The notes under the pieces: generated by a model
The model's database searches: none
What the model was told of the DNA's origin: nothing
Seen by the model: the letters and a program-made list of their open reading frames with translations, nothing else
Shown: piece by piece, positions 1 to 64,000 of the stretch
How positions within the stretch are numbered: the first letter of the stretch is position 1
Layout of the letters: every line of letters begins with the position of its first letter
Source: Candidatus Gastranaerophilales bacterium
Lineage (GTDB): Bacteria; Cyanobacteriota; Vampirovibrionia; Gastranaerophilales; Gastranaerophilaceae
Reading direction: 5' to 3'
Assembly (NCBI GenBank): GCA_947625305.1
Contig: CANQNW010000003.1
Span: 124,001-188,000, forward strand
Length of the DNA: 64,000 nt
Made by a program: the position numbers and the translations under genes

Positions 1-3
1 TAA

Positions 4-126
4 CGGGCAAAAACCAGAAAAAACTGGACACATGCTCTGCTTGGTTTAACAGGTGTATTTAGAATTTGGTCTTGCTATGATGCTGTTGTTGATAGAGACT
101 GCGGTGTCCGGGAAAACAGAATTTAA
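4..126 (+). other. Possible C-terminal remnant of a gene
   Basis: One frame reads about 40 codons ending in TAA at 124-126 and is rich in Trp, Cys, Arg and Gly, unlike random AT-rich sequence. It has no start codon, and the first three bases of the window are a stop in the same frame, so it cannot simply be the end of an intact gene entering from the left. It could be a frameshifted or decayed gene tail. I do not recognise a family, and it may be noise. Confidence 0.15.
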
Positions 127-771
127 TCAGGCAAATAATTTATATTTTTGAGCCAATTTTATAGAATTTGAATCCATTGCAAAATTTATGGTTTTCATAC
201 CCATATCACGCATAACGGCATATCTGTGCCTGCCATCCGTAATACTTGCACGAATACCGTTTTTATCTTCAGTTAAAATCAAGATAGATGCATTTATATC
301 TTTGCCCGTTGAAATATATTCAAAAGCCTTATTATATCTGTCATCTATAGCACCTGTTTTACCTTGCGAGGCTATATAATAAGATTCATCTTTTTGTAAT
401 AATTTATCCAGCTTTTTGACATTGATACCAAAAAGTTCATACCCGTATTTATATTCCGAAGGAATAACTATTCTGTTATTTATATTTTTATGATTTAGTG
501 CCTCATCTTTTGTTACTTTTGTATATTGAATGTTTTGCTGTTTCAGAAAAGATTCAATATAATCATCATACTTACCATCTACATATAAATTTGCTTTTGC
601 ATATATGCCTGTTTTAGAAATTTCAGAAAAATCAGAATACATTTTATCAGACTCACAATTAAGTTCCCTATATATTTCATCTTCAAAATGAGACACTTTT
701 GAGGAATTTGCGCCTGAAATATTATATTTATACAGACTTCCAAAGGAAGGATTATTACTTACTATTTTCAT
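127..771 (-). CDS. Small SFG-motif protein with ParB-like DGRHR signature
   Basis: A 214-residue protein of unknown role. The ATG at 771 is preferred over an upstream TTG at 807 because it places the clade-style N-terminal segment NNPSFGS near residue 8, and a -10-like box lies 6 nt before it. No signal peptide or membrane segment is visible from this start. Near the C-terminus the sequence DGRHRYAVMRDMG resembles the substrate or nucleotide loop of ParB/sulfiredoxin-like folds, which suggests but does not prove a ParB-like domain at about residues 100-210. The stop is TGA at 127-129. Neighbours give no functional hint. Confident as a gene, weak on function. Confidence 0.7.
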   Translation of the reverse strand: MKIVSNNPSFGSLYKYNISGANSSKVSHFEDEIYRELNCESDKMYSDFSEISKTGIYAKANLYVDGKYDDYIESFLKQQNIQYTKVTKDEALNHKNINNRIVIPSEYKYGYELFGINVKKLDKLLQKDESYYIASQGKTGAIDDRYNKAFEYISTGKDINASILILTEDKNGIRASITDGRHRYAVMRDMGMKTINFAMDSNSIKLAQKYKLFA

Positions 772-777
772 ATTTTT

Positions 778-786
778 ATTAAACCA
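778..786 (-). promoter_or_regulatory. Extended -10 box, predicted leaderless start for the 771 gene
   Basis: Read on the minus strand the site is TGGTTTAAT, an extended -10 with five of six bases matching TATAAT. Six bases separate it from the ATG at 771 and no Shine-Dalgarno is present. Confidence 0.4.
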
Positions 787-912
787 AAAGATAATTATAA
801 TTGCCAAAAAAACTTTAATTATAAATAAAAATTAATAATTAATTTTTATTAAAAAATAGCAAAAAATTTTATCTTTGTTTTTCATATGAGAAAACATAGG
901 AGTGTATTTAAT

Positions 913-1278
913 ATGCAAGTGTCAAATCTTTCTTCAAATGTATCATTCGGCAGAGTATATGCTGTTGCAGGTTCTAAAGCAGGTGTTGATGAATTATCTC
1001 AAAGATTGGCTAAAGCAAAGGGTAAACTTGTTACTTATGATGCTACAAGTTTATACAAAAATACTTATTCAGACAGTAAAACAATTTGTGCCAAAGCTGC
1101 ATCTATGGGTGATAGTATTATGTTTTTTATCACAGGTAAAAAAGATACTAAAGATGCTAAATTTATGAAAAAAACTTGGAGTTCTTTAATCGGTATAAGC
1201 CAAAATGTAACTGATTTTATCAAACTTACGGATATTGATGAAGCTGAAAAAGTATTAAAAAAAGAAATGAGAAGATAA
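913..1278 (+). CDS. Small SFG-motif hypothetical protein
   Basis: A 121-residue protein of unknown function. The ATG at 913 is chosen over an upstream ATG at 886 because AGGAG at 898-902 lies 10 nt before it. The N-terminus MQVSNLSSNVSFGRVY carries the same SFG motif as the 127-771 protein. The rest is a small basic alpha/beta-looking domain (motifs SKAGVDELSQRL, MFFITGKKDTKDAK) with no transmembrane segment. Its stop abuts the stop of convergent priA at 1279. No family recognised. Confidence 0.75.
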   Translation: MQVSNLSSNVSFGRVYAVAGSKAGVDELSQRLAKAKGKLVTYDATSLYKNTYSDSKTICAKAASMGDSIMFFITGKKDTKDAKFMKKTWSSLIGISQNVTDFIKLTDIDEAEKVLKKEMRR

Positions 1279-3555
1279 TTATAAGATATCAACAGGGTCA
1301 ATATCTATTATCATTTTGATATCTTCAGCACAAGAAGTATTTTTTATAAAGGTCGATATTAAATATTGACCTTTTTTTCCCATTTTATTTTTAATAATTA
1401 TTTGATATCTGTATTCTGATTTAATTTTATGCATAATACATTTCATGGAACTTGTTATTTCTATATATTCGGATACGGATAATTTTTCAATCCGTTCTTT
1501 TAATCTTTCTGCTACTTCATTAGCGCAAACTGCAGCTCTTATTTCATCGGTTGAAGAAAATACGACTTTAATTATTTGACAGAAAGGAGGATAATCAAAT
1601 ATTTCCCGCCGTTCAATCTCATTTTTATAAAAATCTTTATAATTTTGAGATTTTGCATTTTTTATAGCATATAAATCAGGATTATAAGTTTGAAAAATAA
1701 CTTTTCCTTCGTATTCACCTCTGCCTGCCCTGCCTGCAACCTGCATTAACAGTTGAAAGCCTCTTTCGCTTGCTCTGTAATCAGGCAGAGTAAAGCTTAC
1801 ATCTGTATCTATTACTCCGACCAAAGTAACATTCTTATTATCCAGCCCTTTTGCTATCATTTGAGTGCCGATTAAAATATCAGTTTCACCCTTTTGAAAT
1901 CTGTCTAATATTTCAATGTATTTTGATTTTGAATTAAGCACATCTGAATCAATTCTTTCAATAACTGCTTCAGGAAATAATTTTTTTGCTATGCTTTCAA
2001 CTTTTTGTGTACCTATTCCAAATTTTGATAATTCAGGCGACCCGCAATTAGGACATAACTCGGGTAATTTGATTGAGGTATTGCACCAGTGACATTTTAA
2101 ACTGTTATCATCCGAATGATACACCATAGGAATATCGCAATTTTTACATTTTATTACTTCTCCGCAGGTCTGGCATTGGACTGTTGTATTGTAACCGCGT
2201 CTGTTCATAAGCAGTATTGTTTGATTTTTCTTGTCTAAATTTTCTCTTATTGCGTTTACGAGAGTTTTAGAAAATGTTGTTCTTGCTTCACGGTAAAATT
2301 CCTCTCTCATATCGACAAGAGTAACTTTTGCCAGATTTGCATTATTATATCTTTTTTCTAAATTAAATAAATTGAAAGAAGAATATGCTCTATAATAAGA
2401 ACTTATGTCAGGAGTGGCACTCCCTTTTACAAGCAATGCCGAATGGATTTCGCTAATTTTTTCCGCAGCAGTTCTTGCATCGTACCTTGGAGCAGGCGAA
2501 GTCTGTTTATAAGAATTTTCGTGTTCTTCATCTATTATAATAAGTCCTATATTTTTTAAAGGTGCAAATATTGATGATCTTGCACCGATTATTATGCGGA
2601 TTTTATTATCTCTTAATTTATTCCATACATCAAATTTTTCGCCTTCCGATATACTGCTATGCCATATAGCAATTGTTTCAGGGGCAAAACGGCGGATTAA
2701 TCTTAATGTTAATTGCGAGGCAAGTGCTATTTCAGGTGCCAGAAAAAGAACATTCCTTCCTTCCTCAAGTGTTTTTTGGATTAATCTGAAATATATCTCA
2801 GTTTTCCCTGAACCTGTTATCCCGTTTATTAATATCGGCTCTGTTTGCCCTTTTTCTTGTTTTTTAATAATTTCATCATATACTTTTTGTTGTTCCTCAG
2901 ATAACGGCGGGAATTCATCTTTCTCAGTATTCTTAAAAACTGCTAAAGGATTACGGTATATCTGCTTTTCAATTATATCTATAAATCCTGATTCTTTTAA
3001 TTTTAAAATTGTTGCCCTTGTTGTTTTTACTTCTTTTTCAAAATTTATAAGAGGATATTCTTTGTTTTTTCCAAGAATTTCCAATATTTCTTTTTGTCTG
3101 CCCGATGCCCCTTCTTTTGTTTTAAAAATTATATATTTCTCTGTTTTTTCTTTTATTTTTTTACCGGAGTTCTCTTTTAAAAATTTCATCGGTATGGCTG
3201 CCTGAATTACCGCATTTATATCACAGCAGTAATAATTGCTTATCCAATCAAGAAACTTTAAATATTCAAGGCTGAATACGGCACGCCTGTCTATTATTTT
3301 TATTATTTCTTTTGCTTTAATTCCTTCCTCAAGATAATCGCTAAATCCCGTAACAAATGCTATTATACTTTGTCTTCTGTTTCCAAACGGTACGGATACT
3401 GCCTGCCCTATTTTGATTTTTTCTTTCATATGTTCGGGGATAAGATATGAAAATGTTCTCGTCCCCAGATTTTTTACATCTACAAGACAGAGGGCATATT
3501 TTTGTTTAGTCCCTTTTTCTATAGTGCTGTTTATTTTGTCAATTCTCTCACCCAT
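1279..3555 (-). CDS. priA: Primosomal protein N' (PriA), replication-restart helicase
   Basis: A 758-residue superfamily 2 DNA helicase that reloads the replisome at stalled forks. Visible features: an N-terminal DNA-binding region (VPFGNRRQ near residue 55), Walker A GITGSGKTE near 245, motif II DEEH near 342, and eight cysteines in four CxxC pairs at about 460-508 forming the two zinc sites typical of PriA. The motif VAGRAGRGEYEG marks helicase motif VI. Length fits the family (about 730-800). It lies downstream of the SGNH array, with a 22-base gap that contains its own extended -10 box, so it may be transcribed independently. Complete and apparently intact. Confidence 0.97.
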   Translation of the reverse strand: MGERIDKINSTIEKGTKQKYALCLVDVKNLGTRTFSYLIPEHMKEKIKIGQAVSVPFGNRRQSIIAFVTGFSDYLEEGIKAKEIIKIIDRRAVFSLEYLKFLDWISNYYCCDINAVIQAAIPMKFLKENSGKKIKEKTEKYIIFKTKEGASGRQKEILEILGKNKEYPLINFEKEVKTTRATILKLKESGFIDIIEKQIYRNPLAVFKNTEKDEFPPLSEEQQKVYDEIIKKQEKGQTEPILINGITGSGKTEIYFRLIQKTLEEGRNVLFLAPEIALASQLTLRLIRRFAPETIAIWHSSISEGEKFDVWNKLRDNKIRIIIGARSSIFAPLKNIGLIIIDEEHENSYKQTSPAPRYDARTAAEKISEIHSALLVKGSATPDISSYYRAYSSFNLFNLEKRYNNANLAKVTLVDMREEFYREARTTFSKTLVNAIRENLDKKNQTILLMNRRGYNTTVQCQTCGEVIKCKNCDIPMVYHSDDNSLKCHWCNTSIKLPELCPNCGSPELSKFGIGTQKVESIAKKLFPEAVIERIDSDVLNSKSKYIEILDRFQKGETDILIGTQMIAKGLDNKNVTLVGVIDTDVSFTLPDYRASERGFQLLMQVAGRAGRGEYEGKVIFQTYNPDLYAIKNAKSQNYKDFYKNEIERREIFDYPPFCQIIKVVFSSTDEIRAAVCANEVAERLKERIEKLSVSEYIEITSSMKCIMHKIKSEYRYQIIIKNKMGKKGQYLISTFIKNTSCAEDIKMIIDIDPVDIL

Positions 3556-3561
3556 TATTTT

Positions 3562-3570
3562 ATTATAGCA
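3562..3570 (-). promoter_or_regulatory. Extended -10 box for priA, predicted leaderless
   Basis: On the minus strand TGCTATAAT is a perfect extended -10 box, six bases before the priA ATG at 3555. There is no room for a Shine-Dalgarno site, and any -35 would lie in the SGNH coding sequence. Confidence 0.6.
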
Positions 3571-3577
3571 TTATTTG

Positions 3578-4608
3578 TTAATTATTAATGTATTTTTCTG
3601 CAAATTTAGGAGTAAATACTTCCCAAGCCTTTGCATTCGGGTGCCAGTCTGCTATATCTTTTTCTAATTTATAATTTTTATCAAAGAAAAAGCCTGTAAT
3701 ATCTTTAGAATGAACTATTGTCATACCTGTTTCGTTATTTAATTCGTCCCATATTTTAGAGTTCTGGATGTCAAAATCATATCTTATTTTTAAATTATTG
3801 TATATTCGTGCAATTTTTTGATCATATAAAATTACTATAATTTTTGCATTAGGACTATATTTTCTTATTTCGTCAGGCATTAAAAGCATAATATTTTTTA
3901 AATATTTTTCACTGTTTTCAAGGAATTTATTATAATAATCCTCCTTATTACCCCCCCCATTGATATTTTGTGTATTTGATACAAGCAAAATATCAGCCTG
4001 ATTATCGGGATATCTATAAATTGTTTTAAATATTTATTTTTAATCGAAAATATTTTATAATAACCTTCCATAAGATTATCTATTTCTAAATATCTGTCTA
4101 TATGGTCATGCATATATAAATATATATAATATTCTGCCTCATTAATTACTTTTTTATTTTGTTCATCATTTTTAATAAATTTTTCAACTTCTATAAGATT
4201 TCTAATAGCATTACTGCCGCAAGAGGCAAAACTATATACCGGTCTTTTCGTTATCTCAGATAATTTATAGGGAAACGTTTCTTCACGTTTTAGTCCATGC
4301 CCGTATGCATAAGAACATCCAAAAATTACAATCGGTTTTTTTGTATAGTTTATTCCAAATTTTACCCTATCCTCTCCGCAGAATTGATTGTATAATTTAT
4401 CTGTTGTACTGAGACGTTCAGCTGTATACTTTTCTGTTTCACAATTTTCTATATTAATTTTTGAGGTATCCATTTTATTAGAAATATTATGATCTCTGTA
4501 AAAATTACTTATATTAACAACATTTCTACTTATGATTATATTGCTTATTATAAGAATTAAAGAAATAATTATAATATTAATAAATACAATTTTTATAATT
4601 TTTTTCAT
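3578..4608 (-). pseudogene. SGNH-like membrane-anchored protein, frameshifted at a G8 tract (possibly phase-variable)
   Basis: First-frame coding runs from ATG 4608 to about 3950, and the remaining C-terminus is in another frame down to 3578. Together they match the two intact 338-residue paralogues next door: an N-terminal membrane anchor, the nucleophile block GCSYAYGHG, a middle region, and the C-terminal block DWHPNAKAW. The frame changes exactly at eight consecutive C (+ strand 3951-3958), i.e. G8 in the coding strand. Gaining one G or losing two restores one frame; G6 also gives a segment equal in length to the paralogues. It is either a slipped-strand on/off switch, a true pseudogene, or a sequencing error. 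Substrate unknown. Confidence 0.8.
3951..3958. repeat. Homopolymer tract C8/G8 inside coding sequence
   Basis: Eight C in a row (G in the coding strand) in a genome where G/C homopolymers are rare. It marks the exact point of frame change in the first SGNH paralogue; both intact paralogues lack it at the same place. Such tracts mutate by slippage and are classical contingency loci. Confidence 0.9.
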
Positions 4609-4630
4609 TTAGTTTCCACTCAGCTTTTTA

Positions 4631-5647
4631 TTATTTAATGTATTCCTTTGCAAATTTAGGAGTAAATACTTCCCAAGCCTTTGCATTCGGATGCCAATCA
4701 GCTATATCTTCTTTTAATTTATAATCTTTATCAAACAAAAATCCTGTTATATCTTTAGTTTTTACTACTGTCAACCCCGGTTCTTCTTTTAATTCCTCCC
4801 AAACATCCGAATAAAGCAATTCGGAGTCAAACTTGGTTTTTAATATTCCCCACAAATCTGTAACTTTTTCATTATAAACGATGATTATTATTTTAGCATT
4901 CGGATATTCATTACTTATTTCATTTCGCATTGATAATATAACTTTCTTAAGATAATTTTCACTATTAGTGAAATATCTTGTATAATTATCCGGATATTTA
5001 CCTGATGTTAATATTTTATTTAATTGATAATATGATAATATCAATTTTATGACAGGTATATCCGTTATTTTTGTTATAAATTTATTTTTAGATGAGCTAA
5101 ATATAATATTATAATTGTTATAAATTAAGTTTATATCCATATACCTGCTTATGTGATCAGCCATATATAAATAAATAACATAATCTGCATTTTTTATAGG
5201 TTGTCCTTCATTATAAGACTTCATTTTTGCTAAACTTGAAAGTCCATCTGCTCCGCAGGAACTAAAATTATATACGGGACGTTTTGTTAGTTCGGCTAAT
5301 AAATATGGAAAGGTTTCTTCTGTTTTTAACCCGTGACCGTACGTATAAGAACATCCCAAAATTATTATAGGATTGTTATTATAATTTTCCCCAAAAATAT
5401 CTCTTGGTTCACCGCAAAATTTCTTAAAATTTTCTTCAGAACTTTCAATTGTTTTTCCTGTAAACTTTTCAGTAATTTCTTTATTTAAACTTAATTTTGA
5501 ATAATCAATATGTAAAAAAATATTATTATGTTTACCTATTAAGTTAAATATTTTTTCAGTATTTTTATTAATTATAAAATTTAAAACTGTAAGAATAATT
5601 GCAAATATTACAATATTAATAAATACAATTTTTATAATTTTTTTCAT
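4631..5647 (-). CDS. SGNH-hydrolase-like membrane-anchored protein, paralogue 2
   Basis: A 338-residue protein. Residues about 5-27 form one hydrophobic helix after KK, giving an N-terminal anchor or uncleaved signal with the remainder outside the cytoplasm. GCSYTYGHG near residue 98 fits SGNH block I with its nucleophile serine, and DWHPNAKAW near the C-terminus supplies the Asp-x-His pair of block V. The family includes esterases and AlgX-like O-acetyl-modifying proteins, so a role on an envelope glycan is plausible but unproven. It is the middle copy of a tandem triplication with near-identical 22-base spacers. This copy keeps all putative catalytic residues. Confidence 0.8.
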   Translation of the reverse strand: MKKIIKIVFINIVIFAIILTVLNFIINKNTEKIFNLIGKHNNIFLHIDYSKLSLNKEITEKFTGKTIESSEENFKKFCGEPRDIFGENYNNNPIIILGCSYTYGHGLKTEETFPYLLAELTKRPVYNFSSCGADGLSSLAKMKSYNEGQPIKNADYVIYLYMADHISRYMDINLIYNNYNIIFSSSKNKFITKITDIPVIKLILSYYQLNKILTSGKYPDNYTRYFTNSENYLKKVILSMRNEISNEYPNAKIIIIVYNEKVTDLWGILKTKFDSELLYSDVWEELKEEPGLTVVKTKDITGFLFDKDYKLKEDIADWHPNAKAWEVFTPKFAKEYIK

Positions 5648-5669
5648 TTAATTTCCACTCAATTTTTTA

Positions 5670-6686
5670 TTATTTAATGTATTCCTTTGCAAATTTAGGA
5701 GTAAATACTTCCCAAGCCTTTGCATTCGGATGGCAGGGAGCTATATCTTCCTTGATTTTATAATCATTATCGAATAAAAATCCTGTTATATCTTTAGTTT
5801 TTACAATCGTTAAACCGGGTTCATCTTTTAGTTCCTCCCAAATATGCGAATAAAGCATTTCCGAGTCAAACTTGGTTTTTAATATTCCCCATAAATCTGC
5901 AACTTTTTCATTATAAACAATGATTATAATTTTAGCATTAGGATATTCATTACTTATTTCTCTTTTTATTGATAATATAACTTTCTTTAGATAATTTTCA
6001 CTATTTGTGAAATATTTTTTGTAATTATCTGTATATGTACCTGAAGTTATTATTTTATTAATTTGGAAATGAGATAATATTAATTTTATAAGAGGTATAT
6101 TTGTTATTTTTTTGATAAATTGATTTTCAGATGAACTAAATATAATATTATAATTGTTATAAACTACAGATGCATCCATATACCTGTTTATATGATCTAA
6201 CATATACAAATAAATAATATAATCTGCATTTTTTATAGGTTGTTCTTCATTATAAGACTTCATTCTTGCTAAACTTGAAAGTCCATCTGACCCGCAAAGA
6301 CTAAAACTGTATACAGGCCGTTTTGTTAGTTCGGATAATAAATATGGAAAGGTTTCTTCTTTTTTTATTCCGTGGCCATATGTATAAGAGCAGCCTAAAA
6401 TTATTATAGGGTTGTTCTTATAATTTTCTCCAAAAATAAATCTTTGTTCACCGCAAAATTTCTTACAATTTTCCTCTGAAATTTCAAGAGTTTTACCGAT
6501 ATATTTTTCGGTAATTTCTTTATTTAAACTTAATGCAGCATCACTCATGTAATTAAAAACATTATTAGAGTTCTTAAGCAAGTTAAATATTTTTTCAGTA
6601 TTTTTATCAATTATAAAATTCAAAACTGCAAAAATAACAGTCAATATTACAATATTAATAAATACAATTCTTATAACTTTGTTCAT
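5670..6686 (-). CDS. SGNH-hydrolase-like membrane-anchored protein, paralogue 3 with altered block V
   Basis: A 338-residue sister of the 4631-5647 gene with the same N-terminal membrane helix and block I (GCSYTYGHG). The C-terminal block reads APCHPNAKAW instead of ADWHPNAKAW: the putative catalytic Asp is Pro and the next Trp is Cys, while His is kept. Either this copy has lost hydrolase activity, or the Asp is not essential in this family. Its ATG directly follows the stop of the PC4-like gene, so the two are probably co-transcribed. Substrate unknown. Confidence 0.78.
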   Translation of the reverse strand: MNKVIRIVFINIVILTVIFAVLNFIIDKNTEKIFNLLKNSNNVFNYMSDAALSLNKEITEKYIGKTLEISEENCKKFCGEQRFIFGENYKNNPIIILGCSYTYGHGIKKEETFPYLLSELTKRPVYSFSLCGSDGLSSLARMKSYNEEQPIKNADYIIYLYMLDHINRYMDASVVYNNYNIIFSSSENQFIKKITNIPLIKLILSHFQINKIITSGTYTDNYKKYFTNSENYLKKVILSIKREISNEYPNAKIIIIVYNEKVADLWGILKTKFDSEMLYSHIWEELKDEPGLTIVKTKDITGFLFDNDYKIKEDIAPCHPNAKAWEVFTPKFAKEYIK

Positions 6687-6929
6687 TTATTCTTCTTCAA
6701 CGGTTAGAAGCTCCTGCATTGCTGTTTCTACTGCATCTTTTAATGTCATTAAGTTATCAGGTGATACTGTAACACCTTTTTTTGTCGGAAGCCAATTTGC
6801 TCCGTCATCGGTTGTATAATAAATTCTTAAATCAAGGTATTTTTTTTCTTTGTATGAATTAATGCTTATTTGTAATTGTTCCGTTGCGTTTCTTGGAATT
6901 GTCGCCAATATTTTTGCATCATCTGCCAT
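6687..6929 (-). CDS. PC4/YdbC-like single-stranded DNA-binding protein
   Basis: An 80-residue protein with the compact pattern of the transcriptional coactivator PC4/YdbC family: IPRNATEQLQISINSY, the KKYLDLRIYY strand, and PTKKGVTVSPDNL. Family members are homodimers that bind single-stranded DNA and influence transcription or replication. Length fits the bacterial forms. A good Shine-Dalgarno (GGAGAG type) precedes the ATG at 6929. It sits 12 nt after the phosphohexomutase and directly before the SGNH genes, so it is probably in one operon with them. The link between a DNA-binding protein and surface enzymes is unexplained. Confidence 0.85.
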   Translation of the reverse strand: MADDAKILATIPRNATEQLQISINSYKEKKYLDLRIYYTTDDGANWLPTKKGVTVSPDNLMTLKDAVETAMQELLTVEEE

Positions 6930-6941
6930 TTTTTCTCTCCT

Positions 6942-9212
6942 TTATATACCTGGTGTTTTATTATAATTCGGGATTTCAAAACTTCTTTTATCCGCATCTT
7001 TATCGGTAAATTTAAGATATTCCTCCATGGATTTTTCTTTAGCATTATTGTAATAATCTTTAGATATTATTGCAAGATATTCATTATTCAAATCGCCCGA
7101 ATAATTACCTAAAATACGGGCAAATTCCGCTATATTTTCTTTATTGCTGCCTGCCCCGTAGGCTTTTGTTTTAGCATCCGTGCCTGATGGGCGGATTTCT
7201 ATAAATTTATCGCTGAATTGAAGGTAGGTTCCGTCTCCGACAAATTTTATATCCGTTAAATTATCAAAGTTTAAAGTTTTAAAAGATGATTTTAATATTG
7301 ATTTTATTTGCTCTAAAGTTATTTTGCCTTCAAAATGCGCCAGAGCCATTGTTAAATAAAATAAATCATTTTTGGTTCTTAATTCCTCGCCGTCTTTTTT
7401 TGCCTGAGTAAGCTTTACTATATCGGGTTCAGATTCATTATAGTATGCAATATCTTCTCTTATATCATATTTAGCGATAATGTTGTTAGAGTTAAATATT
7501 TCATCAAGTGCTTTAGATAAGGTTTTACCATTTTTCTCCAAGTCAGCAGCAAGAGCTGATGCAACAATTATGGCTTCTGATGCGCTCTTTTCACGCATTG
7601 CTATTGCTATTCTGCCTGATTTGGATTTTATTAAATCCTCGCTCCCTATAATCATTCCGCCTGATTCTTCACCGCCAAAGAGCATTCTTGGTTTTTTGCC
7701 GAGGTTGATATTTTTCCCGAGAACATCTGTTATAACAACATCTTTTTCAGGGCTGTTAATTATCTGCCATTCGACTTTTTTCATTATGTTAGCTATTTCT
7801 TTAAAGCCGACGGGGACATTAACTACTTTAACTCCGTTAAATTCTGCCCATTCATCCCAAGCTTTAGCGCTTGCTGTTGTTTTTATTATGAATCTTGGGT
7901 GAGTGTTCCATCTGTTTGACGATTTTAATTGTTTTGCCCAAAAATCCATAATTAATAAAAAGGCTTGATTTGCACTATACACGCATAAAATTCTGCCGTC
8001 ATCAAGCGGAGTATAATTTATTCCCGTTTTATCCAAAAACGGTATTTGTTCTTTATTTTCAATCTGGCAGACAGTTAAACGGTCGTGGTCAGGGTCTGTT
8101 ATTAAAACTACCGTACCCGCCTTGTATTCTTTAAGCTTGTCGCTGTAATTTAAAGTATCAATAACCGGGAAAAAGGCTTTACCGTCTTTATCCTTTGCGA
8201 TTACCGTTGCATCCACCGAGTAATCATAAAAACATTTATTACCCTTAGGGTCTGTGTCATATTTACCTATCCCGTGGAAAAACGGGTCTTCTTCAATATT
8301 CATCCAAACAAATTTATCACTTATTTTAAAAGCTTCAAGAAGTTTGCTTAAAGTGTTATAAGCGCTCCCGCCGACATTTTCTATAATAATTTTTTCTTTT
8401 AAATTGCGGATTAAATCAAGATTTTCTTTATTCGCAACGCCCTGTTCAAGGTATTCACGATATAAATCAATTCCGTTATTAATTGTTTTCATAAAACTTT
8501 CATTAATTAACGGGTCATCCGCTTTAGCTATTTTTATATCATATGAGCCGTTTTTTCTGACCAGTTCAAAGATTTCTTTTATTTTATTGACAAATTCCAT
8601 GGATTCTTCGGGCAGATATTGGCTCCCTTGCGAGTTTAGGTCTTTCGTGGCATTTTTTACACTTATTCCATGGCTTGAGGTTATATATTCACCGCCCAGT
8701 AAATCAAGCTTAAAGCACAAAAATGATGCAAGCCAAATCGGCATAGTTTTTCTTTTGTATGTTGTAAGGGTTTCAATACCTTGAGCAGCCTGAACTCTTG
8801 CAATTAAATCAAGAAATTTATCAGAGTTGTATCTTACTTCTCGTCCTACAAGTTTTAAAAGCTTTTTACCCTTGTATTTTTCTTTTGCAACAAGTGCTTT
8901 TGCGTATGTCGCAAGCATAATTCCCATTATATTAATAGGAAACCTTACATCATAAGGATATAAAATATTCTGCGGGCCTCTAATCCCTGCTGTTGAAACG
9001 GCAGCTTCCTTTTCATAGTTTTTCAGCCAATTATCAAGATTAAGCCCTAATGGATTATCTTTTTCATCATAGGGCATTAAGTGTTCTTTTTTTAGTGTAA
9101 ATGTAAATTCATTTTTATTATCTGTATCAATATATTTATTGTTTTTTATATAATCAGGTGTATTTTTTTCGACCGATTTATATAACTCTTGTTCTAATGT
9201 TTGACTGTTCAT
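6942..9212 (-). CDS. Alpha-D-phosphohexomutase (phosphoglucomutase/phosphomannomutase-like)
   Basis: A 756-residue, longer-than-usual member of the phosphohexomutase superfamily (usually 450-600), which interconverts sugar 1- and 6-phosphates for glycogen and envelope precursors. Four loops are visible: active-site serine loop TSSHG near residue 178, metal loop DPDHDR near 374, sugar-selectivity loop GGEESGG near 514, and phosphate loop RPSGTDAK near 680. The extra length is at the N-terminus and in insertions. The serine loop reads TSSHG rather than the common TASHNP, so substrate cannot be assigned. AGGGGAT precedes the ATG. First gene of a probable operon with PC4 and the SGNH genes. Confidence 0.9.
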   Translation of the reverse strand: MNSQTLEQELYKSVEKNTPDYIKNNKYIDTDNKNEFTFTLKKEHLMPYDEKDNPLGLNLDNWLKNYEKEAAVSTAGIRGPQNILYPYDVRFPINIMGIMLATYAKALVAKEKYKGKKLLKLVGREVRYNSDKFLDLIARVQAAQGIETLTTYKRKTMPIWLASFLCFKLDLLGGEYITSSHGISVKNATKDLNSQGSQYLPEESMEFVNKIKEIFELVRKNGSYDIKIAKADDPLINESFMKTINNGIDLYREYLEQGVANKENLDLIRNLKEKIIIENVGGSAYNTLSKLLEAFKISDKFVWMNIEEDPFFHGIGKYDTDPKGNKCFYDYSVDATVIAKDKDGKAFFPVIDTLNYSDKLKEYKAGTVVLITDPDHDRLTVCQIENKEQIPFLDKTGINYTPLDDGRILCVYSANQAFLLIMDFWAKQLKSSNRWNTHPRFIIKTTASAKAWDEWAEFNGVKVVNVPVGFKEIANIMKKVEWQIINSPEKDVVITDVLGKNINLGKKPRMLFGGEESGGMIIGSEDLIKSKSGRIAIAMREKSASEAIIVASALAADLEKNGKTLSKALDEIFNSNNIIAKYDIREDIAYYNESEPDIVKLTQAKKDGEELRTKNDLFYLTMALAHFEGKITLEQIKSILKSSFKTLNFDNLTDIKFVGDGTYLQFSDKFIEIRPSGTDAKTKAYGAGSNKENIAEFARILGNYSGDLNNEYLAIISKDYYNNAKEKSMEEYLKFTDKDADKRSFEIPNYNKTPGI

Positions 9213-9271
9213 TAATATCCCCTTAAAAATTCTTTAATTATGATACTAAACATAAAAAAATATAACAAGAG

Positions 9272-9610
9272 TTATTTTAATGATAATCCCTTTTGCCCGA
9301 TTTTAAGGAGCATATAATAATATTTCATTTCTTCGTCATTTTTTGCGGAGTTTAAAATTTTAATGGATCTTAAATAAATAGATTTATCAATTTTTTTATT
9401 GCCTGAAATAATTTCGGAATTTTCAAGGTTAAAATTTAAGATTGCAGATAATTTTTTTAATGTATTATAACTTGGCAGATGAAGTCCGTTTTCAATTTTA
9501 GAAAGGTGCTTAGAATCCATTTCAGCTTTTTCGGCAAGTTCTTCTTGGGTATATCCCATTAATTGCCTTGCTTCTTTTATTTTTCTGCCGATATTATTTT
9601 CTTTATTCAT
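9272..9610 (-). CDS. XRE-family helix-turn-helix regulator
   Basis: A 112-residue cytoplasmic DNA-binding protein. Residues about 8-64 form a Cro/C1-type helix-turn-helix (IGRKIKEARQLMGYTQEELA, then KHLSKIENGLHLPSYNTLKKL). The C-terminal 45 residues are charged and helical with no recognised sensor. AGAGGTG provides a Shine-Dalgarno. It is divergent from the outer-membrane barrel gene at 9760 and could regulate it, but no operator half-sites are obvious in the gap. Confidence 0.88.
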   Translation of the reverse strand: MNKENNIGRKIKEARQLMGYTQEELAEKAEMDSKHLSKIENGLHLPSYNTLKKLSAILNFNLENSEIISGNKKIDKSIYLRSIKILNSAKNDEEMKYYYMLLKIGQKGLSLK

Positions 9611-9696
9611 AACACCTCTTTAAATTAATTGTTAATAAAATTAACAATATAAAACACTGCACATTTAACTAATTAATAATAATTAATTCGTCATGC

Positions 9697-9725
9697 TTGA
9701 CAAGTTATATATTGAGTAATAAACT
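9697..9725 (+). promoter_or_regulatory. Sigma-70 promoter of the outer-membrane barrel gene
   Basis: TTGACA at 9697-9702 is a perfect -35, followed by a 17-base spacer and TAAACT at 9720-9725 (four of six -10 bases). The predicted transcript start near 9732 leaves a short leader with an AAGGAA Shine-Dalgarno before the ATG at 9760. Confidence 0.6.
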
Positions 9726-9759
9726 ATAAGAGAACACAAATTAAAAAAAGGAATTAAGT

Positions 9760-11175
9760 ATGAAAAAGAGAAAAGTATTATTGGCAGCATTGCTGTTTGT
9801 TTCAGCAATGTGCTTATATGCAGTAACATCAAAATCTTATGCAAGAAATGCAGATATTTATTTGTCAACAGGTACACAAAGTCAAGATCCCGGGGAAACT
9901 GTTACCAGTGCAGGATATAGTCAAAGTGGCGACAGTGCTATAACAGATTTCAATATTATACCTGATACTCTTACCAGCCCGAGTTATACAATTCCGGTCA
10001 GTGAATTTGGAAACAGCGGTATGGGCAAAATAATTGAAGAAGGGACAACCGCAGACGTATTATCTCCTTTAAGATGGTTTAGAGGGACTACCTCAAAAGA
10101 TTCAATTCATATTGCGCCAAGAGGCAACACATACCATGATTTTAACCCGTCAGTAATGGCAGCACCCGTTGCGGCTCAAATTGGCGGTTATTTAAACCAA
10201 TTAAATTCATATGATGAAGCCTTCCGTAATATGGATATGTATATGTTAATGACTAAATCTCAAAGACAAGCATTAAAGAACAGAAACAAATATGCAGCCT
10301 CTGACTCTAATCTTGTATTTGACCCGACAAATACTCCTTATGAAAATACCTCCGCTTGGTTTAGACCATATGCAACATTTGAAAATGTAGAACTTAAAAA
10401 AGGACCTAAAGTATCTAACGTTGCTTGGGGTTCTTTCTTTGGAGCTGATAGTGAACTAATTGACTTAGGTAACGGATGGGATGCTATGTTCGGTGCATAT
10501 GTGGGTTATAACGGTTCACACCAAGCATATGACGGTGTTGGTATCTATCAAAACGGAGCTACATTAGGGTTAGTAGGTATGGCATATAAAGATAACTACT
10601 TTGCAGGATTAACCGCTAACGTGGGTTCTAATATAGCTAATGCAGATACATTATACGGAAGTGATGATTTTACATTACTAATGTCAGGTATCGCAGCAAA
10701 AACAGGGTATAACTGGGAACTTGCTGACGGTAAATTTATTATCCAGCCAAGCTATATGATGTCATATTCATTTGTAAATACATTTGATTATACTAATACT
10801 GCAGGAATAAGAGTAAACGGAGACCCGTTGCATGCTATAGCATTTGAACCGGGGTTAAAGTTTATCGGAAACTTAAATAACGGCTGGCAGCCTTATGCAG
10901 GTGTTAGTGTTGTATGGAATGTTATGGATAAAACACAGTTCCAAGCATCGGATGCAACACTGCCCGAGTTAAGTGTTAAACCGTTTGCTAAATACGGTAT
11001 AGGTATAAGAAAGACATGGGGCGAAAGGTTAACAGGATTTTTCCAGACCTTCTTTACTTCGGGCGGAAGAAACGGTGTAGGCTTGCAGGCAGGTGTCAGA
11101 ATTACTTTAGGCGACAAATATACACCTAAACATGCTAACTCCACAGGCGAGAGAAAATATATAGCTAAAAACTAA
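9760..11175 (+). CDS. Outer-membrane beta-barrel protein (autotransporter-barrel-like)
   Basis: A 471-residue exported protein. The signal peptide covers about residues 1-29 (basic start, hydrophobic core, likely cleavage after SYA). Residues 30-185 are a short non-repetitive segment rich in Ser, Thr and Gly. From about 195 the sequence alternates polar and hydrophobic residues with many Gly, Tyr and Phe, in autotransporter-barrel style (WFRPYATFEN, GAYVGYNGSH, KPFAKYGIGIRKTW, GVGLQAGVRITLG). The passenger is too short for a classical adhesin, so it may be a porin-like or anchor protein. Strong promoter, Shine-Dalgarno and terminator suggest an abundant monocistronic product. Confidence 0.8.
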   Translation: MKKRKVLLAALLFVSAMCLYAVTSKSYARNADIYLSTGTQSQDPGETVTSAGYSQSGDSAITDFNIIPDTLTSPSYTIPVSEFGNSGMGKIIEEGTTADVLSPLRWFRGTTSKDSIHIAPRGNTYHDFNPSVMAAPVAAQIGGYLNQLNSYDEAFRNMDMYMLMTKSQRQALKNRNKYAASDSNLVFDPTNTPYENTSAWFRPYATFENVELKKGPKVSNVAWGSFFGADSELIDLGNGWDAMFGAYVGYNGSHQAYDGVGIYQNGATLGLVGMAYKDNYFAGLTANVGSNIANADTLYGSDDFTLLMSGIAAKTGYNWELADGKFIIQPSYMMSYSFVNTFDYTNTAGIRVNGDPLHAIAFEPGLKFIGNLNNGWQPYAGVSVVWNVMDKTQFQASDATLPELSVKPFAKYGIGIRKTWGERLTGFFQTFFTSGGRNGVGLQAGVRITLGDKYTPKHANSTGERKYIAKN

Positions 11176-11200
11176 TAAAATCCTATAATGTTACAAAAAA

Positions 11201-11225
11201 AGCCCCCGAATAAGGGGCTTTTTTA
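11201..11225 (+). terminator. Rho-independent terminator of the barrel gene
   Basis: Stem AGCCCC/GGGGCT with a seven-base loop, followed by a T-run at 11219-11224. It lies 25 bases after the barrel stop codon. Confidence 0.9.
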
Positions 11226-11237
11226 TACAAGATAAAA

Positions 11238-11306
11238 TAATGTAAAGATAGAAAGTTTTTAACCGATACTGCGTATATGGTTTTTAAACTTTTTATCTTT
11301 ACATTA
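11238..11306. repeat. Short palindromic element (type 2, deleted form)
   Basis: A 69-base imperfect inverted repeat. The outer arms (12 identical bases, 11239-11250 and 11294-11305) pair perfectly, and the inner arms are near-complementary. It shares GATACTGCGT (11265-11274) and the inverse of AAAACCATATACG (11272-11284) with the larger element at 26307-26502, so it looks like the same family with its centre missing. No coding capacity. Confidence 0.8.
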
Positions 11307-11319
11307 AATATTTTAATTT

Positions 11320-11493
11320 TTTAAAATAAATAATTAATTAAAGCCCCATTACGGAGTATAGTAAAAATTTCTTAATGAGGCATTGGCAGAGCGAGGGCTG
11401 TTTGACGACCGAAGGGAGGAGTTCCCGAGCTTGAGCCGAATTTAGAAGTTTTCTATACGTAGTACCGGGGCGAAATTAATTATTTATTTTAAA
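11320..11493. repeat. 174-bp palindromic MITE-like element (type 1)
   Basis: Perfect 20-base terminal inverted repeats (11320-11339 and 11474-11493) followed by GCCCC/GGGGC and further imperfect pairing. The centre is GC-rich (GAGCGAGGGCTG, GACGACCGAAGGGAGG), unlike surrounding DNA. The inner arm AGAAGTT..CTATAC (11444-11457) recurs in the 169-bp element at 26124-26292. No ORF. It fills the gap between two convergent genes and follows the short type 2 element by 13 bases. Confidence 0.85.
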
Positions 11494-11552
11494 TTCTTAA
11501 AAAAAAATTAGAAAAAACTAAATAAAAGAAATAATATAAAAATAAAAGATGT

Positions 11553-12398
11553 CTATATTTTCATATTTGTTTCATATTCTAAATTATATTTTTCAGCCGC
11601 ATTCTTTAAAAAATTATCTGCACATTTTTTGTATTCATCGCTTTGAAGATATTTATTTATTACATTAAAATTTTTTCTCCAGGCTTTATATATATTATCG
11701 TATTGTCTCGGATAATATTGCATTTGATATTTAAGAAGATTTTTCTTAATCTCTTCTGCCGTTTTATTAATATCATCAGGTATTTTTATTCCCTTATGGT
11801 TTAATATTTCAAGAGTTTCTTCATATGTTAAATTAATTTGTTCGCATTGCAGAGCATCTTTTAGCATTTTTATAATATCTTCTTCAGTGTAATTGTAATC
11901 TATACCAAGTTTATCCATTACTTCTTTATACAGCATTAATGATAGTTCTTCAGAAAGTTCTAAAGGATTACAATTTAGTTTAAAATTTTGTTTTTTTGTT
12001 AATTTGGAATACTTGCCGTCTTTTGTTATTGCTTCTTGGCTTTTGGCATCGGTTAAAAGAAGTGTTGCAACGTCATCAGGAGATAACGGTAATTCTTCGG
12101 GGTGTCCGTGTATTAATATTGCATTCATTTTTATTGAATTTGAACTAATTTCGCACTTTTTATTATCTCCCATACTTTCATATATGCTTCCATCGGGATT
12201 AATTACAACAAGTAATTCACTGTTTTTATCCGTTAATGCTTTTATTATTCTTTCTTTTGCCTGTTGAATTTGTTTGGGTTTATTATTTTTTTCAAAAACA
12301 TCTCTTGTTAATCCGCCTTTAAATACTTGCTTAGTAGCGAATTTATTGCAGATTATTGAACTATTATACGAAATGTGATTATTAAAATTTATTTTCAT
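11553..12398 (-). CDS. Hypothetical protein with N-terminal F-K-G-G motif
   Basis: A 281-residue protein of unknown function. The ATG at 12398 is favoured over a TTG at 12425 because it gives the typical N-terminus MKINFNNHISYN, followed by KQVFKGGLTRD near residue 25, an aromatic-glycine motif shared in style with the two SFG proteins at the start of the window. The rest is charged and mostly helical, with acidic stretches (SPDDVATLLLTDAKSQEA) and no membrane segment. The phrase VINPDGSIYESMGDNK may form a beta hairpin. No catalytic motif recognised. No clear Shine-Dalgarno; TATAAC lies nine bases before the ATG. Confidence 0.65.
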   Translation of the reverse strand: MKINFNNHISYNSSIICNKFATKQVFKGGLTRDVFEKNNKPKQIQQAKERIIKALTDKNSELLVVINPDGSIYESMGDNKKCEISSNSIKMNAILIHGHPEELPLSPDDVATLLLTDAKSQEAITKDGKYSKLTKKQNFKLNCNPLELSEELSLMLYKEVMDKLGIDYNYTEEDIIKMLKDALQCEQINLTYEETLEILNHKGIKIPDDINKTAEEIKKNLLKYQMQYYPRQYDNIYKAWRKNFNVINKYLQSDEYKKCADNFLKNAAEKYNLEYETNMKI

Positions 12399-12500
12399 AA
12401 TTTTACTGTTATAAAAAAAGAACAAACTAAAAATTGCCTTTTACGATTAATTTTTTTTATATTACAATATTGTTTGTGAGTATTTAAGCAGGTGGAAATT

Positions 12501-15332
12501 ATGGCAGAGAGTACAAAAAATGACTATAAAAACAGTATAAATTTACCTAAAACTACACTTGAGATGAGGGCAAATGCAGTTCAAAAAGAACCTTTAACTC
12601 AAAAGTTTTGGGAAGATAATAAAATTTATGAAAAAAATCTCGCTCAAAGAGATAAAGCAAATAAATTTGTACTCCATGACGGGCCTCCATATTTGAGTTC
12701 CGAAAAAATTCACGTAGGTACTGCCTTAAATAAAATATTAAAAGATATAATAACTAAATATAAAGCTCAAAGAGGCTACTATGCGCCTTATGTACCGGGG
12801 TATGATGCCCATGGGCTTCCTATTGAAAATGCAGTTGTTAAAACAATTAAAGGCGGACGGGATGCTTTAACCCCCGGAGAATTAAGGGCTAAATGCAGAG
12901 AATTTGCACTTAAAAACTTAAAAGGGCAGGAGGCTGAATTTAAAAGACTCGGAGTCTGGGGTAACTGGGCTAATCCTTACCTTACAATAAAACCCGAATT
13001 TGAAGCCGAACAAATAAGAGTATTCGGCGAAATGTATAAAAAAGGTTACATTCAAAAAGGATTAAAACCCGTTTACTGGTGTGCATCTTGCGAGACGGCT
13101 CTTGCTGAAGCCGAAGTTGAATATGCCGACCACACTTCAACAAGTATTTATGTGCGCTTTAAATTTGACGAAAACGATAAAAAGAAGGTCTTTGATAAGA
13201 TAAACTCAACTGCCCAAAATGATTTATATGCAATTATTTGGACAACAACCCCCTGGACAATTCCTTCTAATTTGGCAGTTTGCTTAAATGCAAGGCTTGA
13301 ATATTCAATATTTGAATATAAAAATGACTGTTATATAGTTGCAACAGAACTGTTAAATAACTTCTTAAAAGATGTTGAATGGGATGAAAACGATATAAAA
13401 GTTATAGGAACTCTTAGGGGTGCTGAGCTTGAGAATATGAGCGCTTTCCATCCGTTATATAACAGAGAAAGCAAAATAATCTTAGGCGACCATGTTACTC
13501 TTGATGCAGGTACAGGGTGTGTTCATACTGCCCCCGGTCACGGGCTTGAGGACTGGGAAGTCTGCCAAAAATATTCAATCCCGACATTTTCACCTTTAAA
13601 TTCAAAAGGTATCTGGCAAAAATCCGATATGTTTGATGATACGGACTTAATCGGAGTGCCTTATTATAAGGGTAATGAAATAGTTATTCAAAAACTTGAA
13701 AATGCTAATGCCCTAATAGCTAAAGCTGATATTACACACAGCTATCCTCATTGCTGGAGATGTAAAAACCCCGTTATATACAGGGCAACAGACCAGTGGT
13801 TTGTTAAAGTCGATATGTTTAAAGATAAAACATTGGAGGAAATTAAAAAAGTTAATTGGATACCCGCAGCAGGCGAAACAAGGATATCCAATATGGTAGA
13901 AAACCGCTCGGATTGGTGTATTTCCCGCCAGAGAGCATGGGGTGTTCCAATCCCCGTATTTTACTGCGAGGACTGCGGAGAAGTTATTGTTAACGATGAA
14001 ACAATTAACCATATTGCCGATTTATTTGAAAAAGAAAGCTCTGATGCTTGGGTTAACCATTCGGTCGAAGAACTTATGCCGAAAGGATATAAATGCCCTA
14101 AATGCGGCGGCACTCATTTCAGAAAAGAAACAGACATTATGGATGTTTGGTTTGATTCAGGTGTTACTCATAGAGCAGTTGTTGAAAAAAGAAGTGATGA
14201 ACTCGGCACTTTGCCCGTTGATATGTACTTAGAAGGTTCTGACCAGCATAGGGGCTGGTTCCAATCCTCTCTTTTAACTGCTGTTGCCACAAAAGGTATT
14301 GCTCCATATAAAACCGTTTTAACCCACGGGTTTGTTTTCGGCGAAGACGGAAGAAAAATGTCTAAATCTTTAGGCAACTACATAAGACCTGATGATATCA
14401 TTAAAAACTATGGCGCTGATATTTTAAGATTATGGGCAGCTTCAGTCGATTACAGAAATGATACTAAAATCGGTGATAACATTGTAAAACAGCTTACGGA
14501 AATCTTTAAGAAAACAAGGAATACCGCAAGATTTCTGCTAGGTAATCTGTTTGACTTTGACCCCGCTAAAGATTATGTTAAATATGAAGATTTAAAAGAT
14601 ATTGATAAATTTGCGCTCCATAAGTTAAACGTATTAATTGAAAATGTTACGGAAGCTTTTGAAGCATACGAATTTTACAGATATTTTCAATATCTGCAAA
14701 ACTTTGCGGCTGTCGATTTAAGCGCATTTTACCTGGATATAGTAAAAGACAGGCTCTATACCAGCGGTAAAAAGTCGCTCTCGCGCAGAGCATGCCAGAG
14801 TGTATTATATGAAATTTTGCAGGCATTGACAACAATACTTGTTCCCGTTATGCCTCATCAGGCTGAAGATATTTGGCAGAATACCCCTGAAAATCAAAGA
14901 AACGGACTTGAAAGTATTCTGCTTTCAGATTGGCCCACAATCCATAATGAATGGAATAACCCTGAACTTGAAGAAGAGTTTACTCAAATTCTTAAAGTCA
15001 GAGAAATTGTTACTAAGGCAATAGAACCGTTAAGAGCCGATAAAAAAATAGGGAGTTCTCTTGAAACTGCCGTTTATATCTTAGGCGGGAATAAGGAATT
15101 ACTTAAAAAATATGAAAATGAATTATGTAACATCTTTATAACTTCTCAGGCTTTTGTGACTGACGTTAAACCTGATGATGTTATGAATGAATATTGTGAA
15201 GATGATTATACAATTTATGTTACAAAAGCAATCGGCGAAAAATGTGAAAGATGCTGGAAATATAGACCTTTAGGCAGACACATCGGGCATGAAACTATCT
15301 GCGATGAATGCTATGAGGCAATTTCAGAATAA
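12501..15332 (+). CDS. ileS: Isoleucyl-tRNA synthetase
   Basis: A 943-residue class I aminoacyl-tRNA synthetase that charges tRNA-Ile with isoleucine. The signature region PPYLSSEKIHVGTALNK near residue 65 holds the HIGH-type motif as HVGT; the second signature KMSKSLGN is near 610; the editing domain contains TTTPWTIPSN; the C-terminal zinc knuckle has CERCW and CDEC. Length is normal. The ATG at 12501 is preferred over an in-frame GTG at 12492 because AGGTGG at 12490-12495 serves as its ribosome-binding site. Monocistronic, ending at a strong terminator. No T-box leader is visible in the roughly 75-base upstream gap. Confidence 0.97.
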   Translation: MAESTKNDYKNSINLPKTTLEMRANAVQKEPLTQKFWEDNKIYEKNLAQRDKANKFVLHDGPPYLSSEKIHVGTALNKILKDIITKYKAQRGYYAPYVPGYDAHGLPIENAVVKTIKGGRDALTPGELRAKCREFALKNLKGQEAEFKRLGVWGNWANPYLTIKPEFEAEQIRVFGEMYKKGYIQKGLKPVYWCASCETALAEAEVEYADHTSTSIYVRFKFDENDKKKVFDKINSTAQNDLYAIIWTTTPWTIPSNLAVCLNARLEYSIFEYKNDCYIVATELLNNFLKDVEWDENDIKVIGTLRGAELENMSAFHPLYNRESKIILGDHVTLDAGTGCVHTAPGHGLEDWEVCQKYSIPTFSPLNSKGIWQKSDMFDDTDLIGVPYYKGNEIVIQKLENANALIAKADITHSYPHCWRCKNPVIYRATDQWFVKVDMFKDKTLEEIKKVNWIPAAGETRISNMVENRSDWCISRQRAWGVPIPVFYCEDCGEVIVNDETINHIADLFEKESSDAWVNHSVEELMPKGYKCPKCGGTHFRKETDIMDVWFDSGVTHRAVVEKRSDELGTLPVDMYLEGSDQHRGWFQSSLLTAVATKGIAPYKTVLTHGFVFGEDGRKMSKSLGNYIRPDDIIKNYGADILRLWAASVDYRNDTKIGDNIVKQLTEIFKKTRNTARFLLGNLFDFDPAKDYVKYEDLKDIDKFALHKLNVLIENVTEAFEAYEFYRYFQYLQNFAAVDLSAFYLDIVKDRLYTSGKKSLSRRACQSVLYEILQALTTILVPVMPHQAEDIWQNTPENQRNGLESILLSDWPTIHNEWNNPELEEEFTQILKVREIVTKAIEPLRADKKIGSSLETAVYILGGNKELLKKYENELCNIFITSQAFVTDVKPDDVMNEYCEDDYTIYVTKAIGEKCERCWKYRPLGRHIGHETICDECYEAISE

Positions 15333-15357
15333 AAAAACCGCTTCGGCGGTTTTTTTA
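15331..15357. terminator. Bidirectional terminator between ileS and the 15358 gene
   Basis: Stem ACCGC/GCGGT with a TTCG tetraloop, an A-run on the left and a T-run on the right, so it can stop both converging transcripts. Confidence 0.92.
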
Positions 15358-15834
15358 TTAACATATAGCCTTTTTTAATTTTTCCAGAGCTGTTTCTAAA
15401 TTAACAACCAATGAAGGTTTTTTACTTTTTCTGGTTATGTATTTATGTATACAGACACTATTCGGAGTATCTATATTTAATGCTTTTGTTATAAAAGTAT
15501 CAGACTCAGGAGGCATATTAGGCACATAATACAAAGTAGATTCATATTCATGAATATCAGGCGGGAACAGTTCAAAACCTCCGCCATTTGGGAAAAATGT
15601 TTCATTTAATGCCAGTCTTTCCGTAACATTAAGATTAGCATCTTTTACGGCTTTTTCAAGAGTTGTTCTTAATTCTAAATCGTCTATAGTTTTTTCTCTG
15701 CGGAAAAATTCATCCTCTAATAAGCCTGAAGGTATTACATTTTTATCTTCATATTCTTTTTTATTTAATAATGCTTGTATTTCTTTTTTATTTGGATGTG
15801 TATTTAAAGCCGTATTTATTGCATTAACTTCCAT
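15358..15834 (-). CDS. Hypothetical acidic protein
   Basis: A 158-residue protein of unknown function. The ATG at 15834 is chosen because AAGGA lies a few bases before it; the longer reading frame upstream has no such site. The sequence has an N-terminal charged helix (HPNKKEIQALLNKKEYEDK), a central region rich in Asp, Glu and Pro (ELFPPDIHEYEST), and a basic C-terminal segment. No signal peptide or membrane segment. It follows the pseudopilin gene by about 80 bases and probably shares its transcript. Confidence 0.65.
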   Translation of the reverse strand: MEVNAINTALNTHPNKKEIQALLNKKEYEDKNVIPSGLLEDEFFRREKTIDDLELRTTLEKAVKDANLNVTERLALNETFFPNGGGFELFPPDIHEYESTLYYVPNMPPESDTFITKALNIDTPNSVCIHKYITRKSKKPSLVVNLETALEKLKKAIC

Positions 15835-15915
15835 TTTATATTCCTTAAATTTTATTTGATTGTTATAAATATTGAATATAAAATTTTTTGTCATTATATT
15901 AATTTTTATTAAAAA

Positions 15916-16932
15916 TTAATTAAAATTATATCTAAACATTGGTTTTATTGTTTCTGGAATACATAAATCAAATCTTTTATCTGATGTTGACGGAGGACAA
16001 TTTAAATCTCCCGTAAGCCCGTCACAATATTTAGTATATGTTGGTTTTTTCTTTTGTCCGAGTGCGGTACAAAATGCCTCTCTATATGTATATACAGCAA
16101 GCCCGTCTTCTTTATTTAACTTTGGAACATTTATTACCCCAAAATTACAAATCTCTTTAGTTTTTCCGTCCTTTTGTTTTAAATTACATTCGGAAGGTAT
16201 TGTTTCCTGATTACGGAACTGTTTATAATGTTTTTTTGTTCCGTCTTCAGATATTTCATAAGTATTATAATAATATCCTTTTACTGTGGAATTGAGATAT
16301 ATTACCCATCTTCCTTCGCCCATATCTATATTATTAGCTGCAACACCTACAGGATATACTTCGCCGTTATCTAATATTAAAAACGATACTATATCAGGTA
16401 TTTTAGAACCGCTTTTAGCACTTATATTAGGCTTTTGAGGCCCGTTTAAATCAACCCCGATTATTCTATAGCCGTAAAGATTAGATACATTACTATTCGT
16501 CTGTCTTTTTGAAATAAAATATCTGTGCCCGTTTGTTGCAATAAAAGCCGGAGCCATTCCGTCTGCCTTGATAATAGGATGTCCCGAATCAGGATCTGTA
16601 TCTGTGTCCGCAAAATTTCCACAATTATTTTTTCCTGATGCATTGACCAAACTAAAAATTGAATCACAAAAAAATTTATCATCAGTTGTTATAATATATT
16701 GCATTAAATCTTCTTTAAATTCTATTGACGGTTTTTTATCATCAGCAGGTGAATTACCTGCAATTAATTCTCCTGCCATTTGTTTTATATTATTAAATTC
16801 AAAATATGCTAATGAGGCATATGACGTTTTTATTATTTTTAAAGTTTGTATTGACATGGCTACTATAAAACCTATTATTACCATGCATATTAAAACTTCT
16901 GCCAGAGTAAACCCATTTTTACACTTTTTCAT
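15916..16932 (-). CDS. Type IV pilin/pseudopilin-like protein
   Basis: A 338-residue secreted protein with a classical prepilin leader: MKKCKNG then FTLAEVL, where prepilin peptidase would cut after Gly and the Glu lies at position 5 of the mature protein. A hydrophobic helix to about residue 32 follows. The long C-terminal domain contains at least nine cysteines and repeated Gly/Asp/Asn loops (DTDTDPDSGHP), suggesting disulfide-bonded or ion-binding structure outside the cell. It is larger than a major pilin (about 150), so more likely a minor pilin or adhesin. The ATG overlaps the end of the DUF3326 gene by 14 bases; AAGGAAG is the ribosome site. Confidence 0.85.
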   Translation of the reverse strand: MKKCKNGFTLAEVLICMVIIGFIVAMSIQTLKIIKTSYASLAYFEFNNIKQMAGELIAGNSPADDKKPSIEFKEDLMQYIITTDDKFFCDSIFSLVNASGKNNCGNFADTDTDPDSGHPIIKADGMAPAFIATNGHRYFISKRQTNSNVSNLYGYRIIGVDLNGPQKPNISAKSGSKIPDIVSFLILDNGEVYPVGVAANNIDMGEGRWVIYLNSTVKGYYYNTYEISEDGTKKHYKQFRNQETIPSECNLKQKDGKTKEICNFGVINVPKLNKEDGLAVYTYREAFCTALGQKKKPTYTKYCDGLTGDLNCPPSTSDKRFDLCIPETIKPMFRYNFN

Positions 16933-17920
16933 TCAATTCTTCCTTTAAATATTTATAACAGCTTTCATAGGTATCTGTTTCTATTATATCATTTTTTGTT
17001 AGAATATTTTTAGTGATATTAAGTACAGTTTTATTCTCTTTTACGGATATTATTTTAATATTATTTTTTACTGTATCCGCAACTATAGAAGAACCCAAGG
17101 AATTATAAGGCATTATCAATGCTTGTAATTCATCTTTACTTAAATATTGTTCCCCTTTTTTATCTGAAATTAACGGGGCATTGTTTAACCCGATTAATAA
17201 ACATGGCAAAAATGTCGGGGTTATATATTCTGCCGAGCATTTTGCATTTACAAGTTCCTGGGTTATTGTTATATCTTCAAATGCAGGAGAATGAACTGCG
17301 GGCACTAAAAGTTCTCTTGTTAAATAATGCGATATTACAGCTTCTACTCCGCCCACTATATCTACATCATCTCCGTTTATATAATTATCCTCGGGAGGCT
17401 CAGGAAATGCACATACAACTGCGATTGCTTCAGCGCCTTTTTCAATTAGTTTTTTACCTGCATTTAATAAAGTTTTATTATTTAAAACACTTCCTGAAGA
17501 AATTCCGCTTTCTGTCTTAAAAAATTCAACACAGCAAGGTTCATTTGTTATTTCATATCCGATTATATTTATTCCGTATACGGTTTTAACTGCATTTATT
17601 GTATTTAAATGTACATTTAAAATGCCTTTTGATATCCCTTTATCAAAAATAATCCCTATTTTATTATGCTCTGAAGGTTTTAAAAATATATTCCCTTTTA
17701 TAAACTGCGATAAACTCCAGCCCTCCGTATAAAGCATATTATCGCTTATCCCTGAAAAACAAGCGGCATTAACTACATTGGGATTTACTATTACATTAAA
17801 ATCCTTTGTAAACTTTCTTGCATAATTTGAAACATCGCCTGCATATCCGCCTATTGATGCACCTATACCCGTTGGCACAACAAATGCTATTAAAGGTTTA
17901 CTTTTATCATAACTCAACAT
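16919..17920 (-). CDS. DUF3326 family protein
   Basis: A 333-residue protein matching, by recall, the DUF3326 family seen in cyanobacteria and plastids. The N-terminal signature VPTGIGASIGGYAGD is near residue 15, followed by NPNVVNAACFSG, an AEAIAVVCAFPEPP segment with the look of a substrate loop, and the C-terminal MPYNSLGSSIVAD. No biochemical role is established to my knowledge. It overlaps the upstream UPF0173 hydrolase gene by 14 bases and the downstream pseudopilin gene by 14 bases, so translational coupling is likely. Presence of this family supports a cyanobacterial-lineage host. Confidence 0.75.
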   Translation of the reverse strand: MLSYDKSKPLIAFVVPTGIGASIGGYAGDVSNYARKFTKDFNVIVNPNVVNAACFSGISDNMLYTEGWSLSQFIKGNIFLKPSEHNKIGIIFDKGISKGILNVHLNTINAVKTVYGINIIGYEITNEPCCVEFFKTESGISSGSVLNNKTLLNAGKKLIEKGAEAIAVVCAFPEPPEDNYINGDDVDIVGGVEAVISHYLTRELLVPAVHSPAFEDITITQELVNAKCSAEYITPTFLPCLLIGLNNAPLISDKKGEQYLSKDELQALIMPYNSLGSSIVADTVKNNIKIISVKENKTVLNITKNILTKNDIIETDTYESCYKYLKEELNEKV

Positions 17921-18584
17921 ATTCGTTTGCCTTTAACGGTAAACATTTTTGTCCTTGAGCCTCCAATAAGTCCACAAATTTAGTTATATCTGCTTTTATA
18001 TTAGAAAATGTATTGTAATGCATAGGAATTACCTCCATTGCATATAACATTTTAGCGGCAGTGGCAGCATCCTCCATATCCATTGTATAATGTCCGCCTA
18101 TAGGTAATAGTGCATAATAAGGATTACACATCTCGCCTATCATCCTGAAATCAGGCATTAAACCTGTATCACCTGCGTGGTATATTCTTGTTCCTTCTAT
18201 ATCAAACATATAACTTACTGCAACTCCGCCGTATGGCAAATCAGGATTTGAACTTGAGTGGACTGCGTTAAATACTTTTACGTTTCCCCAATTGAATTTT
18301 AAATTTGCACCTACATTTATTCCAATAGCTTTTGCTCCCTTTTCCATACAATATGTTGCAAGTTCAACTACCGCATATATTATTGCTCCTGTATGCTTTG
18401 ATATAGCTATTGCATCTCCTAAATGGTCAAGATGTGCATGCGTAACAAATATATGAGTTATTCTTTTTTTCTTATAATCAAAATCAGCAAACGGGTTGCC
18501 TGTAATAAAAGGATCTATAAGTATTCCGTCCCAGTCATTTTCTATAAAAAAAGCACTGTGCCCTAAATATGTAAGTTTCCTCAT
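17907..18584 (-). CDS. UPF0173 metal-dependent hydrolase (metallo-beta-lactamase fold)
   Basis: A 225-residue cytoplasmic protein with the metallo-beta-lactamase fold. THAHLDHLGD near residue 50 is the HxHxDH metal motif; further ligands include HSSSNPD, HAGDTGLMPD and the C-terminal HYNTF. Length and pattern fit the UPF0173 (YtkL) group, whose substrate is not settled. The ATG at 18584 is preferred over the GTG two codons earlier because GGGGAG is well placed before it. First gene of a tight cluster with DUF3326 and the pseudopilin. Confidence 0.9.
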   Translation of the reverse strand: MRKLTYLGHSAFFIENDWDGILIDPFITGNPFADFDYKKKRITHIFVTHAHLDHLGDAIAISKHTGAIIYAVVELATYCMEKGAKAIGINVGANLKFNWGNVKVFNAVHSSSNPDLPYGGVAVSYMFDIEGTRIYHAGDTGLMPDFRMIGEMCNPYYALLPIGGHYTMDMEDAATAAKMLYAMEVIPMHYNTFSNIKADITKFVDLLEAQGQKCLPLKANEYVEL

Positions 18585-18646
18585 ATTCACTCTCCCCGTT
18601 ATTTGTATTTAAATTGTACCAAATTTAATTTTTTTAGGGAATACTT

Positions 18647-19030
18647 TTAACAGCACAGAAATCTTTTTAATTTATTTATTACACTTCTAACCCTTGTTGT
18701 ACCTGATATTAACGACTCAGGATGATAAGGAAGATATTCTTTTATTATATTCTCCGGAAGACTATCACCTTTTATCAATGTTTCAGCTATAAAATTTAAA
18801 AATTCATCCTGTTCATTTCTGTATAATTCATCCTTTGCCCTTATATCTTCATCAGCCTCCAAATGGCAAAGAGCATGCCAGCTTGCTATTATTGTTTCAT
18901 CTTCGCAATCAGCAGGATACTGTGCTAATGCATCTCTTACGGATATTCTATTCGTAAGTGCATATTTATACAATCTTGCAACTTTTTTCCTTTGTTCGGT
19001 ATAGTCTGTTATACCTTCATTCTTGTGCAT
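18647..19030 (-). CDS. Hypothetical protein co-transcribed with a BlaI-type repressor
   Basis: A 127-residue soluble, charged, helical protein. Visible stretches are YKYALTNRISVRDALAQYP, a WHALCHLEADEDIRAKDELY segment, and a basic C-terminal tail ending in FLCC. No family recognised and no membrane segment, so it is not the usual BlaR1-type sensor. Its ATG overlaps the 3' end of the BlaI-type gene by 22 bases, indicating coupling and perhaps a functional link such as sensing or degradation of the repressor. Confidence 0.75.
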   Translation of the reverse strand: MHKNEGITDYTEQRKKVARLYKYALTNRISVRDALAQYPADCEDETIIASWHALCHLEADEDIRAKDELYRNEQDEFLNFIAETLIKGDSLPENIIKEYLPYHPESLISGTTRVRSVINKLKRFLCC

Positions 19031-19359
19031 TGTTTTTCTAAAGCTTTCATTAATGAGCGGATATCATTATTAAAATACTGACCTGCAAGTTTATCTATAG
19101 CGCTTGCAGCCATTTCCTCACGGCTCTCAACCGATTTATAACAGAATTTTTTTCCGCTTTTTTGTCTTTTTAATAAGTGTTTATCAACTAATCTGTCCAT
19201 CACTGTTTTTACTGTTGTATATGCTCTTATATTGCCGTTTTTATTTATTTGGGATAATACTTCGCTTACCGATATATCCTTGGAATTTATTCCGTTTTCT
19301 TCCATTAACCAAACAGCATTAAGTATTTCATTTTCAAGAGTTCCGTGTGTAAATGACAT
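19009..19359 (-). CDS. BlaI/MecI-type transcriptional repressor
   Basis: A 116-residue winged-helix repressor of the BlaI/MecI/CopY family. The family signature AYTTVKTVMDRLVDKHLL is near residues 45-62, followed by the wing (KRQKSGKKFCYKS) and the C-terminal dimerisation helices. Such proteins repress promoters until cleaved by a membrane protease (BlaR1/MecR1) or triggered by copper. No protease gene follows; the partner is an unknown soluble protein. GGAAGGAA is the ribosome site. Targets are not visible. Confidence 0.88.
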   Translation of the reverse strand: MSFTHGTLENEILNAVWLMEENGINSKDISVSEVLSQINKNGNIRAYTTVKTVMDRLVDKHLLKRQKSGKKFCYKSVESREEMAASAIDKLAGQYFNNDIRSLMKALEKQCTRMKV

Positions 19360-19441
19360 TTATTCCTTCCTTTTATTTAGTTGTTTATATGTAAAAATAA
19401 ATTGTAAACTTTTTATTACTACTATTATAGCACTTGTTAAT

Positions 19442-22400
19442 TTAAATTACATTACTTTGTGAAAAATTATTAATAAAATTACTTAATTTAGTTTTTTTAT
19501 TTCTTTTGTATGCCTTTGCGCTTGTTATATAAAGTTCGGATTTTGCCCTTGTTATTGCTACATACAACAGTCTTAGGGTTTCATAAAGCTGTTCTTGTTT
19601 TATTTCATCGGGAGTTTTTATTTTTGTTCTGTTTACCAAGGCTTTTATTGTTTCCGTGAAATGCCCTGAATTCTTAATTTTTACATTCTCTATTTCAAGC
19701 GGATAATTATCTTCATTCATTTGAGCAATAAATACATAATCAAATTCATCTCCCTTTGATTTATGAGCGGTCATTATTTCAACTTCCGAATTATCTTTTT
19801 CTTCTTCAAAAAATTTATACATGCTCATTGGTTTATTTGCGCTGTATTCAAGCTGATTTATTATACTTTGCGCAGAATCTGTATTATCGGATAATTTTTT
19901 TATATATGTTGATATTATGTATGTGTTTGCCCTCTCAATTTCAGTTTTTGAATAATATAACCCCGCCTTTAATGCCGTTATTTCTATACTTTCCGTTGAA
20001 TTATTCAGCCAGTATTCTATATCCCAATATAATTGATTTAGTCCCTCCGTTTGAAGCTCATCGGGGTTGAGGTTTATAAAAGGTATTTTTGTTGATTTTA
20101 TATATTCAATATCTTCTTTTGTTATTAAATTGGTATAATTTTGAGCAAGATTTATAATATTCTCTTTATTTACGGGATTTTCCAACAATTTTAGTACGGA
20201 ATATATACATTTATATATCCTTTTCTGCCCCATTGTATCTGTTCTGACAGAGGTTTTTATATCATTTGCAAGCAAGAGTTCATTATATTCATTCACCTGC
20301 GAGTTTAGCCTTAAAAGTACACCTATTGAAGCATTCGGGTCATCTTTTTTTATTGATTTAATTTTGTTTACTATAAATTGTTTTTCATCCTTTTCGGTTT
20401 CAAAAATTAAATATTCGGGCGGTTTTTTGTTATCGGGATTATTTTTTGTGCCTTTTATTTGAATATCATAAAATGCAGGCTTTAATTCTTCTTTTTGAAG
20501 GGATTTTTTTACAAGTTCGTTTGCATAAGTGTATATAGGAACAGAACATCTTTGAGATGAACTCATTTCAACTTTTTTATTTGTTCTTATAAACTCCTTA
20601 AAGCCTTCCGTGTCGCTGTTTGTAAAGGTTGATGTTATTGCCTGATTTATATCCCCGCACCTTACAATATTTTTATGTTTCCCGCTTAATAAATTTAACA
20701 GCACCTGCTGAATTTGCGTTGAATCCTGCGCTTCATCTTCTATTATGTATCTGCATATTTCCTGATAGGAGCTTAATATATCCTTATTTTCTTTCAAAAT
20801 TTTTACCGCATAATAGAGCATATCATCATAATCAATAAGATTATTCCGCTTTAAGTAGTTATTATATTCCTTGTAAAAATTGAAAAACTCCTTAATTTCC
20901 TTATATTTTGAGGTTATATTTTCATTATTTTGCGAAAGTTTTACTATGGAAATACATCGTAAATAATTTTCAAAATTGTCCTCATTGATTTTATTTGTAT
21001 TTAAGAGTTCTTTTACTATTTTCTCTTTTTGAATGTCATCACAAATTTGAAAATTCTCATCAAGCCCCGCTTTGGTATAGTTTGCATTTTCTTTAATAAT
21101 TCTCAGTGCAAGCCCGTGTATAGTTGATATGTTAGGAAGTTCTGCCGTTTGCCCTAAAGCATTTTGAATTCTTTCTTTAAAATTTTTGGCAGCAGATTCC
21201 ATATATGTTAAAACAAATATGTTAGAGCCTTTTATGCTTTCTTTCATAAGCTTTATAATTAAGGCAAGAAGTATTGTGGTTTTCCCCGCACCCGGTACTG
21301 CCATTATCCCCATTTTCCCGCTTTTATACTCTAAAACCGCTTTTTGGTCATCTCTCGGGATAATTTTATATTCTTTTTTCTCTTCTTTTATATCTGTATA
21401 TATGTATTCATTAAGCCCCGAAAAATTTTCGTTTCCGTTGTTATCATATATGCTTGAATATAACCAAATTTCCTTTTTGGCGCATAACATTAATTTTCTT
21501 AGAACTGATGCCGTTTTTTCTCTTGTCAGCGCAATATTATCTTCTAAAGTATATTCGTTTTTTGTCCAGTCCCTATTTAATACCCAGGAATTATATAATG
21601 TCCCCGTATCTTCTTTAAACCATTCGCTGTTTGATGTATCAAGCCATAATTGGTATTTTGTTTGGAGTGAATAATCGGTAATTTTTTGGGCTGTAGCTAC
21701 AATAACAGAATCCTTGTTTATTTTTATACCCTCTGTCGGATTTTCGCTTATTATGCTGTTTTCGATTTGAAGGATAAATTCTTTTGCAATGTTTTCGCCT
21801 GAAAAAGCCGTTTCAAAGCTTTGAGCCTCTTTTACAAGAAATTCATATTTTTTTGTATCCGTATTTGATTTAAATTCTTTGATTAAATTATTATATATAA
21901 TCTTTATTTGCTCACTGACTTGCGGTTTTGTCTTTTTTAAAGATTTTATTATGCTTTGTAATTTTATATATTTATTTTCATATCCCTCGTTTATAAACTC
22001 TATATTGTCAAAGTCATTATCTCGCAGAGTGTAATTTTTTAAAGGAATATTTAATAAATTAATTAAAACATTTTTTATTTCATAATCTTTTAATTTAATA
22101 TCATTAACGGCTTTTAGAATTGTAATTATATATTTAATATCGTCGCAATCGGATAATTTTTCACTGCCTGAAAGCATTTGGAATTTTATATTAACCGCTT
22201 TTTCTTTTAAAGTATTTATAAGTACATCATCAATAAGCGGAGTAATTACAGCTATTTCATTTGCTTTAACCCCTGAATTGATAAGTTTATTTATATCCTT
22301 AATAACTTCATCAGCCATTTCAAATCTTGTTGATTTTTGGCTGATTTTTATGTCCTTTAATAAAGTCTTTTCTCCGTTTTTTAAATTTTGATATATTAAA

Positions 22401-23221
22401 TCCGCAGTATTTGTATATGAGTTTGATTCCTTAACAACCGTTTTTTTCGGATTATATTTTTTCTTAAACTCCGTAACTCCTGATTTATAAGCGCACAAAT
22501 ATCCGCTTCTGGCTGAGCCTTTTATATCATAAGCAATATGATAATCCTGCATATCAGGCACAAGATTATTAATAAATTCCCACATTAAATAAGAGAATTC
22601 ATCCCCGTCATCAACAAATAAATATTTATAAGACTTAAAATAATTTGTATTTTTATAAATTAACGGAAAAACTGCCATCTGCCTTAAATAATCAAAACTG
22701 TTAAGTTCAATGGTTTTCTTTTTATAACTGTCTATGGCTTTTTGAGCATCCTTATAAAAAGATTCTTTTAATATTTTTGATTTCTCGATCACTTCTTTTA
22801 TCGATAAATCATTTTGAACAATAAGCGAATACCTTCTGAATAATTGATGGAGCAAATTTACTTTTGATATATAGTCACTGAAATCGGCTTCCTTTATGCA
22901 CTGTTTAAATATATATTGCGATACCTCAAGCCCGCATAAATTGGGTTTAGCTTCATCAGGATTGCCTGCAACCTTTGAGATATATTTCCAATTATCAAGG
23001 AGTGCATTATAACAAAGTCCCGCAGGTGTATATACTTTTAAATCTTTTTCGGATATTTCGGGCATTAAGGTTTTTAATTCCTCAATAATCCGTAATTTTT
23101 TGTATGAATTTAATACCAAAAATAAAATACAGCTTGGAATTACCCCGTTTTTAATAAGTTCAAGGTAATTCTTAATTAATATATTCGTCCGCTCTTTTCC
23201 GTAACATCCCTGAATTAACAT
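19442..23221 (-). CDS. UvrD-like DNA helicase with an extra, degenerate N-terminal helicase core
   Basis: A 1259-residue superfamily 1 helicase. The C-terminal half is intact: Walker A VPGAGKTT near residue 643, a DDML motif, motif II DEAQDS, a GDINQAIT motif III, TAHKSKGDEFD and the last motif LLYVAITRAKSEL. The N-terminal 620 residues look like a second UvrD/AddB-like core that has lost key residues: GCYGKERTNIL where Walker A should be, VDDGDEFS for motif II. This gives an AddB-AddA-like layout in one chain, but I see no nuclease domain or iron-sulfur cysteines. A role in recombination or repair is likely; the exact subfamily is open. Confidence 0.85.
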   Translation of the reverse strand: MLIQGCYGKERTNILIKNYLELIKNGVIPSCILFLVLNSYKKLRIIEELKTLMPEISEKDLKVYTPAGLCYNALLDNWKYISKVAGNPDEAKPNLCGLEVSQYIFKQCIKEADFSDYISKVNLLHQLFRRYSLIVQNDLSIKEVIEKSKILKESFYKDAQKAIDSYKKKTIELNSFDYLRQMAVFPLIYKNTNYFKSYKYLFVDDGDEFSYLMWEFINNLVPDMQDYHIAYDIKGSARSGYLCAYKSGVTEFKKKYNPKKTVVKESNSYTNTADLIYQNLKNGEKTLLKDIKISQKSTRFEMADEVIKDINKLINSGVKANEIAVITPLIDDVLINTLKEKAVNIKFQMLSGSEKLSDCDDIKYIITILKAVNDIKLKDYEIKNVLINLLNIPLKNYTLRDNDFDNIEFINEGYENKYIKLQSIIKSLKKTKPQVSEQIKIIYNNLIKEFKSNTDTKKYEFLVKEAQSFETAFSGENIAKEFILQIENSIISENPTEGIKINKDSVIVATAQKITDYSLQTKYQLWLDTSNSEWFKEDTGTLYNSWVLNRDWTKNEYTLEDNIALTREKTASVLRKLMLCAKKEIWLYSSIYDNNGNENFSGLNEYIYTDIKEEKKEYKIIPRDDQKAVLEYKSGKMGIMAVPGAGKTTILLALIIKLMKESIKGSNIFVLTYMESAAKNFKERIQNALGQTAELPNISTIHGLALRIIKENANYTKAGLDENFQICDDIQKEKIVKELLNTNKINEDNFENYLRCISIVKLSQNNENITSKYKEIKEFFNFYKEYNNYLKRNNLIDYDDMLYYAVKILKENKDILSSYQEICRYIIEDEAQDSTQIQQVLLNLLSGKHKNIVRCGDINQAITSTFTNSDTEGFKEFIRTNKKVEMSSSQRCSVPIYTYANELVKKSLQKEELKPAFYDIQIKGTKNNPDNKKPPEYLIFETEKDEKQFIVNKIKSIKKDDPNASIGVLLRLNSQVNEYNELLLANDIKTSVRTDTMGQKRIYKCIYSVLKLLENPVNKENIINLAQNYTNLITKEDIEYIKSTKIPFINLNPDELQTEGLNQLYWDIEYWLNNSTESIEITALKAGLYYSKTEIERANTYIISTYIKKLSDNTDSAQSIINQLEYSANKPMSMYKFFEEEKDNSEVEIMTAHKSKGDEFDYVFIAQMNEDNYPLEIENVKIKNSGHFTETIKALVNRTKIKTPDEIKQEQLYETLRLLYVAITRAKSELYITSAKAYKRNKKTKLSNFINNFSQSNVI

Positions 23222-23228
23222 ATTATTT

Positions 23229-23234
23229 ATTGTA
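23229..23234 (-). promoter_or_regulatory. -10 box for the helicase gene, predicted leaderless
   Basis: On the minus strand TACAAT lies seven bases before the ATG at 23221. No Shine-Dalgarno and no good -35 are visible. Confidence 0.4.
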
Positions 23235-23331
23235 TAACAATTTTGGTAATATTAGTCATAAATTAATGTTACGCATTATTAAGAAAAAGTTCCCGTTTTG
23301 AAATTCATCTTAATATTTCTTAACAACATGA

Positions 23332-23360
23332 TTGAATTTGGATATACAATGTGATATATT
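23332..23360 (+). promoter_or_regulatory. Promoter of the sigma factor gene
   Basis: TTGAAT (23332-23337), a 17-base spacer and TATATT (23355-23360). It predicts a leader of about 130 bases before the ATG at 23498. Confidence 0.6.
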
Positions 23361-23391
23361 AAAGATATACGAAAGATATATAATAAATTTT

Positions 23392-23458
23392 CGTAAGGCA
23401 CTAAAATTATTCTCTTTCCCTTACGGTCGGTTAGTATTCCCATGCATATTTATGCGGG
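23392..23458 (+). promoter_or_regulatory. Two hairpins in the sigma factor 5' leader
   Basis: CGTAAGG (23392-23398) pairs with CCTTACG (23419-23425) across a 20-base loop. A second stem, CCC..GCATA with TATGC..GGG (23439-23458), follows. Neither has a T-run, so they are not plain terminators; they may control sigma factor translation or mRNA stability. No known riboswitch recognised. Confidence 0.4.
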
Positions 23459-23497
23459 TTATTTCGGTGTGTATTAATATTAAATCAGGAGATTATT

Positions 23498-24382
23498 ATG
23501 GCATTAAATTGTACTTTTAATTCGGATGTTGTTTCAGAAAATTCGATGTATTCAGACTTAAAATTAGCCCAATACATTAAAGAAGTCTACAAATACAGAA
23601 ATTTATCTGCTGAAGATGAGCAAGACTTAGCAAGAAGAGCTAAAGAGGGCGATAAAAAAGCTAAAAAAGAATTAATAAAATCTAATTTAAAATTGGTCAT
23701 TATGATTGCAAAAAAGGTTATTCAAACAAGTAAAATTCCAATGCAGGATTTAATTCAGGAAGGTAATATCGGCTTAATGACCGCAGTAGATAAATTTAAT
23801 TGGAAATTCGGTTACAGATTTGCGACATATGCAGCTTGGTGGATAAAACAGGCTATGTTTAAAGCAATATCAGAACAATCGCATTCCGTAAAAATTCCTG
23901 TCTATATTCAAGAAACCTTATCAAGATATTCAAAAATCAAATCGGAAATGGAAAATTCCGGTATAAGTGAAGTAAAACCGGAAGATGTTGCCGAAAAAAT
24001 GAATATAGAAAGCTATAAAATCAATAATTATTTAAATGCTTACAAAAAAACTCTTTCACTTGAAGGTGATATTGAAATGAAAAACGGGTCTGAAGTTAAA
24101 TTGATTGATATTCTTGAAGATGAAAAAAGTTCTGCTTCAGAAGAAACTGAATATAAGTCATTAAAAAAAGACATTGTTAAAATTTTAAATACTTTAAAAG
24201 AAAGAGAACAAAAAGTATTAACCTTAAGATTTGGATTAGGTAATTCAGAAAAGCAAACTCTGGAAGAAATCGGCAGGCTTTATGGTGTTACAAAAGAATG
24301 TATCAGGCAAACAGAAACAAGAGCATTAAATAAATTGAAAAATAATACCGTTTTTGGGCTATATCAGGATTATATTATATAA
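23498..24382 (+). CDS. Sigma-70 family RNA polymerase sigma factor (RpoD-like, no region 1.1)
   Basis: A 294-residue sigma factor. Region 1.2 begins near residue 20 (YIKEVYKYRNLSAEDEQDLA). Region 2 holds DLIQEGNIGLM and the -10 recognition helix FATYAAWWIKQAM near residues 108-120. Region 3 starts at HSVKIPVYIQE. Region 4 has REQKVLTLRFGLG and the helix-turn-helix TLEEIGRLYGVTKECIRQTE. It lacks region 1.1 and is short for a housekeeping sigma, so it may be a group 2 sigma or this lineage's compact main sigma. AGGAG precedes the ATG. Monocistronic, followed by the S1 gene with its own promoter. Confidence 0.93.
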   Translation: MALNCTFNSDVVSENSMYSDLKLAQYIKEVYKYRNLSAEDEQDLARRAKEGDKKAKKELIKSNLKLVIMIAKKVIQTSKIPMQDLIQEGNIGLMTAVDKFNWKFGYRFATYAAWWIKQAMFKAISEQSHSVKIPVYIQETLSRYSKIKSEMENSGISEVKPEDVAEKMNIESYKINNYLNAYKKTLSLEGDIEMKNGSEVKLIDILEDEKSSASEETEYKSLKKDIVKILNTLKEREQKVLTLRFGLGNSEKQTLEEIGRLYGVTKECIRQTETRALNKLKNNTVFGLYQDYII

Positions 24383-24426
24383 ATAGCCTAATCATAAGGC
24401 ATTAGAGAATTAAAAAGTTGTAAGTC

Positions 24427-24455
24427 TTTACAAACTCTGGATATAGGTGTAAAAT
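24427..24455 (+). promoter_or_regulatory. Promoter of the S1 gene
   Basis: TTTACA (24427-24432), a 17-base spacer and TAAAAT (24450-24455). It predicts a leader of about 40 bases carrying a purine-rich GAGAGAG sequence before the ATG at 24501. Confidence 0.55.
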
Positions 24456-24500
24456 AACTTTTAAAAAGATAGTTATTATAACCAACGGAGTAAGAGAGAG

Positions 24501-25559
24501 ATGAACAGCCAAGAGTATACCGATTCAGAGTTTGAGGCTTTACTTAGCAATTATGATTACAATTTCCAAAAAGGCGATTTAGTTAAAGGGATTGTGTGTT
24601 CTTATGATTCAACAGGTGTTATTGTTGATATAGGCGCAAAAACCTCCGCTTATGTTCCTGAAAAAGAAGCAATTATAGATAAAGATGTTCCTTTGGAAGA
24701 AACCTTAAAGAAAAATCAAGAGTACGAATTCCTTATAATTCGTGAAGAAGACGAAGACGGCAGGTTCATGCTTTCATATAAAAAAGTGGCCCTTGCGTAC
24801 AGCTGGAGAGAACTTGAACAAATTAAGGCTAATGATGAAACAGTGGAAGGAACTATTGTTTCTATCGTTAAAGGCGGTATCCTTGTTGAAGTTAAAGGAG
24901 TGAGGGGATTTGTTCCTTCAAGTCAGTTAAGATTAAAATCAGGCGACAGCGCTGTAGGCGACAAACTTGAATTAAAGATCTTAACTATGGATATTCAGCA
25001 GGGTAATTTCATTCTTTCCAACAGAAAAGTTTATTCTGAAGATAAAGATGAAAATAAAAAAGATTTATTCTCTACTCTCGAAGTGGGTCAAATTGTTAAA
25101 GGCGAAGTCGTTAGAATTACCGATTTCGGTGCCTTTATTGATATAGGCGGAGTTGATGCACTTCTTCCGCTCTCTCAAATCTCTTGGAGATGGGTTGATC
25201 ATCCTTCTGATATCCTTAAAGTCGGTGATATAGTTAATGTTGAAGTTATTGTTATTGATAACGATAAACAAAGAATCAGCTTAAGTCTTAAGAACCTTGA
25301 AAAAGATCCTTGGCTTGAGGCAAAAGATAAAATCAACGATGGTGATAAACTTGAAGGTGTAATTACAAGAATTAAACATTTTGGTGCTTTTGTCGAAGTA
25401 TTCCCAGGAGTTGAAGCGCTTTTGCCCAATAATGAATTAACCGAATATCAAAACCAAAATAATACTGTTTTAAAAGTCGGCGATAAAATTAATACAACAA
25501 TTATTAAATTTAATCCCGATGACAGAAGAATCAGCCTAAGCATAAAAAATGAAGAATAG
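24501..25559 (+). CDS. Ribosomal protein S1-like protein, four S1 domains
   Basis: A 352-residue RNA-binding protein with four S1 (OB-fold) domains at about residues 21-92, 106-176, 192-263 and 278-350. The last two have the classic TDFGAFIDIGG and KHFGAFVEVFPG patterns. Cyanobacterial and low-GC S1 proteins have three or four domains, against six in E. coli, so this fits the suggested lineage. It helps the small subunit capture mRNA, which matters where leaderless or weak-Shine-Dalgarno mRNAs are common. Its end overlaps the next gene by 11 bases. Confidence 0.93.
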   Translation: MNSQEYTDSEFEALLSNYDYNFQKGDLVKGIVCSYDSTGVIVDIGAKTSAYVPEKEAIIDKDVPLEETLKKNQEYEFLIIREEDEDGRFMLSYKKVALAYSWRELEQIKANDETVEGTIVSIVKGGILVEVKGVRGFVPSSQLRLKSGDSAVGDKLELKILTMDIQQGNFILSNRKVYSEDKDENKKDLFSTLEVGQIVKGEVVRITDFGAFIDIGGVDALLPLSQISWRWVDHPSDILKVGDIVNVEVIVIDNDKQRISLSLKNLEKDPWLEAKDKINDGDKLEGVITRIKHFGAFVEVFPGVEALLPNNELTEYQNQNNTVLKVGDKINTTIIKFNPDDRRISLSIKNEE

Positions 25560-26088
25560 TTCAAAAAAAATAATTGTTTTTTCCGGAAAACAATTTTCCG
25601 GAAAAGATACTATTGCACAAATAATTTTAAATGAATTAAAATCCTTTAAACGTATAGGAATTGCCGATGCTATTAAATTGGAATACTCTAAAAAAACAGG
25701 TTTAAGTCTTGAGGAGATTGAAAAAAATAAATCACAATACAGGCAGGATTTAATAAACTTAGGTGATTGGGGAAGAGCACAACATCCTGATTATTGGCTT
25801 AATTCAATAATTAATTATGACGGAAATGTTATTGTAACAGATATAAGAGTTAAACATGAACTTGATTTATTCCGTTCTTTCGAGGCATTCTGCATAAGGG
25901 TTGAAGCCTCGGAAGATGTAAGAAGTAAAAGGGGCAAGCTTGTTTCTTCAAATGATTCAACAGAAACAGACTTAGATAATATTACTGATTGGGATTATAT
26001 TATAAAAAATGAAGGAAGTTACAAAGATTTAGTTAATGATACTAAAAAACTTATAACAGCTATAAAACATAAAATGTCATTAACATAA
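25549..26088 (+). CDS. P-loop nucleotide/deoxynucleotide kinase-like protein
   Basis: A 179-residue cytoplasmic kinase-like protein. The P-loop FSGKQFSGKDTIAQ near residues 10-24 has the GKDT variant common in dNMP kinase and phosphomevalonate-kinase-like families. Later motifs include GDWGRAQHPDYW, VIVTDIRVKHEL (possible Walker B) and CIRVEASEDVRSKR, all fitting small-molecule kinases such as phage-type dNMP kinases. Substrate cannot be fixed from sequence. It overlaps the S1 gene end by 11 bases and is probably translated with it. Confidence 0.75.
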   Translation: MKNSSKKIIVFSGKQFSGKDTIAQIILNELKSFKRIGIADAIKLEYSKKTGLSLEEIEKNKSQYRQDLINLGDWGRAQHPDYWLNSIINYDGNVIVTDIRVKHELDLFRSFEAFCIRVEASEDVRSKRGKLVSSNDSTETDLDNITDWDYIIKNEGSYKDLVNDTKKLITAIKHKMSLT

Positions 26089-26123
26089 GAAATATTATTG
26101 TTATGGTTTTGATTATTTATTAA

Positions 26124-26292
26124 TGCAAATAATATAAAAATTGCGTTCTGATGCTTCGTATAGATAACTTCTAAGCTCAGCTTTAAGCCCCGTAACTTGC
26201 CTATCGGCTTCAAACAGACGGGGCTTTGTCGCTGCTTCGCAAAGAAGTTGTACTATACTACGCAAGGAACTTTAATTTTTATATTATTTGCA
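26124..26292. repeat. 169-bp palindromic MITE-like element (type 1)
   Basis: Perfect 19-base terminal inverted repeats (26124-26142 and 26274-26292), with inner arms GTATAG..AACTTCT (26158-26172) and AGAAGTT..CTATAC (26243-26258), plus a central hairpin AAGCCCCGT/ACGGGGCTT (26185-26226). It resembles the 174-bp element at 11320-11493 in length, architecture and the AGAAGTT/CTATAC arm, but its outer arms differ. No ORF. Confidence 0.85.
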
Positions 26293-26306
26293 AAATTTTA
26301 AATATA

Positions 26307-26502
26307 AAAAAAATAAAGTTTGAAAACCATATACGGAGTTTCGTAGGTTCACTTACCGAAACAACATCAAGGCTTCGTCTGCCGGCATAGCCGGTTCATT
26401 ATTTTTTCTAATATAATTTTATAATTTGGAACAAATTACGAAGCCTTTGGTTGAGGTTAGTGAAACAGAAACGCAGTATCAGGTCGAAAACTTTATTTTT
26501 TT
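26307..26502. repeat. 196-bp palindromic element (type 2, full form)
   Basis: Terminal inverted repeats of 15 bases (26307-26321 and 26488-26502), then imperfect inner arms ending in GTTTC..TTCACT. A further pair AAGGCTTCGT/ACGAAGCCTT (26369-26378 and 26438-26447) encloses CCGGC-ATA-GCCGG. It shares AAAACCATATACG and GATACTGCGT with the short element at 11238-11306. No ORF. Together with the type 1 element it explains most of the 488-base gap before aroA. Confidence 0.85.
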
Positions 26503-26541
26503 AATTTAATAAATATACTTATAATATTTCTTATGTAAGAT

Positions 26542-26570
26542 TTGCAAATATAAACTATTTATAGTCTAAT
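26542..26570 (+). promoter_or_regulatory. Promoter of aroA, predicted leaderless
   Basis: TTGCAA (26542-26547), a 17-base spacer and TCTAAT (26565-26570, five of six -10 bases). The ATG at 26577 follows after only six bases with no Shine-Dalgarno. Confidence 0.55.
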
Positions 26571-26576
26571 TGTACT

Positions 26577-27851
26577 ATGGATATTACAGTTGAAAAATCA
26601 AAACCGCTTAAAGGTGTTATCGAAATTCCTTCCGATAAATCAATAACTCATAGGGCTTTTATGTTTTCTGCGCTTACCAAAGGAATTTGCAAAATTAAAA
26701 ACTTTTCTAAAGGCGCTGATTGTATGTCTACCCTGAAAATTATTGAAAACTTGGGATGCACAATTAAATATATTAACGATAAAGAACTTATTATTAACGC
26801 AAAAAATGCTTTAAAAGCCCCAACTCAAAAACTTTATTGCGGTAACTCAGGCACAACAACAAGACTTATAATGGGAATTTTAGCAGGTCAAAATTTTAAT
26901 ACAGAACTTTTTGGCGATGAAAGTTTATCCAATCGACCTATGAAAAGAGTAATCGCACCTTTAGAACTTATGGGCGCAGAAATTATACATAATAATTATA
27001 AACTGCCTATAGAAATAAAAGGTAAGACCTTAAACGGAATTAATTATATTTCGCCCCTTGCCTCCGCACAAGTAAAATCATGCATTCTTTTAGCAGGATT
27101 AAATGCAGAGGGTGAAACATCATTTACTGAGCCGTATAAATCTCGAAATCATACAGAACTTATGTTTCAATTAATGGGCGCAGACATTACAATAAATGCA
27201 AATAAAGCTACTGTTAAAAAATCAAAACTTCATCCGATAGATATTACCGTATGCGGTGATATATCTTCTGCCGCCTTTTTTATTATCGCAGGATTAATCG
27301 TGCCTGAGTCTGAAATAACATTAACAAATGTAGGAATAAATGAAACACGTTCGGGGATTATAGATGTTTTAAAATCAATGAATGCAGATATTGAACTGTT
27401 TAATGAAAGAACAATATCAAACGAAAAAATTGCAGATATTAAAGTAAGATATTCACACTTAAAATCAACAAAAATCGAAGGCGGAATTATTCCGAGGCTT
27501 ATTGATGAATTACCGATTATAGCAGTCGCAGCAACTCAAGCGGAAGGTACAACAATAATAAAAGATGCACAGGATTTAAGAAATAAAGAAACAGATAGAA
27601 TAAAAGCAATTACAAACGAACTTAACAAACTTGGCGCTGATATACAAGAAACTCCTGACGGATTTATAATTAACGGAAAAACTGAACTTATTGGCAATTG
27701 TGAAATCAACTGTTATCACGATCATAGAATAGCAATGAGTGCATATATTGCAGGATTAATATGTAAAAAACCCATTAAAATTAATGAATTTCAATGGGTT
27801 AATATTTCATTCCCCGAATTTTTATCATTGTTTAACAAAATTACTTGTTAG
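26577..27851 (+). CDS. aroA: 3-phosphoshikimate 1-carboxyvinyltransferase (EPSP synthase)
   Basis: A 424-residue cytoplasmic enzyme of the shikimate pathway, joining shikimate 3-phosphate and PEP. Diagnostic motifs: SDKSITHRAFMFSAL near residue 18, GNSGTTTRLIMGIL near 90, LSNRPMKR, SAQVKSC, KSRNHTELM, RDLR-type RNKETDRIKAI near 338 and CYHDHRIAMS near 380. The segment GNSGTTTRL varies from the GNAGT form; I cannot assign a glyphosate class with certainty. The 3' end overlaps the convergent zinc-ribbon gene by 11 bases. The start has a promoter almost at the ATG. Confidence 0.96.
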   Translation: MDITVEKSKPLKGVIEIPSDKSITHRAFMFSALTKGICKIKNFSKGADCMSTLKIIENLGCTIKYINDKELIINAKNALKAPTQKLYCGNSGTTTRLIMGILAGQNFNTELFGDESLSNRPMKRVIAPLELMGAEIIHNNYKLPIEIKGKTLNGINYISPLASAQVKSCILLAGLNAEGETSFTEPYKSRNHTELMFQLMGADITINANKATVKKSKLHPIDITVCGDISSAAFFIIAGLIVPESEITLTNVGINETRSGIIDVLKSMNADIELFNERTISNEKIADIKVRYSHLKSTKIEGGIIPRLIDELPIIAVAATQAEGTTIIKDAQDLRNKETDRIKAITNELNKLGADIQETPDGFIINGKTELIGNCEINCYHDHRIAMSAYIAGLICKKPIKINEFQWVNISFPEFLSLFNKITC

Positions 27852-28566
27852 GATAATAAACTTTAGAACCCTTATCTTCCGTAACTTTAAATGATAAATA
27901 AATTCTTTCGCCTTTATAATCATTGGGCGGAACATCAAAACTGTTAACATTCGATAAAGCAAGCAGGACAGAATCATCTAAAGATTCATTTTTTGTACTT
28001 GCAACAATATGTTTAGTATCAAGACCGCCTTCTTTATTAATAGTGAACTCAATTTTACATTCACCTGCACCTTGTACTAATGCAGAATTCCATTTTCTGT
28101 TAAATTCACTTCCGATATTAACTAAATACTCTCTTAATTGAGGAGAAATACTTCCAAAATTTTCATTTAACACAGGCATAACAGGTCCTTTTGCTTTTCT
28201 AAAAGCAGAAGGAAGTGTATTATCCCAATATGTATCTATTTGAGGAAGTTTTACATTAGCAAGCTGTACTTTTTGCTTAACTTTATCCATCTTTTTGGCT
28301 CTGTATGGGGGCAGAAATAATACGATTATACATATCAATAAACAAACAGCCAGAGCAATTAAAGCTTTTTTCTTGTCTTGTTCTTCTCTTAAAAGTTCTT
28401 CTGCCTCTTCAGGAGATAACTTTTTTCGTTTCGGAGCTTGTCTTATCGGCTCAGGCTCATAGTACTTTGTTGTTTCTTCATATATTTCTTCAAATGTATC
28501 ATTTCCGCAATCGCAGAAATCAGGACATATTTCAAATTCTTTATTACATTCAGTGCATCTGTACAT
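27841..28566 (-). CDS. Zinc-ribbon membrane protein with a TonB-C-like C-terminal domain
   Basis: A 241-residue single-pass membrane protein. Residues 1-25 hold CTEC and CPDFCDC, a small zinc ribbon facing the cytoplasm. A charged linker (SPEEAEELLREEQDKK) leads to one transmembrane helix near 89-107 (LIALAVCLLICIIVLFLP). The outer part ends in a region like the TonB/TolA C-terminal fold (CKIEFTINKEGGLDTKHIV, then SLDDSVLLALSNVNSF). Such domains contact periplasmic or outer-membrane partners. Last gene of the VWA-FHA-like cassette, with AAGGAT before the ATG; exact function unknown. Confidence 0.75.
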   Translation of the reverse strand: MYRCTECNKEFEICPDFCDCGNDTFEEIYEETTKYYEPEPIRQAPKRKKLSPEEAEELLREEQDKKKALIALAVCLLICIIVLFLPPYRAKKMDKVKQKVQLANVKLPQIDTYWDNTLPSAFRKAKGPVMPVLNENFGSISPQLREYLVNIGSEFNRKWNSALVQGAGECKIEFTINKEGGLDTKHIVASTKNESLDDSVLLALSNVNSFDVPPNDYKGERIYLSFKVTEDKGSKVYYPNK

Positions 28567-28589
28567 TTTAAAATCCTTTTAATTATTCA

Positions 28590-30263
28590 TTAAAAATCTT
28601 TATCAACTTTTTCTAATAATTCTTCTCTTATCATAATTTCAAATTTGGTATTACCGAGCATTGTTGTTTCCATAATAAGAATAGCGGTAGGAAGTGCAGC
28701 ACCTAAAGCGCATATAATCATATTAAGAATATCACCGCCCATTACACCGGTAAAGTATGAAACGTTCATTGTATATTCTATAATAACAACGCAAATAGCA
28801 ACAAACAGCCATTTTTTAGATTCTTTTTTAAGGTTCTTACTGCTTTCAACCCCGTGTAGAGTTACACCGTGCACATTGTAATCACTAAAACCATCTTGTT
28901 TTATAATATTAGATGCATAAACTCTTTTCGTAATCGCAAAAGATGTAGCAAAACAATGGAAAGCAAATACAATCATGAATGATGCCAAACTAAGGAATAC
29001 GGGAGATACTTTCAATGCGCCGCCTGCAAGTCTTATAAAACCTGCCGCTTCAGGGAAAATTTCACCTAAAGTTTGAGATACAGCGTATGCTAAGAATGGT
29101 GCTGTTATTACACCTAAGAAATATTCACCGTATGATTTTAATTGAAGGTTAAATATTTTTTCTTTAATATCTTTCAATCTTTTTTTGGTAATGTTATTTA
29201 CAAATAATGTAATCCATTGTTGATAATCTTTTACAATAGCCTGAAAATCTTCTCTGCTTTCGTAACTGTCTAATTCTTCACCGCTCTCAGAGATAATATT
29301 TTTTGTAAAACCTGCAAAAATTCCGAGGAATATACAAAGGAATGAGCAAAGTATTAACATTTGAGGAATTAACAAAGGCAGATTATATATATGTGTTGTT
29401 AATTCTGCAACGGCAAATACCAAAATACAAGCAAAAATACCGCAGGATGATAACATACTTAATCTTTGTATCAATAATGCGGAGGGAGTTATTCTTGTTT
29501 TTCCTTTTCCTTGAAGAACTAAGAATTGTCCTTGTTTTAATAACAGGGTAACAATAATAAATGCAACGGAAATAAGGAATAAAATTCTATTTTGCAATTG
29601 TCCGTTTAATGAATCAAGTCTAATGATATCTTTTACTATATAAGCTATTGCAAAAGGAACAAATACTATAAAGAAGTTTAGAAAAGCAAGTATCATTTCA
29701 TTTTGAGAGAGTTTTGCTCTTAAATAATTTGATTTATAAGCAATTTCTTTTGTAATTAGTGCTCTTCTTCTTTCAATATCAGCTTTTTTTCTGTCGATTT
29801 TAATTTTAGTTTGAGCGCCGACACCTGAACCGTAAAGAGTTTCAATATCCTGTTCATTTAACTCTTCATCTTCAATCATGGTAATTGTTTTTTGATTTTG
29901 CGCCCTGCCGATTTTTTCGGCACTTTTCCTGTTAGCAAGTTCAAGTGAACCTGCAACTATTTTAGGATTAGCACCTGCAGATGTTATTTTAATACTTACA
30001 TATTCATCGGCACCATCAATCATTAATTTGCATAAAGAACCGATTTCTAAAGTATCACCAATCGGCTGACCTCTAAACAGAACTCTGTCACTCTTGAAAT
30101 TGTTTACCACTTGCCATTTACCGTTATCTAATTTTTGCAAAGACAAGATTAAATCAAAATCTAAATTTAATTTAAAATTACAATTAGGTGCAGTACCAAT
30201 GTTTATAACACTTTTATCATCAAATACTTTTTCATTAGTTTTAGAAGTAATAGTAACCTTCAT
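28590..30263 (-). CDS. Polytopic membrane protein with N-terminal FHA-like domain
   Basis: A 557-residue membrane protein of unknown function. Residues 1-95 resemble a forkhead-associated (FHA) domain (VINIGTAPNCNFKL, then GDTLEIGSLCKLMI), which in other proteins binds phosphothreonine. A charged linker with an RKKADIERRRAL segment follows. From about 195 there are roughly eight hydrophobic helices separated by cytoplasmic loops, one with a coiled, charged helix (NITKKRLKDIKEKIFNLQ). No transporter or enzyme family recognised. Located between the VWA gene (10-base gap) and the zinc-ribbon gene (23-base gap) with good ribosome sites, so one operon. Confidence 0.65.
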   Translation of the reverse strand: MKVTITSKTNEKVFDDKSVINIGTAPNCNFKLNLDFDLILSLQKLDNGKWQVVNNFKSDRVLFRGQPIGDTLEIGSLCKLMIDGADEYVSIKITSAGANPKIVAGSLELANRKSAEKIGRAQNQKTITMIEDEELNEQDIETLYGSGVGAQTKIKIDRKKADIERRRALITKEIAYKSNYLRAKLSQNEMILAFLNFFIVFVPFAIAYIVKDIIRLDSLNGQLQNRILFLISVAFIIVTLLLKQGQFLVLQGKGKTRITPSALLIQRLSMLSSCGIFACILVFAVAELTTHIYNLPLLIPQMLILCSFLCIFLGIFAGFTKNIISESGEELDSYESREDFQAIVKDYQQWITLFVNNITKKRLKDIKEKIFNLQLKSYGEYFLGVITAPFLAYAVSQTLGEIFPEAAGFIRLAGGALKVSPVFLSLASFMIVFAFHCFATSFAITKRVYASNIIKQDGFSDYNVHGVTLHGVESSKNLKKESKKWLFVAICVVIIEYTMNVSYFTGVMGGDILNMIICALGAALPTAILIMETTMLGNTKFEIMIREELLEKVDKDF

Positions 30264-30272
30264 TTTTATCCT

Positions 30273-30941
30273 CTATCTTCCTATAATTTCCATAAATTTT
30301 CTGACTGATTGGTCAACATTTTCTTCTGATGCTATAATAAATCTCTTTTCATCAATTACAGGCAGAAGTATTTGCCTTACCTCATCTAATTTTTGAGGAT
30401 GAGCATACATAAATGTAAGACTTAAATCAGGTATATACTTTAAAGTATTTTGAATATTTTTAGGCAAAGTATTCCAATTAATCTGTTTTGTAATATCACC
30501 TTCATTTTCAAGGTCGCCTAAAATAACTATAGCCGGCATATAGCCGTCTTCTTTAAATCTGAGCGCATCATTTACGGCTTTTTTAAGCGCCAGCCCGTAT
30601 GCTGTTCCGAATGCTTTAGGATCGAATTCTCCGTATTTATTCATTGATTTTTTCATATCAACCAATCTGTGAGGATTCCCGTTATAAACATTATATGCAT
30701 CTTCAGATACTACATATATTATAGCTTTATCATCAGAATCAAGCCTTTTGGCAATTTTTAAAATAGTATTTTGCTGTTGTTCTATGGTGCCTCTGCTTGA
30801 TGCGGATATATCAAGCAAAAAAATAACACCGACAGGTTTAAACTCTGCCAAATCAGTTTTACTTATACCTACAGCTACCAATTTTATTAAATATACAACT
30901 AATACTAAAATTATACCTAAAGTTAACGTTCTTCTAAACAT
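30273..30941 (-). CDS. Membrane-anchored von Willebrand factor A (VWA) domain protein
   Basis: A 222-residue protein with one N-terminal transmembrane helix (residues about 6-26) and a VWA domain. The MIDAS metal site is visible as DISASS (D-x-S-x-S) near residue 44, and the later ILGDLENEG supplies the conserved Asp. VWA domains mediate protein contacts through a bound Mg ion. First gene of the cassette 30941-27841, preceded by an AGAGAG ribosome site. It may assemble with the FHA-like membrane protein and the TonB-C-like protein. The precise process is unknown. Confidence 0.82.
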   Translation of the reverse strand: MFRRTLTLGIILVLVVYLIKLVAVGISKTDLAEFKPVGVIFLLDISASSRGTIEQQQNTILKIAKRLDSDDKAIIYVVSEDAYNVYNGNPHRLVDMKKSMNKYGEFDPKAFGTAYGLALKKAVNDALRFKEDGYMPAIVILGDLENEGDITKQINWNTLPKNIQNTLKYIPDLSLTFMYAHPQKLDEVRQILLPVIDEKRFIIASEENVDQSVRKFMEIIGR

Positions 30942-30985
30942 ATTACTCTCTAAACTTAATTATTAACAAGAAAATTTTACCATAT

Positions 30986-32473
30986 TTATTTATTTTTTTG
31001 CAAGTTATTTATTTTTTTAATACTCCAAAAATCAGGATGTAACAAGGCTAAAAATGGAATTAATTCCAGACGTCCTACAAACATATTAAAAATAGTTATT
31101 ATTTTAGATAAAGTATGTAAATCCGAATAACTTCCCATAGGACCTACCACACTGCCCATCCCAGGCCCTACATTACCAATTGTTGCAATTGCAGCCGATA
31201 ATCCCGTTATTACATCTTGTTCTATTAATACTAAAGATACTGCCGTTATAACAAATATTGCATAAAAGAAAAATACAAATGATATCATTTGCCTTACAAC
31301 ATCTTCATGGACAATAACTTTATTAATTTTTATAGGATAAACCCCGTTCGGGTGATGGATTTTAGCAATTTGTCTTTTAAGGTATTTAAAAATCAGAATT
31401 ATTCTTAAGAGCTTAACACCGCCCGAAGCTGAACCAATGGAAGCACCCGTAAACATCAGCATAAAAAGTAAAACTTTTGCCCTTAGACACCACTGGGAGT
31501 AATCAACTGAGGCAAACCCCGTTGTGGATATTAGTGTTACAACTTGGAAAAATGCAGGTTTTATTGAGTTTTTAAAGTCGTAAAAATGATGAGTTGTTAA
31601 TGTTACGGCAATAAACAAGGTAAACAGCACAACGATTAAAAAATATATCCTGAATTCTTCATCTTTAAACATAGAAAGAATTTTTCTTTTAACAAAAACC
31701 TTGTATTGGAGTGTAAAGTTAATTCCTGCTATAAACATAAAAACAGCAATAACCCATACAATTTTAGTCATACCGTAAGCATAAATAAGACTTTCAGCTT
31801 TAGGTGAAAACCCTCCGCCCGATACCGTAGATAGAGAGGTGCATATTGCATCAAACAGGGGCATTTTAAAATATATTAAAATTCCGCATTCAAGCAATGT
31901 CAAAAAGAAGTAAATGCTCCATAAGGCTGCCGCTGTCTGCCTTATACGAGGTGTTAACTGACTATCCTTAGACCCCGGAATTTCGGCAAATACCATTTGC
32001 CTGCCCGCTATTGAAAATTTTGGCAGAATTGCCGCAAATAAAACTATTATCCCTAAACCCCCGAGCCATTGGCTGAAGGAACGCCAGAAAAACATTGTTT
32101 TAGGATAAAGTGAAAAATCCTTTAAAATTGTAGCACCCGTTGTTGTTATACCCGAAACACTTTCAAATAAAGCATCTATCGGCTTTAATCCGAAATATAA
32201 GAACGGAATTACTCCTATAAGGCATATAAGCCCCCAAGTCATTAGCACTATAGCAAATGCTTCCGTTCTGTTTATATTATTTATTTCTTCATTTTTATGA
32301 TTTTTGCTGTGGAGCATTAAACCCAGCAAAAAAGAGATTAAAAATGCGCCAAGAAAAGGAAGAAGAGAATTATATTCCTTTAAAATCAATGCACATATAC
32401 AAGGTACTAAAAGTAATATAGAAAAATACCTTAAAATTAAACTTATAGAATTATATACATATCTTAAATTCAA
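30986..32473 (-). CDS. trkH: Trk-type potassium uptake channel subunit
   Basis: A 495-residue integral membrane protein of the TrkH/KtrB family, carrying K+ into the cell. It has four pore-loop repeats with selectivity-filter-like segments: SGITTTGAT, STVSGGGFS, STTGFASV and IGNVGPGMG. About ten hydrophobic helices are seen. The start is an in-frame TTG at 32473, supported by AAGGTGAT 8 bases upstream; there is no earlier ATG that fits. The gene begins just after the trkA stop and is regulated by that cytoplasmic partner. Confidence 0.93.
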   Translation of the reverse strand: MNLRYVYNSISLILRYFSILLLVPCICALILKEYNSLLPFLGAFLISFLLGLMLHSKNHKNEEINNINRTEAFAIVLMTWGLICLIGVIPFLYFGLKPIDALFESVSGITTTGATILKDFSLYPKTMFFWRSFSQWLGGLGIIVLFAAILPKFSIAGRQMVFAEIPGSKDSQLTPRIRQTAAALWSIYFFLTLLECGILIYFKMPLFDAICTSLSTVSGGGFSPKAESLIYAYGMTKIVWVIAVFMFIAGINFTLQYKVFVKRKILSMFKDEEFRIYFLIVVLFTLFIAVTLTTHHFYDFKNSIKPAFFQVVTLISTTGFASVDYSQWCLRAKVLLFMLMFTGASIGSASGGVKLLRIILIFKYLKRQIAKIHHPNGVYPIKINKVIVHEDVVRQMISFVFFFYAIFVITAVSLVLIEQDVITGLSAAIATIGNVGPGMGSVVGPMGSYSDLHTLSKIITIFNMFVGRLELIPFLALLHPDFWSIKKINNLQKNK

Positions 32474-32479
32474 TGTTTA

Positions 32480-33820
32480 TCACCTTTTAAAAAAATCTTT
32501 TATTATATTAGAGTTATCTTTTGTTGTAAAAATTATCAGATTATCAAACGGCATAATTTGAGTAGTACCTCTTGGAATTATAACTCTGTTCCGCCTTTGA
32601 ATTATCGCAATTATTGCCTTGCAGGGAATATTCAAATTCATAATCATATCGTGCTTAAAATTGTGAGGTACACAAATTTCCAAAACTTCTCCCTGTCCTC
32701 GTTCAACGGTTGCAAGTATTTCAATATCCGTTTTTATTAAATGATTTTCAATATCATCTATTGCAGCGCCGTTTTCAGAAATCGCTACATCAATCCCAAC
32801 TTTTTCAAACAAGTTTGCATTGGCATTTTTAGAAACTCTTGTTATTACTTTTGCTACCCCAAGCTGTTTAGCAAGAAGCGAGCATAAAAGATTTTTTTCA
32901 TCATTATTTGTAACACTAACAACAACATCGGATTCAGCTACTCTTTCCTCCTCCAATAGTTCAAAATTAGCCCCGTCGCCGTTTATTACAAGGGTATTTT
33001 TAAGCTGTTCGGTTAATTCTTCACACCTTTTATAATCAAATTCTATAATTTTTATTTTATAATTTGCTTTTTCAAGGTTGCTTGCGAGCATTAAACCGAC
33101 ACTTCCCCCGCCTATTATGGTAACCTGATTAACATCATTTGTTTCCTGAAAAAATCTGCTTGCCAAAATATCTAAGGAATATGATGAACCCATAAATATT
33201 ACTTTATCGTTGAGTAAAAGTTCCGTATCTCCGTTTGGAATAAACAAAGTATTATCTCTTGTTATCCCTACAATAAGAGTTTCATCGGGGAAACTGCAGT
33301 CTTTGATTTTTTTGTTAAGAAATTTCGTTGTTTCAACTACTCTGTATTCAAGAAGTCTGGCTTTCCCGTTTGCAAAATCTTCAACATCAACGGCATTAGG
33401 CACGGTTATAATTCTGAATATTTCCTGTGTCATAAGTTCTTCAGGCCATAATACATAATCAATCATTAATCCTTTTTGATATTTTGACCCTCTGACAAGA
33501 GAAAGCGACTCAACATTTTCTTTTTTACTTACAAAACACACCGTTTTAAGTTTTGTCATATTTGTAACGGTAAGGCATGCAACGATATTAGCTTCATCAT
33601 TATTTGTGCATGCTATAAATATATCTGCATTCTTTATCCCGACTGATTCCAACACATTTATATTTGAGCCTGAGCCCTGAATATATTCTAAGTCAAGTTT
33701 TTCAAAACTGTCGCTATTGTTATTCGGGTTATCATCAATAATTATGATATCGTGGTCTTCAAATAATTTTGTTGCAATTAAACAAGCCAGTTCATTTGCA
33801 CCGAATATTACAATTTTCAT
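32480..33820 (-). CDS. trkA: Trk system potassium uptake regulator (two RCK domains)
   Basis: A 446-residue peripheral membrane protein controlling the Trk channel. It has two tandem TrkA units, each with a Rossmann NAD-binding fold (GANELACLIATKLF at residue 7, GGGSVGLMLASNL near 234) followed by a C-terminal ligand domain. Acidic residues at strand ends (IIIIDDNP and IKIIEFD) fit NAD(H) binding. Length matches two-unit TrkA. AAGGGA precedes the ATG. It is the first gene of a trkA-trkH operon with a 6-base gap. Confidence 0.94.
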   Translation of the reverse strand: MKIVIFGANELACLIATKLFEDHDIIIIDDNPNNNSDSFEKLDLEYIQGSGSNINVLESVGIKNADIFIACTNNDEANIVACLTVTNMTKLKTVCFVSKKENVESLSLVRGSKYQKGLMIDYVLWPEELMTQEIFRIITVPNAVDVEDFANGKARLLEYRVVETTKFLNKKIKDCSFPDETLIVGITRDNTLFIPNGDTELLLNDKVIFMGSSYSLDILASRFFQETNDVNQVTIIGGGSVGLMLASNLEKANYKIKIIEFDYKRCEELTEQLKNTLVINGDGANFELLEEERVAESDVVVSVTNNDEKNLLCSLLAKQLGVAKVITRVSKNANANLFEKVGIDVAISENGAAIDDIENHLIKTDIEILATVERGQGEVLEICVPHNFKHDMIMNLNIPCKAIIAIIQRRNRVIIPRGTTQIMPFDNLIIFTTKDNSNIIKDFFKR

Positions 33821-33880
33821 AAAAATCCCTTTTAGTTTTACCCCATTACTTATAAACTAAAAAGAAATTTTTGTCCAATT

Positions 33881-35218
33881 TTAAATTAAATTTAACTTTT
33901 GAATAATTTCATCTTTTAGTTCGGGATTTATACTGCCCTGAAGTGCGACATATGCTTTACCCAACAGTTTTTTAGCCTTTGCTTTATTACCGTATTTTAT
34001 CATTATTTCTGCCGCTTCAAGGTATTCTTTTGCCAGATTTTCTTTATCATCAGTTTTTGAATAATTTTCCGCTGATTTTCTATGGTATTGAAGGGCTCTG
34101 TAATTATCATTTAATCTTGAACTGTTATAAGCATTTTGTGAAGATATTCTGGCTTTTAATTTCGGATTATCAGTTTCATCTGCTATTACCTCCGAAAAAT
34201 TCATAAACATTATTGCATTGTCTTTATCATATTTTTCCGTATGGATTTGTGCAAGATTTGATAATGCTTTTGATTGGAGCATTAAATTATCGGCTTCACC
34301 CGCATATGATACAGCTGCATTATAATGTTCAATAGCAGGTTCAAGTTTTACATAATCATCATAAATTTTACCCATATATATATGAGATTTTGCCTTTATA
34401 TTATAATCTTTACTTTGTTTGGCAGCCTTGTCATAGTTATAGAGTGCATCATTTATCATGTCAGTGCTGTCGTATAATCTTGCCTGCTCATAATGCACCA
34501 TTGCACATGCCTGCTCATCCCCAATCTGCCTTGCATAGTCCATAACATTCCGGAAAGAATACAAAGCTTTTTCATTTTTATTAACAGCGCTGTATTTTTT
34601 AGCCTGAATAAACATTCTTTTTAGATTTTCATCAGAAGGAACATAAATATCACTTTGAGAGTGAGTTTGAATTGTTTCTGTTTTTTCTTCGGCAATTGTA
34701 TTTTCTGTTACATCTTGAGGAGGTGTTGTTAATTCTTTTGGTTCTGCTTTATAGTTTATATGCTGCAAAAAAAGAGCATCTACCCAGTTTTCAACGACTT
34801 TGGAGGGTTTTTTTAGAGTATTTGTAATATATTCATCCAAAATTTGAGAGGCATTTTTTAAATTTGATTGAATAATTTGAACATTAGGATTATTTTTTTG
34901 AGATTGTCCTTCTACTAACGATAAGTATGAATCAACCTCCGCTTTAATTTCATCAGGAGCACCTATTGCGTTAGTTGTATTTTTAAAATCCTTTAAGACC
35001 TGTTCTATGCCGATTTGTCTTCTTGTATAATCGATTGCAACTTTTTCACCGTTAGGAAAATATGCCTGCTTATTTGATTGATTTCTTTCCTGTTCGGGGT
35101 TATTTTCAGCATGTTTTGATGATTGAGAATTTTTCTCATCATCTTGTTTTCTTGTTATTTGTTTTTGTTGTAATCCCTGATATGGTCTTATATAGGCAGG
35201 GTATATGGTGTTATACAA
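33881..35218 (-). CDS. TPR-repeat protein
   Basis: A 445-residue protein. The N-terminal 200 residues are low-complexity and polar (Gln, Asn, Lys rich) with coiled segments, and residues about 205-440 hold roughly six tetratricopeptide repeats (e.g. ALYSFRNVMDYARQIGD, AIEHYNAAVSYAGEADN, ALQYHRKSAENYSKTDD). TPRs act as protein-interaction scaffolds; the partner is unknown. The start is a TTG at 35218 preceded by AAGGCGG; no in-frame ATG gives the full N-terminus. No signal peptide seen, so cytoplasmic. Not clearly linked to neighbouring trk genes. Confidence 0.8.
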   Translation of the reverse strand: MYNTIYPAYIRPYQGLQQKQITRKQDDEKNSQSSKHAENNPEQERNQSNKQAYFPNGEKVAIDYTRRQIGIEQVLKDFKNTTNAIGAPDEIKAEVDSYLSLVEGQSQKNNPNVQIIQSNLKNASQILDEYITNTLKKPSKVVENWVDALFLQHINYKAEPKELTTPPQDVTENTIAEEKTETIQTHSQSDIYVPSDENLKRMFIQAKKYSAVNKNEKALYSFRNVMDYARQIGDEQACAMVHYEQARLYDSTDMINDALYNYDKAAKQSKDYNIKAKSHIYMGKIYDDYVKLEPAIEHYNAAVSYAGEADNLMLQSKALSNLAQIHTEKYDKDNAIMFMNFSEVIADETDNPKLKARISSQNAYNSSRLNDNYRALQYHRKSAENYSKTDDKENLAKEYLEAAEIMIKYGNKAKAKKLLGKAYVALQGSINPELKDEIIQKLNLI

Positions 35219-35337
35219 TTTTACCGCCTTTTTACACTTTAATCCGCAAATAATTCTACATCTACAAGTATCTTATTTTTTCTGATTTTTTACATACTCT
35301 GTTTAATGTATTAATTATTTTTTTTTATAATTCAATT

Positions 35338-35346
35338 TGATATAAT
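35338..35346 (+). promoter_or_regulatory. Extended -10 box for the radical SAM gene, predicted leaderless
   Basis: TGATATAAT is a perfect extended -10; the ATG at 35353 follows after six bases with no Shine-Dalgarno. Confidence 0.6.
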
Positions 35347-35352
35347 CAATTT

Positions 35353-36345
35353 ATGTTTAAAAGATTTAAAATTAATCAATTTAATAAAAAATGGGCGGGG
35401 AAAGAATTAATGTTTTGTCCCAAGATATATGAAGACATTCTGTTCTGGCCCAATAGTGTTCATAAATGCTGTCACTGCACAAAAGTTCCTTATAGTCCTC
35501 CTTTTATTTCTTATATTCCTTATAAATTTAATTTTTCTGAGTATCTCGACCATATTGAAAGAATTATGCAATCCAATCAAATGTCCAACGGAATTTGCAC
35601 AGGATGTAAATTTTTGGTTAAACAAATTGTCCCCGTTCTGCCATATGAAAATCAAATTAAGTTTTTTACGATTAATCATTTTTCAAAATGCAATTCAAAC
35701 TGTATATACTGCGCTATAAGAAGGAAAACGGAAGATATTAAATACAGACTGTTTCCGATTATAAAGCAAATGATGAATAAAAAAATGTTTAATGAAAGCT
35801 GTCTTATTAATTGGGGCGGAGGTGAACCTCTGCTTTGTTCCGAATTTGAACAAATTGCAGAGTTTTTCTATAAAAATAAAATAAGACAGGCCGTTAATTC
35901 ATCGGGAATAGAATTTTCACAAACGATACTAAACGGGCTGAAAGATTGTTCCATGAGTATTCAAATTAGTCCCGATTCCGGCACAAGTGAAACTTATCAA
36001 AAAATTAAACGGCAGAATAATTTTGAGAAGGTATGGGAGAATATTAAAAAATATGCACAATACCCCGATATGTTATTTGTAAAGTACATTTTCTTTTCTC
36101 TAAGTGCAAATGAAAATGATGTAAGAGAATTTATCAATAAATGTATTAATTCGGGGGTTAAACATATTGTAATTGACTGTGAATCAAATACCGCAAACAA
36201 TCCCAATTCTGTCTTTGGACACATTACGGAAGAAATGATTAATCTTGCCGTTTTAATGAAAAACCTTGCCGTTGAAAACAACCTTGCATATGAAATATCA
36301 TACCAGTGGCCCGAGGAATATAAAAAGCAAATTGAAAACTGTTAA
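35353..36345 (+). CDS. Radical SAM protein
   Basis: A 330-residue iron-sulfur enzyme. The [4Fe-4S]-SAM motif CNSNCIYC (C-x3-C-x2-C) is near residue 116, followed by the WGGGEPLL motif near 155 that binds SAM. Extra cysteines lie in front (HKCCHC near 36, CTGCKF near 83), hinting at a second metal or cluster site, as in some peptide- or cofactor-modifying members. No substrate can be assigned and no obvious precursor peptide gene is adjacent. Its stop overlaps convergent comFC by four bases. Starts at a near-perfect promoter. Confidence 0.85.
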   Translation: MFKRFKINQFNKKWAGKELMFCPKIYEDILFWPNSVHKCCHCTKVPYSPPFISYIPYKFNFSEYLDHIERIMQSNQMSNGICTGCKFLVKQIVPVLPYENQIKFFTINHFSKCNSNCIYCAIRRKTEDIKYRLFPIIKQMMNKKMFNESCLINWGGGEPLLCSEFEQIAEFFYKNKIRQAVNSSGIEFSQTILNGLKDCSMSIQISPDSGTSETYQKIKRQNNFEKVWENIKKYAQYPDMLFVKYIFFSLSANENDVREFINKCINSGVKHIVIDCESNTANNPNSVFGHITEEMINLAVLMKNLAVENNLAYEISYQWPEEYKKQIENC

Positions 36346-36998
36346 TTCCAAATATCGGGTGTTGAAAGAGTTAAAACGGTTATATGGTTATAGCCGTTAT
36401 TTTTTAAGAGTTTTACTATTTCTTCTACGGTTATCCCCGTTGAAGTTATATCATCAATAATAAGAAGATTTTCTGATTGTTCAATATTTTCCGATAGATT
36501 AAGGCTGAATGCATCTTTAATATTTTTAATTCTTTCAGATTTATGAAGTTTATATTGTTTTTGAGTATCTTTTATCCTTATAAGAAAGTTTTTATTAATT
36601 TTGTAATTTGTAAGTTTGGATAGTTCTTCTCCTGTTATATCCATATGGTTATATTTGCGTTCTTTTCTTCTGTTTTTATGAATGGGAACGGGAATTACAG
36701 TAAACTCGCCCTGAATATTAAGTTCCTTCCAGTATTGGAACATTAATTCCGCCATTAATTTTCCGAGCCGTTTTTTATTGTAATATTTAAATTCTTTAAT
36801 TAATTGTTTTATAACCCCGTCATAAATAGTGCAGGCATAAACATTAACTCCCTTTTCCTGCCTGAAAACACCCTTTGGCATAAATCTGATTTTCTTATAG
36901 CATTTTGAACAGATTATTTTATCCTCTTTTATGCTATGACAAATCAAGCAGGGCTGAATATAGATAAGGTCGAGTAGTTTTTCTAAAATCTTTATCAT
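36342..36998 (-). CDS. comFC: ComFC-like phosphoribosyltransferase
   Basis: A 218-residue protein of the ComF/GntX family linked to DNA uptake in other bacteria. An N-terminal zinc ribbon (CLICHSIKEDKIICSKCY) is followed by a phosphoribosyltransferase fold whose PRPP loop is IIDDITSTGIT near residue 171. VIPVPIHKNRRKERKYNHM is a typical internal signature. Prepilin-type genes elsewhere in the window would fit a competence role, though no other com gene is present. Divergent from rseP with overlapping -10 boxes. Confidence 0.9.
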   Translation of the reverse strand: MIKILEKLLDLIYIQPCLICHSIKEDKIICSKCYKKIRFMPKGVFRQEKGVNVYACTIYDGVIKQLIKEFKYYNKKRLGKLMAELMFQYWKELNIQGEFTVIPVPIHKNRRKERKYNHMDITGEELSKLTNYKINKNFLIRIKDTQKQYKLHKSERIKNIKDAFSLNLSENIEQSENLLIIDDITSTGITVEEIVKLLKNNGYNHITVLTLSTPDIWN

Positions 36999-37006
36999 AT
37001 AATCAA

Positions 37007-37014
37007 ATTATATT
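37007..37014. promoter_or_regulatory. Overlapping divergent -10 boxes for comFC and rseP
   Basis: On the minus strand TATAAT (37007-37012) is eight bases before the comFC ATG at 36998, predicting an essentially leaderless message. On the plus strand TATATT (37009-37014) could serve rseP. The two genes would compete for polymerase. Confidence 0.45.
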
Positions 37015-37035
37015 AGATAAAAGAGAATATTAAAA

Positions 37036-38421
37036 ATGAATTTACATATGTTTTCAAGTGCAATAATAATGATACTTTTAATAAGTTTACTAATTTTAGT
37101 TCATGAAGCGGGGCATTTTTTTGCGGCAAAACTGGTCGGCATGAGAGTGGATAAATTCGGTTTTGGGCTTCCCATAGGGCCTACTTTATTTAAAAAGAAG
37201 ATTGGCGAAACGGAAATATTAATCCATGCTTTTTTGCTCGGCGGATACGTTTCCTTCCCTGATGATGAAGAAGATTGCGACCTGCCTCAAGACTCTCCTT
37301 TAAGATTTTCAAATAAACCCGTAGGTCAAAGAGCAATTGTTATTTCTGCCGGTGTAATTTGTAATGTTATTCTTGCTTATATTTTAATATTTTTAACGGG
37401 ATTAATCTGGAAACATCTGCCTGAAAATACTTTTACGGTAAGGCTTGAAAAATTTGCGCCGTCTGCAGTTGAATCTATTAAAACATCAGGAATACAAGAA
37501 GGCGATATAATATACTCCATAAACGGATTAAAAGTAGATTATCCTATTACAATAAATAAGTTTTTTACATTTTCAAAAGAATTTGACGGCTTTATAAAAT
37601 CCGAAACCGCAGATAAAAAACTTAATGAATTATTACAATTAAACCCAAATTTTAAAGCGGGAGAAGTAATAAAAAAAGGTACAACAATTAATATCCCCGA
37701 ATTCACCGATGAACAGCCCGTCAAATTAACTCTTGACAATATTTTAGGGCTTGAAAAATATACTCCCGATGAAATCGGTTTATCCGATAATCAAAAGAAA
37801 TTAAGAGATTTAATTAACTATCAAAAAAAATATACCTTGGAAGAAGATACATCAATAAATGACATAGCTAAAGCAATATCAGATACTAAAAAACCTTTAA
37901 CAATAGTAGTTTTAAGGGATAATCATGAAATTACACTCAACACCGTTTATTCCTCAAAAGAAGGATTAGTAGGTATTCAGCAGAGTTACAGCGAAAATTA
38001 TGCGCAGACAAATACTTTAAAAGATGTAATAATACAGACAAACAGGTATGTAAATTACAATTTAGGATTTATGGTTTACACTCTGGGTAAGCTGTTTACG
38101 GGTAAAATCCCGATGAGCGAAATGAACGGAATTATTGCAATTACCAAAATCGGAACGGAGTTAATTGCCTATAAAGGTTTATTTGAAGGAATTCTATTAA
38201 CGGCAATGATATCTTTAAATCTGGCAATAATTAATATACTGCCGATACCTGCACTCGATGGCGGTCATTTATTATTTTTAATTATAGAAAAGATAACGGG
38301 CAAACCCGTCAGCAAAAAGTTTGTAGAGGCTTTAAGCAATTTCTTTTTCTATTTGTTAATCGTGCTTATGGTATTTATAATTTATAATGATATCCACTGC
38401 TGGATTATAGGTAAAATATAA
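37036..38421 (+). CDS. rseP: Site-2 zinc metalloprotease (RseP family)
   Basis: A 461-residue intramembrane protease. HEAGH at residues 23-27 is the zinc-binding HExxH motif, and NILPIPALDGGHLL near 405 is the second active-site motif. The region between holds PDZ-like segments (EGDIIYSINGLKV) plus an odd insertion at about 190-290 with two LysM-like pieces (LNPNFKAGEVIKKGTTINIP and YTLEEDTSINDIAKAI). In Gram-negatives this enzyme cleaves anti-sigma factors and signal peptides. It leads an operon with gmk, coaBC, nif3 and rsmD. Confidence 0.92.
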   Translation: MNLHMFSSAIIMILLISLLILVHEAGHFFAAKLVGMRVDKFGFGLPIGPTLFKKKIGETEILIHAFLLGGYVSFPDDEEDCDLPQDSPLRFSNKPVGQRAIVISAGVICNVILAYILIFLTGLIWKHLPENTFTVRLEKFAPSAVESIKTSGIQEGDIIYSINGLKVDYPITINKFFTFSKEFDGFIKSETADKKLNELLQLNPNFKAGEVIKKGTTINIPEFTDEQPVKLTLDNILGLEKYTPDEIGLSDNQKKLRDLINYQKKYTLEEDTSINDIAKAISDTKKPLTIVVLRDNHEITLNTVYSSKEGLVGIQQSYSENYAQTNTLKDVIIQTNRYVNYNLGFMVYTLGKLFTGKIPMSEMNGIIAITKIGTELIAYKGLFEGILLTAMISLNLAIINILPIPALDGGHLLFLIIEKITGKPVSKKFVEALSNFFFYLLIVLMVFIIYNDIHCWIIGKI

Positions 38422-38503
38422 TCCGGTGCCTAAATATAAAATACTGGCATATTAAATAAAATTCATGTATAATCTTTTAAAATCTACATAAAAAAGGAAG
38501 ATT

Positions 38504-39055
38504 ATGAAAGGTCGATTATTTATAATAGCCGGATGTTCGGGAGTAGGTAAAGGTACTTTATTAAACTTATTTCTAAAACAAAATCCCAATGTAAAGCTTT
38601 CAATATCGGCAACTACAAGATTACCCCGTGAAGGCGAAACTGACGGAGTTAATTATTTTTTTATTACAAATGAAGAATTTAAACATTTAATTGATAACAA
38701 TGAATTTTTGGAGTGGGCAGAATTTAGCGGACATCTTTACGGAACAAAAAAAAGTTTTGTTGAAAAGACTTTAAATAAAGGGACGGATTTAATATTAGAA
38801 ATTGAAGTGCAGGGAGCTAAGCAGGTAAAGGAAAAAATGCCTGATGCAATAAGTATATTTATAATGCCTCCTTCTATAGAAGAATTAGAGCAAAGGTTAA
38901 GGGGAAGAAAAACTGAAACGGAAGAGGCAATTCAAACAAGGCTCCATGAAGTAAAAAGAGAGATTGAAGCGGGTAAAAATTTTGATTACAAAATTGTTAA
39001 TGATAATATAGAAGAAGCACTAAAAAACCTTCAAAAAATATTTGACGGGAAATAG
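38504..39055 (+). CDS. gmk: Guanylate kinase
   Basis: A 183-residue enzyme making GDP from GMP. The P-loop is GCSGVGKGTLLN near residue 9 (variant of GPSGAGKST), followed by TTRLPREGETDGVNYFF, GTKKSFVE and the LID RLRGRKTETEEAI. Length is typical. AAGGAAG provides the ribosome site; the gene ends two bases before coaBC, so the two are coupled. Confidence 0.95.
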   Translation: MKGRLFIIAGCSGVGKGTLLNLFLKQNPNVKLSISATTRLPREGETDGVNYFFITNEEFKHLIDNNEFLEWAEFSGHLYGTKKSFVEKTLNKGTDLILEIEVQGAKQVKEKMPDAISIFIMPPSIEELEQRLRGRKTETEEAIQTRLHEVKREIEAGKNFDYKIVNDNIEEALKNLQKIFDGK

Positions 39056-39057
39056 GA

Positions 39058-40242
39058 ATGTTAAAAGGCAAGACTGTTTTAATAGGAATAACAGGGGCAA
39101 TCGCAGCTTATAAGGTATGTGAACTTATAAGACTGTTTAAAAAGAATAATGCTAATGTAAAAGTATTAGTAACTCCGAATGCTCTAAATTTTGTAACAAA
39201 AACAACTCTTGAAACATTAAGCCAAAATCCCGTTGAAATTGAGCCTTTTAATATAAAAGAATATAAACCTGAGCATATTGCCTTAACGGAGGAAGCGGAT
39301 ATTTTTGTAATAGCACCCATAACTGCAAATACAATAGCAAAAATTACCCATGGAATTTGCGATAACTTGTTAACTTCGGTATTTTGCGCATATAAAAAAC
39401 CTGTCATTATTGCGCCTTGTATGAATACCAATATGTGGGAAAACCCTGCAACGGAAAAAAATCTTGAAATATTAAACTCAAGAGGAATAAAAGTAATAGA
39501 GCCTGAAACAGGATTTTTAGCCTGCGGAACGGAAGGCAGGGGAAGGTTAGCCGATATTAATAAAATCTTTGAAACGGCAAAAGAAATTCTTTTACCTCCT
39601 CAAATATTAAAAGGTAAAAAAATAGTAATAACTGCAGGCGGAACTAAAGAAAATATTGATATTGCAAGATATATAGGAAATTACAGCTCCGGCAAAATGG
39701 GTACTGCACTTGCTGATAATGCCTATAACATGGGAGCTGATGTTATTTTAATATCAACAGTTGAAGTGAAAAAACAATATAAAGTTATTAATGTTACTAC
39801 TGCAGAAGAAATGTATAATGCGGTAAAACAAGAATTTAATAATGCGGATTCTCTTATTATGGCGGCAGCTGTCAGCGACTATAGAGTAAAAAATAAATCC
39901 GAAAATAAAATAAAGAAAACAGGAAATTCAATTACCCTTGAACTTGTTGAAAATCCTGATATCTTACAAGAGATGTGCAAAATAAAAAAACAAAATCAAA
40001 CCGTAATAGGGTTTTGCGCCGAAAGTGAAAATTTAATCGAAAATGCTAAAATTAAAATTGATAAAAAATCCTGCGATTACATTTGCGCTAACGATATTTC
40101 AAAAAAAGATTCGGGGTTCTCGTCAAATTACAACGAATTATATATAATAAATAAAGAACACGAAATTTTTCATATTGAAAAAACAGATAAAAACATATTA
40201 GCTTATAAGGTCTTAGAAAAAATTTATGGAAAAAGTAAATAA
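39058..40242 (+). CDS. coaBC: Coenzyme A biosynthesis bifunctional protein CoaBC
   Basis: A 394-residue fusion of phosphopantothenoylcysteine decarboxylase (CoaC, residues 1-180) and phosphopantothenate-cysteine ligase (CoaB, 185-394). CoaC shows GITGAIAAYK, APCMNTNMWENP and the substrate-clamp motif ACGTEGRGRLAD. CoaB shows TAGGTKENIDIARYIGNYSSG and MAAAVSDYRV. Two steps from phosphopantothenate to CoA are therefore covered. The stop overlaps the next ATG by 17 bases. Confidence 0.95.
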   Translation: MLKGKTVLIGITGAIAAYKVCELIRLFKKNNANVKVLVTPNALNFVTKTTLETLSQNPVEIEPFNIKEYKPEHIALTEEADIFVIAPITANTIAKITHGICDNLLTSVFCAYKKPVIIAPCMNTNMWENPATEKNLEILNSRGIKVIEPETGFLACGTEGRGRLADINKIFETAKEILLPPQILKGKKIVITAGGTKENIDIARYIGNYSSGKMGTALADNAYNMGADVILISTVEVKKQYKVINVTTAEEMYNAVKQEFNNADSLIMAAAVSDYRVKNKSENKIKKTGNSITLELVENPDILQEMCKIKKQNQTVIGFCAESENLIENAKIKIDKKSCDYICANDISKKDSGFSSNYNELYIINKEHEIFHIEKTDKNILAYKVLEKIYGKSK

Positions 40243-40960
40243 AGTCATAAAAAAAATAGAAGAATTTGCCCCCGTATCAACATGCCAGAAGTGGGATAAC
40301 TCGGGCTGGCAGATAAATTTAGGCATTGAAAACACATCAAAAATACTTCTTGCTCTTGATGTAACCCCATCGGCTGTTGATGAAGCAATAAAAAAGAAAT
40401 GTGATTTAATCCTGTCGCATCACCCCGTATTTTTTAACAGCATTAAATCAATAGAAGCACCTTATATAATAAAAGCAATAAAAAATAATATACAAATATA
40501 TTCAGCGCATACAAATTTAGATATAGCACAGGGCGGAGTAAGCGAATATTTAGCCGAAAAATGCGGATTTACAGAACTTGACACGGCTTTTGAATTTATA
40601 AAATACAAACAATTTGATAAAGAAAAGAATTTTTCCAAATTAATATCAACAATAAAAACAGTATTCGGTCTTCCAAGTGTAAAAGTAGTAAACAGCAAGC
40701 GGAAAACATATAAATCAATAGCATTTTGCTCGGGAAGCGGAGCGGAATTTATTCCGGAACTGGAAAAAATCGGAATTGACGTATTTATAACAGGCGATTT
40801 AAAACATCATCAGGCATTAAGTGCCAATAATATTACAATTATAGACTTAGGTCATTTCCACAGCGAAAGATTTGTTTCTGAAATTTTTCAAAATATATTA
40901 AAAAACGAAGATGTAGAGATAATACCGGCAACCGAAAAGCCGGCATGGGAGTTAATATAA
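40226..40960 (+). CDS. Nif3-like dinuclear metal centre protein
   Basis: A 244-residue protein of the NIF3/YbgI family, a conserved hexamer with a two-metal site. Ligand motifs seen: LSHHPVFF near residue 54, AHTNLDIAQGG near 90, GDLKHHQA near 190 and DLGHFHSER near 210. Often linked to GTP cyclohydrolase-type or tRNA-related roles, but no settled activity. It is the short form (about 250), without the middle insertion. The start is inside the coaBC end. Confidence 0.9.
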   Translation: MEKVNKVIKKIEEFAPVSTCQKWDNSGWQINLGIENTSKILLALDVTPSAVDEAIKKKCDLILSHHPVFFNSIKSIEAPYIIKAIKNNIQIYSAHTNLDIAQGGVSEYLAEKCGFTELDTAFEFIKYKQFDKEKNFSKLISTIKTVFGLPSVKVVNSKRKTYKSIAFCSGSGAEFIPELEKIGIDVFITGDLKHHQALSANNITIIDLGHFHSERFVSEIFQNILKNEDVEIIPATEKPAWELI

Positions 40961-41487
40961 TGAAGAAGTTATTATTAATTTTAAGTTTATTATTTATAGC
41001 TAATACTGTAATGGCAAAAGATTATATAGAATTTAATTTCCCAAATGACGGCTGGCATAAGGTTACAAGCCCCGACGGAGTAGAAACAAAAAAATGCTTT
41101 GTATCAAATAATCAGACTGCCGAAAACTATAATGAAATGTTAATTTTTCAGGAAAGAATATTAAAAAATAAAGATATAACCCCAATGACAATATTACATA
41201 GGCAATTAGGCAAGGACAGAACCAATTATCCTGACATAATCCCCGAATATGTAAGAACAAACCCCGATGATTCAATGGTTACCTGGTGCAGTCAAATGAA
41301 AAATACTTGTGCAGTGGAAAGAGCAATTAAAGGCAATAACGGGGTAATAATTATTTCATACATAAATAAAATGCCTCATTACTCGCAAAATATGTTCGGG
41401 CAATGGTCAAATATTTTAAGTACGGTAAAACTTTATACACCGGAGGAAACTCAAACCAAAATACCTGATAATGTTATAGAATTGTAA
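40960..41487 (+). CDS. Exported hypothetical protein
   Basis: A 175-residue protein with a clear signal peptide (MKKLLLILSLLFIANTVMA, likely cleavage after VMA). The mature part is a compact domain with three cysteines (KKCFVS, WCSQMKNTCAV) and many aromatic residues. The ATG at 40960 is used because it gives the signal peptide; it overlaps the last base of the nif3 stop. No family recognised. Placed between nif3 and rsmD in the operon. Confidence 0.8.
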   Translation: MKKLLLILSLLFIANTVMAKDYIEFNFPNDGWHKVTSPDGVETKKCFVSNNQTAENYNEMLIFQERILKNKDITPMTILHRQLGKDRTNYPDIIPEYVRTNPDDSMVTWCSQMKNTCAVERAIKGNNGVIIISYINKMPHYSQNMFGQWSNILSTVKLYTPEETQTKIPDNVIEL

Positions 41488-41489
41488 TT

Positions 41490-42032
41490 ATGCAGATAAC
41501 AGGCGGAATATATAATTCAAGAAAAATAAAAACAGCGGATTATGACAACATAAAACCGACACTTTCTAAAACCCGCCAGGGAATATTTAATACACTTTCT
41601 TCAATGATGGATTTTGAAGGAAAAATATTTTTTGATATGTTCTCAGGCAGCGGGATTATGGGGCTTGAAGCTCTTTCAAGAGGGTTTATAGTAAAATGTT
41701 TTGAAAAAGATAAAAAAACAGCTCTTAAAATAAAAGAAATATATAAAAGTCTTAATTTAAATGCAGATTTATATTTTGGAGATTCCATAAAAAATATAAT
41801 AAAAGCGGGCAAAGCCGATGTAATTTTTATAGACCCGCCATATGATTCTGATTTATACGAAAAAGCACTGCAGGTTATAAAAGAAAATAATATATTAAAT
41901 CCAAGCGGAATAATAATTCTTGAACATCCTATTGATAAAAAAATAAACACAAATGAATTCACCGTAAATAAAATAAAAACTTACGGAAATAAACAAATAA
42001 CATTTTTAACCTATACTAATCAAGCGGAATAA
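41490..42032 (+). CDS. rsmD: 16S rRNA (guanine-966-N2) methyltransferase
   Basis: A 180-residue SAM-dependent methyltransferase. The SAM motif FDMFSGSGIMGLEALSRG is near residue 46, and the catalytic IDPPYDSDLY near 112 is the N-methylation signature. The N-terminal ITGGIYNSRKIKT is also typical of RsmD. It modifies helix 31 of the small ribosomal subunit. Last gene of the rseP operon; its end overlaps the convergent LysM gene by 17 bases. Confidence 0.93.
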   Translation: MQITGGIYNSRKIKTADYDNIKPTLSKTRQGIFNTLSSMMDFEGKIFFDMFSGSGIMGLEALSRGFIVKCFEKDKKTALKIKEIYKSLNLNADLYFGDSIKNIIKAGKADVIFIDPPYDSDLYEKALQVIKENNILNPSGIIILEHPIDKKINTNEFTVNKIKTYGNKQITFLTYTNQAE

Positions 42033-42600
42033 CAAGTTTTTGACCGATAGAAAGCTTATGAGCATTTGTTAAATTGTTAGCTTGTTTAATTTTTTCAACT
42101 TTAGCGGGGTCATATTTACCAAAGAAACGATAAACAATACTGCTCATAGAATCACCGCTTTTAACTTCATATGTTTCAAAAGTGGGGATTTTCATTTCCG
42201 TTGAAGCGGTATTAACAGCAGGAACAACAGTAACCTGATTAATTTGGGGCAATTTGCTTTTTCTTGAAATTTTCTTCTCAAATTTAGGCTGGCCGAGCAT
42301 AGATTCTTCACCGTTTGAAGGCATATTTGAACCGATACTTAAAACAGCATTCATAATAAACATACATAAAGCACCTGTAATAAAGCCCGTTAAAAGATAA
42401 ACACCCGGTGATTTTTCTTCTTTGGGGTTTATTTTAAAACTCTGCCATAAAAGGTCAAGTTCTTTTTGCTTGCCTTGCTGTCTTTTATATGCTTTAGGAA
42501 CTGTTTCCTCCTGATTAAATTCTTTTTGATTTTTTACTTCCGATAAAAAAGCTATTTTTTCATCAGAAATATTTGATCTGAATATTGATGAATTTCTCAT
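42016..42600 (-). CDS. LysM-domain membrane protein
   Basis: A 194-residue single-pass protein. The N-terminal part is cytoplasmic and charged (KAYKRQQGKQKELDLLW), followed by one transmembrane helix near 75-92, a low-complexity linker and a C-terminal LysM domain from about 143 (YEVKSGDSMSSIVYRFFG, ending AHKLSIGQKLVIPLD). LysM binds the glycan of peptidoglycan, so it likely tethers the inner membrane to the wall. GGAAAGGATT lies upstream of the ATG. Confidence 0.88.
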   Translation of the reverse strand: MRNSSIFRSNISDEKIAFLSEVKNQKEFNQEETVPKAYKRQQGKQKELDLLWQSFKINPKEEKSPGVYLLTGFITGALCMFIMNAVLSIGSNMPSNGEESMLGQPKFEKKISRKSKLPQINQVTVVPAVNTASTEMKIPTFETYEVKSGDSMSSIVYRFFGKYDPAKVEKIKQANNLTNAHKLSIGQKLVIPLD

Positions 42601-42682
42601 TTATAAAACCCCAATCCTTTCCTTTATACAATATGATATCCTGATACAAAAATTAAAGTCAAGCAAAAACAAATGAATTTTA

Positions 42683-42714
42683 CAAAAAAAGAACTAATGA
42701 TTTACATTAGCCCT
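42683..42714 (-). terminator. Terminator of the HEAT-repeat gene
   Basis: On the minus strand a CTAATG/CATTAG stem with a five-base loop (42694-42710) is followed by a T-run (A7 at 42684-42690 on the plus strand). Lies about 30 bases after the HEAT gene stop. Confidence 0.65.
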
Positions 42715-42740
42715 TTTAAATTTATTTATAAACATAAATG

Positions 42741-43034
42741 TTATGCAGCAATACCTTTGATTTCTTTAATTAAATAATTAGCAATCCATTCAAAGTCGCT
42801 GTTTGTTTCAGCTGCTTTTTCAAGGTAGTTAATTGAGGATTCACCAATTCTGATAAGAACCATAGCAACGATTCCTCTTGTCTTACCTTTTACAACCTGA
42901 AGTGAATCTACAAGAGAAGGTACTGCATCTTCACCAATATTTACTAATTCATTTTCAATTTTATTTTTTACATTATTATCAGCATTTTCTAATTTATTTA
43001 AATATTCGTTAATCGGTAATAAAACTGCATTCAT
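42741..43034 (-). CDS. Small HEAT-repeat protein
   Basis: A 97-residue soluble protein. Residues about 25-90 carry two HEAT/PBS-lyase-like helix pairs (VNIGEDAVPSLVDSL, RGIVAMVLIRIGESSINYLEKAA). Such repeats bind other proteins, and the PBS-lyase version is common in cyanobacteria. Function unknown. GAGG precedes the ATG and a hairpin follows, so it is monocistronic. Confidence 0.75.
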   Translation of the reverse strand: MNAVLLPINEYLNKLENADNNVKNKIENELVNIGEDAVPSLVDSLQVVKGKTRGIVAMVLIRIGESSINYLEKAAETNSDFEWIANYLIKEIKGIAA

Positions 43035-43196
43035 CTTTGTGCCTCTTCTAATATATAATTTAACTTCCGATTTTATTATAAAGCAAAATTTTCAAATTCC
43101 CGTTTTTTTAATATATTCTTTATATCCAAGCTAAAAACCAATAATAATAAGTATTTTAATTATATATATTAAATGAATTTTTATTTATATAAATAA

Positions 43197-43317
43197 AAAA
43201 TAGCCCGAAAATCTAACCAAGATATTATACCTTGGTCTATTTTATTCTCACTAAAATATATTTACACTGATTATATCCTAAGCGCATTTTGCGCTCTTGG
43301 TATGGAAGTGTGTAAAT
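43197..43317 (+). ncRNA. Structured leader or small RNA candidate
   Basis: The 305-base gap before the 43340 gene has two neighbouring folds. The first pairs AAAATAG with CTATTTT and, inside, ACCAAG with CTTGGT (43197-43243). The second pairs ATTTACAC (43260-43267) with GTGTAAAT (43310-43317) around an inner AGCGCA/TGCGCT hairpin (43281-43295). The first may be the end of an upstream RNA; the second sits just before the gene start and could be a riboswitch-like leader. No known class recognised. Confidence 0.35.
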
Positions 43318-43339
43318 TATTGATTACGGGGTATAGAAA

Positions 43340-43648
43340 ATGCTGGTAGAAAAGTATATTAACGGATTAAATCAGAGAAGTCAGTTAGAATTCAAAAATA
43401 TATCTAAAGATATTATTCCGTGGCTTGAACAAACTGCCATTGAAAATAATTGTACGGTAGATAAAAAAGAGTGGAAAAGTAAATATAACAGTTATGTTAT
43501 TTATGATTACGAGCCGTTTTGTTCGGACGGATTTGAAATCAATTTAACTATATCTTCACATGATATTAATTATTTGTATTTTTTAAAATTTCTGTACGAT
43601 AATAAACTTGATACAATAGAATATTTAAATAACTGTATAAACGATTAA
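43340..43648 (+). CDS. Hypothetical small acidic protein
   Basis: A 102-residue soluble protein of unknown function: a charged N-terminal helix (YINGLNQRSQLEFKNI), then a short beta-rich part with two cysteines (NNCTVDK, YEPFCSDG). GGGG lies about nine bases before the ATG. It stands 16 bases before the heat-shock-like gene and probably shares its transcript. The upstream leader has strong secondary structure. Confidence 0.7.
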   Translation: MLVEKYINGLNQRSQLEFKNISKDIIPWLEQTAIENNCTVDKKEWKSKYNSYVIYDYEPFCSDGFEINLTISSHDINYLYFLKFLYDNKLDTIEYLNNCIND

Positions 43649-43664
43649 AAGAAAGGACAGCAAT

Positions 43665-44261
43665 ATGGAAGAAAACAACAATATGAATGAAGAAAAATTA
43701 ATACATGAACATAGTGAATGCCATTGTAAAAAAACAGGTATAGCAATGATAATAGCAGCATTTTTAGGCGGATTTCTGGCTATATATTTTGTTGCAGATC
43801 AAATAATGGAACGAAAACTCAATTCAGTAAGTTTTGCTCCCGATAGATTTGAACAAAAAATGTTAAATGATATGGATAGGATGTACAGGCAGGATATGAG
43901 AGCATTTGATGATATGTTCAAAAAAATGCCCCAACCTAAAATGCATAAACCAAAACATAAAGATTTAATGTTTCCTCCTATGTTTATGACAGACGATGTT
44001 AAAATTAAATCTGATTTTGAAGATAACCATTTTAATATTACAATCGGATTAAAACCCTTCCAAGATGATGAAAACAAAGTTAATTACAACGTTAACGGAA
44101 GAAAATTAACCGTTTTTGGAAATTCACACGTAAAAGATAAAGGCTATGAAGAAGATATTGCTTTTTCTCAAGATTTTATACTTCCCGAAAACTCAGATAT
44201 TGCGAATATTTCAAAAATAAAAGACGGAAATAAACTTATACTCTCCGTTCCGATGAAATAA
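43665..44261 (+). CDS. Membrane-anchored small heat-shock-like (Hsp20/alpha-crystallin-like) protein
   Basis: A 198-residue protein. One transmembrane helix at about residues 23-45 follows a His/Cys-rich N-terminus (HEHSECHCKK). A Met-rich, charged linker with repeated KMPQPKMHKPKH leads to an Hsp20-like beta-sandwich from about residue 105 (KIKSDFEDNHFNITIGLKPF, ending DGNKLILSVPMK). Classical Hsp20 proteins are soluble chaperones, so membrane anchoring is unusual. The His/Met/Cys pattern may bind metal. AAAGGA precedes the ATG. Confidence 0.65.
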   Translation: MEENNNMNEEKLIHEHSECHCKKTGIAMIIAAFLGGFLAIYFVADQIMERKLNSVSFAPDRFEQKMLNDMDRMYRQDMRAFDDMFKKMPQPKMHKPKHKDLMFPPMFMTDDVKIKSDFEDNHFNITIGLKPFQDDENKVNYNVNGRKLTVFGNSHVKDKGYEEDIAFSQDFILPENSDIANISKIKDGNKLILSVPMK

Positions 44262-44264
44262 AAT

Positions 44265-44295
44265 AAAAAAAGAGAATTAAAAATTCTCTTTTTTT
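44265..44295 (+). terminator. Terminator of the Hsp20-like gene
   Basis: AGAGAATT/AATTCTCT stem with a short A-rich loop, A-run before and T-run after (44289-44295), starting right after the stop codon. Confidence 0.8.
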
Positions 44296-44364
44296 ATGCG
44301 CAAATTTTTTTATGTTTGATTTTATAACATGCAAATCTGCCAGTCTATTAGGAAGGAAAACAAA

Positions 44365-45078
44365 ATGGAAATAAAATCTGTTAAACCATACAATATTGAA
44401 AAGGTGTTTAACACAAAAGAAAAACAAAATATTAAAACAGAAATGCAAGAACCCTCCGAATATGCCTCTTCGCTTGATGCAATGAGTTTAGCTGCACAAG
44501 GAAGCATAAAATCAAGATTTCATAATCTGCAGGTAATAAGAGCGCCTCAAATATTAGCAAATTCAGAAAAATATCTGACCGATGCAAAAAATAAACAAAA
44601 AGAAGCCGAAGAAATGCTGCAATATGCACAAGGCCGATTAAAACAGTTTAAAATTATGCCCGGTAATAAGCCTGAACTGTTAACGGAAAGAAGAGCAAAC
44701 GGTGATACAATAACTATTTTATATAAAAGGGGCAGACAAAATATTGTAATTAACAATATTAAAGTAACAAAAAAAGACTCCGGAACAGAATATGTTTTTA
44801 ATCCTTCTGATAATAAAGTATCACAAGTATCCATATGGACGAAAAAACAAGATGATGAAACAGAAAAACTATATCAATACCTTAATGAACCGACAATATT
44901 ATATATAAAGAAAACGGCTAAAGGTATGGAGCAGGAGCATACATATTATTTTAATAAAGATTCATTATCTGCTTTTGAAAATCAAATTAAAACAAAAAAA
45001 TCAACATTTAATGAAAGCTTTAAACTTAATGAAGGAAGTATCCTTGACTACAGTGTAAGTTCAAAAAAGATAAATTAA
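44365..45078 (+). CDS. Hypothetical helical protein
   Basis: A 237-residue soluble protein of unknown function. The ATG at 44365 follows GGAAGG by eight bases; an earlier start has no such site. Residues about 55-95 form a charged helix or coiled coil (EKYLTDAKNKQKEAEEMLQY), and residues 100-235 look like a beta-rich domain (ITILYKRGRQNIVINNIKV). No signal peptide or membrane segment. Its stop overlaps convergent folC by four bases. Confidence 0.75.
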   Translation: MEIKSVKPYNIEKVFNTKEKQNIKTEMQEPSEYASSLDAMSLAAQGSIKSRFHNLQVIRAPQILANSEKYLTDAKNKQKEAEEMLQYAQGRLKQFKIMPGNKPELLTERRANGDTITILYKRGRQNIVINNIKVTKKDSGTEYVFNPSDNKVSQVSIWTKKQDDETEKLYQYLNEPTILYIKKTAKGMEQEHTYYFNKDSLSAFENQIKTKKSTFNESFKLNEGSILDYSVSSKKIN

Positions 45079-46295
45079 TTTTTTAAATCAGTATACAGTT
45101 CACCAATCATATAAAGACTGCCCGTTACAACTTTCAGGCAGTCTTTTTGCAAAAATGCCTTTAAGTCATTTCTGTCAAAAACTTTAACTTTTTTTAGCCA
45201 AGAATTTTTTAAAATAAACTCTTTATAAGAAAGCGCATTTTTATGATGAAATTCGTAAAAATAAATTTCATCATCTTCTTTAAAGAGATTTTTAGCATAT
45301 GTTAAATAATCTTTTGTGTTAAGTGAGGAATATAAAAATATTTTCTTTTTATCTTTAAAATAGAAGTCAAGATTTTTTTTGAGTTCTAAAGCACCGTCAG
45401 GGTTATGAGCCCCGTCAATTATTAAGTTTTTTTCTTTTATATACTCAAATCTTGCACCCCAGCTGACATTTTTTAATGCATGAAAAATGGCATCTTCGGG
45501 GATATTCAATAATTGCGCCCCTTTAACGGCAAGCGGAAGATTTTTTTGCTGATATAATCCCAAAAGAGAAAACGGATAACTTTTACCGTCAATTAATGCA
45601 GTATTACAGCCATTCTCGTATTTTATCGGAATATTTTTAACAATTACAAGTTTTGAATGTTTTTCATCCGTAATTTTCTTTATAACCTCAAGTCCCAAGT
45701 TATTTTCATTAATAATAACAACTGAATTATCCTTAATTATTCCCGCTTTCTCAAATGCTATTTGTTCGATTGTACCGCCAAGTCTGTCTGTATGGTCTAA
45801 AGATATTGATGTAATTATTGATAATTCGCTTTTTTTAATTACATTAACGGCATCAAACCTTCCGCCAAGTCCTGTTTCCATTACTGCATAATCAACTTTC
45901 TTATCATAAAAATATTTAAAACAGACTGCTGTTAAAATTTCAAATTCCGTTAAATCTATATTATTTTTTTCCGCCAAAGTGCATATTTCACTTGTATATA
46001 AGGCAAAGTCTTCTTGAGAAATATCATTATTATTAATTTTTATTCGTTCGGTGTATTCAATCAAATGCGGGCTTGTGTATAATCCTGTTTTAAACCCTTG
46101 AGATTTTAATATTTCTGCAAGAATAGCGGATACAGAGCCTTTTCCGTTAGTACCCGCTATATGAATAACCTTTATTTTATCCTGCGGATTACCGATTAAA
46201 TTTAGCAAAGTCCTTATCCTGTCAAGTCCGAGATTAATATAAAACTTACTCTGCGAGGTTAAAAGTTCTTTTGATTTTGTATAATTTAAATTCAT
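45075..46295 (-). CDS. folC: Folylpolyglutamate/dihydrofolate synthase
   Basis: A 406-residue Mur-ligase-type enzyme that adds glutamate to folates. The P-loop HIAGTNGKGSVSAILA near residue 45 and TSPHLIEYTERIKIN near 76 are diagnostic of FolC. A typical MurE/MurF-like ADP-forming ligase would show TGTNGKTT; here AGTNGKGS marks FolC. It ends the mur cluster and shares a four-base overlap with murG, so it is translationally coupled to cell-wall genes. Confidence 0.94.
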   Translation of the reverse strand: MNLNYTKSKELLTSQSKFYINLGLDRIRTLLNLIGNPQDKIKVIHIAGTNGKGSVSAILAEILKSQGFKTGLYTSPHLIEYTERIKINNNDISQEDFALYTSEICTLAEKNNIDLTEFEILTAVCFKYFYDKKVDYAVMETGLGGRFDAVNVIKKSELSIITSISLDHTDRLGGTIEQIAFEKAGIIKDNSVVIINENNLGLEVIKKITDEKHSKLVIVKNIPIKYENGCNTALIDGKSYPFSLLGLYQQKNLPLAVKGAQLLNIPEDAIFHALKNVSWGARFEYIKEKNLIIDGAHNPDGALELKKNLDFYFKDKKKIFLYSSLNTKDYLTYAKNLFKEDDEIYFYEFHHKNALSYKEFILKNSWLKKVKVFDRNDLKAFLQKDCLKVVTGSLYMIGELYTDLKN

Positions 46296-47413
46296 TGTAT
46301 TATGCTTTTTAATTGGTTAACTATTGTATCTGCGGGATTTGTTTTTGCTAAAGCAACAGTGCATTCTCTCATTTTGTTTAATTTATCATTATCCGATAAT
46401 ACCTGAGAAATTGTATTTAAAAGATTTTCGCCCGTGCAATCCGCATCTTCTAAGTATAAAGAAACACCTTTTTCGCACATTTCTTTAGCATTTTTTCTCT
46501 GATGATCCTGCGCAGCATAAGGGTATGGTATTAATATTGAAACAAGGTTGCATTGAATAATTTCGGTTAAACTCAAAGACCCTGCTCTTGCAATTACTAT
46601 ATCAGAAGCCTTTAATGAATATACCATTTCATCAAAATACGGGCATACAAAGATATCAGGATTATTTTTATATTCGGGGTAAATTTTATCAAGTTCCGAT
46701 ATCGTTTCATCATACTTCTTTTTGCCTGTTTGAAGGATTATATAAGCATTATAAGTTTCATTTAATGTCTTAAGTATATTAATCATGGCATTATTGATTG
46801 TTTTAGCGCCCTGCGAACCGCCCATTGCGAATATAACCAATTTATCCTCAGCAATATTTAATTTTTTTCTGGCTTCGGTTTTTGTAACAGTAAAAAAAGC
46901 TTCTCTTACAGGGTTTCCGTTAAATTGAATATTTTTAGATTTTAATACTTTTTTAGCACATTCAAAGGCAACCGAAACAACCTTAGCTTTAGGTGCTGCC
47001 AGCTTTGATACAAGCCCCGGCACGGAGTCGCAATCATGAATCATATAAGGTTTTTTCTTTACTATTGAAGCAAGCACAATCGGAGCAGATACATATCCGC
47101 CTGTCGTAAAAACGGCATCTGGGTTATATTCTTTTAAATATGAAAGAGCTTTTATAAAAGCTTTACAAAGAGTAAATGCCCATTTAATCAAAGCAAAATT
47201 AAGTTTTCTCGGCATACCTGTCACATCAACGGGAAGAAATTCAACCTCAGGATAATTTTTGCAGATATCAAATTCTAAATTATTCGGGTTGCCGATAAAA
47301 TAAATTTTTTTGGTATCTTCATCCTTTAAAAGCTTATCAACAATGGTAAAAGCGGGGTAAATATGTCCGCCCGTTCCTCCGCCCGATATAAAATACACTC
47401 TGTTACCTGACAT
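46292..47413 (-). CDS. murG: UDP-N-acetylglucosamine transferase MurG
   Basis: A 373-residue inner-membrane-associated glycosyltransferase that converts lipid I to lipid II. The N-terminal GGTGGHIYPA motif binds the lipid phosphate; GGSQGAKTINNAM near residue 196 and the C-terminal SLSLTEIIQCN and PYPYAAQDHQ motifs bind UDP-GlcNAc. AAGG serves as ribosome site. Start overlaps the ftsW end by 11 bases. Confidence 0.97.
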   Translation of the reverse strand: MSGNRVYFISGGGTGGHIYPAFTIVDKLLKDEDTKKIYFIGNPNNLEFDICKNYPEVEFLPVDVTGMPRKLNFALIKWAFTLCKAFIKALSYLKEYNPDAVFTTGGYVSAPIVLASIVKKKPYMIHDCDSVPGLVSKLAAPKAKVVSVAFECAKKVLKSKNIQFNGNPVREAFFTVTKTEARKKLNIAEDKLVIFAMGGSQGAKTINNAMINILKTLNETYNAYIILQTGKKKYDETISELDKIYPEYKNNPDIFVCPYFDEMVYSLKASDIVIARAGSLSLTEIIQCNLVSILIPYPYAAQDHQRKNAKEMCEKGVSLYLEDADCTGENLLNTISQVLSDNDKLNKMRECTVALAKTNPADTIVNQLKSIIQ

Positions 47414-48536
47414 TTGGGAACCTTCTTATTCTTTTTTTTGAAATATTTAATAAAACACCAATCATGCACATAGTGATAAATAAAGATGTACCTCCATAGC
47501 TTATAAACGGGAGCGGAACACCCGTTGCGGGGAACATAGAACTTGCAACCGCAATATTAATAAAAGCCTGAAGTGTAATAGAAACAGTAATACCCGCCGA
47601 TAAAAGCTTGCCGAAAACATCCTCGCATTTAGCGGAAATTAATAAACCTCTTTGAAGAAAAGCAAGGAATAAGCCGATAATTAACAGACATCCGATAAAA
47701 CCGAATTCTTCAGCAAAAACGGCGAAAATAAAGTCCGTATGACCTTCAGGGAGCCACCCGAGTTTTTGAACTGAATTCCCGTAGCCTTCTCCGAAAAACC
47801 CGCCTGCAACAAATGCCACCATTGATTGAATAATATTATACCCTGCGCCATACGGGTCAGCCTCAGGGTGAAGCCAAGTTTGAATTCTTTGTTTTTGGAA
47901 TGATTGTATTGCAACACTAATACCTAATGCACCTATACAAACACCCGTTATTATTAATTTAATGCTTCCGCCTGCCGCAAAATACATAAATAGTGAGGAC
48001 AGCATTAAAATTATTACCATACTTAAATTAGGCTGTTTAAAAATCAGCCCCAGCATAATAATTATGGGGATAAAATACTTAAATTGACGTGAATCAAAAA
48101 TATTGACATTTTTGGAAAACGCACTTGCAAGCAGCATAATAACGGATAATTTAGCGGCCTCAGACGGCTGGAATTGAACAGGCCCTAATGTAAGCCACCT
48201 TGTAGCACCGTTAACTGTAGTACCAAAAAAATGCACGCATACAAGAAGAAAAATTATAGCCCACGCAAACGGCAGAGCCAATCTATCCAGTGCTTTATAG
48301 TTTATTCTGCTTATTATCATCATTGCAATAAACCCGAGAATAAACCATATAAACTGCCTTAATACAAAGAAAGTCGAATGAGTTCCCTGCATAATACATT
48401 TTGGAGCACCTGCAGAAAATATGGCTAAAAATCCTACTATAATTAAAAATAAAACAATAAATGTAAGGGTAGAATCGTACCCTGAAAGCATTATGGAATT
48501 ATTTTGATTTATATTATTATAATTTGGATTTGACAT
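47403..48536 (-). CDS. ftsW: FtsW/RodA-type lipid II polymerase
   Basis: A 377-residue polytopic membrane protein (about ten helices) of the SEDS family, which polymerises lipid II. The conserved GVPLPFISYGGTS motif is near the C-terminus, and HPEADPYGAGYNIIQS is the typical large periplasmic loop. The ATG at 48536 is chosen over a longer upstream frame because it avoids a non-conserved extension and overlaps murD by only 20 bases. The position between murD and murG indicates FtsW rather than RodA. Confidence 0.93.
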   Translation of the reverse strand: MSNPNYNNINQNNSIMLSGYDSTLTFIVLFLIIVGFLAIFSAGAPKCIMQGTHSTFFVLRQFIWFILGFIAMMIISRINYKALDRLALPFAWAIIFLLVCVHFFGTTVNGATRWLTLGPVQFQPSEAAKLSVIMLLASAFSKNVNIFDSRQFKYFIPIIIMLGLIFKQPNLSMVIILMLSSLFMYFAAGGSIKLIITGVCIGALGISVAIQSFQKQRIQTWLHPEADPYGAGYNIIQSMVAFVAGGFFGEGYGNSVQKLGWLPEGHTDFIFAVFAEEFGFIGCLLIIGLFLAFLQRGLLISAKCEDVFGKLLSAGITVSITLQAFINIAVASSMFPATGVPLPFISYGGTSLFITMCMIGVLLNISKKRIRRFPNVR

Positions 48537-49866
48537 ATTCTTTAAACACTTCTCCTCTGTGTTCATAGCTGTTAAACATATCATAACTTGCGCAAGCTGG
48601 CGATAATAAAACAACCTCGTCATTTAAAGTTAAGGAAATATCAACTGCCTGCTGGAGCGAAGCGGCATCAATTATATTATTAAAGCCGTTTTTCCGCATA
48701 TTTTCTTTAAATCTTTGAGCCGCCTCGCCTATTAAGATTACGGTTGAGACGTATTTATTAACATAGTCCGTGCAAAATTCGGTTAAATCGGTATTTTTAT
48801 CCCTTCCTCCTGCAATAAGAGTAAGTTTTTTACCGTCAAAAGCTTTTAATGCAACAAAAGAGGCTTCAGGATTCGTAGCTTTGGAATCATTATAAAAAGC
48901 TTTCCCTTGGACGTCTGCAACATATTCAATTCTGTGTTCTACAGGTTTAAACGACATAATTTGCTGTTTTATATGTTCATTTGATATCCCGATTAATTTT
49001 GCTATGACTATTGCACACATTGTGTTTTGATAATTATGTTCGCCGACAAGCGGAATATCAGAGAGTTTAATAATTTCTTCCTCCGTATTTCTTTTAAAAT
49101 AAATCGAATTATTTTTAATATAACAGCAGTTTTTATCCGTTTCACGGGCATAAATATATTTTTCGCCCGAATATGTTTTGGAAAACTCAAATATTTTCTC
49201 ATCAGCACCGCTAAATACCGCATACATAGGCTGTTTATAATCTTTAAAAAGACTTGTTTTTGCCTCGAAATACTTATCAAGTCCGCCGTGCCAATCTATA
49301 TGATCGGGAGTAAAAGTAAGAAAACAAGCTATCTGCGGACGAAATGTCGGAGATGTGGCAAGCTGAAAAGAACTTGCTTCGCAAACAAAATAATCTGGTT
49401 TTTTATCCAGTAAAGAAGTGGGCGGAACACCGATATTTCCGCAAACAGGCGCATTATATTCGCTTGAGAGAATGTGAGATGTTAAATATGTTGTGGTGGT
49501 TTTTCCGTTTGTTCCCGTAATGGCTATAAAAGGCGAATCAGCCTCAAGATAGGCAAGTTCAACTTCTCCTATTACATTAATATTTTTTTCTTTTAATCTT
49601 GCAAAAATCTCACTTTTAGGCGGAATTCCGGGGCTTGTAATCGCAATATAAGAGTCATTAATAAATTCATCACTGTGTCCGCCCGTTTCTACTTTTATAC
49701 CTTCATTTTCAAGTTCTTTAACCATTTCCCTGTCTTTATCTTCAAGCGGTTTAAACTCTGTTATAAAGCATTGAGCGCCTTTGGAATTCAAATATTTTGC
49801 AGCCGAAACTCCGCTTTTACTAAGACCCAATATTAAAACTTTTTTGTCAATCCATTTTCTTTTCAT
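48517..49866 (-). CDS. murD: UDP-N-acetylmuramoylalanine-D-glutamate ligase MurD
   Basis: A 449-residue cytoplasmic ligase of peptidoglycan synthesis. An N-terminal Rossmann fold (GLSKSGVSAAKYL) binds the UDP sugar, the P-loop GTNGKTTTTYL near residue 117 binds ATP, and NDSKATNPEA and AGGRDKNTDL are the C-terminal signatures. AGGGA precedes the ATG. Six bases after mraY. Confidence 0.97.
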   Translation of the reverse strand: MKRKWIDKKVLILGLSKSGVSAAKYLNSKGAQCFITEFKPLEDKDREMVKELENEGIKVETGGHSDEFINDSYIAITSPGIPPKSEIFARLKEKNINVIGEVELAYLEADSPFIAITGTNGKTTTTYLTSHILSSEYNAPVCGNIGVPPTSLLDKKPDYFVCEASSFQLATSPTFRPQIACFLTFTPDHIDWHGGLDKYFEAKTSLFKDYKQPMYAVFSGADEKIFEFSKTYSGEKYIYARETDKNCCYIKNNSIYFKRNTEEEIIKLSDIPLVGEHNYQNTMCAIVIAKLIGISNEHIKQQIMSFKPVEHRIEYVADVQGKAFYNDSKATNPEASFVALKAFDGKKLTLIAGGRDKNTDLTEFCTDYVNKYVSTVILIGEAAQRFKENMRKNGFNNIIDAASLQQAVDISLTLNDEVVLLSPACASYDMFNSYEHRGEVFKEYVKSKL

Positions 49867-49872
49867 AATTCC

Positions 49873-50847
49873 CTACCATAAGTAATTAAATAAAATAACA
49901 GCGATTGTACAGAATATCAAACTAACGAGCGAAAATACAATAACGATTTTATTCTCGCTCCACCCCGAAAGCTCAAAATGATGATGTATAGGGCTCATTT
50001 TAAACACTCTTTTCCCCGTCAGTTTAAAGCTTGTAACTTGAATTATAACAGACATTGTTTCACAAAAGAAAAGAAAGCCTATTAACAAAATCCAAAGTTC
50101 AAATTTTCCCATAACAGCAAGCACTGCCAATAGCCCGCCAAGCGCTAAAGAACCTGTATCACCCATAAATACTTTAGCGGGATACTTGTTAAAGTATAAA
50201 AAGCCGATAACAGCACCAACCGTAGCAGCTGATATTATCGCCAAATCAGCCTGACCCGTAATTGCAGAAACTATTGCACAAGCGGTAAATGCTACAGCAC
50301 AGTTTGCAGAGGCAAGCCCGTCTAATCCGTCCGTTAAATTAACGGCATTAGATACCCCTGTTATAAAAAACAGTGCGAAAAACGGATAAAAATAATGCAA
50401 ATCAAAACTGAACTGACCTAAACTTAAATAAGTCTGCCCCGTAACAGTCATATATGCGGCAGGCAAAAGCCCGATTGCTATTTGGAAAAATAATTTATTC
50501 CTCGGAGTTAAACCCGCTTTATTTTCTTTATGCTTAATTTTTCCCAAATCATCTTTTAAACCTGCAAGCATAAAGAATAAAAATGTCATTAGTATTATCA
50601 TGGCTGAAGGTGTAAGGCTTTGATTCATAGTCAATACCGCAAGTGATGCCATAATAATTGATACAACAATAAAAACTCCGCCCGTTGTAGGTGTTCCTGC
50701 TTTTTTTGCATGATTTTCAGGAGCATCCTCTAAAATATACTGGGTATACATTTTTTTCTTAAGAAAATCAATATAAACAACCCCGAATAACAGAGTTAAA
50801 ACAAAAGCCACAAGCAGAGCAACTATTATTAATATATTAAATCCCAT
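49873..50847 (-). CDS. mraY: Phospho-N-acetylmuramoyl-pentapeptide transferase MraY
   Basis: A 324-residue integral membrane enzyme making lipid I. About ten hydrophobic helices; GLKDDLGKI near 95, NLTDGLDGLA near 170, FMGDTGSLALGG and the cytoplasmic SPIHHHFELSGW loop are diagnostic. The start shares one base with the murF stop region, giving tight coupling. Confidence 0.97.
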   Translation of the reverse strand: MGFNILIIVALLVAFVLTLLFGVVYIDFLKKKMYTQYILEDAPENHAKKAGTPTTGGVFIVVSIIMASLAVLTMNQSLTPSAMIILMTFLFFMLAGLKDDLGKIKHKENKAGLTPRNKLFFQIAIGLLPAAYMTVTGQTYLSLGQFSFDLHYFYPFFALFFITGVSNAVNLTDGLDGLASANCAVAFTACAIVSAITGQADLAIISAATVGAVIGFLYFNKYPAKVFMGDTGSLALGGLLAVLAVMGKFELWILLIGFLFFCETMSVIIQVTSFKLTGKRVFKMSPIHHHFELSGWSENKIVIVFSLVSLIFCTIAVILFNYLW

Positions 50848-52166
50848 TATTTATTTAACTCCTCAATAATATCTTCAAATTTCATAAATCTTGATGCCTT
50901 TAAAAGTATATTGGAATTCTTAGGAAGTTTATTTTTAATAAAATCCGCAAGCTCTTTTTTACTTTCAAAATGAATTGTTTTAACCTTAGAGGGATTTATA
51001 AATTTCGCAAGTTCCCCCGTTGTTAAAACATAATCACATTCGTAATTATCAATAAATTCGCCTGTTTTTGTATGATATTCTTCTTCATTTAACCCAAGTT
51101 CACCCATATCCCCTAAAACTAACGATTTAGGCGAAGGGGTATAAGATAAAAATGTATTTATGGCAGCTTTTACGGATTCAGGGTTTGAATTATAGCTGTC
51201 ATTAATAATTTTAAACCCTTTTATTTCTTGAACGTCCCATCTTTTTTCTATCGGCGAAAATTCTTCAAGACCATTTGCAATAATATCTTCACTAAGCCCT
51301 GCAAATAAACCTGCCTCAATAACGGCAAGCGCATTTTGAATATTATGCTCGCCCGCTGCATTTAATTTATATTCATATCCTTTATAATTAAATTTGCAAG
51401 AAAATGCAGTCATTTCAAGTATTTTTAAATTTTTATCATTAAGGCTGAAATAAATTGTATTTTGCTTATTATCATTCACCTGCCTGATTAAAGGGTTATC
51501 ATGCGCAATTAAAATCCCGTTTTGCTTAATATAGTGAGCGATTTCAAACTTAGCTTTTGCTATATTTAAAAGAGAACCCAATCTGCCTATATGTGCGCTG
51601 CCCGCATTAACAATAATACCGATATCAGGCTCAGAATACTTTGAAAGTAAATCTATTTCTCCAAAACCTCTCATTCCCATTTCAACAATTAAATATTTAG
51701 TCGAAGGTTCAAGAGAAGAAAGTGTCTGGCATAGGCCTATTTCATTATTATGATTTAATATTGATTTAACGGTTTCACCCGCATTTTTAAAAACACAAAA
51801 AAGCATTTCTTTAACGGTTGTTTTTCCGCTGCTCCCCGTAACTGCTATTGTATAAGGATTAATCTTATTTTTATAAAAATGAGCAAGCTTTAAATAAGTT
51901 TCTTTAGTGTCTTTAACATAAAGAATTATTTTAGAATTATCAAAAATTTTCGTTTTATCCGAAGTAAAATACCCTTCGGCACCGCTATTGAGCGCATTTT
52001 GAATAAAATTTTCACCGTCAAAATTCTCACCCTTAAGCGGAATATAAATTTCGCCCGCTTTTATTGTTCTTGTATCGGTTGAAAAGGCAAATAAATCTAT
52101 AGCCTCATCCCCTTTTAAAAGTTGCGCCCCGCTTGCTTTAATTATCTCACCTAAACTAAGTTTCAT
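50847..52166 (-). CDS. murF: UDP-MurNAc-tripeptide-D-alanyl-D-alanine ligase MurF
   Basis: A 439-residue cytoplasmic ligase adding D-Ala-D-Ala to the UDP-tripeptide. The P-loop is TGSSGKTTVKEM near residue 109; NHNNEIGLCQTL and IVEMGMRGFGEI are MurF-type signatures; NDSYNSNPESV near 305 is the C-terminal one. AGGGGA before the ATG. It heads the murF-mraY-murD-ftsW-murG-folC cluster. murA, murB, murC and murE are not in the window. Confidence 0.96.
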   Translation of the reverse strand: MKLSLGEIIKASGAQLLKGDEAIDLFAFSTDTRTIKAGEIYIPLKGENFDGENFIQNALNSGAEGYFTSDKTKIFDNSKIILYVKDTKETYLKLAHFYKNKINPYTIAVTGSSGKTTVKEMLFCVFKNAGETVKSILNHNNEIGLCQTLSSLEPSTKYLIVEMGMRGFGEIDLLSKYSEPDIGIIVNAGSAHIGRLGSLLNIAKAKFEIAHYIKQNGILIAHDNPLIRQVNDNKQNTIYFSLNDKNLKILEMTAFSCKFNYKGYEYKLNAAGEHNIQNALAVIEAGLFAGLSEDIIANGLEEFSPIEKRWDVQEIKGFKIINDSYNSNPESVKAAINTFLSYTPSPKSLVLGDMGELGLNEEEYHTKTGEFIDNYECDYVLTTGELAKFINPSKVKTIHFESKKELADFIKNKLPKNSNILLKASRFMKFEDIIEELNK

Positions 52167-52238
52167 AATTATCCCCTGAATACATTTATTTTAACATAAA
52201 TATTACAAGGGAGTATTAGAAATTTTAATACTTAGAAA

Positions 52239-52640
52239 TTATTCCGCATAGCCTGACGGTATCAGTTGTTGAGAAGAACTGTCTTTATCTACATAATAGT
52301 AATCAGATGCCTCTCTTGATGCCCTGTTATATTTTTTTTCATCATAATTTTTAGTAGTTTTTTTAGTATCTTTAACTACATTCCATTTTTTACCAACCAA
52401 TTCTTTTCTAAATTCTTTGCTTAACAAAGTCAAATGATATGTACTTAATTGAGGATCTCTTTTTCGTTCATAAGAATTTAAATTTGAATCATAAACCATA
52501 TCATCAATTCTTTCATCAGGTCTTGAAGAACGGGAATAAACAATTCTGTCTTTTTCATCATTTACTATGATTTTAGAGGCAAAACACGGTATTGATGATA
52601 ATAATGTTAAAAACATAATTAATAAACAAATTTTTTTCAT
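52239..52640 (-). CDS. Exported hypothetical protein
   Basis: A 133-residue secreted protein. Signal peptide MKKICLLIMFLTLLSSIPCFA, then a highly charged mature part rich in Arg, Lys, Asp and Tyr (SRSSRPDERIDDMVYDS, REASDYYYVDKDSSSQQ). No domain recognised. GAGGAA precedes the ATG. It lies upstream of murF on the same strand, separated by 72 bases. Confidence 0.75.
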   Translation of the reverse strand: MKKICLLIMFLTLLSSIPCFASKIIVNDEKDRIVYSRSSRPDERIDDMVYDSNLNSYERKRDPQLSTYHLTLLSKEFRKELVGKKWNVVKDTKKTTKNYDEKKYNRASREASDYYYVDKDSSSQQLIPSGYAE

Positions 52641-52816
52641 AATTCCTCACTGAATTTAAATTTATTCTTTAATTATAATAACATTTTATTTCAAGTTTTA
52701 ACAATATGTTTAAAGATAATTTTTTGTAACAAAAAACTTAATAAAAGTTTTTTTAATGTAAATTTTGAGTTGAAAAAATACTTTATATACATGTGTAGAA
52801 AAGGAACATAAGTATA

Positions 52817-53923
52817 ATGATTAATTCAATAGATGCAAATTATGCAGTAAATCAAGCATCAGGGCAAATTCGCAAAACGGTTTCAAAAACAGCGGTAAAT
52901 GCAGGAGTTAAAGCAGCAGAACAAACTTCTGAAACATTTTCAAGTACATTAAAAAGCGGAATAACAGGAACTGCAATGTACCAAGGAATTCCGTTAGTTA
53001 ATTTTATAAAAAGAGCAATTAAAATTCCTGAAGTTATAACTACAGACGGTATTAATATTAATACAAAAGCTGTATTGCAGAACATGGATAAAAATATACT
53101 TGAATCATTTAAAAATATATTTAAAGGAAAAGACGGTTCATTTGTTCAAAGATTTTTAAATTTTCTTAATCAATCCGAAAAAAATCAAAAAAATTTCTCT
53201 AATTTTAAAGAAGTTTTATCTGCACAGAAATCGGTAAATAAAATTGCAGCGAAAGGCACTGAAGATGTAGTGAAGGCAGCGCAGAAAAATTTATCCGGTT
53301 CTGTCAGCAAATTTATAAATCCCAGAAAATATGCGGCCGAAACAGTTGCAGATTTGACAAAAGAGTTAAAAGAAACTTCAGGATTTAAAAAATTATTTAA
53401 ATCTTTTGAATTAAAAAATGCGGTAAAGAATTTAGACAAGCTTGAAAAAGGCGCTAAAAGCACAAGCAAATTAGGCAAGCTTATGAAGAGCAGCGGTGCT
53501 AAAGGCATGCTGATATTAAGCGGAGTTGTTGAACTTTTCACCGAAGTAAGACCTGCATTTAAAGAACTTGGTGTAAAAAAAGGATTAAAACAATTAGGTA
53601 AATCTACTATAAAAGTATTAGGTGATACATTCGGATATGTTGCAGGCAGTCAATTAGGTACGGCTGCAGGAAGTTTAGCAGGTGCATTTGCAGCCGCAAA
53701 AATAGCAGCAATAACAGGAACGGCAGTAGCACCCGGAGTTGGTACGGTAATCGGAAGTTTATGCGGATTTGCATGCGGTTTATTAGGTTCTTGGGCAGTA
53801 AGAAAAGTTATTTCTCCACTTACAAAAAGTGAAAGAGATATTGCAAAAGAACAAGAGCCTCAAGTTCAAGATAATCCTTTTGCAGAATTCCCGACTTATG
53901 AATTAAACACATATTTAGCATAA
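52817..53923 (+). CDS. Hypothetical protein with a glycine-zipper membrane segment
   Basis: A 368-residue protein of unknown function. The first 60 residues are polar; the middle (about 80-240) is lysine-rich and helical. Residues about 270-335 are a long Gly/Ala-rich hydrophobic segment with GxxxG spacing (YVAGSQLGTAAGSLAGAFAA, then GTVIGSLCGFACGLLGSW) typical of membrane-inserting glycine zippers, as in some pore-forming or translocation domains. No signal peptide. AAGGAA before the ATG and a hairpin after the stop make it monocistronic. Confidence 0.7.
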   Translation: MINSIDANYAVNQASGQIRKTVSKTAVNAGVKAAEQTSETFSSTLKSGITGTAMYQGIPLVNFIKRAIKIPEVITTDGININTKAVLQNMDKNILESFKNIFKGKDGSFVQRFLNFLNQSEKNQKNFSNFKEVLSAQKSVNKIAAKGTEDVVKAAQKNLSGSVSKFINPRKYAAETVADLTKELKETSGFKKLFKSFELKNAVKNLDKLEKGAKSTSKLGKLMKSSGAKGMLILSGVVELFTEVRPAFKELGVKKGLKQLGKSTIKVLGDTFGYVAGSQLGTAAGSLAGAFAAAKIAAITGTAVAPGVGTVIGSLCGFACGLLGSWAVRKVISPLTKSERDIAKEQEPQVQDNPFAEFPTYELNTYLA

Positions 53924-53941
53924 ATCAGATATAAAAGTTTC

Positions 53942-53969
53942 AAGTCCGTTTAATATTAAGCGGACTTTT
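53942..53969 (+). terminator. Terminator after the glycine-zipper gene
   Basis: AAGTCCGTTTAA pairs with TTAAGCGGACTT around a two-base loop, giving a stem of about 12 pairs. The T-tract (TTTT) is short, so strength is uncertain. Confidence 0.65.
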
Positions 53970-54107
53970 CGTATTATTTGCAAAATAAAATGCGACATAA
54001 AGCCGCATAAGTCAAGAAAGGAATGGTTAGACTATTAATTTATTTGTATTATTACACAATATTGTATAGTACGCAAATTAATGCATATTTGTTAACATTT
54101 CTTAACA

Positions 54108-54135
54108 TTGTGTTTAAAAGTATTAAAGATAATAT
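54108..54135 (+). promoter_or_regulatory. Possible promoter of the DUF2157 operon
   Basis: TTGTGT (54108-54113), 16 bases and TAATAT (54130-54135), 30 bases before the ATG at 54166, with CGGAGG between. Moderate match. Confidence 0.4.
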
Positions 54136-54165
54136 ACTTAAAACTATCGGAGGTTTTTGTATATT

Positions 54166-55308
54166 ATGGAAAAAAGGCTGAATAACTGGTTTCAAAAACA
54201 GCTAATAAATGAAGAAACATATAATATTCTCTTAAAAGAAGTTAAAGAAGAAACGGAACACAGAAGAAAAGTAGGTCTGACCGTTACTTTTTATATTATA
54301 GGGATAATACTTTTCGGCTTAGGCATTGCATCTTTTATAGCAGCCAATGATTGGATTATTGATTTTCTTAACCGTAACGAAATAATAAAAATTTTATTGG
54401 TTTCCTTATTAACTTTATCATCGTTATATTTTGGCTGGAAAATGGCATATGTAAAAGAAAATTTTGTTAAATTGGGCAAAGCTTTAATATGCTTATCTTC
54501 AATTCTTATAGGCTGTACTTATATGTTAATAGGGCAAATTTATAATTTTAATGCTCACAGTTCTTTTTTAATGATGCTTTGGTGCATTTCAATCGTGCCT
54601 TTAGCATATATATCCAGAGAAAAATTCGTTAATATTCTTGCAACAGGGGTCTTTATAGTCGGATTTATTTTATATTTAGCTGAAATTAATGTAAGGGAAG
54701 ATTCCATAATATTTTATATTCCGATAATTTTAGGGGCATTTTTATATCTTTTGGGAGGCATTAATTATATTAATGAAAAATACCATGAATTTGCGGTTTT
54801 TTATAAACTGCTGGGGTTAAAAGCAGTTTATATAACTCTTTTAATATTAACTTGCTGGGACTCATCTTATGACTTAAACCATTGGCAATGTATTGTTCCT
54901 GTTGCCGTTTTAATGCTTATATACATTATCAACGGCATTATGAACAGACATAAAGACTCATTATATTTAACCGAGGGCATTTACTTCTTTTTATTACTTG
55001 CAGGACTTTTGGCAATAATTACTCCTGATGAAATTCCTGCTTTACCTGTTATATTAGGTGCTCATTTATTCTTAATAACAATGTTCTATTATGCCGTTCA
55101 ATACGGATATAAATTTGAGAATGCAAAATTAATCAGTATGGCGCACGCCTTTATAGGAATATATTTATTTGTAATGTTTTGCAGGTACGGCTGGAGTTTC
55201 TTTGATAAAACAATATTTTTCCTCTTAAGCGGAATTATTCTTATAACGATGGGAATTTTATTTGAGAGAAAAAGAAAAGAATTAAAAAAGGAATTAAATA
55301 ATGGGTAA
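54166..55308 (+). CDS. DUF2157 membrane protein
   Basis: A 380-residue polytopic protein matching the DUF2157 pattern: a cytoplasmic helical N-terminus (NNWFQKQLINEETYNILLKE) followed by about ten transmembrane helices (IGIILFGLGIASFIAANDW, LYFGWKMAY). Role unknown. The ATG at 54166 is preferred to a TTG at 54157, with CGGAGG 12 bases before. It overlaps the GDYXXLXY gene by eight bases; these two families are often adjacent. Confidence 0.85.
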   Translation: MEKRLNNWFQKQLINEETYNILLKEVKEETEHRRKVGLTVTFYIIGIILFGLGIASFIAANDWIIDFLNRNEIIKILLVSLLTLSSLYFGWKMAYVKENFVKLGKALICLSSILIGCTYMLIGQIYNFNAHSSFLMMLWCISIVPLAYISREKFVNILATGVFIVGFILYLAEINVREDSIIFYIPIILGAFLYLLGGINYINEKYHEFAVFYKLLGLKAVYITLLILTCWDSSYDLNHWQCIVPVAVLMLIYIINGIMNRHKDSLYLTEGIYFFLLLAGLLAIITPDEIPALPVILGAHLFLITMFYYAVQYGYKFENAKLISMAHAFIGIYLFVMFCRYGWSFFDKTIFFLLSGIILITMGILFERKRKELKKELNNG

Positions 55309-55789
55309 AAGTATTTTTTGTATAATAATCGGCTGGAGTGCAGTAATAATAGTATTAGTGCTTTATAATATATTTCCGCTTTTGATGGGGAAAGAAGTTT
55401 TGCTTGAAATAAGACCCGTTGACCCCAGAGACCTTTTAAGAGGGGACTATGTTACTTTGGATTTTAATATTTCTCATTACGGTCAATACCGTCTGCCCTA
55501 TAGAGATATAAATGTCATATTAAAAACCGATGAAAATAATGTTGCTGACATTGCTTTTGTAACTCAGGATAATGACAAATCACTCGAAAAAGAATTATAT
55601 TTAAAAGGTACAGTAACAAGAAACAGAATAAAATACGGAATTGAAAGTTATTTTGTAAAAGAAAATACGGGTCGTGAAATAGAGCGGAAAATAAACTCAA
55701 ACTCTAAATCTTATGCAAGAGTAAAGATTGCACCTAACGGCAAAGCAAAAGTAATAGGACTTGAATTAAATAAGGAATTTAATAAATGA
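55301..55789 (+). CDS. GDYXXLXY domain protein
   Basis: A 162-residue protein with one N-terminal membrane helix (residues about 5-25) and a short extracytoplasmic domain bearing GDYVTLDF near residue 49, the family's name motif, preceded by RPVDPRDLLR. Function is unknown. Translationally coupled to the DUF2157 gene before it and overlapping tyrA after it by four bases. Confidence 0.88.
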   Translation: MGKSIFCIIIGWSAVIIVLVLYNIFPLLMGKEVLLEIRPVDPRDLLRGDYVTLDFNISHYGQYRLPYRDINVILKTDENNVADIAFVTQDNDKSLEKELYLKGTVTRNRIKYGIESYFVKENTGREIERKINSNSKSYARVKIAPNGKAKVIGLELNKEFNK

Positions 55790-56598
55790 AAATAGGTATT
55801 ATATCTTTAGGACTTATCGGTGGTTCTTTGTTTAAGTGTTTATCAAGAACCGAATATGAAATTTACGGAGTAACACGCAATAAAGACTCCATAGAAAAAG
55901 CAAAACATTGGGCTGATAATGTATCTGATGATATTAATATAATATCATCCTGTGATGTAGTATTTATAGCTTCACCTATAAATAAAACAACAGAAATACT
56001 TGATAAATTAGAAAACATAGTAAGCCCAAATACTATTGTTTTAGATTGCGCAAGTGTAAAAGAATTTGTAATGCAAAAACAAAGACCATACAAATTTATA
56101 GGTTCTCATCCTATGGCAGGGACAGAGTTTTCAGGCTATGATGCCTCGTTTAAAGAATTGTTTGAAGGGGCAAAATGGGTTTTAACTCCCTCTAAGGATA
56201 TATCTCAAAGTGATATTGAAACTGTTGAAAAAATTATAAGAAAGACAGGAGCAACAACAATCATTACAACGGCAAAAGAACATGATGAAGCGGTATCTTT
56301 AATAAGCCACATGCCTGCAATCGTATCAAGAGCTATATTTAAAACGGCTCAAGGAAACCCGCTTGCGCTGAAGCTTGCCTCATCAGGATTTAGAGATATG
56401 ACAAGGCTTTCAATGTCTAATATTGAAATGATAAGAGATATGCAGACATATAATAAAGAAAATATAGAAAAAGCCGTTAAAGAGATTATTAAAAATTTAA
56501 ATTATTTAAAAGATACACAAGATATCAATCTCATAAAAGAAATTAAACAGCAAAGAGAGTTGATGTACTCAAGCGAAGGCAAAAATATGACAAAATAA
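55786..56598 (+). CDS. tyrA: Prephenate/arogenate dehydrogenase
   Basis: A 270-residue NAD(P)-dependent dehydrogenase of tyrosine synthesis. The nucleotide-binding SLGLIGGSLFKCL is at residue 7; GSHPMAGTEFSGYDAS near 102 and HDEAVSLISHMPAIVSRAI near 165 are the catalytic signatures. No ACT domain, so probably not feedback-inhibited that way. Together with aroA at 26.6 kb it indicates aromatic amino acid synthesis. Its four-base overlap with the gene before it is the only link to the DUF2157 pair. Confidence 0.92.
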   Translation: MKIGIISLGLIGGSLFKCLSRTEYEIYGVTRNKDSIEKAKHWADNVSDDINIISSCDVVFIASPINKTTEILDKLENIVSPNTIVLDCASVKEFVMQKQRPYKFIGSHPMAGTEFSGYDASFKELFEGAKWVLTPSKDISQSDIETVEKIIRKTGATTIITTAKEHDEAVSLISHMPAIVSRAIFKTAQGNPLALKLASSGFRDMTRLSMSNIEMIRDMQTYNKENIEKAVKEIIKNLNYLKDTQDINLIKEIKQQRELMYSSEGKNMTK

Positions 56599-56600
56599 AA

Positions 56601-56618
56601 AACCGATAAATATCGGTT
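56601..56618 (+). other. Perfect hairpin after tyrA
   Basis: AACCGATA-AA-TATCGGTT forms an 8-bp stem. An A-run precedes it and no T-run follows, so it would work as a terminator only on the minus strand, where no gene runs in. It may instead protect or process the tyrA mRNA. The remaining gap to 56813 shows nothing else I can name. Confidence 0.5.
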
Positions 56619-56812
56619 AAGTTCATTATATATCAGAGAGAAGAACAGGGATAAGAAAACACTTATTTATTCCCTTATATAAATAAACTTCCACATGATT
56701 TTTTATTTTAATCGTGTAAAAAGTACACTTGTAACATTTCTTTACAATTAAGGATTAATTCATAAGGGTAATACAAGAAAATAAAACAGTTTAAGGCATT
56801 TTATAAAATTTG

Positions 56813-56821
56813 TGGTAATAT
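56813..56821 (+). promoter_or_regulatory. Extended -10 box for the first thymidylate-kinase-like gene, predicted leaderless
   Basis: TGGTAATAT is an extended -10 box; the ATG at 56830 follows eight bases later with no Shine-Dalgarno. Confidence 0.5.
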
Positions 56822-56829
56822 AAAACATT

Positions 56830-57513
56830 ATGAAATACAAATCGAGATTAAATCAAATACATAATTTACCCGGCACACTGATATGTGTTGAAGGGATAGA
56901 CGGTTCAGGCAAATCCACCCAGCTGGCGATATTACGTGACTGGCTGAAATCTTTAAAGCAGGATGTAATATTTACGGAATGGAATTCATCGGATTTAATA
57001 TCCCAGACAACAAAGCTGGCAAAGAAAAAGAATTTATTAAGCCCGAGGACATTTTCACTCTTGCATGCGGTAGATTTTGCTGACAGACTGGAGCAGATAA
57101 TAATTCCCGCTCTAAAGGCTGGTTTTATTGTGCTTGCCGACAGATATGTTTATACTGCATTTGCAAGAGATGTAGCAAGAGGTGTTGATAGGGATTGGGT
57201 CAGAAAGGTGTACGGATTTGCCGTAAGACCTGATTTAACATTATATTTTAATGTAACGGAAGAAGTATCCTTAGAGAGAATTTGCGCTAACCGCTCACCA
57301 AAGTTTTATGAAGCGGGAATGGATTTAAAAATAAGCAATGACCCTTATGAAAGCTATAAAATTTTCCAAAAGCGGGTTAATGATGAGTACAAAAAGATGA
57401 TAAAAGAATACTCGCTTGTAGAAATAGATGCGAATGACAGCATACACAATAAACAATTATTTTTTAGAGAAAAAGTAAAAGAAGTTCTTGCTCAAAAAGG
57501 AATAACACTGTAG
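56830..57513 (+). CDS. Thymidylate-kinase-like protein, copy 1
   Basis: A 227-residue P-loop kinase of the thymidylate kinase family (dTMP to dTDP). P-loop VEGIDGSGKSTQ near residue 20; DRYVYTAFARDVARG near 115 is the dNMP-binding DR(Y/H) region. The acceptor-site and LID regions are less conserved (CANRSPKFYEAGM). It is about 15 residues longer than typical. The next gene begins right after its stop and is a paralogue. One of the pair is probably the essential dTMP kinase; I cannot say which. Confidence 0.85.
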   Translation: MKYKSRLNQIHNLPGTLICVEGIDGSGKSTQLAILRDWLKSLKQDVIFTEWNSSDLISQTTKLAKKKNLLSPRTFSLLHAVDFADRLEQIIIPALKAGFIVLADRYVYTAFARDVARGVDRDWVRKVYGFAVRPDLTLYFNVTEEVSLERICANRSPKFYEAGMDLKISNDPYESYKIFQKRVNDEYKKMIKEYSLVEIDANDSIHNKQLFFREKVKEVLAQKGITL

Positions 57514-58173
57514 ATGGCAAAATATAAATCAAAACACGGCTATGAAGGCTTATTAATAGTAATAGAAGGAACTGATGGTTCCGGAAAATCCACCCAGATT
57601 GAGAAATTAAAAAGGTGGATAGAAGACCAATCATACGGTGTTATGGTAAGCGAATGGAAAACATCAAAATTCATAGCCGATGCCATTAATGATGCAAAGG
57701 ATAGAAACCTATTAAATGCAACTACATTCAGTTTATTATATGCGGCAGATTTTGCTGACAGGCTTGAACAGGTTATAATACCTGCATTAAAAGCAGGGTT
57801 TGTAGTCATTTTAGACAGATATGTATATACCGCATATGCTCGTGATGTTGTAAGAGGACACAATATAGAATGGCTTAAAAACCTATATGATTATGCCCCC
57901 GAGCCTGACATGGTATTTTACCTTGATGTTCCCGTAGAAATACTGTTAAAAAGAATTATAGGAACAACCGGGCTTGATTATTGGGAATCCGGAAGAGATA
58001 TAGGTTTAAGCAGCGATTTTTATAAAAGCTTTCAAATTTATCAGGGCAAATGCCTTGATGAATATCATAAAATGATAAAAGAATACGGATTTATTTCTAT
58101 TGACGGTACATTAAGCATAAAAGATATTCATAAAAAAATAATTTCTGAAGTTAAAAACCTGCTAGAAGTCTAA
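57514..58173 (+). CDS. Thymidylate-kinase-like protein, copy 2
   Basis: A 219-residue paralogue of the preceding gene. P-loop IEGTDGSGKSTQIEKL near residue 17 and DRYVYTAYARDVVRG near 110 are kept; the C-terminal part reads TGLDYWESGRDIGL where copy 1 has SPKFYEAGMDLKIS. The ATG is immediately after the copy 1 stop, so translation is coupled. Substrate may be dTMP or another nucleotide. They could form a heterodimer, since family members are dimeric. Confidence 0.85.
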   Translation: MAKYKSKHGYEGLLIVIEGTDGSGKSTQIEKLKRWIEDQSYGVMVSEWKTSKFIADAINDAKDRNLLNATTFSLLYAADFADRLEQVIIPALKAGFVVILDRYVYTAYARDVVRGHNIEWLKNLYDYAPEPDMVFYLDVPVEILLKRIIGTTGLDYWESGRDIGLSSDFYKSFQIYQGKCLDEYHKMIKEYGFISIDGTLSIKDIHKKIISEVKNLLEV

Positions 58174-58185
58174 AACTTTAAATTT

Positions 58186-58214
58186 TTGAATTTTTTTAAA
58201 AAAAAGTTTATAAT
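58186..58214 (+). promoter_or_regulatory. Promoter of the DUF721 gene, predicted leaderless
   Basis: TTGAAT (58186-58191), a 17-base spacer and a perfect TATAAT (58209-58214). Only eight bases separate it from the ATG at 58223, with no Shine-Dalgarno. Confidence 0.7.
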
Positions 58215-58222
58215 TAAAAAAT

Positions 58223-58549
58223 ATGAAAAAACTAAATAATTCTAATTTTTCATTAATTGAAGATATAATTAAAGATATAAGCTTTAATTATGATGAAGAA
58301 AATGCGGAAAATATAGAATTATTAAGCAAATATTGGGAAGAATCAGTAGGAGAAAAAATCAGCAGATTATCAAAAGTACATAAATATTCGGCTAATGATA
58401 TTTTGACTGTGCTTTGTTCAGATTCATATACTGCAAACGAATTATATTATGTAAAAGAAAAAATTATTAATATAATGAATGAAAAAACAAAAAATATGGG
58501 AATTAAAATAAAAGATATAAAGTTTGATTATAAAAAATGGAAAGAATAA
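58223..58549 (+). CDS. DUF721/DciA-like protein
   Basis: A 108-residue protein with the DUF721 pattern: WEESVGEKISRLSKVHKYS near residues 36-54, ILTVLCSDSYTANELYYVKE, and IKIKDIKFDYK. DciA, the best-studied member, loads the DnaB helicase at replication origins. Its N-terminal part is short, so it may be a minimal form. The stop is one base before the prepilin-S74 gene region, suggesting co-transcription, though the functions look unrelated. Confidence 0.7.
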   Translation: MKKLNNSNFSLIEDIIKDISFNYDEENAENIELLSKYWEESVGEKISRLSKVHKYSANDILTVLCSDSYTANELYYVKEKIINIMNEKTKNMGIKIKDIKFDYKKWKE

Positions 58550-58553
58550 GATG

Positions 58554-60722
58554 ATGAATAAGAAAAAAGGGTTTTCACTTGCAGAATTATTAATTGCTTT
58601 ATTAATCATAAGTATAGTTTTATCTGCTGCAATACCAACCATTACAAAAAAGAATACAAAATCAGGTGAAAAAACCTGGCGCTGGGCAGCAGATAATAAC
58701 AATTTATATTCTGCAGTCGGAGCAAATCAAAGTATAATAATCGGTGCCGAAGATTTACCATATAAAGACGAATCATTTTATAATGCAGATGGCGGCACAA
58801 GCGGAAATACTTCAGGGGCAAATAAAACTTTAGACTTAAAAAACTTTTTTTATGATTCGGAAATAGTCCTCGATAGTGATATGACTAAAAGATTTACAAC
58901 GGACGGTGATAAACTGGTCATCATAAAACCGAGTTTTAAAGGTAATGCTGGTATAGACAGTTTAATCAACTCACATATTTCTTTTTACAATATAGAAGAT
59001 CCGCAATTAGCTTCAGGAACAAAAGAAGTAATATATGCAGGCAGACTTGCACTGGATAAACATAACATGGCGCTGGGAATAGGGGCATTACAAAATAATT
59101 TCCCCGTGGAATCAGGAAAGTCCGCTTTTAGCACATCTCAATTTCATGGATTTAATACAGCACTCGGGCATTATGCTTTATTCCATAATAACAGCGGGCA
59201 GTATAACACCGCAGTTGGAGAAAAATCTTTAACACACAATGCAACGGGAAATTTCAATACGGCATTAGGATATTATTCATTATCCAATTCGGGCAGCAGT
59301 ACTATAAGTTCCAATAATACATCAGTCGGTGCATATTCAATGCAAAGATACTCTGAAGGTGATAATAATACAGCATTGGGATATATGGCTTTGGCATCAA
59401 GTTCCGGCTCAATTAAAGGAAATAATAACACGGCAATCGGTTCAGGTGCTTGCGGAAATTTAAACGGAAATAATAATATATGTATTGGTTATAACGCAGG
59501 AGCTTCTAATGAATCTAAAGATTTAAGCAACGGCTTTTATCTTGGCAGTGATTCAAACGGTATACCTTTTATGTATGGAAACATGGATAATGATACAAGT
59601 AATGCCTCCAAAACTAAACAAGTAAGAAACTTGAATGTTGCTGTTGATGTTTTTCAAATTAATAAAAGAATAAATAATTATGAACAACCCATCTTTATTG
59701 CGGCAAGCGAACAAGCTTTAGGAATTGCAGGTGCAAGTCAAAACTATTACAGATTTAATTTTTTAACCGATAATACACCAAATGCAGTTAAAATGCTCAG
59801 TATTTATGCAACTCCTCAATCAGGTACATCGGGCGGTGAAATAGTTCTTGATACAAAAGGAGACCCCACAAAACAAGAATCCGTAAGAAACTTAATAATA
59901 AGCAATAAATTATTCTTTACTTTCCCCCAAACGGGACTTGTTAAAATCAGCGGTATCGGAACAGGTATAAATATAAATGATGTAGCACAATTTAAAACTG
60001 AAGATAAGAAAAATGTATTTTCAATATTATATAATGGTACATCAAATCAATATGACAGTTTACAAATAAAAGTAGGTGATGATGGCATTTCAACATTAAA
60101 TGCACCTACCGGCAAATTACAATTATTTAATGCAAATAATACAATTTTTCTATCAAATGACAGCGGTTCTTCTCAGGTAATGTTAGATATTGACAAAATT
60201 AATGTAAAAAAAGATGCAAGTATAGAAGGTAACTTAACCCTTAATTCAATAAAAGAAGGTTACAGTAAAGATGTAGCTGTAAATATAAGTTCAATTTGGG
60301 ATCAAATTTTAGTACTTAACAAATCAACAGGACAATACTCCGATATCCGTTTAAAAGAGAATATAACACCAAATACTTCAGGGTTAAAAGAAATTAATGC
60401 TTTAGAAGTAAAAAATTATACTTATAAAAAAGATAAAGAAAAAACTAAACACGTTGGAGTAATAGCTCAGCAGTTACAAAAAATCTTCCCGAATGCAGTA
60501 ACAAAAGATAAAGACGGTTACCTGCAAATAAGACAAGAAGATATATTCTATGCAATGGTTAACTCTATCAAAGAATTATTTGCCAAAATTCAAGATTTAA
60601 CCGCTAAAATAACGGGGCTTGATAAACGGTTAACCGAACTGGAAAAAGAAAATGCTCAGCTTAAAAAACAAAATGCAGAGTTTGAAAAACGACTTTCAAA
60701 ATTAGAAAAAGCTAAAAATTAG
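58554..60722 (+). CDS. Prepilin-type protein with tail-fibre-like head repeats and peptidase S74 chaperone domain
   Basis: A 722-residue secreted chimera. The N-terminus MNKKKG-FSLAELL is a type IV prepilin leader with Glu at mature position 5 and a hydrophobic helix. The centre (about 165-330) has YadA/tail-fibre-like repeats of the NTALGHYAL and NTAVGEKSL type. The C-terminus contains the peptidase S74 intramolecular chaperone signature SDIRLKENI at about residue 596, then GVIAQQL and a coiled coil (DKRLTELEKENAQLKKQN). S74 domains self-cleave after folding a trimeric fibre. GGAAAG lies before the ATG; a second ATG is at 58551. Confidence 0.85.
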   Translation: MNKKKGFSLAELLIALLIISIVLSAAIPTITKKNTKSGEKTWRWAADNNNLYSAVGANQSIIIGAEDLPYKDESFYNADGGTSGNTSGANKTLDLKNFFYDSEIVLDSDMTKRFTTDGDKLVIIKPSFKGNAGIDSLINSHISFYNIEDPQLASGTKEVIYAGRLALDKHNMALGIGALQNNFPVESGKSAFSTSQFHGFNTALGHYALFHNNSGQYNTAVGEKSLTHNATGNFNTALGYYSLSNSGSSTISSNNTSVGAYSMQRYSEGDNNTALGYMALASSSGSIKGNNNTAIGSGACGNLNGNNNICIGYNAGASNESKDLSNGFYLGSDSNGIPFMYGNMDNDTSNASKTKQVRNLNVAVDVFQINKRINNYEQPIFIAASEQALGIAGASQNYYRFNFLTDNTPNAVKMLSIYATPQSGTSGGEIVLDTKGDPTKQESVRNLIISNKLFFTFPQTGLVKISGIGTGININDVAQFKTEDKKNVFSILYNGTSNQYDSLQIKVGDDGISTLNAPTGKLQLFNANNTIFLSNDSGSSQVMLDIDKINVKKDASIEGNLTLNSIKEGYSKDVAVNISSIWDQILVLNKSTGQYSDIRLKENITPNTSGLKEINALEVKNYTYKKDKEKTKHVGVIAQQLQKIFPNAVTKDKDGYLQIRQEDIFYAMVNSIKELFAKIQDLTAKITGLDKRLTELEKENAQLKKQNAEFEKRLSKLEKAKN

Positions 60723-60740
60723 AAATAAATCAGAAATAAA

Positions 60741-60768
60741 AGTCCCGTTTAAATAAGCGGGATTTTTA
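60741..60768 (+). terminator. Terminator after the prepilin-S74 gene
   Basis: AGTCCCG/CGGGATT stem with a ten-base loop and a T-run at 60763-60767, about 18 bases after the stop codon. Confidence 0.8.
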
Positions 60769-60771
60769 TTA

Positions 60772-60777
60772 TATAAT
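60772..60777 (+). promoter_or_regulatory. -10 box for the S4-domain gene, predicted leaderless
   Basis: Perfect TATAAT with six bases (GCAATT) before the ATG at 60784. It directly follows the terminator above; no Shine-Dalgarno. Confidence 0.6.
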
Positions 60778-60783
60778 GCAATT

Positions 60784-61029
60784 ATGAGATTAGATAAATT
60801 TTTAAAAGTTTCAAGATTAATAAAAAGAAGAACTGTTGCTAATAAAGTCTCAGAGCAGGGCAGAATTTATGTTAACGGAATGAGTGCAAAGCCTGCCAAA
60901 CAGTTAAAAGAAGGAGATATTATAACAATAGTTCAAGCTGATAACGAGTATAAGATTAAGGTTATAAAAATTCCCTTAAATAACATTTCAGTACAAGAGG
61001 CATCAACTCTTTATGAAGAAATAAATTAA
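60784..61029 (+). CDS. S4-domain RNA-binding protein, RqcP-like
   Basis: An 81-residue protein consisting almost entirely of an S4 RNA-binding domain (RLDKFLKVSRLIKRRTVAN, then GRIYVNGMSAKPAKQLKEGD). Length and pattern fit RqcP/YabO, which acts with RqcH in rescue of stalled 50S subunits by alanine tailing; Hsp15 is the close alternative. Its stop overlaps the convergent ABC transporter by four bases. Confidence 0.88.
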   Translation: MRLDKFLKVSRLIKRRTVANKVSEQGRIYVNGMSAKPAKQLKEGDIITIVQADNEYKIKVIKIPLNNISVQEASTLYEEIN

Positions 61030-62837
61030 TCCTCGAGTTTTATTCTTGATAATTTAAGTATTTCTTTAAAATCGGCATGTTTATCGCTTAGTTCTTGGAA
61101 TGTACCAATATCAACAAGTCTTCCGTCTTTCAAATAAACTATTCTGTCGCAATTTACAAGTGTAGAGAGTCTGTGGGCAATTGCAATAATAGTCTTAGTT
61201 CCTTTAATACCTGAAATTACTTCCGTTAGTTTATTTTCAATTTTTACATCAAGATTAGAGGTAGCTTCATCAAGAAGTATTATTTCAGGATTTCTGTACA
61301 AAGCTCTTGCGATACCGATTCTTTGCAATTGTCCGCCCGATAACCCGGTGCCATCCTGCTTAAGTTCAATACCCAGACCATTTTCCGTTTGTTTTAGCTG
61401 ATTGAATAATTGAGCAGTTTTTAATACTTCATCAACCCGTTCTTTATCAATATCTTTTCGTTCTATGCCCCAAGCAACATTTGTATATATATCACCTTCT
61501 ATTGTATTAATTTTTTGAGGAACATAACCAATAATATTCCTAAATGTCCTGATGTTATCATCTGTTAAAAGCACATTATCAACATATATCTCGCCTTTAT
61601 ATTCCAATAATCCCAAAAGGCAATCGACTAATGTTGTTTTACCCGCTCCTGAAAGTCCTACTATTCCTATAAATTCACCTTTTTTAATCTCCAGATTTAT
61701 TCCGTCTATAACATTTTCTTTTTTATCATAAGAATATGATAAATCCTTTACGGTTATTTGGCTGTTAAATGCCATCCTTTCCATGCTGTCGGGATTTGAA
61801 GGATATTCATATTTTATATATTCTTCATAAAGTTTTAAAAGCTGATCCATTTTAACCGTATTAAGATTTATATAATTTAAATAGACCTGATTTTTATAAA
61901 TTTGAGGAACAACTCTATATATAGCTATTGCGACAACACCAAACGAAACCAAGATATTAGAAGGATTTTCACCGTATTTATTTAAAATCCCTAAACATAG
62001 TATGGTCATCGTTATAATAAATATAATTTCGATAATATATTGCGGAATTAACGGGATTAAAGTAATTTTCTCTTTATAAGGGATAATTTTTTGGGAAATA
62101 TTTGAGAAGAAATCAAAAAAGAATTTCTGGCATCCGTTAATCTTTATATCTTTAAGTTGTTTTAAACTGTTCATAACAGAATCATAAGGGCCTTGAGTCA
62201 GCTTAATTTGTTTAATTGAAAGACTTTCAGCCCATTTTCTAAATATTTCGCTCTGCAGAAGGCCTGCAAAAGTAAAGAATAATATCGCACTGATTGTATA
62301 CATCGGTAAAAGGAATATTAAAATGGAAAATATTAATATTATAACAAGGGTATTAGAAAGCAAAGCTATCATTTTAAATACATAATATAACATAATACTA
62401 TCAACGATTTTTGTTATTTTTTCGATAATATTACTGTTTCCTCGGATTAAATCTGATTCATAAGGAGCATAAAGAACAAATTTAATCATTTTTTCTTTAA
62501 CTTCAAGCCCCCATTGGCTAATCATTTTATTTTGTTTATATGTAATTAAGATACTGTATAGGTTTTTGACTATAATCACTCCTGCAATCAGAAATCCGAT
62601 AAGCAAAATCATATTAGTCATTCCGGTGATACCGAAGTTTTTTTGGAAATACAGCGCAACAGGATTATGAACAACCCTTGCAGGATTAACCAAAATCATT
62701 ATAAAAGGGAAAACAAGTACGATACTTAAAAATTCAAGTAAACTGCTCATAAATGCCATAAATAATATATTTAACAATTTAAGTTTATATCCTTGACCAA
62801 AATACTTAATAAACCTGTTAAAACGACTAAAAAACAT
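61026..62837 (-). CDS. ABC exporter, fused permease and ATPase
   Basis: A 603-residue half-transporter of the exporter class: six transmembrane helices over residues 1-310, then an ATPase with Walker A GLSGAGKTTLVDC near 395, Q-loop YVPQKIN, signature LSGGQLQRIGIARAL, Walker B IILLDEAT and the switch His in IAIAHRL. It would work as a dimer to export a lipid, polysaccharide or peptide; the substrate is not evident. AGAGGGA precedes the ATG, and TGATATAAT farther upstream is a good extended -10. Confidence 0.92.
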   Translation of the reverse strand: MFFSRFNRFIKYFGQGYKLKLLNILFMAFMSSLLEFLSIVLVFPFIMILVNPARVVHNPVALYFQKNFGITGMTNMILLIGFLIAGVIIVKNLYSILITYKQNKMISQWGLEVKEKMIKFVLYAPYESDLIRGNSNIIEKITKIVDSIMLYYVFKMIALLSNTLVIILIFSILIFLLPMYTISAILFFTFAGLLQSEIFRKWAESLSIKQIKLTQGPYDSVMNSLKQLKDIKINGCQKFFFDFFSNISQKIIPYKEKITLIPLIPQYIIEIIFIITMTILCLGILNKYGENPSNILVSFGVVAIAIYRVVPQIYKNQVYLNYINLNTVKMDQLLKLYEEYIKYEYPSNPDSMERMAFNSQITVKDLSYSYDKKENVIDGINLEIKKGEFIGIVGLSGAGKTTLVDCLLGLLEYKGEIYVDNVLLTDDNIRTFRNIIGYVPQKINTIEGDIYTNVAWGIERKDIDKERVDEVLKTAQLFNQLKQTENGLGIELKQDGTGLSGGQLQRIGIARALYRNPEIILLDEATSNLDVKIENKLTEVISGIKGTKTIIAIAHRLSTLVNCDRIVYLKDGRLVDIGTFQELSDKHADFKEILKLSRIKLED

Positions 62838-62875
62838 AATAATTCCCTCTCAAAAAAAATTATATCATAAAGAAT

Positions 62876-63577
62876 TTATATATATTTTTTTACGTAAATA
62901 TTTTCATCATTTTTAAGTATATCAATGACACAAAAGAATTTAGGATTTTTTAAAGAAAGTATTTTAGCGGTTTTAGCTGTTTTTTCTCTGATTGTATAAT
63001 CCGAAGATTTAGCCGTAGTTTTTAAAATTTCAATAAGTTCATCACCCGATGTTATTTTATCGGATATACTTATAATCGCTTCTAAATTCCAATACAGGCT
63101 GAAATTTTTTTTATTTTGAACATAGGATCGGTTTTTTGATTCATTATCAATATTTTCAAGGAGATTATTAATAATTTTAATTAAAGAATTATAAATATAG
63201 TCTTTATTTTGAACGTATTTTAATATTTGAACGGCATTTCTTGAAACGGAAGGATTAATATCAGCCACCGCAGAAATAAATGAATTAATAATATTTTCGG
63301 ACTGAAAAAACGCATTATAAGAAGGATTTGAAATAAAATCAAAAATTTTATAAGAGGCAGTTTCTCTGACAGGTCCTGCGTGGCGGATTAAATTATTAAC
63401 AAGTATATCTGCTTCCGATTGATTATTTAAGTTATTTAAATTTAAAATACATAATTGTTTTTTAATATCATCGTCAGAAGAAAGCACATTAATAATTTCC
63501 TCGTGAGAAAAAGCGGTATCACAATATTCAATCGCTTTTGATAAGGTTTTCATATTATTTTCATATAAATTATTCAT
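62876..63577 (-). CDS. HEAT-repeat-like protein
   Basis: A 233-residue soluble protein built of paired helices (e.g. VRETASYKIFDFISNPSYN, NPSVSRNAVQILKYVQ, TIREKTAKTAKILSLKNP), typical of HEAT or armadillo-like repeats and probably a protein-binding scaffold. The ATG at 63577 is chosen because an extended -10 lies seven bases before it and a longer upstream frame would overlap the 63658 gene. It follows the ABC transporter direction but is separated by 38 bases with its own start. Confidence 0.7.
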   Translation of the reverse strand: MNNLYENNMKTLSKAIEYCDTAFSHEEIINVLSSDDDIKKQLCILNLNNLNNQSEADILVNNLIRHAGPVRETASYKIFDFISNPSYNAFFQSENIINSFISAVADINPSVSRNAVQILKYVQNKDYIYNSLIKIINNLLENIDNESKNRSYVQNKKNFSLYWNLEAIISISDKITSGDELIEILKTTAKSSDYTIREKTAKTAKILSLKNPKFFCVIDILKNDENIYVKKYI

Positions 63578-63584
63578 AGCAATA

Positions 63585-63593
63585 AATATAGCA
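63585..63593 (-). promoter_or_regulatory. Extended -10 box for the HEAT-like gene, predicted leaderless
   Basis: On the minus strand TGCTATATT, seven bases before the ATG at 63577; no Shine-Dalgarno. Confidence 0.5.
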
Positions 63594-63657
63594 TAATCGG
63601 AGGATAAATTTGAACAAAAAAAAGTATAAATTAATAACAAGCGAGAGGGAATATAAA

Positions 63658-63825
63658 ATGAATGAAATAGTGAATTTTGTAAAAGATATATTAATGCTTG
63701 AGACAGCTCAAAAAATGCCTGTAGGCTTATGTTCATTTGAATGTACACAAGAAGAAAAACCTAAAAGAGAAGTAAAACAAAAAAGAAAAACAGAAATGCG
63801 ATTATCTGAACTTATGGACAGATAA
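63658..63825 (+). CDS. Small basic hypothetical protein
   Basis: A 55-residue protein: a short hydrophobic helix (EIVNFVKDILMLETAQ), two cysteines (GLCSFEC) and a strongly basic tail (KPKREVKQKRKTEMR). The ATG at 63658 follows a GAGAGGG purine run; an upstream in-frame ATG at 63610 lacks this. Unknown function; the charge suggests nucleic-acid binding. Just before the ebfC-like gene. Confidence 0.55.
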   Translation: MNEIVNFVKDILMLETAQKMPVGLCSFECTQEEKPKREVKQKRKTEMRLSELMDR

Positions 63826-63841
63826 AAAATAATTTTTATAC

Positions 63842-63870
63842 TTGCTAAGTAAAAAGGCTTGTCTTATAAT
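63842..63870 (+). promoter_or_regulatory. Promoter of the ebfC-like gene
   Basis: TTGCTA (63842-63847), 17 bases and a perfect TATAAT (63865-63870). The leader of about 30 bases carries GGAG before the ATG. Confidence 0.65.
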
Positions 63871-63904
63871 AATTTGCGTAGGTTACAGATATGGAGTTTT
63901 CATG

Positions 63905-64000
63905 ATGAATTTTGCAAATATGTTAAAGCAGGCTCAACAGATGCAGGCAAAACTGCAAACAATACAAAAAGATTTAGCTAATATAGAAATAACTTCTCAG
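63905..64000 (+). CDS. YbaB/EbfC nucleoid-associated protein (partial, runs off the window)
   Basis: The first 32 codons are visible: MNFANMLKQAQQMQAKLQ, a typical YbaB/EbfC N-terminal helix. The family forms dimers that bind DNA and is often encoded next to recR or dnaX, which would lie beyond the window. The ATG at 63905 (or 63902) follows GGAG. Coding continues past base 64000. Confidence 0.9.
   Translation, partial: MNFANMLKQAQQMQAKLQTIQKDLANIEITSQ

Follow-up and report, generated by a model that had tools for sequence, protein, structure and literature searches.

A predicted prepilin-anchored, phage-fibre-like protein with a C-terminal S74 chaperone in Gastranaerophilales

An intact open reading frame (ORF) at positions 58554–60722 of the window (the whole stretch of 64,000 nucleotides analysed here, to which all coordinates refer) encodes a protein of 722 residues on the forward strand, as are all features of the gene given below. 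Translation could equally begin at an ATG at 58551 (MMNKKKGFSLAE), in which case the leader would read MMNKKKG. Both end domains exceed their curated Pfam cut-offs within this single chain: N_methyl (PF07963) at residues 1–27 (E = 6.8e-8; 32.2 bits against a cut-off of 21.2) and Peptidase_S74 (PF13884) at residues 596–650 (E = 4.2e-18; 65.8 bits against 22). The initial annotation had described a pilin leader, fibre-like repeats and a C-terminal S74 domain in one chain, and the ORF, the Pfam matches and the repeat count bear out that description together with its coordinates. Conserved in the genus, the gene as a whole can be read as coding for a prepilin-anchored fibre with a C-terminal S74 chaperone. 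Its combination of a prepilin motif with a module that is not specific to type IV pili places the product among the modular pilins as these have been defined (PMC8179133).

The host is a Gastranaerophilales bacterium, a gut organism related to cyanobacteria, with a 1.97-Mb genome in which the S74 gene is single; its closest relatives in public data are MAGs of Candidatus Gastranaerophilales. The gene sits in a housekeeping neighbourhood, in the order prephenate dehydrogenase, two dTMP kinases, DciA, the prepilin–S74 gene, an S4-domain protein and an ABC transporter, and the congeners examined have the same arrangement. The two dTMP kinase genes are adjacent (56830–57513 and 57514–58173), and the pair is likewise retained in those congeners.

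The N-terminus has the marks of a type IV prepilin: a class III signal peptide, Gly/Ala at −1, Phe at +1, Glu at +5, a hydrophobic helix and the PF07963 match, to which TIGR02532 adds a second profile hit (26 bits against 16.3). From its motif and its conservation in homologues, the leader MNKKKG (58554–58571) is predicted to be cut by prepilin peptidase after Gly6. The hydrophobic pilin helix follows at residues 7–34 (58572–58655), covered by PF07963 and strongly conserved among congeners, and would serve as both membrane anchor and filament-packing helix. Gly/Ala at −1, Phe at +1 and Glu at +5 occur in 45 of 45 complete homologues, a pattern that the search motif partly presupposed. Next comes a Trp-rich neck (residues 35–75; 58656–58778) with the motif WRW; W-x(1,2)-[WYF] stands near mature residue 35 in 39 of the 45 homologues, and beta-type sequence comes after it. 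Modelled at full length, the monomer scored poorly (pLDDT 42.8); at that low confidence the model places a helix at residues 9–32, ending near residue 32 with the Trp motif directly after it, where pilin alpha-1 usually runs for about 50 residues. No pilin globular domain or alpha-beta roll was recognised after the helix, where such a domain would normally begin.

At the other end of the chain, residues 596–660 (60339–60533) form the S74 intramolecular chaperone domain, followed by a predicted C-terminal coiled coil at residues 661–722 (60534–60719), with 82% of its a/d positions hydrophobic. An AlphaFold2 model of residues 583–722, built with 32 aligned sequences, reached a mean pLDDT of 88.4 and agrees with the coil. 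Its best structural match is the intramolecular chaperone (ICA) of MYRF (7dc3; Z = 8.6 over 108 aligned residues; Foldseek E = 4e-5). Further matches are endoNF (3gw6, Z = 5.9), GA-1 (3gud, 5.6) and T5 pb1 (4uw8, 4.8); unrelated helical structures reach the Z range of these three and only MYRF stands above it, but the three agree with the MYRF match and with the sequence evidence. A profile of the S74 sequence searched against the PDB returned MYRF (2.2e-8) and phage tail fibres. The domain hence has the PF13884 match over cut-off, the conserved Ser–Lys pair at +5 and the ICA fold with a C-terminal coiled coil.

The cleavage motif is Ser596-Asp597-x-Arg599-Leu-Lys601 (SDxxxK). A profile search that made no use of the motif gave 91 homologous S74 ends, some of them from overlapping loci, and every one has S596, D597, R599 and K601; the Ser–Lys dyad is also invariant over 32 aligned rows that include viral S74 domains. 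In MYRF and endoNF the dyad is likewise a Ser with a Lys five residues on (S587/K592 and S911/K916), and in MYRF the substitutions S587A and K592A each abolish cleavage (PMC8326128). Bdellovibrio Bd3182 also carries SDxxxK, and its cleavage is blocked by S782A (PMC10769870). By this equivalence Ser596 corresponds to S587 and S911, and Lys601 (60354–60356) to K592 and K916, so that the spacing places the pair for a predicted autocleavage at the Tyr595–Ser596 bond (60336–60341), by the mechanism described for the characterised domains (PMC8326128); the suitability of these residues for cleavage, on which the initial annotation depended, is upheld. On model and sequence, then, the domain is a true S74 chaperone whose residues are positioned to cut at Tyr595–Ser596, and the lack of any variation in the dyad speaks for a cut that is in use. 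The equivalent coil drives trimerisation in MYRF (PMC8326128). By analogy with its homologues, which lend this good support, the 722-residue protein would form a trimer and cleave itself.

Between the two ends lie repeats and a variable region. NTAIG-type repeats resembling YadA heads and tail fibres occupy residues 171–330 (59064–59543) with a period of about 16–20 residues; eight units were counted in residues 141–350, where 0.05 were expected after shuffling. In PHROGs the repeat part matched phage virion-structural and tail-spike families (E to 6e-18), and repeat and S74 parts were both assigned to phage virion, tail-spike and tail-fibre families. The model shows short regular strands over most of residues 201–310 (block pLDDT 58–72). 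Pfam YadA_head gave no match in the protein itself and a sub-threshold one in a homologue (L032; 22.1 against 25 bits). Because a sequence search of the PDB with the repeats returned nothing meaningful among solved structures, the link to YadA heads is drawn from the repeat pattern, the PHROG matches and the sub-threshold match in the homologue. The remainder, residues 331–595 (59544–60338), is a hypervariable fibre or tip region, delimited by congener identity and by an island in nucleotide identity, that would provide the new C-terminus after S74 cleavage.

Conservation along the chain is sharply uneven. Compared with 17 congeners, the leader and helix (residues 1–34) have a median identity of 85%; the value is 44% in the neck, 29% in residues 76–170 and 44% in the repeats, falls to 16% in residues 331–470 and 13% in residues 471–595, and rises to 75% in the S74 domain and 79% in the coil. 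Two congeners (L028 and L054) have neighbour genes 74–99% identical to those here and a prepilin–S74 protein only 48–53% identical, and in them divergence is limited to residues ~54–595, between conserved ends. Nucleotide identity drops from about 0.75–0.93 to 0.4–0.67 past residue ~54 and returns to about 0.8–0.9 at residue ~604. Paralogues within two other genomes (G332 and G116) have the same layout, with 65–93% identity over the 240 nt that open the mature part, 73–94% at the S74 end and 22–57% at the amino acid level in the middle. The most variable part of the protein is thus the part predicted to be the exposed tip once the S74 domain is removed, a pattern like that of phage receptor-binding fibres. 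Recombination may be the cause. Silent cassettes in the host's own genome were considered as a source of the variation and rejected: the genome has one S74 copy only, and no second near-full match was listed.

The protein is a regular feature of the genus. A search of 34 same-genus genomes gave strong matches in every one, with best E values between 1e-42 and 2e-212; most consist of one ORF of 700–930 codons covering both ends of the query. Across the family, 83 of 146 genomes had an S74 profile match, a few of them weak, with at most 13 matches per genome, a maximum reached in related genera; several genera have no S74 pilins, and the protein is therefore accessory. The order of domains recurs in other genomes: a prepilin motif starts 52 of the 53 distinct S74 ORFs of Gastranaerophilales whose 5′ end lay inside the fetched stretch. 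The one S74 protein checked from a photosynthetic cyanobacterium (G076, L194) has a different N-terminal part and no prepilin end. The genomes G332 and G116 (L098–L113) carry at least eight S74-pilin paralogues each, mostly single or in small scattered groups, and these copy numbers are possible lower bounds, with several G116 copies at contig ends. In other lineages (L032:2951–7133, L057 and L061) three short prepilin–S74 genes of about 370–500 amino acids stand in tandem.

Type IV pilus machinery is encoded elsewhere in the genome, and the prepilin–S74 gene adjoins no pilus gene. A PilB-type ATPase, a platform protein and a secretin lie in one cluster, and the genome also has two PilT-family ATPases over the curated cut-off, a second platform protein (two PilC in all) and a prepilin peptidase. 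Seven N_methyl proteins are encoded, that is, six besides the prepilin–S74 protein. At 15916–16932 of the window lies a genuine N_methyl protein of 338 amino acids that is found in most of the genus and has a fairly conserved C-terminal part. Nearer the start of the window, at 4631–5647 and 5670–6686, are two tandem 338-residue ORFs resembling GDSL hydrolases, with weak Pfam matches.

Taken with the fold, the dyad, the domain order and the pilus machinery, the variable-middle pattern makes a modular minor pilin bearing a fibre the best explanation that we found. The protein is probably a modular minor pilin that matures itself, works as a homotrimer and presents a diversifying, adhesive structure of the phage-fibre kind. 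The core of the initial annotation, a pilus-linked trimeric fibre folded by S74, stands in this form on the strength of the fold, the invariant residues, the domain order and the machinery, while its claim of novelty and its suggested partner pilin do not. Under this reading, the pilin helix would serve to export the chain and to anchor it in the inner membrane. Three such chains would join in the periplasm through the C-terminal S74 chaperone and the coiled coil, and this trimerisation would set the repeat stalk and the variable tip in register. Once the trimer had folded, Ser596 and Lys601 would cut the Tyr595–Ser596 bond, freeing a 127-residue chaperone and baring the variable tip. The leader would be taken off by prepilin peptidase, and the type IV pilus machinery would incorporate the three anchor helices, with the end of the pilus as the most likely site by comparison with CofB (PMC10191384). 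The variable tip may bind a changing partner, for example a glycan, mucus or another cell. Of these steps, trimerisation and self-cleavage are inferred from homologues, whereas adhesion and the loading of pili are inferences only.

Several other readings of the locus were weighed. That the gene is a prophage or phage-remnant tail fibre that gained its signal by chance has next to no probability in our estimate. S74 and the repeats do resemble phage fibres, and viral contigs hold many S74 domains at 30–42% identity; but those contigs yielded nothing related to the protein over its whole length, GC and GC3 are like those of the neighbouring genes, and 52 of the 53 complete family members have the prepilin end. 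The syntenic housekeeping locus across the genus and the phylogenetic spread refute a prophage origin. A two-component tip complex with the large pilin at 15916–16932, the partner suggested in the initial annotation, is very improbable. Both are large N_methyl proteins on the same contig and both occur in nearly all congeners, but the genes are 42 kb apart, the candidate is one of seven N_methyl proteins in the genome, nothing ties the two genes together, and finding them side by side in a genome carries no information when nearly every member of the genus has both. We give equally little credence to the peptidase reading of PMC8179133, in which the domain is listed as peptidase activity and a modular pilin would use S74 as an active protease to cleave other substrates. 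The Pfam name Peptidase_S74 and the conserved Ser–Lys dyad could be taken to favour it; against this, the characterised S74 domains (endoNF, T5 pb1, MYRF and Bd3182) are described as self-cleaving folding chaperones, and the domain here has a trimerisation-type coil after it and fibre repeats before it, as in phages.

The chief rival, which we regard as unlikely though deserving of serious attention, is a trimeric fibre anchored in the inner membrane and not incorporated into a pilus at any stage. Its prepilin leader and helix would serve for export and anchoring only, and the fibre, once matured, would remain in the envelope or be released. The lack of a recognised pilin globular domain after the helix, the position of the gene with tmk and dciA away from pilus genes, and the short-helix-then-Trp pattern common in the family all speak for it. 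Opposed to it are the host's retention of type IV pilus machinery, the strong diversification, which fits exposure on the outside, and the occurrence of Gly/Ala-Phe and Glu5 in every complete homologue, even if the search motif partly presupposed it. In pilins, Glu5 is known as a residue of filament assembly.

Contrary to what had been proposed at first, the architecture itself is not new, because in 2021 the combination of pilin and S74 (IPR012902+IPR030392) already counted as one of the 15 commonest modular pilins and was read as a peptidase (PMC8179133); this was the only literature joining S74 with pilins that we found. Measured against the literature consulted, what is new is the chaperone and trimer reading with its evidence, the spread and copy number of the family in Gastranaerophilales, the invariant dyad, and the pattern of conserved ends and variable middle. 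Modular pilins such as PilB and PilC of Streptococcus sanguinis likewise graft a non-pilin functional module onto a prepilin N-terminus (PMC8179133), but here the graft is predicted to be a repeat fibre with a self-removing, trimerising chaperone, in an expanded and diversifying Gastranaerophilales family, and the pilin globular module of PilB was not recognised. The type IVb proteins CofB and TcpB, likened here by description, are also close: CofB, a trimer, sits at the pilus tip as a minor pilin and carries extra domains past its pilin module (PMC10191384, PMC8179133), although both are without an S74 chaperone or self-cleavage. PilV shufflon adhesins of IncI-complex plasmids pair a constant minor-pilin N-terminus with a variable adhesin region on type IV pili (PMC9045228); their variation arises by DNA inversion, their variable part is the very C-terminus, and no S74 domain is described.

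On the fibre side, the Bdellovibrio MAT fibres (Bd3182, S74 group) are bacterial, exported, trimeric and self-cleaving, with a variable tip and a C-terminal SDxxxK S74 domain (PMC10769870). Compared by description and by the shared S74 motif, they differ in having a beta-rich domain of ~130 residues directly after the signal peptide, where the protein here has a prepilin-helix anchor in a host with type IV pilus machinery. EndoNF, T5 pb1, the GA-1 neck appendage and MYRF share the S74 fold, the +5 Ser–Lys dyad, the C-terminal coil and removal after folding; the first three are phage proteins and MYRF is a transcription factor of the ER membrane, and none has a prepilin anchor.

More tentatively, and at somewhat less than even odds, we propose that Gastranaerophilales have a dedicated multigene family of homotrimeric, phage-fibre-like pilin adhesins, in which S74 cleavage is a folding checkpoint: only correct trimers would shed the chaperone and be loaded at the type IV pilus tip, by three anchor helices that lack the usual pilin domain, and the tip would diversify between strains like a phage receptor-binding protein. 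If so, type IV pili can bear self-maturing trimeric fibres of the phage kind, and the S74 chaperone, studied so far in phage fibres, MYRF and Bdellovibrio fibres, would act on a pilus subunit. A common and unexplained class of modular pilins, so far read as peptidases, would gain a function, and likely surface adhesins could be named for the Gastranaerophilales, mostly uncultured bacteria of the gut.
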